IMG/VR virus record: IMGVR_UViG_3300023296_001171
Span: 1-26,866 of that record
DNA: 26,866 bases
Source: a virus
Strand: one strand, 5' to 3'
In this document: positions 1-26,866 of the stretch, piece after piece
Layout: each line of letters opens with the position of its first letter
Numbering within the stretch: the first letter of the stretch is position 1
Notes under the pieces: model-generated
The model's input: the letters and a program-made list of their open reading frames with translations, nothing else
The model's database searches: none
Told to the model about the DNA's origin: nothing
Position numbers and translations under genes: made by a program

Positions 1-753
1 GACCGGCGCTGCTATATGCTCTACGTGTACGAGGGCGTTTCATACAACGGCACGCTCTACGACCTGAGCGCGCCCTCCGCCACGTATGCCGTCAAGACAC
101 CCGGCTCCGCGTCCACCTCGGACATCCGCGCCATGGCGCAGCGGAACGCCTACAGCCCGCAGTACGACACCTACGCCTTCAACGGGCGGCAGCTTCCCGA
201 CACCAACGGCACCGAGCTAATCGTCCCGCCGTTTAAGTACAACAATGTGGGCTCCCTCGGCGGGCATATCGGCGGCTACGTCCTCGACGCCAGCGGGATC
301 CCGTGGTACGGCGACGACGCCACGCACAACTTCGACACGGCCGCACGAACCGCGATGTATGACCTGCTCGTTGCCGACTACGACGGCTCGCCGGACGTGG
401 CCCCGGGCAACGGGACGCCCCACACGCTGCTCCTGTACGTCCGGTGTGACTCGGACCTGCCGGACCCCACGGCGGGCGACACACGGCCGGACTGGGCGGC
501 ATCCACGGCCTACGCCCTCTCGGCCGAGATTCGGCCCGGCGGGACGGCCGCGTTCACCCACGACCTCGCGTTTCGTGTTACCGTGGCGGGCACCTCGGGG
601 ATCGTTTCCGCCGAGCCCGACTGGGACAGCATCTCAACGATTGGGGACACGCTGACCGATAATGGTATTACTTGGATGGCGGTAACACGCAGCCGCGTGC
701 TGCAACAAAATGTTTATCTACTCGCGGCGCATGCAAGCTGCGAAACCGTATAA
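1..753 (+). CDS. Phage tail protein, 5' end outside window
   Basis: The frame is open from the first base, so the gene begins upstream; the ATG at 16 is only an internal methionine. It ends with TAA at 751-753. About 250 residues are visible, rich in Gly, Asp, Thr and aromatic residues, as is usual for beta-rich tail proteins. The C-terminal part (about residues 160-232) has the pattern W-x-A-x-T-x-Y, then PGG, FRVTVAGTSG, PDW and NGITW. I have seen this pattern as a small repeat domain in tail fibre and baseplate proteins, where it is thought to bind surfaces. Its position directly before a GTA-like tail-tip cassette supports a tail role. The last 100 bases are less GC-rich than the rest. 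No enzymatic motif is seen, and the exact tail function cannot be assigned. Confidence 0.75.
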   Translation, partial: DRRCYMLYVYEGVSYNGTLYDLSAPSATYAVKTPGSASTSDIRAMAQRNAYSPQYDTYAFNGRQLPDTNGTELIVPPFKYNNVGSLGGHIGGYVLDASGIPWYGDDATHNFDTAARTAMYDLLVADYDGSPDVAPGNGTPHTLLLYVRCDSDLPDPTAGDTRPDWAASTAYALSAEIRPGGTAAFTHDLAFRVTVAGTSGIVSAEPDWDSISTIGDTLTDNGITWMAVTRSRVLQQNVYLLAAHASCETV

Positions 754-765
754 GGAATTTGTACC

Positions 766-1119
766 TTGGCTAAGACAATCGGCGAACTAAACGGGTGGAA
801 CAAGCTGGCGTTCCGCGTAACTATTTTCGGGGGCCCGGCGCTTACGCTTCTGGCCATCCCATTCCTTACGGTGGTCGCGTGGCCGTGGATCACCGGCGTG
901 AACACGGCGGTGGCGGGGGTACCCCACAAGCTGGACATTGACACCTATCGCGTGGAGGAATCCGAACAGAGCAGGGGGCTTCGAAGTTACTCCGACGACA
1001 TCGCGGCGGAGATTAAGCTGGAACTCAAGGACGCACGCCTAGAGATCAACGGGAAACTCGACCGGCTGATTTGGGAGGCGCGGGCGGATAACCAGACGGG
1101 GGGTGCAGCGAGGCAATGA
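766..1119 (+). CDS. Small membrane protein; reading frame probably interrupted by a group I intron
   Basis: It starts at TTG 766, preceded by AAGGA at 752-756; no ATG lies nearby in frame. As read it is 117 residues. Residues 18-46 form one long or two short hydrophobic segments (FGGPALTLLAIPFLTVVAWP). Residues 80-108 form an amphipathic, coiled-coil-like helix. The final residues (DNQTGGAARQ) look unlike the rest and run straight into a group I intron core, so the TGA at 1117-1119 is probably intronic. After splicing, the protein would continue with a short exon in the same frame that ends at 1368. A small membrane protein with a soluble helix among tail genes could be holin-like or a structural membrane factor; I cannot decide. 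The splice-site position and therefore the true C-terminus are uncertain. Confidence 0.65.
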   Translation: MAKTIGELNGWNKLAFRVTIFGGPALTLLAIPFLTVVAWPWITGVNTAVAGVPHKLDIDTYRVEESEQSRGLRSYSDDIAAEIKLELKDARLEINGKLDRLIWEARADNQTGGAARQ

Positions 1120-1329
1120 ACCGGCCAGTACCGGGTGAACTCGGGGAAGCCCCACGTGGGTAATCCCGAGCCGAGCCGTCGAGGAATCGGCGGAAGGTGT
1201 AGAGACTAGGACGTACCGGCCAGAACGGTCGATGATGGTCCCAAGAGCGCCCGGCGGTTTACGAACCGAAGAGATAGTCCGACACCCCGAGCAATCGGGG
1301 GGTGCGAATTAAAAAACGCACGTAACAAG
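1120..1329 (+). ncRNA. Group I self-splicing intron core, no ORF inside
   Basis: The conserved helices appear in canonical order. P3 is 1125-1131 with 1213-1219 (one mismatch). P4 is CTCGGG 1140-1145 with CCCGAG 1165-1170. P5 is CCCA 1151-1154 with TGGG 1157-1160, followed by the typical GGTAATCCCGAGCC element. P6 is GCCG 1175-1178 with CGGC 1188-1191. P7 is GACTA 1204-1208 with TAGTC 1275-1279. P8 is CGGTT 1255-1259 with AACCG 1264-1268. The 3' P7 strand sits in GAAGAGATAGTCC, close to the classic S element AAGATATAGTCC. A P9 hairpin (1282-1303) and a stem GTGCG/CGCAC (1302-1306/1317-1321) follow. No homing endonuclease lies inside. I could not find a convincing P1/internal guide pairing, so both splice sites are approximate; G1329 is one frame-compatible 3' end. 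Confidence 0.8.
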
Positions 1330-1368
1330 ATAGCGGTCAATTTGTATGGCGACTGGTCAAAGCTATGA
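1330..1368 (+). CDS. Putative 3' exon of the intron-split membrane protein gene
   Basis: In the frame of the upstream membrane protein gene, the DNA after the intron core reads as a short tail (IAVNLYGDWSKL) ending in TGA at 1366-1368. That stop overlaps the ATG of the next gene at 1365 as ATGA, the junction used elsewhere in this genome (5606, 22054, 26224). The next gene has no Shine-Dalgarno sequence of its own, so it would depend on coupling to a ribosome ending here. This supports a real C-terminal exon rather than an untranslated gap. The exon's 5' boundary is a guess: any intron ending at a G in phase with exon 1 would fit. Confidence 0.45.
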   Translation: MAVNLYGDWSKL

Positions 1369-2303
1369 CACTAAGTTTATCAAAACCCGTCCGCGAGATT
1401 GTCAAACTTCGCACGCTTCACCGGCGTGCGAAGTTGTGGCATATCGAGCGCACGGATGGAACCGACCTGTACTACACCGACCACAACGCGCCGATCGCGT
1501 TTGGTGGCGAGGACTACCTGCCCTCGTCCGGTGGGTCGCACACGGCGATCGAGCACCAGTCGGTGCTCCGCCCGGCCAATATGGACATGATCGGGTTCAT
1601 CGACGACGCGGCCATCACGCACGAGGACCTGCGGGCGGGCCTGTACGACAACTCCACAGTCACGGTCTACATCGTAGACTGGCTTTACCCGTGGCTCGGC
1701 GAACTGAAGAAGGAGATTTACCTCCTTCAGGACCTCGACTACGGGCGGAACACGTGGACGGCGACCCTCGTTAGCTTCACCGATAAGCTGCTTCAGAAAA
1801 AGGGGCGGGTGCTTACCCGGAACTGCTCGGCGGACCTTGGCGACAACCACTGCACGGTTGACCTTACGCCGCTCCGACGTACCGGCAGCATCGACGCGGT
1901 GACGCGGCAGGGGCGGCGGTTCCGATCGGTGGACCTTTCCTCGGACTTCTCCGGCAACCTCACCGTCGAGGCGGACGGCGTGACCCGCAGGCTGGATGGG
2001 TGGTTCTCCTTCGGCAAGCTGACGTGGACCAGCGGGGCCAACGACGGCCTCTCCTACGTGGTCAAGTCGTACACCGAAACGGCCGGGGGCATTGCCCGGG
2101 TCAACCTGTGGCTCTCCACGGCCTACCCGATGGTGGCGGGGGACGCCTTCGTCTGTGAGCCCGGGTGTAACAAGCGGGCCACGACGTGCAGGACAAAGTT
2201 CATCGACCCCGTGGCCCTCACCGTGAACAACATCAAAAACTTTCAGGGATTCCCACACGTGCCCGGCACCGATGGGGCGTCCCTCTCACCGAACGCTAAA
2301 TAA
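1365..2303 (+). CDS. Tail assembly/baseplate hub protein, DUF2163 - BR0599 family (GTA gp13-like)
   Basis: 312 residues, the usual length for the family. The N-terminus (residues 20-50) has the DUF2163 signature: KLWHIERTDGT, TDHNAPIAF and the GGEDYLPSSGG turn. The C-terminal BR0599 part carries the conserved cysteines. C154 and C163 lie in CSADLGDNHC, C264, C268 and C275 in CEPGCNKRATTC, and then NFQGFPHVPGTD. In Rhodobacter-type gene transfer agents the homologous protein sits at the tail tip between the distal tail protein and the NlpC/P60 peptidase, which is exactly the order here. The cysteines may bind an iron-sulphur cluster or metal, by analogy to lambda gpL; that is inference. The start ATG overlaps the upstream stop (ATGA), and the stop overlaps the next start (TAATG). 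Confidence 0.9.
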   Translation: MTLSLSKPVREIVKLRTLHRRAKLWHIERTDGTDLYYTDHNAPIAFGGEDYLPSSGGSHTAIEHQSVLRPANMDMIGFIDDAAITHEDLRAGLYDNSTVTVYIVDWLYPWLGELKKEIYLLQDLDYGRNTWTATLVSFTDKLLQKKGRVLTRNCSADLGDNHCTVDLTPLRRTGSIDAVTRQGRRFRSVDLSSDFSGNLTVEADGVTRRLDGWFSFGKLTWTSGANDGLSYVVKSYTETAGGIARVNLWLSTAYPMVAGDAFVCEPGCNKRATTCRTKFIDPVALTVNNIKNFQGFPHVPGTDGASLSPNAK

Positions 2304-2818
2304 TGCCGCTACCCACGGACACCAGGGTAACCCGGGCGCAGATCGTGGGGGCGGCGCGCGCCTATGTCGGGTCCGTGTACGTCCACAACGGGCGGGTCAG
2401 GGGCGCGGGTATCGACTGCGCCGGGCTGCTGTGCCTCATGGGCGACGACCTGAACCTGCCGTACAAGGACATCGGGGTTTATCCCCGGGCCCCGGACGGG
2501 CACAGCTTCGAGAAGATGTGCGATGGGAACATGCACGCCATCCCCGTGGCGGAGGCGGGCATGGGGGACGTGCTCGGCTTCTGGTACGCCAAGCGGAACC
2601 TGTTCACGCACGTGGGTGTTGCGACGCCCCTCGGGATGGTTCATACTTACGCGAACGGCGGGGTTTGTGTAGAGGGGTCCCTCGGGAAGTTTTGGGAGAA
2701 ACGCCTAATGCTGGCGTGGCGCTTCCCCGGTGTCGTCGAGGCCGACGGCCCGATCCCATACTACCCACCCGAAGATTTAATTGTGCCGCCTTGGGCCAAG
2801 GAGGGCTGCTGTGGCTAG
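2303..2818 (+). CDS. NlpC/P60 family cell-wall peptidase of the tail tip (GTA gp14-like)
   Basis: 171 residues. The papain-like catalytic set is visible: Cys39 in GIDCAGLL, His103 in FTHVGVAT and a third polar residue, His114, in GMVHTYA. The hydrophobic stretch MGDVLGF before the histidine is typical. NlpC/P60 enzymes cut peptide bonds in peptidoglycan stems. In tails they sit at the tip and help the tail cross the wall or process tail-tip proteins. The start codon overlaps the previous stop (TAATG at 2301-2305). The 3' end overlaps the next gene by 8 bases and holds that gene's Shine-Dalgarno sequence, so the two are translationally linked. The last 25 residues are Pro-rich and probably form a tail that contacts neighbouring tail proteins. 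Confidence 0.92.
   Translation: MPLPTDTRVTRAQIVGAARAYVGSVYVHNGRVRGAGIDCAGLLCLMGDDLNLPYKDIGVYPRAPDGHSFEKMCDGNMHAIPVAEAGMGDVLGFWYAKRNLFTHVGVATPLGMVHTYANGGVCVEGSLGKFWEKRLMLAWRFPGVVEADGPIPYYPPEDLIVPPWAKEGCCG
2798..2804 (+). promoter_or_regulatory. Shine-Dalgarno sequence that fixes the tail-tip protein start at GTG 2811
   Basis: AAGGAGG lies inside the end of the peptidase gene, six bases before GTG at 2811. An earlier in-frame ATG at 2781 has no such site and would add an unlikely Arg-rich decapeptide before the hydrophobic N-terminus. Confidence 0.8.
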
Positions 2819-5609
2819 TATCGCATTGGGTGTAATGCTGAGTTCGTCGATGGGTGGTATTGCCGCAGGCGGGATGTTCGGTATCGCCTCGCTTACCGGC
2901 GCGGCCGTCGGCGGGATGCTCGGTGCCTCCATCGGCGGCATGATCGACAACGCCTTCCTCATGCCCGCCATCTTCGGGACGCCCCACCAGAGCACGTCCG
3001 GCCCACGCCTCGAATCCCTCAAGGTGAACGGATTTAATGAGGGCGAGCCCATGCCGTACTACATCGGCCCTTGGAATCGCGGCGGCTGTTTCCTGTTCTA
3101 CATCAGCAATCTTAAAGAGGTGAAGCAGAAAACTTCATCCGGTGGTGGTGGTGGCAAGGGTGGCGGCGGCGGCGGGGGTTCCACATCGATCTCATACAGC
3201 TACTTCGTGGATATCGCGGTTGGTATCGGTGACGCTTGGCAGGACGGGGCGCACAGCAGCTACACGAGGCTGTGGGGCGACGCCAAAGAAATCCTCGTTA
3301 ATAACGAGAAGATCCATATTCAATCGGTGAAGCTGCGTATCGTGAAACGTAAGAAGCTGCTTCTCCTGCGGTCGCCCCCCGGTGGCCCCGACCTGCGCAA
3401 ACTCAAGCCCGGCGTCCGTGCGACGCTCGCCGGTTGGGATAACGCCGAGAACAACGGCGAGTTCCGGCTGCGGGCCACAAAGAAGTTTGCCGGAAGCGGT
3501 ACCACGCAGGCACGCTTCGGCAACCCCGCCAATGACACCGTGACCGAGAAGCCCGGGAACTTCACGACGGTGGACATGGAGCTACCGGAGGACGAGAACC
3601 AGCGGGCCGAAAGCATCACGTTCTTTGATGGGAAGTCCGATCAGGAGCCGTGGTCCATCATGCAGGCAAAGAAGGGCGCAACGAGTACCCCGGCCTACCG
3701 TGGCACCGCCTACATCGGCGTCGAGCAGCTTGCGATTGCCGACTACGGCAACCGCGTTCCCAACTTCACGGTTGAGCCCCGCGTCAAAGCCGTGGAGACA
3801 ATCGCCGGGGCACTTGAGAAGCTGTTTGACCGCGCGGAACTCCCCAACGCCACGTACCTCGACACGCGGCGGGTGCGGGGCCGTATGCTCGGCATCACGG
3901 CGGCGGGCCTGCAGGACACACGCTCCCTCGTGGTCCCGCTTATGCAGGCGCACAACCTCCGGGCCCGCGTCAGCAACGGCAAGGTAATCATGTTCGAACG
4001 GGGCAACGAGGACCGGATGGCCGTACCCGAGGCCGACCTCGGCGGGAACATCGGGGACACGGCACCGGGCGAGCCCTTCGGGGTCCACCGGTACTCCAGC
4101 CGGTCACTGCCGGACGAGGTGGCCCTGAGCTACATCGACCGGAACCGGGGGTATCAGCGGGCCACGGTGTCGGCGCGTAATGCGCTGGCGGTTACCACCA
4201 ACAAGGAGGAGGTTTCCTTCCCCGTGACCCTGACCTCGGTTCAGGCGGTGCGGGCCGCAGAGTATATGGTCTATTCGCGGACCGCCGAGCAGAACGAGGT
4301 TACTTTTAAGCTGCCCCCGTCGTACCTCGATATTGAGGAAACCGATGTCTTGGACGTGACGTTTGCGGGCATCGTGTATCCGGTGCGTGTCACGAACGTG
4401 ACCCGGGGCGCTAACGACGTGATCGAATGCAAGGGCATCATCCAAGGCGATGACATCGTGGACCTGCAGGACGACTGCTTCGGGTCGGACGAGGGCGACC
4501 CGCCGGAAACCCCGACGCCATACTACCCGCCCCCGCTTCAGCTTTACATCCTCGACATCCCCGCACTCAAGCCCCTGCACGTGCGCACGCCCGGCTTCTA
4601 CGTGGCGGTTGCGGCGGAGGACCCCACGGTTGACTTCCGGGGATGCGGCGTCATGGGCAGCACGAACAACACCACGTTTAATCAGTTCATGACTATCGGC
4701 ACCGAGACAACGATGGGCGAGGTGGAGGTTCCCCTGACCGGCACGGAGGACCTCGCAAACACGTGGGACGAGGTGAGCGAGGTTTATGTGACGATGCTCG
4801 CGGGCGAGCTTGAAAGCCACACGGAGGACGAGGTGCTCGCCGGGTTTAATGTGGCGATGATTGGCAACGAGATTGTGGCGTTCAAGAACGCGGTCCTGCA
4901 GGACACGGGGGTTTATCTTCTCACCGGTTTGATGCGGGGCCTGCGTGACACGTTCCACGAAATCACCACACACGTGGAGGACGAACGGTTTATTCTGCTG
5001 TCCGACGACTCGCTCACGTGGGTGGAGAAGCCGTTTTCCGCGATCGGTCAGGAGCGATACTTCAAGGCCGTACCCACCAGCGCGCTTGAAACAGACTTCG
5101 ACTCGTTCTACGGGTTCAACAACACGGTTACCACGCCGGACCCCTCACCGCCGAGCCCGACGCTTACCTCCTACAAGGCGAACACGCTGCGGGCGTTCGC
5201 GCCGTCGGGCGTGTACGTGAACTACGACGCGGGCGGCAACGCGAACATTGGCTGGACCTACACGAGCCGGGAACTCACCTCGTCCGTGGTCGCCGGTGGT
5301 ACCGGGTTCGTCGGGAACCAGAATCAGGAGGATTACGAGATCGACGTTTACGACGACGCCGGGCTCGTGTTTCACCGCACCATTGCCGTGGCGGGCAGTC
5401 CGAACACGAACGCCGACGACACCAACGGCTCGGTTGTTACACTCACGGGCAACGGCACGGGCGGCACCGCGATTTATAAGGCGGTAGATCAGGCTGCGGA
5501 CATCCTCGCCAACGGCGGATCGTCCGCACAGGGTGGGCCCTTCCTGTACCGGTACTTTGAACTCACCCCCAACTACGGGCGGGGCAACTACAGGGACCTG
5601 ACAGAATGA
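2811..5609 (+). CDS. Tail-tip / host-specificity protein (J-like, phage-tail_3 type; GTA gp15-like)
   Basis: 932 residues from the GTG start. Residues 1-45 are a Gly/Ala/Met-rich hydrophobic segment ending in IGGMIDNAF, as in many J-like tail-tip proteins. Residues 109-125 are a glycine-rich linker followed by SYSYFVDIAVGIG, also typical. Residues about 325-545 look like the hub (phage-tail_3) region: VETIAGALEKLFDRAEL, RGRMLGIT, VIMFERGNED, then LPPSYLDIEETDVLDVTF. The rest is beta-rich with a Pro-rich hinge at 565-575 and probably forms fibronectin-like or receptor-facing domains. It closes the tail tube and is likely to contact the host envelope. It is expressed with the peptidase (8-base overlap) and coupled to the next gene through ATGA at 5606-5609. 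Confidence 0.88.
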   Translation: MASIALGVMLSSSMGGIAAGGMFGIASLTGAAVGGMLGASIGGMIDNAFLMPAIFGTPHQSTSGPRLESLKVNGFNEGEPMPYYIGPWNRGGCFLFYISNLKEVKQKTSSGGGGGKGGGGGGGSTSISYSYFVDIAVGIGDAWQDGAHSSYTRLWGDAKEILVNNEKIHIQSVKLRIVKRKKLLLLRSPPGGPDLRKLKPGVRATLAGWDNAENNGEFRLRATKKFAGSGTTQARFGNPANDTVTEKPGNFTTVDMELPEDENQRAESITFFDGKSDQEPWSIMQAKKGATSTPAYRGTAYIGVEQLAIADYGNRVPNFTVEPRVKAVETIAGALEKLFDRAELPNATYLDTRRVRGRMLGITAAGLQDTRSLVVPLMQAHNLRARVSNGKVIMFERGNEDRMAVPEADLGGNIGDTAPGEPFGVHRYSSRSLPDEVALSYIDRNRGYQRATVSARNALAVTTNKEEVSFPVTLTSVQAVRAAEYMVYSRTAEQNEVTFKLPPSYLDIEETDVLDVTFAGIVYPVRVTNVTRGANDVIECKGIIQGDDIVDLQDDCFGSDEGDPPETPTPYYPPPLQLYILDIPALKPLHVRTPGFYVAVAAEDPTVDFRGCGVMGSTNNTTFNQFMTIGTETTMGEVEVPLTGTEDLANTWDEVSEVYVTMLAGELESHTEDEVLAGFNVAMIGNEIVAFKNAVLQDTGVYLLTGLMRGLRDTFHEITTHVEDERFILLSDDSLTWVEKPFSAIGQERYFKAVPTSALETDFDSFYGFNNTVTTPDPSPPSPTLTSYKANTLRAFAPSGVYVNYDAGGNANIGWTYTSRELTSSVVAGGTGFVGNQNQEDYEIDVYDDAGLVFHRTIAVAGSPNTNADDTNGSVVTLTGNGTGGTAIYKAVDQAADILANGGSSAQGGPFLYRYFELTPNYGRGNYRDLTE

Positions 5610-6598
5610 CAACCTCACCACGCCAAGCCAACCGAATCCTCGAGGAGGGGCAGGCCCTCGCGCTAACCTCGATTAACAAGGTCACAAACCGGCTGGAGCT
5701 ATTCGGCAACCTTGTGGTCGTTACGAATATGACCACGACGGCCGAGCCCGCCGGTACCAACGGCGCGGCCTACATCGGCACCGGCGCACTCACCGGCACC
5801 GACTGGGCGGGCTTCACCGCCGGGAACATCCTGTACTATTCCGATGGGTGGTACGAGGTGCCCGCGCTGGAGGGGATGTACGTCCACGACAACGACACCA
5901 ACGACCTGTACTACTACAACGGCGCGGCGTGGGTGGCGCTCACGTCCGAGGCCGGCCACCTCCCGCTCGCTGGCGGAACGATGACCGGCGACATCACAAT
6001 CGGCGGCAACGACATCATCGGTCTGAGTGCGTCGAACATCAAAGCGGGGTCATTCACGATTCCCGACTCGGCTGCGAACTTCACATTCGCATTCTCGGAC
6101 AACGGCATCAACACCAATTTGACTGTACTCGGATCGTCGTCAACGGGCACGATTGAGTTCGACTTCCTGAACCTTAACGCAAGTCGTCGGTACACGTTCC
6201 CCAACCTTGCGGGCACGCTGATGCTTAACCTGTCGGAAGACGCAACCCCGCAGTTGGGCGGTGAGTTGGACCTGAACAGTCACACGGTCGGTGGTGCGGT
6301 GCAGGCGTTCAGTAGCAGCAGCGGAACACTTACAGCCGACTGGCGATTAGGCAATATGGCCGTAATCACGCTATCGGAGAACATCGGCACGATTACTTGG
6401 ACTGCCCCGACTCTACCGGGTACGGTGCACATGAAGGTGATTCAGGATTCAACAGCAAGGACAATCACTTGGCCCGCATCCGTCGAATGGCCGGGCGGCG
6501 TTGCTCCTGTCTTGTCTACGACAAGCGGGGGCGTGATGTGGTTCGATTTTAGGTGGGACGGTGCTAGTTATTGGGCAACAGGAACTACGTTTAGTTAA
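5606..6598 (+). CDS. Tail fibre protein with DUF2793-like N-terminal region
   Basis: 330 residues. The first 120 residues resemble DUF2793, a module of GTA and phage tail fibres. It shows GTGALTGTDWAGFTAGNI, then YYSDGWYEV, EGMYVHDND and YYYNGAAWVAL. At residue 125 the text PLAGGTMTGDITIGGNDI is the repeat that commonly joins a tail-tip attachment region to a receptor-binding part. The C-terminal half is Ser/Thr/Gly-rich and beta-like, and ends in a compact domain with FDFRWDGASYW. The start overlaps the upstream stop (ATGA), so the gene is coupled to the tail-tip gene. GC content drops noticeably after about 6040, consistent with exchange of the distal, receptor-binding part. No chaperone or protease domain is seen. 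Confidence 0.8.
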   Translation: MTTSPRQANRILEEGQALALTSINKVTNRLELFGNLVVVTNMTTTAEPAGTNGAAYIGTGALTGTDWAGFTAGNILYYSDGWYEVPALEGMYVHDNDTNDLYYYNGAAWVALTSEAGHLPLAGGTMTGDITIGGNDIIGLSASNIKAGSFTIPDSAANFTFAFSDNGINTNLTVLGSSSTGTIEFDFLNLNASRRYTFPNLAGTLMLNLSEDATPQLGGELDLNSHTVGGAVQAFSSSSGTLTADWRLGNMAVITLSENIGTITWTAPTLPGTVHMKVIQDSTARTITWPASVEWPGGVAPVLSTTSGGVMWFDFRWDGASYWATGTTFS

Positions 6599-6610
6599 GG
6601 AACAGAAGCA

Positions 6611-7723
6611 ATGGCAACTTTTTACGCACACCCATCAGCAGCACAAGGCACCGGCACAGGTATCAGTGAGGCTAATGCGGCTACGCTTAAACAGTGCATC
6701 GAGAATGACGGCGGTCTTCACACCGCACTCGTGTCCGGTAGCGTTATTCATTGCATAGCCGGGTCCGTTTCTTTTGATGGTAGTGCTGGTGATTTTGCAA
6801 CAACGGCCATCGTTGGCACTTGGCAAGACCCTATCAGGGTACTCACTTACACTACGACCGCAGGTGACGGGTTGGGTATCGTAGAAATCACAGACTCCAA
6901 TCTAGGTGCGACCAACGATGCACTCGTCATCTCGCTCGACTACTGGACGTTCAGAGGCTTTAAGTTTCTTACACCGCGATCAGGTGTGTCGATCAGTACG
7001 GGTGCCGACGGTATCAACTTGATCGACATCGAAGTGGACTCCGCTGCGAGTTACGGGTTCGAGGAAAACGCTTCGACAGGGACCAGCACGGCCTACATCA
7101 GTTGCTACGCACACGATTGTACAAGCGACGGATTTTATAGTGGTGCCCGATCTAATAGATACTTTGATTGTGTGTCTATCAACAACACTAACGGGTTCAA
7201 TATCCGCAATACCGCATACGGCTGTACGGCGGTTGGCTGCATCGCGGTAGGTAATTCAGGCACAGGCTTCATCTCCCAAACAGAGGGTCACATCGTTAAT
7301 TGTGCTTTTGTCAACAACGGGTCATCGGGGTTTGTTGCATCCAACGCGATCCATCAAACTTTGATTAACACAATCTGTGGTGACAATACTGATTATGGCT
7401 TGTCGGGTAACTACGCCAATACGACTATGTTTGCTATCAACTGCAACATAGCACCCGCGAATCATCTGAACGGCTTAGGGGCGATCAGCACAAACGTCGA
7501 TCTAGTAGAAATCCTGCCCCGAACCGACGACCCACTGTGGGTTGACCCTGATCCTGCCGACAACAATGATGTTGATCTAACCCCAGGCATTGGCAGCGGC
7601 CTAGTAGCAGATTCGCTCAAGCTCGGAGGCACAGGCTTTGCCGGGCTATCGTACAAAGACCTTGGACCCATTCAACGCCGCGATCTCGGGTACGGTGCCA
7701 TGTACGCAGGAATGCACATTTAA
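6611..7723 (+). CDS. Tailspike-like right-handed beta-helix protein
   Basis: 370 residues, preceded by AAGGA at 6597-6601. The central part (about residues 100-290) is a series of short repeats with regularly spaced N, D, C and G residues, such as ISCYAHDCTSDGFYS, FDCVSINNTNGFNI, TAVGCIAVGNSGTGF and IVNCAFVNNGSSGF. This is the rung pattern of right-handed parallel beta-helices (pectate-lyase-like fold) found in phage tailspikes that bind or cut surface polysaccharide. The N-terminus (TFYAHPSAAQGTGTGISEAN) resembles the first turn of such proteins. I cannot point to catalytic residues, so binding without cleavage is possible. Base composition is clearly lower in GC than in the genes before 5990 and after 9190, suggesting a horizontally swapped module. 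Confidence 0.75.
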   Translation: MATFYAHPSAAQGTGTGISEANAATLKQCIENDGGLHTALVSGSVIHCIAGSVSFDGSAGDFATTAIVGTWQDPIRVLTYTTTAGDGLGIVEITDSNLGATNDALVISLDYWTFRGFKFLTPRSGVSISTGADGINLIDIEVDSAASYGFEENASTGTSTAYISCYAHDCTSDGFYSGARSNRYFDCVSINNTNGFNIRNTAYGCTAVGCIAVGNSGTGFISQTEGHIVNCAFVNNGSSGFVASNAIHQTLINTICGDNTDYGLSGNYANTTMFAINCNIAPANHLNGLGAISTNVDLVEILPRTDDPLWVDPDPADNNDVDLTPGIGSGLVADSLKLGGTGFAGLSYKDLGPIQRRDLGYGAMYAGMHI

Positions 7724-7746
7724 TAATTCAACCCAAGGAGAGTGAC

Positions 7747-8691
7747 ATGATTTCGTTCAAAGACTTCCAGCCCGAGCAGGCGTTGACTCTGCCCGATCAC
7801 CCCCCGTTCCACGATCCGTATCACAACCGTCCGGACTACGCCATCGAAAAAGAATCAGGCCAGGGCATGGCCGGTCCCGCGTCGGTGCTGTCGTGGGTCG
7901 GCAGCAATCTGTTCCTGCATCTGTATCCGTATGGCGATCCCATCCCGATCACAGACAAGAGTGCGATGACCTACAACCACTCGGGCCAGTCTAACTCTGT
8001 AATCCAGGAAGAGAACTACGTCATCGTCGCGTGGGCTAGCAACGAGGAAAACGGCACAGGCACCAGGCAGATGATTAGCATCGTGGACATCTCCACCCGC
8101 AAGGTTGTCCGCGAGGAACTGGTCTACGTCGTGCCGACCAAGAGCGGCAAGCCCGACAGCCACGACCAGCCCGCGATCACGCGAACGCCGGATGAGGTGC
8201 TTCACATCCTCATGGCGGGGCATCACCGCGACCTGAAATACTCACGCAGTACTAACGGTCAATGGGACTCGTTCACCGATCCCGTTACGGTTGGCGTTCC
8301 GAACGACGGAGCGGGTCACACCTACCCGGCTCTTGTCAACGACTCTAATGGTAGTCTGTACGTCTTCACTCGCGATGCCAGCGTTGGCTACCACTTCAAG
8401 CTGGTACTAAACAAGATGGACCCTGATGGCATCTGGGTTCCGCAAGTCACAATCGCTGAGCCTGGACGTGCGATGTACGGCGGCTACTACCACGATGCCA
8501 TCGTAACCCTCGACGACCGCGTGATCGTCCGCAGCCCCGGCGTCCTGTTCGCTCAGCTGGTCGGTGACGAGATCGACCTGTACGACACGCTGTATCCCGG
8601 CGAGATCGACAAGAGCCTGATCGACGATCGCGGCATCCTCCAGTGGCAGAGAACCCAGAACCTACACCACCCGTTCCAACTCGAAGTGTGA
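7747..8691 (+). CDS. BNR-repeat beta-propeller protein (BNR_4-like), putative tail glycan-binding/cleaving protein
   Basis: 314 residues, start ATG after AAGGAGAGTGAC. Several blades of a sialidase-like propeller can be read. The best is HDQPAITRTPDEVLHILMAG followed by HHRDLKYSRS (about residues 138-168), then HTYPALVNDSNGSLYVFTRD and YYHDAIVTLDDRVIVRS. These match the style of the BNR_4 family, in which H-x-x-P, a short turn and a W or Y-x-R-S element repeat. Members are often lyases or hydrolases of polysaccharides or plain carbohydrate binders. There is no signal peptide. Placed between a beta-helix and a glycosidase-like protein, it probably belongs to the virion's glycan-recognition set. 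Catalytic activity is not shown by the sequence. Confidence 0.7.
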   Translation: MISFKDFQPEQALTLPDHPPFHDPYHNRPDYAIEKESGQGMAGPASVLSWVGSNLFLHLYPYGDPIPITDKSAMTYNHSGQSNSVIQEENYVIVAWASNEENGTGTRQMISIVDISTRKVVREELVYVVPTKSGKPDSHDQPAITRTPDEVLHILMAGHHRDLKYSRSTNGQWDSFTDPVTVGVPNDGAGHTYPALVNDSNGSLYVFTRDASVGYHFKLVLNKMDPDGIWVPQVTIAEPGRAMYGGYYHDAIVTLDDRVIVRSPGVLFAQLVGDEIDLYDTLYPGEIDKSLIDDRGILQWQRTQNLHHPFQLEV

Positions 8692-8725
8692 CCGAAACAC
8701 TCAATCAATCTTAAGGAGACACGAC

Positions 8726-10270
8726 ATGGCTTGGTATCGAATCGACGTGGGCAAAGCGTTCTGGATTGCTGTTATCCTCTTGGTGTTAGTGCTAATCGGA
8801 GGCGGTATCGTGAACAAGGCGCACGGTCAGCTTCCCGGCGCTACAATCGACGACCAGATCGGCGACCTGCAAGAGTGGGAAAACACACACCGGTTCGAAT
8901 ATCAAGAATTGGTTGCCGCGATTGCGGAGATCCGGGTTATGCTGGAGAAGGACCTCTACAGCGATACCGGCGCACTTGAACGGGTCGTGCTTCTGGAAGA
9001 GTGGCAGAGCGATCAACCTGACGTACCTGTGACTCGTACAGAGTTCGAGCGGGCTGTCCAAGAACACGTCGAAGCCGCGAATCGGCTAAACACACTGGAA
9101 GCCCTGCACAACGGCACGACACCACCTGTTGTTGTTCCCCCCATTGTTATTCCTCCTGTCGTCGTCCCTCCCCCAATCACAGAGCCGGAGCCACCGACGA
9201 CGGACGTCAGGACCCTCGGCATTCAAACCGACTTCGTGGGGCGCGATTGGGCCGACCCGGTGAAGTGGATCACCGACCGCCCCTACCTCAACGACGGGGA
9301 CGGCCCTCTGGACCCCGAGTACGTCCGGCTGATGACGCCGATCGCCGATACGATCCGATACCTCAACTGGTACCGGACCAACGACGACATGACGGCCTAC
9401 ACCTCCCTCGACCAGATGAATAAGAACGGCGATGACACGTGGCGCGGTATGCTCAATAAGCAGGTCGACCTCGCCAACGCCGTGGGAGCCGACTTCTGGT
9501 TTAACGTGCCGTTTGATGCGCAGCCCTCCTTCACCCGGGCGGCGGTTGCCCTTATCCGTGAGGGCCTGCGCCCCGAGCAGGAAATCATTATTGAGTGGAG
9601 CAACGAGAACTGGAACAGCGGGATGGGCACCTATAAGCGTATCCGGCAGATTACCGGCGAGGACTTGGGCGGCGATGCCTTCTTCCAGTTTTGGGCGGAC
9701 CGGTGCACCGTGGCGTTCACGTCCGCGCGTCAGGCCGACCCGGACGTTATCTGCACGGTCGCCGGGCAGACCGCGAACTCGTGGGTGGTGCAGCAGGTGT
9801 ATAAGCGTGTGACCGTGCCGGTGGATGCAACCGCCCTCACGTTCTACATCGGCAGCGGCAGCGGGACGTGGGAGGGTGTGACAAACACCGACCAGCTTAT
9901 TGATGCCTGTATCGCCGAATGGAACGGCCGCGAAAAACGCGAGATGCGGCGACACTTCGCTTGGGCCGACGGCAAGGGCCTGCCCACGTTCGGCTACGAG
10001 GGCGGTCAGCATATCGTGGCGAGGTACGTGAATGGTGAGCCGGTGCCGTGGCAGGTGGACCTCGCCATCGCGGCACAGGACAACCCACGAATCACGGCGA
10101 TGATGGACATCCCCCTCGACGAGTTCCTCCGACTTGGCGGGACGCGGCCGGTGGTGTTTGACTTCCTAAGTATTTATAACAAACACGGGGCTTGGGGGCT
10201 CGGCCGGGACCTCGGACGTTTGGAAACAAACCGGAAGTATCAGTGGGCCGTCCGGCGGTCGCTACAGTAA
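8726..10270 (+). CDS. Membrane-anchored or secreted protein with coiled coil, Pro linker and glycoside-hydrolase-like (clan A type) barrel
   Basis: 514 residues; AAGGAG precedes ATG 8726. Residues 11-28 are strongly hydrophobic and are followed by KAHG-Q, a plausible signal-peptidase site, so the protein is either exported or N-terminally anchored. Residues 40-128 are charged helical or coiled coil. Residues 131-160 are a Pro/Val linker (PPVVVPPIVIPPVVVPPP). Residues 165-514 look like a TIM barrel: EWSNENWN places Glu294 after Asn, as the acid/base of clan GH-A enzymes, and FGYEGG gives Glu425 as a candidate nucleophile. Substrate is unknown; capsule or cell-wall glycan is likely. Base composition changes at the linker, suggesting a fusion of two sources. 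The stop region overlaps the convergent resolvase gene by 9 bases. Confidence 0.75.
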   Translation: MAWYRIDVGKAFWIAVILLVLVLIGGGIVNKAHGQLPGATIDDQIGDLQEWENTHRFEYQELVAAIAEIRVMLEKDLYSDTGALERVVLLEEWQSDQPDVPVTRTEFERAVQEHVEAANRLNTLEALHNGTTPPVVVPPIVIPPVVVPPPITEPEPPTTDVRTLGIQTDFVGRDWADPVKWITDRPYLNDGDGPLDPEYVRLMTPIADTIRYLNWYRTNDDMTAYTSLDQMNKNGDDTWRGMLNKQVDLANAVGADFWFNVPFDAQPSFTRAAVALIREGLRPEQEIIIEWSNENWNSGMGTYKRIRQITGEDLGGDAFFQFWADRCTVAFTSARQADPDVICTVAGQTANSWVVQQVYKRVTVPVDATALTFYIGSGSGTWEGVTNTDQLIDACIAEWNGREKREMRRHFAWADGKGLPTFGYEGGQHIVARYVNGEPVPWQVDLAIAAQDNPRITAMMDIPLDEFLRLGGTRPVVFDFLSIYNKHGAWGLGRDLGRLETNRKYQWAVRRSLQ

Positions 10271-10828
10271 CCCAAGCCGGAACGCGGCGATCCCGATGGC
10301 GTCCGCGCCGTCGAGGCCGTCGTCGTCTTTGCCACTATAACCCCCGGGAAAGAGGCCGAGCACACGCTTGGCCCTTTCTTCTTTAGACATGCACACACTG
10401 TTGGCCCGACCACGCGACCAGATGCCCACCTCCGTGGGCTCGATGATGTACCCGGACGCGGCGAGGCGTCCCCACACCGCACCGCACACGAGGCCCATTG
10501 TCACGAGGCCCCGGCTCGCCACCTTGCCCTGTGACCCGGGAAGTTCAAGGGACACGGCGACGGTTTCCGTGTGGGCCCGGTCCGTCAGGGCGGACACGGC
10601 CCCCACCACACCCTCCGCAATCTGTGTAATCCGCGTGGCGTATGGCCGACCGGTGGGGACCTTGAGGGTTTTCCACCCGAGCAGGTGCTTCCGGGTGGGG
10701 TCAAACACGGAAACCCCGCAAACACGGGACCCCGTATCCACCCCGACGACGTACCGGACCCCCGCCGGGACGGGCAGGAGGTTGTACCGGATTTGGGGCT
10801 TCTTCTTTTTCTTTTTCTTTTTCGCCAT
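10262..10828 (-). CDS. RuvC-like Holliday junction resolvase with polylysine N-terminus
   Basis: 188 residues on the minus strand, the only convincing minus-strand gene in the window. The RNase H-fold acidic residues are in place: Asp31 in VVGVDTGSRVCGVSVFD, Glu95 in VSLELPGSQGK, and Asp173/Asp176 in LDGADAIGIA near the C-terminus, the usual spacing for RuvC. RuvC enzymes nick four-way junctions as dimers, so it would resolve branched replication or recombination intermediates before packaging. Residues 3-10 are eight consecutive lysines, an unusual basic tail that might aid DNA binding. No good Shine-Dalgarno sequence precedes the ATG. Its start faces the rightward replication operon across about 95 bases. 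Its end overlaps the tail gene, so transcription from the two sides collides here. Confidence 0.85.
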   Translation of the reverse strand: MAKKKKKKKKPQIRYNLLPVPAGVRYVVGVDTGSRVCGVSVFDPTRKHLLGWKTLKVPTGRPYATRITQIAEGVVGAVSALTDRAHTETVAVSLELPGSQGKVASRGLVTMGLVCGAVWGRLAASGYIIEPTEVGIWSRGRANSVCMSKEERAKRVLGLFPGGYSGKDDDGLDGADAIGIAAFRLGLL

Positions 10829-10835
10829 AGTGCTG

Positions 10836-10864
10836 TTGACTGACGGGTAAAGAGTCGATAAGTT
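10836..10864 (+). promoter_or_regulatory. Sigma70-like promoter of the rightward replication operon
   Basis: TTGACT at 10836-10841, a 17-base spacer and TAAGTT at 10859-10864. Much of the spacer (GGGT-x-AA, then CGATA) matches the promoters at 19340 and 25883, so it appears to be a diverged member of the same family. It does not keep the GTCAA half-site. It lies about 60 bases upstream of the ATG at 10924. Confidence 0.6.
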
Positions 10865-10875
10865 GGTCGGACCAA
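10863..10875. promoter_or_regulatory. Palindrome at the predicted transcription start (possible operator)
   Basis: TTGGTCGGACCAA is a perfect 13-base inverted repeat (6-base arms, single central base). It overlaps the last bases of the -10 box and the expected +1 of the rightward promoter, and lies 35 bases upstream of the divergent resolvase start. The position suits a repressor that could control both directions. Which protein binds is unknown. Confidence 0.45.
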
Positions 10876-10923
10876 TGGGCCAGTGGGCTCACGATACCAG
10901 AAAACCCGAACCACGGAGCAGCA

Positions 10924-11367
10924 ATGCCGAATGCCCCCCTCGTGCTTAATGCCGAACCGATCGCCCCCGAGGTGCTGGCGGTCATGGACCTAAGCGCACT
11001 CGCCGACGAGTACAAACGTGTCCTCGGCGACATCGACCAAATCAAGGCGGCGGAATCAAGGGCCAGGGGCCTGCGTGATGCCGTGCGAGAAGTCATTATC
11101 GAACGCATGAAGTCGCAGGGCATCGACAAGATGAGCCACGCCGGGCTGTCCCTGTCCGTGCGGAAGGAGCCGTTTGTCAAGCTGGAAGATGTCGATTGGG
11201 ACACCCTGCTCGGCACCCTTGCCGGGTCCCACCACGGCTACATCGTGCAGCGACGCCTCACCGTCAAGAAGCTGCAGGAGGCGGTGGATCAGGGCATGAG
11301 GCTACCGGACGGCGTGACGATCGGAACCAAAGACAGCCTCGCGCACCGCCGGAACCCCGGCCATTAA
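10924..11367 (+). CDS. Conserved-type small phage protein of the replication module, function unknown
   Basis: 147 residues; GGAG sits 5 bases before the ATG. Residues 20-70 are a long charged helix, probably coiled coil. Then come GIDKMSHAGLSLSVRKEPF and a C-terminal part that reads VDWDTLLGTLAG, RRLTVKKLQEAVDQGMRLPDG. I recognise the overall layout (helix, small beta element, 'dW..l..yi', 'r.l....v.e....g..lPdGv') from small phage proteins encoded beside recombination or replication genes, but I cannot attach a biochemical function. It is the first gene after the rightward promoter, hence probably early. It is followed by a 56-base gap to the next gene with no terminator. Confidence 0.75.
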   Translation: MPNAPLVLNAEPIAPEVLAVMDLSALADEYKRVLGDIDQIKAAESRARGLRDAVREVIIERMKSQGIDKMSHAGLSLSVRKEPFVKLEDVDWDTLLGTLAGSHHGYIVQRRLTVKKLQEAVDQGMRLPDGVTIGTKDSLAHRRNPGH

Positions 11368-11423
11368 AACAACCCATTAACCCCGGCCGCGATGGCGGTC
11401 ATAATCAAGACTGGAGATTTCAT

Positions 11424-12386
11424 ATGAAAGATTTTATTCGGATCATGTACAGCCCCAACGCCGACGACGCGGCCGAGGCGGCGGCGATTAACGACGCCAA
11501 CAACAGCGCGGACGGCGACCCCGGGCCCGTCCCGGCCGGGCGTCCCGCACAGACCGCACCCGTAACCAACCCGGTGCCCGCCGTCCAGAACACCGCACCG
11601 CCCCACGAAACGGGCATCGCGGCGACGCAGCCGCAGGCCCCGGCGTACCTTGCTAATGAAACGGTCGAGGGCCTCGACGGCCTCGCCAAGTTCAAGCGTC
11701 CGCCCCGTATCGTCCTCGTGCAGCCGCAGTCCAAGTCGGAACGCAAGGCGATGTTCGGCGGCGAGGGTGTCGTCGGCCTCATGCCCGCCGGTGTGCCGGT
11801 GGCCCTCATGGGCGAGGAGTTCGTCGTGGCCCCGCTTGCCTTCTTCCCGACGTGGGAGAAGCGGTCGGACTACAACGACACCGGCGCGGACTTCATCCTC
11901 GAGTCGTCCTTCGACGAGCACAGCGACACCGCCAAGAAGTCCCGGTCGAAGAACACCCGGACCGAGAAGTATGGCGACAGCGGGTTCGAGGCCTCCTACG
12001 TGGAAAGCCTGAACTTCGTCGTGGCGATCGAGTCCGGTGACTGTATCGGTGAGGTCGGCATTATCAGCTTCTCCGGTGGTGAGCACCACACAGGCATCGA
12101 CCTCTGCGATACCTTGGACCGTCGGGGCCACAGCATCTTTGCCAACCGCTTGTCCTTCAAGTCGAAGCTGCGTCAGCGGAACGGGAAGGAATGGTACGGG
12201 TACGACATCAACAACCCGACCGAGGATCAGGGCGGTGCCTTCGCGGACAAGCCCCGGTATGATGAGCTTGTGAAAATCCACAAGGGCCTTATGACCTTTA
12301 TCGAGGCGCGTACGATCGTGCTCGACCCGGACGATGGCGGTGCCGGTGAATCGGCCGCCGGTGGTGTCAACACCCCGGACCTGTAA
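11424..12386 (+). CDS. Replication-module protein, possibly ssDNA-binding; unconfirmed
   Basis: 320 residues from ATG 11424 (GGAG seven bases upstream). A longer open frame extends back to 11196, but that part overlaps the previous gene and has shadow-like Arg/Pro/His composition. Residues 1-75 are low-complexity, Ala/Asp/Asn/Pro-rich and probably disordered. From residue about 83 a folded part begins with KFKRPPRIVLVQPQSKSE, then GVVGLMPAGVPVALMGEEFV and VAPLAFFPTWEKRSDY. This layout resembles a family of phage proteins located next to helicases and polymerases that are often guessed to be SSB-like. An acidic Gly-rich tail (DPDDGGAGESAAGG) ends the protein, also reminiscent of SSB C-termini. 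A strong terminator follows directly, so it closes the first transcription unit. Confidence 0.65.
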   Translation: MKDFIRIMYSPNADDAAEAAAINDANNSADGDPGPVPAGRPAQTAPVTNPVPAVQNTAPPHETGIAATQPQAPAYLANETVEGLDGLAKFKRPPRIVLVQPQSKSERKAMFGGEGVVGLMPAGVPVALMGEEFVVAPLAFFPTWEKRSDYNDTGADFILESSFDEHSDTAKKSRSKNTRTEKYGDSGFEASYVESLNFVVAIESGDCIGEVGIISFSGGEHHTGIDLCDTLDRRGHSIFANRLSFKSKLRQRNGKEWYGYDINNPTEDQGGAFADKPRYDELVKIHKGLMTFIEARTIVLDPDDGGAGESAAGGVNTPDL

Positions 12387-12391
12387 GCAAG

Positions 12392-12448
12392 CCCCCGGAA
12401 GCGTTCTCGGTCCCCCTCGGGGGGCCGGGGGCCGGGGGCGTATTTTTT
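12392..12448 (+). terminator. Rho-independent terminator with nested stems
   Basis: GCCCCCGG (12392-12399) can pair with CCGGGGGC at 12432-12439 (or at 12425-12432), enclosing a second hairpin made from CCCCC and GGGGG (12413-12424). A T run TATTTTTTAT begins at 12441. It lies 5 bases after the stop at 12386 and separates two gene blocks. Confidence 0.8.
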
Positions 12449-12530
12449 ATGATGGCGGGGTATCGCTTCGGCGTACCCGTATTGGGTGATTTAATTATTG
12501 GCCCCGCCTTTTCACGATCAGGAGAACGTC

Positions 12531-12626
12531 ATGCTTCCCACGTCCCTCGTAAGTACCCTGCTCTATATCGCCACGGCGTCGATGCTGGTCGGCGCGGCCC
12601 TCCGCGTGTGGGAGGTGTACGGTTGA
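12531..12626 (+). CDS. 31-residue single-TM membrane peptide
   Basis: ATG at 12531 with AGGAG at 12520-12524, stop TGA at 12624-12626. The peptide is almost entirely a hydrophobic helix (LVSTLLYIATASMLVGAALR) with a short VWEVYG end. Its stop overlaps a TTG codon that starts the next gene (TTGA), and the SD for that gene lies within its last codons, so its translation probably feeds the downstream gene. It may act as a small membrane protein or simply as a leader peptide for coupling. It is too short to assign to a family. Confidence 0.55.
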   Translation: MLPTSLVSTLLYIATASMLVGAALRVWEVYG

Positions 12627-12991
12627 GCTACACCCCCAAACTTTACGGCCGCGTCAAGCGGTACGAACGGCGGCGCGCTGCGCGGGGGACGAGGATCGCG
12701 GCGATTCGTGGCCTCGCCCGGTACGCCCGGGTGATTAAGCACAGCCTTGAACGCCCCCACGGTGCGGCACCCGAATGGCGGTTCACCTACACGCGGGCGC
12801 GGGTACCCTTCGGGGGTGCGGGGGTAGTGCTCGACTCGCTCACCCTCAAGGGCGTGTCGGTGTATGGGGTGGCCGCGACGATCATAAGGACGCTGCACGA
12901 CCCGACTGACCCCAAGCTGGAACGCATTGGTCTGGTGACACCCATCCTCGCAAATCAGTCGCTTAGTATTATCGAGGGGACACCGGTTTGA
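12623..12991 (+). CDS. Basic protein of unknown function, TTG start
   Basis: 122 residues from TTG 12623; GGGAGG at 12610-12615 is 7 bases upstream. The frame is open further back to an ATG at 12449, but that codon lies in the T run of the terminator and has no SD, so I prefer the TTG. Residues 1-50 are very basic (KRYERRRAARGTRIAAIRGL), suggesting nucleic acid contact. The remainder has FGGAGVVLDSLTLKGVSVYG and a C-terminal hydrophobic segment. Both ends are coupled by TTGA overlaps, upstream with the 31-residue peptide and downstream with the helicase at 12988. I do not recognise the family. Confidence 0.6.
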   Translation: MSYTPKLYGRVKRYERRRAARGTRIAAIRGLARYARVIKHSLERPHGAAPEWRFTYTRARVPFGGAGVVLDSLTLKGVSVYGVAATIIRTLHDPTDPKLERIGLVTPILANQSLSIIEGTPV

Positions 12992-14370
12992 CTACATGGG
13001 CCCCACTAATCCACCAAGGCGGCGGGCTGCGGATCATGGGGACTCGCCCACGGTACGCTTGGTTCTGGCAACCGGGCACGGGGAAAACGCTGCTTAATCT
13101 ATTCCGTCAGCAGGCCCGGCCGTTGCGCACGCTGGTGTTGGCGCAGAAGTCTATCATTCACACGGCTTGGGTGGACGATGCCTCCAAGCTGGACATGCCC
13201 ATTGTCGTGGCCCGCCACAAAAACAGGGCCAAGCGGATCGAACTCATCCGCGCACCGGGCGACCACGTGCTCGTTACGAACTATGAGCAGTTCCGAAACC
13301 ACGCCCGCGAGTTTATGGACAGCGGCATCGAACGGCTCGTTGTGGACGAGTCCGGCAAGGTCAAGAACCGGGAGACAAAAACCTTTCAGTCCGTGGTGCA
13401 GCTTGCCGACCGGTGCAAGGAGGTATATATCCTCAACGGCACGCCCGCGCCGAACTGCTACACGGAACTCTGGGCGCAGCTTCGCGTGGTGTCGCCGGAC
13501 GCCGTGGGCCGCGACTTTTACAAATGGGCATATCACTGGTTCACGCCCCGCTACGATTGGGTGCGGAATAAGCGGGTGGTCGCCGGGTGGACGCTCAAGC
13601 CCGACCGCGAGGAGGCGTTCTTTGAATCGGTGGCCCTGTGGTCGTCAACGCTTCGCAAGTCCGACTGCGGGGACCTTCCCGAGCAGACCGATCAGGTGCG
13701 GAAGTTCACGCTGTCCAAGCCGGAACGCGACGCCTACAACGGCGTGGCGGACGAGCTAACGATCGCCCTGCCCACGACGTTCGGCGGGTCGAGCAGGGTG
13801 TCGATTCAGGCGGCGGGCGTGATGATGAAGCTGCGGCAGATTTCCGGCGGGTCCATCCTCATGGAGGGCCGGGCCCACGTGCTCGGCAACTCGAAGCTGG
13901 CCGAACTGAAATCCGTCTTTGAGGAATACGGCCGGGACCCGATGGTTATTTGGGCGGAGTTTACGGCGGACATCGACCGGATCGCCGGGGCCGTCCGCGA
14001 GTTCTACGGCTGCGATGCGGCGGTGATCGACGGCCGGACCAAGCGGGAGATCGGGGATATCGTCAAGGACTTTCAGCGGGGGCTTATCCACAAGATTATT
14101 GCCCACCCCGCCTCGGCCGGTCATGGCACCGACGGGCTTCAGGATGTCTGTAAGTGCGCCCTGTACTATGGCCTGTCGTACTCCTCCGACCAGCACAACC
14201 AGAGCCGGGACCGTATCCACCGCACCGGGCAGAAGAATCCCTGCACGTATATCTACCTGATTGCGGAGGACACGCTGGACGAGGTACTATACCCCGTCGT
14301 TCATGGGAAGATGAAAATTCAGGAGGGTATGCTTAAGGAGCTAAACCGGATCAACTCAAAACGCCGATAG
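12988..14370 (+). CDS. SNF2-family (SF2) DNA helicase/translocase
   Basis: 460 residues from TTG 12988, which overlaps the upstream TGA as TTGA; AGGGGA lies just before. Motifs of a Swi2/Snf2-type ATPase are clear. Walker A is QPGTGKT (K33), the Walker B variant is VVDESGKVKN (D120, E121; the S-G-K-x-K-N form is typical of phage SNF2 proteins), motif III is ILNGTPAPN, and motif VI is QSRDRIHRTGQK (residues 405-416, arginine fingers R409 and R412). Such proteins move on duplex DNA and in phages are thought to aid replication restart or recombination. The length is close to a minimal two-lobe core with no extra domain. It lies directly before the primase-helicase gene, as in many phage replication operons. 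Confidence 0.93.
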   Translation: MTTWAPLIHQGGGLRIMGTRPRYAWFWQPGTGKTLLNLFRQQARPLRTLVLAQKSIIHTAWVDDASKLDMPIVVARHKNRAKRIELIRAPGDHVLVTNYEQFRNHAREFMDSGIERLVVDESGKVKNRETKTFQSVVQLADRCKEVYILNGTPAPNCYTELWAQLRVVSPDAVGRDFYKWAYHWFTPRYDWVRNKRVVAGWTLKPDREEAFFESVALWSSTLRKSDCGDLPEQTDQVRKFTLSKPERDAYNGVADELTIALPTTFGGSSRVSIQAAGVMMKLRQISGGSILMEGRAHVLGNSKLAELKSVFEEYGRDPMVIWAEFTADIDRIAGAVREFYGCDAAVIDGRTKREIGDIVKDFQRGLIHKIIAHPASAGHGTDGLQDVCKCALYYGLSYSSDQHNQSRDRIHRTGQKNPCTYIYLIAEDTLDEVLYPVVHGKMKIQEGMLKELNRINSKRR

Positions 14371-14433
14371 CACGGACGCGGGGCACCGCTCCCGTAGGAT
14401 TAAAAGGACTTACGCCCAAAGGAGCGCTCGCGC

Positions 14434-17346
14434 ATGAGCCAAGATTCCACGCCGGTAAATCACCCGATTGAGTACCGTGACCTCTACCTACATATCAATA
14501 CACTTTTCCTCCCGACCGACCACGTGGAGGTTCGCGCCTTTCAAATCAAACGCGACGGCGACGACGGCGGGGCATCGCACTCCCTGCTGCTCACCGCCGA
14601 ACGCCTCGCCAACGCCGAGAACGATCCGCCGGTTGCCGGGTGGCTTGCGGCGCACAATACGGAATCATGGGGGCTTTACGTCTGCGTCAATCCCCTCAAG
14701 GGCGCACGCGGCTCCGGCCACGGCGGCTCGGCGAAGGATGCCGACGTGCGGGGCTTCCGGTTCAACTTCGTGGACTTCGACGACGCCACACCCGACGAGG
14801 CCCTGCTGCGAATCAAAACCGCCGGGCTACCCTTCCCCACCCTCGTGCTGCACTCGGGGTCCCCCACCGGAACCCACGCCTACTACGGCTACGAGAACGC
14901 ACCGGACGAGGAGGCATGGCGGGGACTTCAGCGCCGACTTATCCGCGACGTACAAAGCGACCGGGCGGTTAAGAACCCGGCGCGTGTGATGCGGCTCGCG
15001 GGGACGATGAACCACAAGGTTGGTGCCGGGCAGGAATGCCGTATCGTCAACCGCACGGAACAGAACTGGTACGAGGACTACACGGCCGTTGGGATCGAGC
15101 CCCTCGTGGAGGAAAGCCACGCGGCACCGGTCCGCGACGCCGACGCGCCACCCAACCGGATGGCCCTGAATAACACCACGCAGAAGTTCCTCGCGGGGCC
15201 GTGCCCCGAGGGCGAACGCAACTGCACGCTCTTCGCGTCGGCGCTGGATTACAACGCGAATAACATCCCCCTCGACGACGCCATCAAGGAACTCGCGGAC
15301 GACCGGGCGATCGCACGTGACGGCTTCCCCGCCACCGAGGCCTACAGGACCGTCCGCAACGCCTACCGGCGGGAGGACGCGGCACCGACCGCACAGGGGG
15401 GGTCCTTCGTGCCCCCCTGCGACCTGACGGTTACACAGTGGACCGCGCATATCAACAAGATTAAGGGGATGCCCTCCAACCCCGAGCAGCTAATGATGGT
15501 CGAGAAGCGTGACGCCGAGCCCCCGGCGATGTCCATCATGGCCGAGCCGGTTGAAACCGAAGCGCCCCTCGATGTCACACAGAACCCCGTATATGTTCCG
15601 TGTGACACCCCGGCCGACGCGGAGGACGTGGTGCCGGACGTGGCGGAGGACGTGGGCGAGTCCGTGGTGGTGCCGGAGGGCACGGTGGCGACCACACCCA
15701 CACCACCCGAGGACATGCTGCGCCCCCGCATTCAAAACGCGGAGCCGGAAACGAACCTCACCTCCGGGGGTCAGCCCTTCACGGTTTACAAGCACAAAAC
15801 AATGTCGGAACTCATGGGCGAGGTCCCGGCACTGCTGGACGGGTGGCCCAAGCGGTCCCGCGCGTCCGGGCTCTTCGCGGTGGGCGGTGGCGGGCAGTAC
15901 GGTAAGCAGATTATTTCGCTCGCCGACTCCACAAAGTTATTCGGATTTTTCCAAGACTGCGGGAACGTATTTTGGCGCGTGGGCGAGGTGAAGGATTCGC
16001 GGTCCAATATCTTCACACCACCGACCAAGGACGAGTTCTTTGAAATCGCAAAGTCGCGCATGGGCGAGGAATATATCGGCACCTCGGACCTGCCGCAGTA
16101 CCCACCGATTCCCGGCATGTACTACCTGCCCCTCGAGCTTCCCGAACCCACCGGCGTGGTCCTGCAGGAGTTCCTCGACGCGCTAAACCCCGCGACGGAA
16201 AAGGACCGCCAGCTTCTGCTCGCGGCACTACTCACGCCCGGGTGGGGTGGCCCCGCCGGTGCGCGTCCGATGTTCGTAATCACCTCGGATCACGGCATGG
16301 GGTCCGGCAAGACTGAAACCGCCAAGGCCCTCGGCAGGGTTTGGGGCGGCGCAACACCGATCCAGTACGAGAATAACTGGTCCGCCGTGTGCAAGTCGAT
16401 TATGTCAAGCGACGGGTGGCTTTCAAAGTGCTTCCTCTTCGATAACATCAAGGGCCGGTTCGGCGGCGCGGCGATCGAGTCCGCCGTCACGTCCGACCGG
16501 ATCAGCGGGCACCGGATGTATCACGGCACGGTTGAGCGATACAACGACGCCACCTTCTACCTGACGTTTAACGTGCCGGAGCTTACCCGCGACCTCGCGG
16601 CCCGGTCGGTGATTATCAAAATCGGCAAGCAGAAGCGTGGGCAGTTCGTGTCGTGGGCGAAGAACTTTATCGAGGAGAACCAGCTACAACTCGTCGCCGA
16701 CCTGCTCGCACTTCTTCGCGGCCCGGATCAGGGCGAAATCAAACCCGAGAACGAGGACCGGTGGGCGGACTGGCAGCGTGGTGTGCTTTGCAAGGTACCC
16801 GGTGCCGACGTGGACGCCCTCGCGGCGGAGATTTGTGGCAGGCGTCCTGCGGTGGACGGCGACGCGGACGAGATCGACGACATCCTCCGCGACCTGTACG
16901 GGTATCTGAAAACCAACGAACGTGTGCCCGACCCCACACCCGGCGGGCCACGGTACGCCATGATCACCAGCGTGGAGGTATATCGGATTCAGAAGGACGG
17001 CGGGCACTGGCGCTCGTCGGATAAAATCGGCGAGTCCAACGACCGCAAGGCCTGCGTCAAGAACCTCCGGGCAAAAATCGACGCCCGAATCTTCAACTTC
17101 CGACGGGCGGACGGTACCGAGTTCCCGAAGGTCCGCGTGGACGGCGACGGCCGACCAATCACCCACGTGCGGGGCGAGTCCGAGAAGCGGTCGGCGGTGT
17201 ATCGGATCGACATCGACCTCATGGAGGAGGCCTTGGCGGCGGGCCTGCACGCGGCACCGGACGAGGCGGCGGACGCCACCGACGACGCCCCTGCTGCCCC
17301 CGTGCCGGCCCCGGACAACGTGACCGACGACGGCATCCCCTTCTAA
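14434..17346 (+). CDS. PrimPol - P-loop helicase fusion (replicative primase-helicase)
   Basis: 970 residues; AAAGGAG precedes ATG 14434. Residues 75-200 are an archaeo-eukaryotic-type primase-polymerase. Motif I is FVDFDD (D114, D116), motif II SGSPTGTHAYYG (H148), and then SDRAVKNPARVMRLAGTMN, where D176 may be the third metal ligand. Residues 255-340 are helical and may be a primase C-terminal bundle. Residues 350-450 are an acidic Val/Pro/Thr linker, probably disordered. Residues 600-740 form an AAA/SF3-like ATPase: Walker A GMGSGKT (K626), Walker B FLFDN (D670) and an Arg-rich sensor region (DLAARSVIIKI). The C-terminus looks like a winged-helix part with an acidic tail. The protein would unwind the fork and make primers. 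It is the last gene before a strong terminator and the iteron region. Confidence 0.9.
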   Translation: MSQDSTPVNHPIEYRDLYLHINTLFLPTDHVEVRAFQIKRDGDDGGASHSLLLTAERLANAENDPPVAGWLAAHNTESWGLYVCVNPLKGARGSGHGGSAKDADVRGFRFNFVDFDDATPDEALLRIKTAGLPFPTLVLHSGSPTGTHAYYGYENAPDEEAWRGLQRRLIRDVQSDRAVKNPARVMRLAGTMNHKVGAGQECRIVNRTEQNWYEDYTAVGIEPLVEESHAAPVRDADAPPNRMALNNTTQKFLAGPCPEGERNCTLFASALDYNANNIPLDDAIKELADDRAIARDGFPATEAYRTVRNAYRREDAAPTAQGGSFVPPCDLTVTQWTAHINKIKGMPSNPEQLMMVEKRDAEPPAMSIMAEPVETEAPLDVTQNPVYVPCDTPADAEDVVPDVAEDVGESVVVPEGTVATTPTPPEDMLRPRIQNAEPETNLTSGGQPFTVYKHKTMSELMGEVPALLDGWPKRSRASGLFAVGGGGQYGKQIISLADSTKLFGFFQDCGNVFWRVGEVKDSRSNIFTPPTKDEFFEIAKSRMGEEYIGTSDLPQYPPIPGMYYLPLELPEPTGVVLQEFLDALNPATEKDRQLLLAALLTPGWGGPAGARPMFVITSDHGMGSGKTETAKALGRVWGGATPIQYENNWSAVCKSIMSSDGWLSKCFLFDNIKGRFGGAAIESAVTSDRISGHRMYHGTVERYNDATFYLTFNVPELTRDLAARSVIIKIGKQKRGQFVSWAKNFIEENQLQLVADLLALLRGPDQGEIKPENEDRWADWQRGVLCKVPGADVDALAAEICGRRPAVDGDADEIDDILRDLYGYLKTNERVPDPTPGGPRYAMITSVEVYRIQKDGGHWRSSDKIGESNDRKACVKNLRAKIDARIFNFRRADGTEFPKVRVDGDGRPITHVRGESEKRSAVYRIDIDLMEEALAAGLHAAPDEAADATDDAPAAPVPAPDNVTDDGIPF

Positions 17347-17393
17347 TCCCAATCGCTTAGAACGCGGCTGCGGCCCCCGTGGCCTCGGCATGT

Positions 17394-17428
17394 AAGCCCC
17401 CTCCGGATGCGCCCGGAGGGGGCTTTTT
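17394..17428 (+). terminator. Strong Rho-independent terminator after the primase-helicase
   Basis: GCCCCCTCCGG (17396-17406) pairs perfectly with CCGGAGGGGGC (17413-17423) around a 6-base loop. The flanking AA/TT extends the stem to 13 pairs, and a T5 run follows at 17424-17428. It ends the rightward replication operon. Confidence 0.92.
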
Positions 17429-17474
17429 CGTGGGCCCAAACACCCTAACAAACAAGGCGGGATCCCGGCCGGAA

Positions 17475-17512
17475 AGTTCGGTGCCCACGTTTGAGTTCGG
17501 TGCCCACGTTTG
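17475..17512 (+). repeat. Two perfect tandem 19-base repeats containing the GGTGCCCAC iteron
   Basis: The unit AGTTCGGTGCCCACGTTTG occupies 17475-17493 and 17494-17512 with no change. The 19-base period puts equivalent bases slightly under two helical turns apart, so a protein could bind side by side. Two head-to-tail reverse-complement copies follow at 17521-17538. Confidence 0.9.
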
Positions 17513-17540
17513 GCCTCAATGTGGGCACCGTGGGCACCCT

Positions 17541-17574
17541 GTGGGGACCGTACTTTTTTGGGTACGGTGCCCAC
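17541..17574. repeat. Imperfect 13-base inverted repeat with T-rich loop
   Basis: GTGGGGACCGTAC (17541-17553) faces GTACGGTGCCCAC (17562-17574) with one mismatch, separated by an 8-base loop with six T. It pairs two iteron copies in a hairpin-forming arrangement, which would suit an origin, an operator or a cruciform. Confidence 0.75.
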
Positions 17575-17843
17575 ACTTAACCCCCGCCTTTTCTCGGTAC
17601 TTATAACCATACCTCAAGGGTGTGGGGACCGTGGGAACCCAACTGTATTCTTGCTGAAGAAATGTGACTTTTGTAAGTGTCGATTGGGGGCTGATAGTGG
17701 GGATTAGTAAGATAGGGGGGTAAGAACACTTTACCTGCGCTGGTTGGCCCCCAGAGAATCAGGAGTTGATTTTACGGTGCCCACACCCCCCCCCCGGACA
17801 CCTAACATCCGGCGGGACCGCGACACCGCCGGATTAAGGGACC

Positions 17844-17872
17844 TTGACTATAATCCCGATAGGTGGTAAGGT
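17844..17872 (+). promoter_or_regulatory. Possible promoter for the gene at 17905
   Basis: TTGACT at 17844-17849, 17-base spacer, TAAGGT at 17867-17872. A perfect TATAAT also occurs at 17849-17854 but has no -35 box at the right distance. Either would place the start of transcription 30-45 bases before ATG 17905. Confidence 0.4.
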
Positions 17873-17904
17873 TTATTTGTACCTCACCAATGGAGATGCC
17901 CGTC

Positions 17905-18888
17905 ATGCAGAAAAAGAATCGGTTAAGTCTATCCGTCCCGATCACGTTCCTCCAACGGCTACACCTCATCTATTCGACCTCGGGATTCGTGCAGGTGGGG
18001 GACGGCCACCCCCTCAAGGGTATCTACAACCGAAAAACGCCCACGCGGTACCGGCTCGCGATGCCGTACCTGCTGACGTGGGCCCTGACCGGATCGGAGG
18101 ACCGGCTGCACCGGTGGGCCGAACTCGACAAGCCCAAAACCAACCCGGAGCGTGCCGCCGTGCACTTCTCCCTCCCCGCGCCGATGGTCGAACGGGTAAA
18201 CGAAATCTCCCGGGGCATGGCGGCGGACTACAAAAACAACTCGCACCGCGCATTCCCGTGGTATGTTTTCTCGCGGATGGTGGTGGCGTACCTCAACGAG
18301 AAGATGGTGCCGATTGAGTACCACCACCAGACCCACCCCCGCGAGCTTCAGGGCACGCCGGTGGATGAGTTCACGGTGGTGGGCCTGCCCACCGCCGACT
18401 GGCGGATCGCCGACGGCGGGATTAAGGGCCTGCAGAAGAGGGTGTGGATGACGTTGCTCGAGATGGCGCACCGCCGGAACCTTTGGATCGCGGCGCACCC
18501 CGCCTGTCCGAAGGACCTCCGCGCACGCTTCCGGGCACACGCCACGATTCAGGGCACGCGGATCACCGCACAAAGCTACCGCGAGGAACTGGCGGCGCGG
18601 TCCGTGGGCGCGGGGCGCACCGAGGCGAACCACGTACCGATTGAGACACGACGCGAGGCGCGGGGGTTCTGGAGCGCGGCCCCGACCGAGAACGAAATCC
18701 GCACGCGGCTGGAGGAGTCCGGGGACAGTCGCTGGCTCGATGCCCGGGGCATCTACGCGCAGCGGTGCCCGTGCCCGGTGCCGACGTGGGAAAAAGACAC
18801 GACGAAGAAGCCCGCACCTAAAAAAGAAACCACAACCCAAAGCCTCGATGAGGTATTTCAGGAGTACTCCGGCAATGCAACCGCCTAA
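17905..18888 (+). CDS. Unrecognised protein beside the iteron region; possible DNA-binding protein
   Basis: 327 residues from ATG 17905, chosen because GGAG (17892-17895) lies 9 bases upstream; ATGs at 17890 and 17896 lack a site. Two segments have the strand-then-helix look of ribbon-helix-helix proteins: NRLSLSVPITFLQRLHLIY (residues 5-23) and AAVHFSLPAPMVERVNEISR (about residues 84-103). The middle is helical and basic. The C-terminus has KDTTKKPAPKKETTTQS followed by an acidic helix. I see no catalytic motif. Its position next to a cluster of short repeats suggests an initiator or repressor that binds them, but this is inference. It overlaps the next gene by 14 bases. Confidence 0.7.
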   Translation: MQKKNRLSLSVPITFLQRLHLIYSTSGFVQVGDGHPLKGIYNRKTPTRYRLAMPYLLTWALTGSEDRLHRWAELDKPKTNPERAAVHFSLPAPMVERVNEISRGMAADYKNNSHRAFPWYVFSRMVVAYLNEKMVPIEYHHQTHPRELQGTPVDEFTVVGLPTADWRIADGGIKGLQKRVWMTLLEMAHRRNLWIAAHPACPKDLRARFRAHATIQGTRITAQSYREELAARSVGAGRTEANHVPIETRREARGFWSAAPTENEIRTRLEESGDSRWLDARGIYAQRCPCPVPTWEKDTTKKPAPKKETTTQSLDEVFQEYSGNATA

Positions 18889-19336
18889 ACCACACACACG
18901 CGACGACCTCGAAACCCTCAACAAGATGCTGACCCGGGCGCTTGACCGCACGCTGCCGGAGGGCGACGCGGTAAGGGCGGGCACCGAGGCGGTTATCAAA
19001 ATGCGCCTGCACGGGATCCGCATCGAGGCCCTCATTGCCACGGAGATGGGCACCAAGGCGGACGGCGACCCGGCATCCGGCGAGTCCGGCTCCTTCCCCG
19101 TGGACCGACCGCACGACGACCCGGGCCTCGTGGTGATGCCCTTCGGCAAGTACAAGGGGCGGGCGCTGGCGAATATCGCCGAAAACGACCCGGAATATAT
19201 CGGGTGGCTCGCCAACGACGCCACCATTGAGAACTCCCGCGTGGCCGAGGCGGTGGAGGCGGTGTACGTCCGGCTGCACCTATCGGACGGCCTCCTTACA
19301 CAATCTGACAAAGATTCCGGGCCCGACGGTAAATAG
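18875..19336 (+). CDS. Protein with ExoX-C-like / DUF3820-type domain
   Basis: 153 residues from ATG 18875 (GGAG at 18861-18864). The frame is open much further upstream, but that part overlaps the previous gene and has shadow-like composition. Residues 1-85 are helical and then low-complexity (DGDPASGESGS). From residue 88 the text VMPFGKYKGRALANIA followed by DPEYIGWL matches the small domain found at the C-terminus of exonuclease X-like proteins and in DUF3820 proteins. This domain is thought to bind nucleic acid or position a nuclease. Here it stands without a nuclease domain. The neighbouring helicase suggests a helper role in recombination or replication. It is the last gene before the promoter at 19340. 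Confidence 0.75.
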   Translation: MQPPKPHTRDDLETLNKMLTRALDRTLPEGDAVRAGTEAVIKMRLHGIRIEALIATEMGTKADGDPASGESGSFPVDRPHDDPGLVVMPFGKYKGRALANIAENDPEYIGWLANDATIENSRVAEAVEAVYVRLHLSDGLLTQSDKDSGPDGK

Positions 19337-19339
19337 GTG

Positions 19340-19368
19340 TTGACGCGGGGGTCAATCGCCGATATGTT
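19340..19368 (+). promoter_or_regulatory. Sigma70-like promoter with inverted repeat over the -35 box
   Basis: TTGACG at 19340-19345, 17-base spacer, TATGTT at 19363-19368. TTGAC (19340-19344) and GTCAA (19351-19355) form a perfect inverted repeat separated by 6 bases. The 30 bases from 19340 are almost identical (28 matches) to those from 25883. It drives the helicase gene at 19398, with a leader of about 25 bases. Confidence 0.75.
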
Positions 19369-19379
19369 CATCGGGAACA
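19365..19379. promoter_or_regulatory. Inverted repeat at the predicted transcription start
   Basis: TGTTC (19365-19369) and GAACA (19375-19379) are separated by 5 bases. The repeat overlaps the end of the -10 box and the expected +1, matching the placement of palindromes at the promoters at 10836 and 25883. Confidence 0.35.
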
Positions 19380-19397
19380 CAAGCCAAGGAGTACGTC

Positions 19398-20549
19398 ATG
19401 CCCGAGCAAGCAGAAATCACCCTCACCCCCGAGCAGCAGACCGCCTGCGACGATATCCGCCGGTGGGTGGGGTCCGGCTCACGTGAGCCCCACACCCTCG
19501 CCGGATTCGCGGGGACCGGCAAGAGTACGGTGATCGCGTCGATGGACATTGAGGGCATCCAGTACCTCACCCCCACAGGCAAGGCGGCTCACGTCCTGCG
19601 GACCAAGGGCGCGGCGGCGAAAACGATACACAGCTTCATCTACGACTTTTATGGCGTGACCGTCCGCGAGGACGGCACCGAGGCCCCACAGTTCTCCGAT
19701 AAGATGAAGCTTGAATTCCAGCCGTCGCTGGTCGTGGTGGACGAGGCCTCAATGGTCAATCACGAATTATATAACGACCTTCTGAGCCACCCGGACCTTC
19801 CCGCGCCGATCCTCTTTGTGGGCGACCACGGCCAGCTTCCGCCGGTCGGATCGGACCCCGGGCTCATGCGGAACCCGCAGGCCAAACTCGAAACGATCCA
19901 CAGGCAGGCCGAGGGCAACCCGATTATTGCGGTGTCAAAGATGATCCGCGAGGGCGGGCGTCCGCGTGACCTGCTCGGCGGGCCCCTGATCGGCGACGGG
20001 GTGCGCGTCGGTAAAATCAAAGACAACACCCGGCTGCTTGAGTACGCCCGGGAGAACGGGGTCGATCAAATCCTCGTGCCCTTCAACGACATGCGGCGCA
20101 CGATCAACCTGCGGGCCCGCGAGGTGGCGGGACGCCGGGCACCGCTTGAAGTCGGCGAGGAAATCATCTGTCTGCTCAACGACCGCAAGAAGGGGATTTA
20201 TAACGGGATGATTTTCACGGTGCGGGAAATCGTGGAGGAAAACGATCGCTGCTACACGTGCCGACTCACCGACGACACCGGCCGGGCCCTGCCCCCGGCG
20301 ATCGACGTGTGGAAGGAGGGCCTCGGCGCACCGGTGAAGATGTCCCGCGACGAACGGCTCGAGTTCAACGACCGACGCGGCACAAGGGCATACTTCGACT
20401 ACTCGAGCGCAATTACCTGCCACAAGGCACAGGGTAGTTCGTGGCGGCATGTTTTAGTGATGGAACGGGTCTGCCCCCTGTGGGATCATTCACGCTGGCT
20501 TTACACGGCCTGCACCCGCGCCGAAGAACAACTGACGATCGCAATCTAA
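19398..20549 (+). CDS. SF1B DNA helicase (RecD/Dda-like)
   Basis: 383 residues, AAGGAG six bases before the ATG. Superfamily 1B motifs are in order: Walker A GFAGTGKST (K42), motif Ia YLTPTGKAA, Walker B VVVDEASMV (D115, E116), motif III GDHGQLPPVG (residues 142-151, Q146), motif V/Va TCHKAQGSSW (K343, Q345) and motif VI YTACTRAEEQ (R374). The size and motif set match phage T4 Dda-like and short RecD2-like helicases, which move 5' to 3' and help start replication or process ends. It has no N-terminal RecD extension. It is the first gene after the conserved promoter, so it probably belongs to a separately regulated, perhaps early, unit. Confidence 0.93.
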   Translation: MPEQAEITLTPEQQTACDDIRRWVGSGSREPHTLAGFAGTGKSTVIASMDIEGIQYLTPTGKAAHVLRTKGAAAKTIHSFIYDFYGVTVREDGTEAPQFSDKMKLEFQPSLVVVDEASMVNHELYNDLLSHPDLPAPILFVGDHGQLPPVGSDPGLMRNPQAKLETIHRQAEGNPIIAVSKMIREGGRPRDLLGGPLIGDGVRVGKIKDNTRLLEYARENGVDQILVPFNDMRRTINLRAREVAGRRAPLEVGEEIICLLNDRKKGIYNGMIFTVREIVEENDRCYTCRLTDDTGRALPPAIDVWKEGLGAPVKMSRDERLEFNDRRGTRAYFDYSSAITCHKAQGSSWRHVLVMERVCPLWDHSRWLYTACTRAEEQLTIAI

Positions 20550-20561
20550 CGAAAGGCACCC

Positions 20562-20765
20562 ATGCGAACCCTACACTTTATCGGCCTAGTCCTGCTTACT
20601 ATCTGCTTCGTCGCCGGTGTCGGCGCGTCGCTGGTGGTCGCCTTCGACGGCCTGCTCGACCTGCCCTTTGAGTTCCCGCCCATGCGCCGGACCGTGGCGG
20701 CGGTCGGCGGCGCGTCGATCCTCGGCTTTTACTTTGTACTTATGAACCGGATGATGAACCCATAA
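20562..20765 (+). CDS. 67-residue protein with two membrane helices
   Basis: ATG 20562 with GAAAGG upstream. Residues 5-29 (IGLVLLTICFVAGVGASLVV) and 44-61 (TVAAVGGASILGFYFVLM) are hydrophobic, joined by an acidic/Pro loop, and both ends are basic. The two-helix hairpin is the layout of class II holins, but the gene stands between a helicase and a methyltransferase, with no endolysin nearby. A holin role is therefore only one possibility; other small phage membrane proteins (exclusion, host takeover) look alike. Its stop overlaps the methyltransferase start as TAATG (20763-20767), so the two are co-translated. Confidence 0.7.
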   Translation: MRTLHFIGLVLLTICFVAGVGASLVVAFDGLLDLPFEFPPMRRTVAAVGGASILGFYFVLMNRMMNP

Positions 20766-21586
20766 TGCCGACAAAAACAACCCACGGCGTCCGGCACTAC
20801 GTCGGGGACGCGATCGACATCCCGCTGCGCAAGAACTCGGTTGACCTTGTTCTCTGCTCCCCGCCATACGAGGGCGACGTGCGCCAATACGGCAACGTGA
20901 AGTTCACGCTTCGCGGGCAGGACTGGGTGGACTGGGCACGCGAGAGGTTTATGGAATGCCTGCGCGTGTCGCGCGGCCCGGTCGTGTGGGTGGTGGCGGG
21001 AAAAACGCGGCGGTTCAAATGGTCCGCCGTGCCCGCGCTACTCATGGCCGACCTGCACCGCGCCGGTGTGAACCTCCGCAACCCCCCGATTTACAAACGC
21101 TCCGGCGTCAGCGGGTCCGGCGGGCCGGACTGGTTCCGGTCCTGCTATGAAACCTGCATCGTGGCGACGCCCGAGGGTCGCCTCCCGTGGTCGGACAACA
21201 CCGCCTGCGGGCACCCGCCGGTTTGCCCCCCCGGTGGGCCCCCCTCCAGCCGCAAGCCCAACGGGACGCGAACACGGGGCCGGACGTACACACCACCCAC
21301 GCTGTCGAACCCCGGGAACATCATCGACTGCGGCAGCGGGGGCGGCGGGAACATGGGGCACAATCTCTGCCACGAGAATGAGGCCCCCTTCCCCCTCAAG
21401 CTGGCGGAGTTCTTCGTGAAGTCGCTCTGCAAGCCCGGCGGCACAATTTTGGACCCCTTCGTCGGAAGCGGTACGACGGCGCACGCGGCGATTAAGAACG
21501 GGCGCAGGGCAATTATCGGGGACGTTCGGGCCTGTCAGGTGAACCTATCTCTTCGGCGTGTTGCCGACGTGGCGGGCTTGTGCTAG
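20765..21586 (+). CDS. Beta-class DNA methyltransferase (N4-cytosine or N6-adenine)
   Basis: 273 residues. The catalytic motif IV SPPY (residues 32-35) comes first and the AdoMet-binding motif I DPFVGSGTT (residues 230-238) comes last, the circular order of beta-class amino-methyltransferases. SPPY is most common in N4-cytosine enzymes but also occurs in adenine enzymes. Motif X lies just before motif I (HENEAPFPLKLAEFFVKSL). The middle has a Pro/Gly-rich insert (PPVCPPGGPPSSRKPNG) that may be part of the target recognition region. No partner nuclease of a restriction system is adjacent, apart from the HNH gene downstream. It is most likely an orphan enzyme protecting phage DNA or altering gene expression. 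It is coupled to the two-TM gene by TAATG. Confidence 0.9.
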   Translation: MPTKTTHGVRHYVGDAIDIPLRKNSVDLVLCSPPYEGDVRQYGNVKFTLRGQDWVDWARERFMECLRVSRGPVVWVVAGKTRRFKWSAVPALLMADLHRAGVNLRNPPIYKRSGVSGSGGPDWFRSCYETCIVATPEGRLPWSDNTACGHPPVCPPGGPPSSRKPNGTRTRGRTYTPPTLSNPGNIIDCGSGGGGNMGHNLCHENEAPFPLKLAEFFVKSLCKPGGTILDPFVGSGTTAHAAIKNGRRAIIGDVRACQVNLSLRRVADVAGLC

Positions 21587-21595
21587 ATTGCCAGT

Positions 21596-22057
21596 ATGGA
21601 GAGCACAAAGCCCCCACCCCGTAAGCGAAACTATCCGGCGAAGAAGTGTGAGCTATGCAAAAAGACCTTCAAGCCCAAACACAAACTCGACCAACGGTTC
21701 TGCGGGAAACACTGCGCGGCAAAGGTCACGGCAAAGACCCGGAAATCCTCCAAGGGCGGGCGCAGGCTTTCGTCGAACGGGTATGTCTTACTCTGGATGC
21801 CGGACCACCACACGAAACCGAAGGGCGGGTACGTGATGGAGCACCGACTCAAGGCGGAGAAGCGCTTGGGCCGCAAGCTAAAACCGAGCGAGGTGGTGCA
21901 CCACCGGAACGGAAAGAAGGCGGACAATCGACCAAGGAACCTTCGGGTCATGGACAAGCGGGCGCACGACAAACTGAAACGTCCGCACTACACGGCGACC
22001 TGCCCCCGCTGTGGTGAGAGCTTCCCCGTGAAAAATAACACAAGGGCCACAAGATGA
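21596..22057 (+). CDS. HNH endonuclease with flanking zinc-binding motifs
   Basis: 153 residues. The N-terminus holds C-x2-C (KKCELCKKTF) and C-x3-C (FCGKHCAAK), a likely zinc finger. The HNH core follows: GGYVMEHRLKAEKRLGRKL, then SEVVHHRNGKKADNRPRNL, giving the His-His and Asn/His residues of the HNH_3-type fold. A second C-x2-C (TCPRCGESF) is near the C-terminus. The protein is very basic. Free-standing HNH genes of this type are usually homing endonucleases that spread by cutting alleles lacking them. There is no clear SD before ATG 21596, only 9 bases after the methyltransferase stop. Its 3' end overlaps the next gene (ATGA at 22054-22057). Confidence 0.88.
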   Translation: MESTKPPPRKRNYPAKKCELCKKTFKPKHKLDQRFCGKHCAAKVTAKTRKSSKGGRRLSSNGYVLLWMPDHHTKPKGGYVMEHRLKAEKRLGRKLKPSEVVHHRNGKKADNRPRNLRVMDKRAHDKLKRPHYTATCPRCGESFPVKNNTRATR

Positions 22058-22344
22058 ACATTTGCAAATCATGTAACCACCGGCACAACGACAGCCAATG
22101 TATCCCGTGCCTCCTGAAGGAAAACGAGGCGCTCCGCACCGAGGTGGTGGACGCGCAGACCGAGAGCAACTATCGGGTGAACTATGTGGGGCGGGTCATG
22201 GCCGAACTCAATGGCGAGCGTCGGGTGATTATCTTCGACGGCGACGGGTGCCTGCTCCGGGCCCGTGCGGTGCACGGCGACCTCAAGAGGTGCACCGGGG
22301 AGCTATCGGTCCTGCGGGGACTGCTTAAAAAAGTCACAAAATAA
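22054..22344 (+). CDS. Small zinc-finger, coiled-coil protein, function unknown
   Basis: 96 residues, start coupled to the HNH stop (ATGA). Cys4 and Cys7 (CKSC), then Cys16 and Cys19 (CIPC), form a compact metal-binding knuckle at the N-terminus. Residues 22-50 are a coiled-coil helix (ENEALRTEVVDAQTE). The rest contains VIIFDGDGCLLRARA and ends in a basic helix. The IFDGDG string looks like a haloacid dehalogenase motif I, but the rest of that domain is missing, so I do not take it as evidence of a phosphatase. The gene forms a unit with the HNH gene. No family is recognised. Confidence 0.7.
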   Translation: MNICKSCNHRHNDSQCIPCLLKENEALRTEVVDAQTESNYRVNYVGRVMAELNGERRVIIFDGDGCLLRARAVHGDLKRCTGELSVLRGLLKKVTK

Positions 22345-22389
22345 AGGGACGGCGCGGTAAACCCGCACCCCGGTTAATCCGAAACAAAC

Positions 22390-22411
22390 CCTGCGGACTT
22401 ACCCGCAGGAG
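22390..22411 (+). promoter_or_regulatory. Hairpin that sequesters the Shine-Dalgarno site of the lipoprotein gene
   Basis: CCTGCGG (22390-22396) pairs perfectly with CCGCAGG (22403-22409) around a 6-base loop. The SD AGGAG is 22407-22411, so three of its bases are in the stem. ATG 22420 follows 8 bases later. Translation of the lipoprotein may depend on opening this stem. Confidence 0.55.
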
Positions 22412-22419
22412 ATTTCGAG

Positions 22420-22623
22420 ATGAAACCGATGCAGAAAATCAGCTTGCTGGCCGTGCTCTTTACCTTGGCGATGATCGTGGGCGGGTGCACCGCAGAGATG
22501 ACAATGCACTACCCCGGGAAGCACAACGCCATCGACCGACACGAGAGCGCGAAAACGATCTACAGGGGCTACACCCCACCGATCCCCATGAACCCACCGG
22601 ACGGTTACGAATATGGACGCTAA
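22420..22623 (+). CDS. Small phage lipoprotein
   Basis: 67 residues. The basic start (MKPMQK), hydrophobic core (ISLLAVLFTLAMIV) and lipobox VGGC (Cys24) make a lipoprotein signal peptide. The mature part is 44 residues, rich in His, Tyr and Pro (YTPPIPMNPPDGYEYG). Two roles fit: an outer-membrane spanin (Rz1-like proteins are short Pro-rich lipoproteins) or a superinfection-exclusion lipoprotein that blocks the receptor. No inner-membrane spanin partner is adjacent, which weakens the first idea. The SD is held in a hairpin, and the gene overlaps the next one by 11 bases. A lipoprotein in the replication region rather than beside lysis genes is slightly in favour of exclusion. Confidence 0.75.
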   Translation: MKPMQKISLLAVLFTLAMIVGGCTAEMTMHYPGKHNAIDRHESAKTIYRGYTPPIPMNPPDGYEYGR

Positions 22624-23224
22624 AGATATGATGGTGATGTCCCTCGCGTCACACGCCGACCGCAGGCGTGTGGCGTGCGGGTTCTTCGCGCAGCTTCCCG
22701 GCGACCACGGGAACCACGACAACCAACTCATCGTTTCGGCGGAGTTCCACTACCCGCCCGGCGGGTACAGCACGCCCCTCTCGCTGGACCCCCGGGAGAT
22801 CGAGGCACAGGGGCGGGCGAATATGCTCCCCTACATCATCGACGCCCTCGCGGCGCGGCGCATTGACGACTTCGCGGACATGCACCCACGCCGGGGCGGC
22901 TACGTGTCACCGGCCGAGGCGGACGCGCACTTTGACAAGCACCGCGATAGGCTTCTGTCGTCGGCGACGCTACCTACCCTGATCGAGTCCGGGCCCCCGA
23001 CGCCGGAAATGCACGACGAGCCCGGCACCGAGATGACACCCGGAGCCTTGGCGGCGGTGCGTGAACGCCGGGCCGACACGATCCAAGAACACCTCCACCA
23101 CGCGGCCGTGGGGTTCGCTTCGGAGGTCGATGCCCGGCTGGTGGCGGCGTATAATGAGGCGAACGCAAACGACCGCTCGATGCACACGTCCGCCGGGCAC
23201 GCACGCCCCCCCCATATACGATAG
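22613..23224 (+). CDS. Hypothetical protein
   Basis: 203 residues, ATG 22613 inside the end of the lipoprotein gene, no strong SD. Composition is soluble, rich in His, Ala, Arg and Pro. Visible parts are an N-terminal segment with GFFAQLPGDHGNHDNQLIVS, a PGGYSTPLSLDPREIEAQGR stretch, and a helical C-terminal part (AALAAVRERRADTIQEHLHH-like). No catalytic motif or family is recognised. The strong GC-rich third-position codon use is like that of the neighbours, which supports it being real. About 85 bases of non-coding DNA follow before the next gene. Confidence 0.6.
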   Translation: MDAKDMMVMSLASHADRRRVACGFFAQLPGDHGNHDNQLIVSAEFHYPPGGYSTPLSLDPREIEAQGRANMLPYIIDALAARRIDDFADMHPRRGGYVSPAEADAHFDKHRDRLLSSATLPTLIESGPPTPEMHDEPGTEMTPGALAAVRERRADTIQEHLHHAAVGFASEVDARLVAAYNEANANDRSMHTSAGHARPPHIR

Positions 23225-23309
23225 AGTCCGGGTTCGGCTGCGTGGAGGACATGATCCGCGATGGGACCCGAAACATGCCAAATATTCCAGTCACACCAAG
23301 GAGTACACG

Positions 23310-23657
23310 ATGAACCGTTTTACCCACCGCCTACTTACCCGCCACCTACAGCGTACCATGACCCCGCCCGTGCCGCGTCCGGTGATCGACCGGTGCCTCA
23401 TGGACCCGGTGGAGGCGGCGACCCGTGCGTGGACCGTGCTGCCCAACGAGGCGAACCAAGAGAAGCGCCGGTACCTTGCCGGTGTGGCGGAGGTGAACCG
23501 TGGGCGGCGACAACACGAGAAGGTTTCCTCCAACCCCAAGAAGATTAAGCGACGTCTGAGGGCGGCGCAGAAGCAGGCCGAAGTCCGGGCGATGGAAATC
23601 GTCACGGAGAACCCCGGCACCACCAACAAGGAACTGAAGGAGCTAATCGATGTCTAG
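23310..23657 (+). CDS. Small basic helical protein, function unknown
   Basis: 115 residues from ATG 23310, with AAGGAG six bases upstream in the leader CACACCAAGGAG that recurs before other genes here. The open frame extends back to 23061, but that stretch overlaps the previous gene and is shadow-like. The N-terminus is Arg/His-rich (NRFTHRLLTRHLQRT). The C-terminal half is a basic helix (KKIKRRLRAAQKQAEVRAME) followed by IVTENPGTTNKELKELIDV. That ending resembles the first helices of a winged-helix or helix-turn-helix unit, so nucleic acid binding is likely but unproven. It overlaps the next gene by 8 bases. Confidence 0.65.
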   Translation: MNRFTHRLLTRHLQRTMTPPVPRPVIDRCLMDPVEAATRAWTVLPNEANQEKRRYLAGVAEVNRGRRQHEKVSSNPKKIKRRLRAAQKQAEVRAMEIVTENPGTTNKELKELIDV

Positions 23658-23910
23658 TGACGACACACAGGCTGCGGTGGACGCGGCAAACGATAACGGG
23701 CTAAGTGATGCGGACATCGCCAAGGGCCTGCAGGACATCACGAACCGGCTCATGGCGTCGGTGCACGGCGTGAACTCCATTCTCAAGGAGGCGAACGCGG
23801 CCGGGCTTGTGCTCGAGCTAAATATGTCCGACTCCCGAACGATGGGCGGCGGGCAGGCACCGACGCAGCAGGTGCAGGCGGCGATTTGGCTCGGCATGGG
23901 GAGGACGTAA
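23650..23910 (+). CDS. Small acidic protein just upstream of the polymerase, function unknown
   Basis: 86 residues; AAGGAG lies 7 bases before ATG 23650 inside the previous gene. Residues 18-60 are helical (SDADIAKGLQDITNRLMASV). The rest includes LNMSDSRTMGGGQAPTQQVQ. The end WLGMGRT is followed by TAA at 23908-23910, after which the same frame continues directly into the polymerase N-terminus. So one stop codon separates this gene from the polymerase in frame. No family is recognised; a polymerase accessory role is a guess from position only. Confidence 0.6.
   Translation: MSSDDTQAAVDAANDNGLSDADIAKGLQDITNRLMASVHGVNSILKEANAAGLVLELNMSDSRTMGGGQAPTQQVQAAIWLGMGRT
23898..23905 (+). promoter_or_regulatory. 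Ribosome binding site pointing to an AUC start of the polymerase
   Basis: GGGGAGGA lies 8 bases before ATC 23914. No ATG, GTG or TTG is in frame between the stop at 23910 and the ATG at 23965. The sequence in between codes for residues expected in the exonuclease domain. Confidence 0.45.
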
Positions 23911-23913
23911 GCG

Positions 23914-25809
23914 ATCGAGAAGAACCGAATCATTATCAGCGACCCGGCACAACTGCCGGACCTAATGAACTCCACCGACCTCTACTGCGACGTGGAGACA
24001 AAATCGGGCGACCGATCGCGGGGCGCGACCAAGCCGCACCTCGGGGATAAAATCGTGGGCGTGGCCCTGACCGCCGACGACAACCCCAACGCATACTACC
24101 TCCCCGTCCGCCACGCGCAGGCGGGGGGGCTTTTCTCCGGGGACCACACGAACCTCGACCCGGCCACCGTGACCAAGTACCTCGACCGGACGATTGGCTC
24201 CTGCGAGAACTGGGTAAACCACGGGATCAAATTCGACATCCGATTCCTCGACGCGGCGGAGGGCGTGGCGTCGGTATTCAAACCGAACCTGATTGACACG
24301 CTGACGATGGCCCGGGTCGTGGACATGCAGCGGGGCCTCGGTCACTACGGCCTCAAGGAGTTAGATGTGGCGTGGTGCGGCGGCGACGCCTCGGACCGCG
24401 ACGCGGTGAAGGGCGAACTCGCCAAGATTGGGTCCCGCGACTACGGCGACGTGGACTGCGGCATCATGGGCGACTACGCCTGCGGCGACGTGCTCAAGAA
24501 CCGGGGCCTGTACCACGAAATCCGGCGGCGTCGCTACGATACAATCGGCAAGGTGTGGGACATGGAGGTGGCGACCACCAAGGCCCTCGCCAAGATTGAA
24601 CGGCACGGCGTCCGGGTGGACGAGGAGGGCCTCGACAACGCACGGATGAACGCGCAGGCCGGTATGGCGTCCCTCCAAGATGAGGCGTACCGGCTCGGGC
24701 ACCGGGTGGACCTCGACAACTCAAACGACCTCGTGCGGTACTTCACCGAGGGGCTTCGTCTGCCCGTGGTGCTCCGCACGAAGAAAACGAAGGAGCCGTC
24801 CGCGTCCAAGGATGCGATCCTGCTTTATCAGGAACTCGACGCGGTGCTGACCAACCCGGACCTCGCCTCGTTCTTCGGGCTGATCGGTCGGCACAGTGCG
24901 CATTCGCAGTTCGTGTCGCTGTACTGCGAGGGGTGGTCGGCGCTAATGCGGGACGGGATGCTCTTCCCCGACTACAAGCAGACCGTGAACACCGGGCGCA
25001 TGGCGGCGGGCGGTCCGAATATTCAGCAGCTATCCGCGCTCGCCAAGCGCCTGATTATCCCCCCCCCCGGGATGGGGTTTCTGTGCCGGGACTACTCGCA
25101 GGTTGAGTACCGGATGATCGCCATGATCGCCAAGTCGAGGAAGCTAATCGACGCCTACAAGAACGACCCGTCCACGGACATCCACCTACTGGTTGCCACG
25201 ATGTGCGGCGTGGAACGATCGCCCGCCAAAACAATCAACTTCGGGATCGCGTTCGGTATGTCCGACGGCGGAATCCTCAGGGCACTGCGTCGGACGCTCG
25301 GCCACGCCGACGAGGCGCAGGGCAGGGCCATCCTCGCGGAGTACGGGCGGCAGCTTCCCGACGTGGTGAAGGCGGGCAAGGCGTCGCAGCGCGTGGCCCG
25401 TGAGCGTGCCCACTACACCGCCGGGGAGTACGGTTGGGTTAAGACCCTGTACGGCCGCAAGCGTGCGCTGCAGTACTGGCCCTACGAGCACCCGTCCGGG
25501 CGTGACGACGACACCCGCAAGGCGTTCAACACGGCGGCACAGGGCGGCGCGGCCGACGTGATGAAGGACACCCTGCCCAACGTGGTGGAGGATGCCGAAA
25601 GCGGACGGCTCGCCGGGTGGGGCGTTTACCCGATCTCGGTGGTGCACGATGAGATTCTTTTTCAGGGGCCCCTCGACGTGATCCAACGCCCGGAGGTGGG
25701 GGCCCATATCGATGCCCTGATGTGTGACGTTTCGATCCCGATGGAGGTGCCGATGCGGACGGACGGCACCTTCTCCGTGAATAACTGGAAAGAGGCGAAG
25801 GGGGATTAA
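23914..25809 (+). CDS. polA: Family A DNA polymerase with 3'-5' exonuclease
   Basis: 631 residues if it starts at ATC 23914, 614 from ATG 23965. All proofreading residues are present (ATG numbering): D9 and E11 in CDVET, NHGIKFDIRFLD, and YACGDVLKN. The polymerase motifs are A DYSQVEYRM (D376), B R418-x3-K422-x3-F426 in RSPAKTINFGIAFGMS, and C VHDEI (D562, E563). Residue 430 is Phe where E. coli Pol I has Tyr766. F426 at the O-helix position is the wild-type, ddNTP-discriminating form. The stretch NRIIISDPAQLPDL before ATG 23965 matches the beta-strand normally found ahead of exo motif I, so I favour an upstream, non-canonical start. It is the phage replicative polymerase. No 5' nuclease domain is present. 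Confidence 0.95.
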   Translation: MEKNRIIISDPAQLPDLMNSTDLYCDVETKSGDRSRGATKPHLGDKIVGVALTADDNPNAYYLPVRHAQAGGLFSGDHTNLDPATVTKYLDRTIGSCENWVNHGIKFDIRFLDAAEGVASVFKPNLIDTLTMARVVDMQRGLGHYGLKELDVAWCGGDASDRDAVKGELAKIGSRDYGDVDCGIMGDYACGDVLKNRGLYHEIRRRRYDTIGKVWDMEVATTKALAKIERHGVRVDEEGLDNARMNAQAGMASLQDEAYRLGHRVDLDNSNDLVRYFTEGLRLPVVLRTKKTKEPSASKDAILLYQELDAVLTNPDLASFFGLIGRHSAHSQFVSLYCEGWSALMRDGMLFPDYKQTVNTGRMAAGGPNIQQLSALAKRLIIPPPGMGFLCRDYSQVEYRMIAMIAKSRKLIDAYKNDPSTDIHLLVATMCGVERSPAKTINFGIAFGMSDGGILRALRRTLGHADEAQGRAILAEYGRQLPDVVKAGKASQRVARERAHYTAGEYGWVKTLYGRKRALQYWPYEHPSGRDDDTRKAFNTAAQGGAADVMKDTLPNVVEDAESGRLAGWGVYPISVVHDEILFQGPLDVIQRPEVGAHIDALMCDVSIPMEVPMRTDGTFSVNNWKEAKGD

Positions 25810-25833
25810 GCCCCCGGACGGCCCCACGGGGGC
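25810..25833 (+). terminator. Hairpin after the polymerase gene, possible terminator
   Basis: GCCCCCG (25810-25816) pairs with CGGGGGC (25827-25833) around a 10-base loop. No T run follows, so it is at best a weak or factor-dependent terminator. Confidence 0.35.
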
Positions 25834-25882
25834 GGTTCCTGATTAATCTTGAGGAAAGTTCGCCGGTTCCCGGTTTATTGTA

Positions 25883-25911
25883 TTGACGCCGGGGTCAATC
25901 GCCGATATCTT
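25883..25911 (+). promoter_or_regulatory. Sigma70-like promoter with inverted repeat, near-copy of the 19340 promoter
   Basis: TTGACG at 25883-25888, 17-base spacer, TATCTT at 25906-25911. TTGAC (25883-25887) and GTCAA (25894-25898) form the same inverted repeat as at 19340. The expected transcription start is about 25918, which rules out the in-frame TTG at 25883 as the start codon of the next gene. Confidence 0.75.
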
Positions 25912-25913
25912 CT

Positions 25914-25924
25914 GTGTCAGACAC
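25914..25924. promoter_or_regulatory. Palindrome at the predicted transcription start
   Basis: GTGTCAGACAC is a perfect inverted repeat with one central base, sitting at the expected +1 of the promoter at 25883. It takes the same place as the palindromes at 10863 and 19365, though its sequence differs. Confidence 0.4.
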
Positions 25925-25945
25925 GAATCGCAAACACCACCACAC

Positions 25946-25950
25946 AGGAG
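25946..25950 (+). promoter_or_regulatory. Shine-Dalgarno site pointing to an AUA start codon
   Basis: AGGAG followed by 7 bases and ATA at 25958. The leader CACACAGGAGCACA resembles leaders before other genes here that are followed by ATG at the same distance (26224, 23310, 26649). Confidence 0.5.
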
Positions 25951-25957
25951 CACAGCC

Positions 25958-26227
25958 ATAACAAACGAAGCCACCCAAATCGACCACGCGGCAACGCGGG
26001 TCAAACTAAGAACCTACGACCTCGAAAGCCTTTGGTATGTCGTGCACGATACGCAGGAAGCAATGGACGCCAACCCCAACGGCCACAGGGCGGGCTTTTA
26101 CGCGGACGAACAACACTACGCCCATATGGAAATAAGCCTCCGCACGCCGGGCAATGCCGCAGAACTAAAACCCTCACACCCCGGGGGCCCCACGCCGGGG
26201 CCCCCACACCAAGGAGCAGAACGATGA
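25958..26227 (+). CDS. Small conserved-type phage protein, apparent ATA start
   Basis: 89 residues if read from ATA 25958; the first in-frame ATG is only at 26063. Residues 12-55 (VKLRTYDLESLWYVVHDTQE, AMDANPNGHRAGFYADEQHY, AHMEISLR) resemble a small family common in phages. Its core reads LR-Y, then a D-x-x-EA helix, NP-x-G, GYYADE-x-HY-x-x-ME. Because that core begins before the first ATG, translation must start upstream, and the well-spaced AGGAG points to ATA. The function of the family is unknown to me. The C-terminus (HPGGPTPGPPHQGAER) is low-complexity and encodes a perfect GC hairpin. Its stop overlaps the next start as ATGA (26224-26227). Confidence 0.6.
   Translation: MTNEATQIDHAATRVKLRTYDLESLWYVVHDTQEAMDANPNGHRAGFYADEQHYAHMEISLRTPGNAAELKPSHPGGPTPGPPHQGAER
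26183..26205. repeat. Perfect 9-base GC inverted repeat just before a ribosome binding site
   Basis: GGGGGCCCC (26183-26191) and GGGGCCCCC (26197-26205) flank a 5-base loop. It lies in the 3' end of one gene, 6 bases upstream of AAGGAG for the next. There is no T run, so RNA stabilisation or translational control is more likely than termination. Confidence 0.6.
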
Positions 26228-26526
26228 ACCAAGTACAGCCAATCGGAAACGTGACCGTGACCGACCCCATAACCAAGGCCACCCGGCATCATGAGGTGAT
26301 GGAGCAGACGAAGGGCAACGGGTGGAAGGCGAACACCCCCCGCGAGATGGGTGCGGGCGACCGCACCAACGTGGTGGGGATGCACAGCTACGAGTACGAC
26401 GCAAGGCACGGGTGGACGCGCCGGGTTATCGTGTACGGCATGGAGCCCGAACCCGGCCGCAAGAGCACCGATAACATCATCGACCTGTACCGCACCGGCG
26501 GGCCGAAGGTGGACCCGGAGGGATAA
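26224..26526 (+). CDS. Hypothetical small protein
   Basis: 100 residues from ATG 26224, GGAG 7 bases upstream; the frame is open further back but overlaps the previous gene. The sequence starts with QPIGNVTVTDPITKATRHHE, then KANTPREMGAGDRTNVVGMH and WTRRVIVYGMEPEP. It reads as a small soluble beta-type protein with a Gly/Pro-rich C-terminus. No motif or family is recognised. It is coupled to the preceding gene by ATGA, so both come from the promoter at 25883. Confidence 0.6.
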   Translation: MNQVQPIGNVTVTDPITKATRHHEVMEQTKGNGWKANTPREMGAGDRTNVVGMHSYEYDARHGWTRRVIVYGMEPEPGRKSTDNIIDLYRTGGPKVDPEG

Positions 26527-26534
26527 GCCAGCAC

Positions 26535-26562
26535 CCCCGCACGACGCAGAGCGCGTGCGGGG
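26535..26562. repeat. 9-base perfect inverted repeat in the intergenic space
   Basis: CCCCGCACG (26535-26543) and CGTGCGGGG (26554-26562) with a 10-base loop, 8 bases after the stop of the previous gene. The lack of a T run makes it a poor intrinsic terminator. Confidence 0.5.
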
Positions 26563-26598
26563 ATTCAGACCGGGCGCGGGCGCTTTTCCCACAGGCAG

Positions 26599-26637
26599 GC
26601 GCGGGCCAACACCCCGCCCCCCGCGTCCGGTATTTTT
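26599..26637 (+). terminator. Possible intrinsic terminator before the last gene
   Basis: GCGCGGG (26599-26605) can pair with CCCGCGT (26620-26626, one G-T pair), followed after CCGG by TATTTTTA (26631-26638). The loop is long (14 bases), so efficiency is uncertain. The T-rich bases lie directly before the next gene's GGAG. Confidence 0.4.
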
Positions 26638-26648
26638 AGGAGCACACG

Positions 26649-26866
26649 ATGAAGGCACAAAAACGAACCACGAACGACCCCCTCCCGAGGATGCAACCGC
26701 GCGGGCCCCGGCTCATGTACTACCGGTTCCTCGCGGTGGCGGGCGCGGACCTTGTGGCGGCGCGCGCGGCGATCGTCCGCACGAAGGCGGCTGTCCGAGA
26801 ACGCGGTGGCGTCGTCGGTAAGGGCCCCTCGGAATCCATCCTCGACCCCCCGGACGAATCCCACCG
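26649..26866 (+). CDS. Hypothetical protein, 3' end outside window
   Basis: ATG 26649 with GGAG 6 bases upstream; 72 full codons are visible and the frame is still open at the window end. The N-terminus is basic (MKAQKRTTNDPLPRMQPRGP). Then comes an Ala/Arg/Val-rich helix (VAGADLVAARAAIVRTKAAV) and a Gly/Pro-rich stretch. No motif allows an assignment. Confidence 0.55.
   Translation, partial: MKAQKRTTNDPLPRMQPRGPRLMYYRFLAVAGADLVAARAAIVRTKAAVRERGGVVGKGPSESILDPPDESH

Follow-up and report, generated by a model that had tools for sequence, protein, structure and literature searches.

SaPIs, PICIs and SCC elements have their origin iterons directly downstream of rep, where the C-terminal domain of Rep or Cch2 binds them, and the PICI origin comprises two iteron sets around an AT-rich stretch (PMC7581432, PMC6092414). 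In the GenBank record of P4, the alpha gene is followed by the t-alpha terminator and by crr, which holds ten type I repeats (TGTTCACC and close variants) in both orientations and at 9-bp steps. The essential 3' element of pRN1 has been described as a stem-loop and explicitly not as iterons; no specific binding to it was seen, and a symmetry-restoring change rescued one mutant (PMC4234260).

The window analysed here, a 26,866-bp stretch of viral DNA (IMG/VR record IMGVR_UViG_3300023296_001171), has a comparable arrangement 3' of a primase-helicase gene. Its source is a tailed phage and not a satellite, because tail assembly, tail and minor head genes are present at the left of the contig. The genes further downstream of the locus encode a Dda/RecD-like helicase, a methyltransferase, an HNH protein and a PolA-type polymerase, and no integrase, ParA-type gene or O/P homologue was recognised among the scanned ORFs of the window. 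The features of the locus are as follows.

12988–14370, + strand: gene for an SNF2-type helicase, directly upstream of the primase-helicase gene and conserved in the relatives L071, L072 and L112
14434–17346, + strand: gene for a primase-helicase of 970 aa, assigned by a PHROG DNA helicase match, AEP homology and conserved motifs
17394–17428, + strand: intrinsic-terminator-like hairpin of the primase-helicase operon; arms of 13 bp, perfectly paired, and T5
17475–17493 and 17494–17512, + strand: 19-bp perfect tandem repeat AGTTCGGTGCCCACGTTTG, holding iterons 1 and 2 (17480–17488 and 17499–17507)
17480 (+), 17499 (+), 17521 (−), 17530 (−), 17566 (+) and 17776 (+): exact copies of the iteron GGTGCCCAC, four forward and two reverse
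17541 (−), 17622 (−) and 17631 (−): one-mismatch copies of GGTGCCCAC, bringing the total to nine
17521–17549, − strand: three reverse iterons at 9- and 11-bp steps (17521 and 17530 exact, 17541 with one mismatch)
17566–17574, + strand: exact iteron
17575–17621: spacer between iterons, 53% AT, a possible melting site
17622–17639, − strand: two reverse one-mismatch iterons, GGTCCCCAC and GGTTCCCAC, at a 9-bp step
17640–17775: 136-bp spacer, 54% AT against 38% for the contig, a possible melting site
17776–17784, + strand: last iteron copy, exact
17905–18888, + strand: orphan protein gene, 327 aa from the ATG at 17905 (341-aa ORF from 17863)

The primase-helicase begins with an AEP/PrimPol domain (approximately residues 60–325), recognised by homology to phage and plasmid primases; this is also the part that the PHROG match covers. 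It is followed by SF3-like AAA+ helicase motifs (Walker A GMGSGKTETA at about 621–630, LFDN at about 668–671, TFN at 711–713 and Arg724) that are conserved in the full-length relatives L071, L072 and L112, and by a C-terminal domain (approximately 780–950) likewise conserved in relatives. A Pfam search of the 970-aa protein returned a weak PriCT_1 match and no helicase, D5 or Pox_D5 match, and a profile search of solved structures gave no match. The AlphaFold model of the helicase and C-terminal part (pLDDT 35) was unusable and too poor to show a winged helix there. In single-protein scans for close relatives, the primase-helicase and the SNF2 protein matched only one near-identical contig (G001/L007, 99.95% identity), and the 341-aa and Dda-like proteins had no close relative.

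The initial annotation had described about nine iterons in a non-coding stretch between the primase-helicase terminator and an unrecognised gene, and this description was borne out. The inverted-repeat listing and the sequence place the hairpin arms at 17394–17425 and TTTTT at 17424–17428, upstream of the repeats, although a strict terminator scanner did not report this hairpin; the orphan gene lies downstream. Short spurious ORFs aside, the 516-bp gap is non-coding. The first iteron lies about 133 bp past the primase-helicase stop codon, behind the hairpin, and the last about 120 bp ahead of the probable downstream start codon at 17905. Six exact and three one-mismatch copies were counted, in both orientations, including the perfect 19-base tandem repeat and a head-to-tail reverse pair (17521/17530) with a 9-bp step. 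A whole-record motif scan found all six exact copies within 17480–17784 and none elsewhere in 26.9 kb, including at every other promoter of the contig; a control motif, the reversed but non-complemented GGTGCCCAC, had 0 occurrences in the record. In 2000 dinucleotide shuffles of the gap, the most frequent 8-mer reached at most 4 copies and the most frequent 9-mer at most 3, against 6 observed for both. As 0 of 2000 shuffles reproduced six copies, the cluster is not due to chance. The near-identical contig holds the same six exact copies.

The rare AT-rich segments also claimed for the stretch stood in part: 100-bp windows starting at 17590 and 17640 are 54–56% AT, which ranks near the 99th percentile in this contig of 62% G+C, but its most AT-rich stretch is at 7350, away from the iteron gap. 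A change of GC skew had been proposed as a mark of the origin; skew across the contig shows no switch at the cluster and is uninformative. The gap had no match in Rfam, and a literature search with the letters of GGTGCCCAC yielded only unrelated items among the matches listed. A run of ten C residues (17786–17795) directly follows the last iteron; with differences at 17814 and 17817 in the near-identical contig, this stretch is either variable or error-prone.

Like the pri-rep-ori segment of PICIs and SaPIs, the window has iterons directly 3' of the gene for its primase-helicase, the likely initiator. Two iteron sets around an AT-rich stretch are clear in L071, L072 and L112, whereas the window is less regular: its iterons form mixed-orientation blocks and not two clean facing ones, and the AT enrichment of its spacers (53–54% against 38%) is moderate. 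Unlike those satellites, the window belongs to a tailed phage with its own tail genes and a PolA-type polymerase; its likely initiator is an AEP domain fused to an SF3-like helicase that has no Pfam match, and its iteron sequence and number differ. With P4 it shares the order of alpha gene, terminator and crr, 8–9-bp iterons running both ways, 9-bp tandem steps and a fused primase-helicase. P4 alpha, however, combines a TOPRIM primase with a D5_N/DUF5906/Pox_D5 helicase, in contrast to the AEP primase and absent D5 Pfam match of the window, and P4 has two iteron sites, 120-bp crr repeats and the iteron TGTTCACC instead of GGTGCCCAC. SCCmec Cch2 offers the same layout of short repeats immediately downstream of a helicase gene, bound by its C-terminal domain, but with only three 5-nt iterons and a separate primase, CCPol-MP. 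ORF904 of pRN1 likewise joins an AEP domain to an SF3 helicase and has an element just 3' of its gene, in a crenarchaeal host. In lambda-type systems, by contrast, the iterons lie inside the initiator gene O and the helicase is brought in via P; the iterons of the window are intergenic.

The relatives indicate which neighbouring gene the iterons belong with. L071, L072 and L112, the nearest full-length relatives, share 28% identity with the primase-helicase over about 900 aa, the C-terminal part included, and the SNF2 gene also lies upstream in them (37% identity). Their 3' gaps contain two facing blocks of iterons with a 9-bp period, separated by a spacer of 61–72 bp; the gap reads TGGACGGCTGGGACGGCTGAGACGG, about 61 bp, then TCTCAGCCGTCCCAGCCGTCCA, and L112 keeps this layout with GGACAGC/GCTGTCC, the iteron letters having changed in both blocks. 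The repeats expected at this locus in relatives are thus present as facing iterons, but their letters are lineage-specific. By inspection, the genes that follow the iterons in the three relatives are unrelated to one another. Because the relatives keep their iterons while the following gene changes, the iterons go with the primase-helicase and not with the downstream gene. The initial annotation had evoked an adjacent initiator; for the same reason, that role likely falls to the upstream primase-helicase and not to the unrecognised gene downstream.

This bears on a different reading of the repeats, in which the downstream 341-aa protein uses them as operators or as a partition (centromere) site. 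The orphan protein has no homologue in phages, viral contigs, Pfam, PHROGs or NCBIfam. Its sequence contains two similar strand-helix-helix segments (NRLSLSVPITFLQRL... and AAVHFSLPAPMVERV...), and the same pattern appears twice in a predicted structure of low confidence, too poor for a fold search, which suggests that it may carry tandem ribbon-helix-helix (RHH)-like units. Arrays of short repeats that run both ways are known targets of RHH proteins such as omega or ParG, and the repeats of the window do lie upstream of the 341-aa gene. However, equivalent clusters occur where the downstream genes are unrelated, L071, L072 and L112 among them; the iterons start more than 100 bp past the primase stop and end well short of the probable start codon; the other promoters of the contig have no copy; and there is no ParA-type gene among those recognised in the scanned ORFs. 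We therefore regard an operator or partition site as decidedly unlikely. The orphan gene lies outside the conserved module, and its RHH-like product is a possible second iteron binder. A 473-aa ORF on the reverse strand (17959–19380), without a Pfam match, overlaps the orphan gene and its neighbour and is probably a shadow ORF of high-GC DNA.

Phages and plasmids with distantly related AEP proteins were identified by tblastn. Deinococcus p_5 and Caenibius p1 have 10 and 12 copies, respectively, of an 8-mer that differs from that of the window, in both orientations, in the gap that adjoins the AEP gene on its 3' side; both replicons were deposited as circular plasmids yet have terminase genes, and are phage-plasmids. 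These repeats led us to a systematic survey of AEP loci. Alignment of the AEP domain retrieved 80 viral (IMG/VR) and 80 genomic (GTDB) loci, and the 154 homologues with a reading frame that stops within the locus were analysed; once short or truncated genes had been discarded, 128 genes remained, in 43 lineages (single linkage, 45% identity). A locus was called positive when one 8-mer had at least 4 exact copies in the scored stretch. Within 500 bp 3' of the gene, 18 of the 43 lineages were positive; the 5' side gave 1 of 43, and of 3682 background windows 114 were positive. Among the 28 lineages with proteins of 600–1000 aa, 14 were positive in the bin 0–300 bp 3' of the gene, and at most 1 of 28 (0–4%) in any other 300-bp bin from −2400 to +2700, with 0 of 28 on the 5' side. 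All 14 discordant lineages favoured the 3' side over the 5' side (14 to 0; sign test, p = 1.2e-4, an approximate value as the lineages are not fully independent and several have deep shared ancestry). When the gaps of 21 representatives were shuffled 200 times each, no trial reached the observed count in 20 of the gaps, and a single trial (1 of 200) did so for L089. In the k-mer test applied to the lineages, P4 had 5 copies 3' of alpha and 2 on the 5' side.

The cluster is not universal in this gene class. Half of the 28 shorter-protein lineages had no detectable exact-repeat cluster, and none of the 15 long lineages, mostly cyanobacterial and plasmid-type, had one on the 3' side. BPP-1 shows that AEP phages, too, may lack one: its 3' region has no repeat cluster. 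Two plasmid loci have repeats in other positions. In the Anabaena plasmid pANA03, 9 copies of GGTCAACA(A) fall within 400 bp (approximately 5131–5400), inside the 3' part of a DUF3987 primase gene, possibly an origin within the gene. In pAACI03 (3530–3830), at least 6 copies of TGTAAAGG, running both ways, precede rather than follow a P4-family primase gene.

Where clusters were found, the iteron letters are lineage-specific (AGGTTGGACA, GAAGGCAA, TAGGAACA, GTGGGAACA, CGTCCGCC, TATGGACAC, ACCGTTAC, AGTGGGTGC, CTTCCGCA, CCTGCAACA and others). The iterons usually occur in both orientations, often as two facing blocks, and neighbours of the same orientation are most often 9 bp apart and commonly 8–13 bp. 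The largest spacers are more AT-rich than their locus in about 16 of 20 representatives, intergenic DNA being generally AT-rich anyway. The helicase partner of the AEP domain also varies: D5/DUF5906 (SF3), VapE-like, AAA_25, or unclassified as in the window. Across these helicase classes the C-terminal domains have mostly no detectable relationship, with matches only between D5a and D5b and between two AAA_25 groups. A single common iteron-binding C-terminal domain is thus unsupported, the matches being confined to related groups. Covariation did not localise the iteron-reading domain, since iteron identity in the VapE-type group tracks the overall protein phylogeny, and an ancestral iteron core over 19 lineages (GTGYCCA-like) was weak, with 1 of 60 shuffles as good.

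The survey also informs a reading in which the locus is an origin of the stem-loop (cruciform) kind proposed for pRN1 and BIP-1, with a structure rather than repeated sites being recognised. The 100-bp element 3' of orf904 is required in pRN1, and the rescue by restored symmetry and the unseen specific binding fit such a structure (PMC4234260); L071, too, could form a large stem. A large stem is, however, impossible where the copies have nearly one orientation, namely in the cultured Rhizobium phage RHph_N65 (11 of 12), L062 (11 of 12) and L208 (5 of 5), and the window has tandem direct copies. In RHph_N65, twelve copies of GCGGAGAT at 4700–4896 lie directly 3' of the primase/helicase gene. 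The pRN1 stem is itself made of paired units: from 5030 onward, at offsets 56–150 past orf904, each arm contains two TGGACA units 9 bp apart, facing across the loop. These pairs resemble the iterons of the viral contigs L089 (TATGGACA) and L083 (AGGTTGGACA/GGTTGGACA). A stem-loop origin is accordingly a very improbable account of the window.

Repeats of similar letters do occur in another context. A scan of viral contigs for the iteron pattern returned 44 stretches; most of the inspected ones were coding repeats or unrelated. The exception was L036 (IMGVR_UViG_3300002461_000269), where GGTGCCCACA/GATGCCCACA-like sites in both orientations (approximately 863–1250) lie immediately ahead of a gene whose translation, judged by eye, resembles a tyrosine integrase; these are probably integrase arm sites. 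This contig, together with the attP arm repeats that adjoin crr in P4, lends some weight to reading the window cluster as arm-type sites of a tyrosine integrase at attP. Since the window has no recognised integrase gene, and since, across lineages, both the letters and the place of the iterons go with the primase-helicase, we give this reading almost no credence.

A further possibility is that the primase-helicase does bind the cluster, but as an auxiliary cis element or copy-control array, the true origin being elsewhere. The type I iterons of P4 are found both at ori and at crr, about 4.5 kb from each other, and the contig is incomplete, leaving room for a second site. Against this, 26.9 kb hold no other exact copy, and the origin of PICIs is the 3' iteron region itself (PMC6092414). 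An auxiliary role thus appears unlikely.

We consider it quite probable that the cluster is the replication origin of the phage, or its initiator-binding core, fired through the iterons by the upstream primase-helicase. This origin reading follows from the match of position, repeat geometry and gap AT-richness to the PICI pri-rep-ori segment and P4 crr, and from the recurrence of equivalent clusters 3' of this gene class in many lineages; the candidate origin tied to a PrimPol-type system that the initial annotation had put forward gains support from both comparisons. By analogy with SaPI Rep, Cch2 and P4 alpha, which point to the C-terminal domain, the primase-helicase is most likely the iteron binder. 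From sequence comparison we infer the origin role, the binder, the melting spacer and an order of events as follows. Primase-helicase molecules would bind the nine 9-bp iterons, most likely by their C-terminal domain, and would assemble as facing helicase rings. These rings would melt the AT-richer spacer between the iteron blocks, after which the N-terminal AEP domain would prime DNA synthesis and the phage's own PolA-type polymerase would extend the primers.

The locus in the window, judged from its sequence, is well supported as one more origin of the PICI/P4-type 3' iteron layout. What is new is the breadth of this layout, which AEP primase-helicases with a variety of helicase motors share across tailed phages and phage-plasmids; it looks like a common, largely overlooked origin type in many unrelated phages. 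Uncultured phages and phage-plasmids commonly carry AEP primase-helicase genes, the replication origins of which are mostly unknown, and the survey provides a simple rule for finding these origins: to seek 8–9-bp repeats within 300 bp past the end of the primase-helicase gene. Positive loci in the cultured RHph_N65 and in natural phage-plasmids make the origin idea directly testable. The occurrence of one origin layout with different helicase motors raises the questions of how it operates with each motor and of which domain reads such fast-changing iterons. On balance we favour the view that the 3' iteron origin is a general and rapidly diversifying class in phages, prophages and phage-plasmids, served by AEP primases with at least three helicase types (D5/SF3, VapE-like and AAA_25) as well as the unclassified type of the window, that it may include the 'stem-loop' of pRN1, and that each lineage evolves its iteron together with its primase-helicase.
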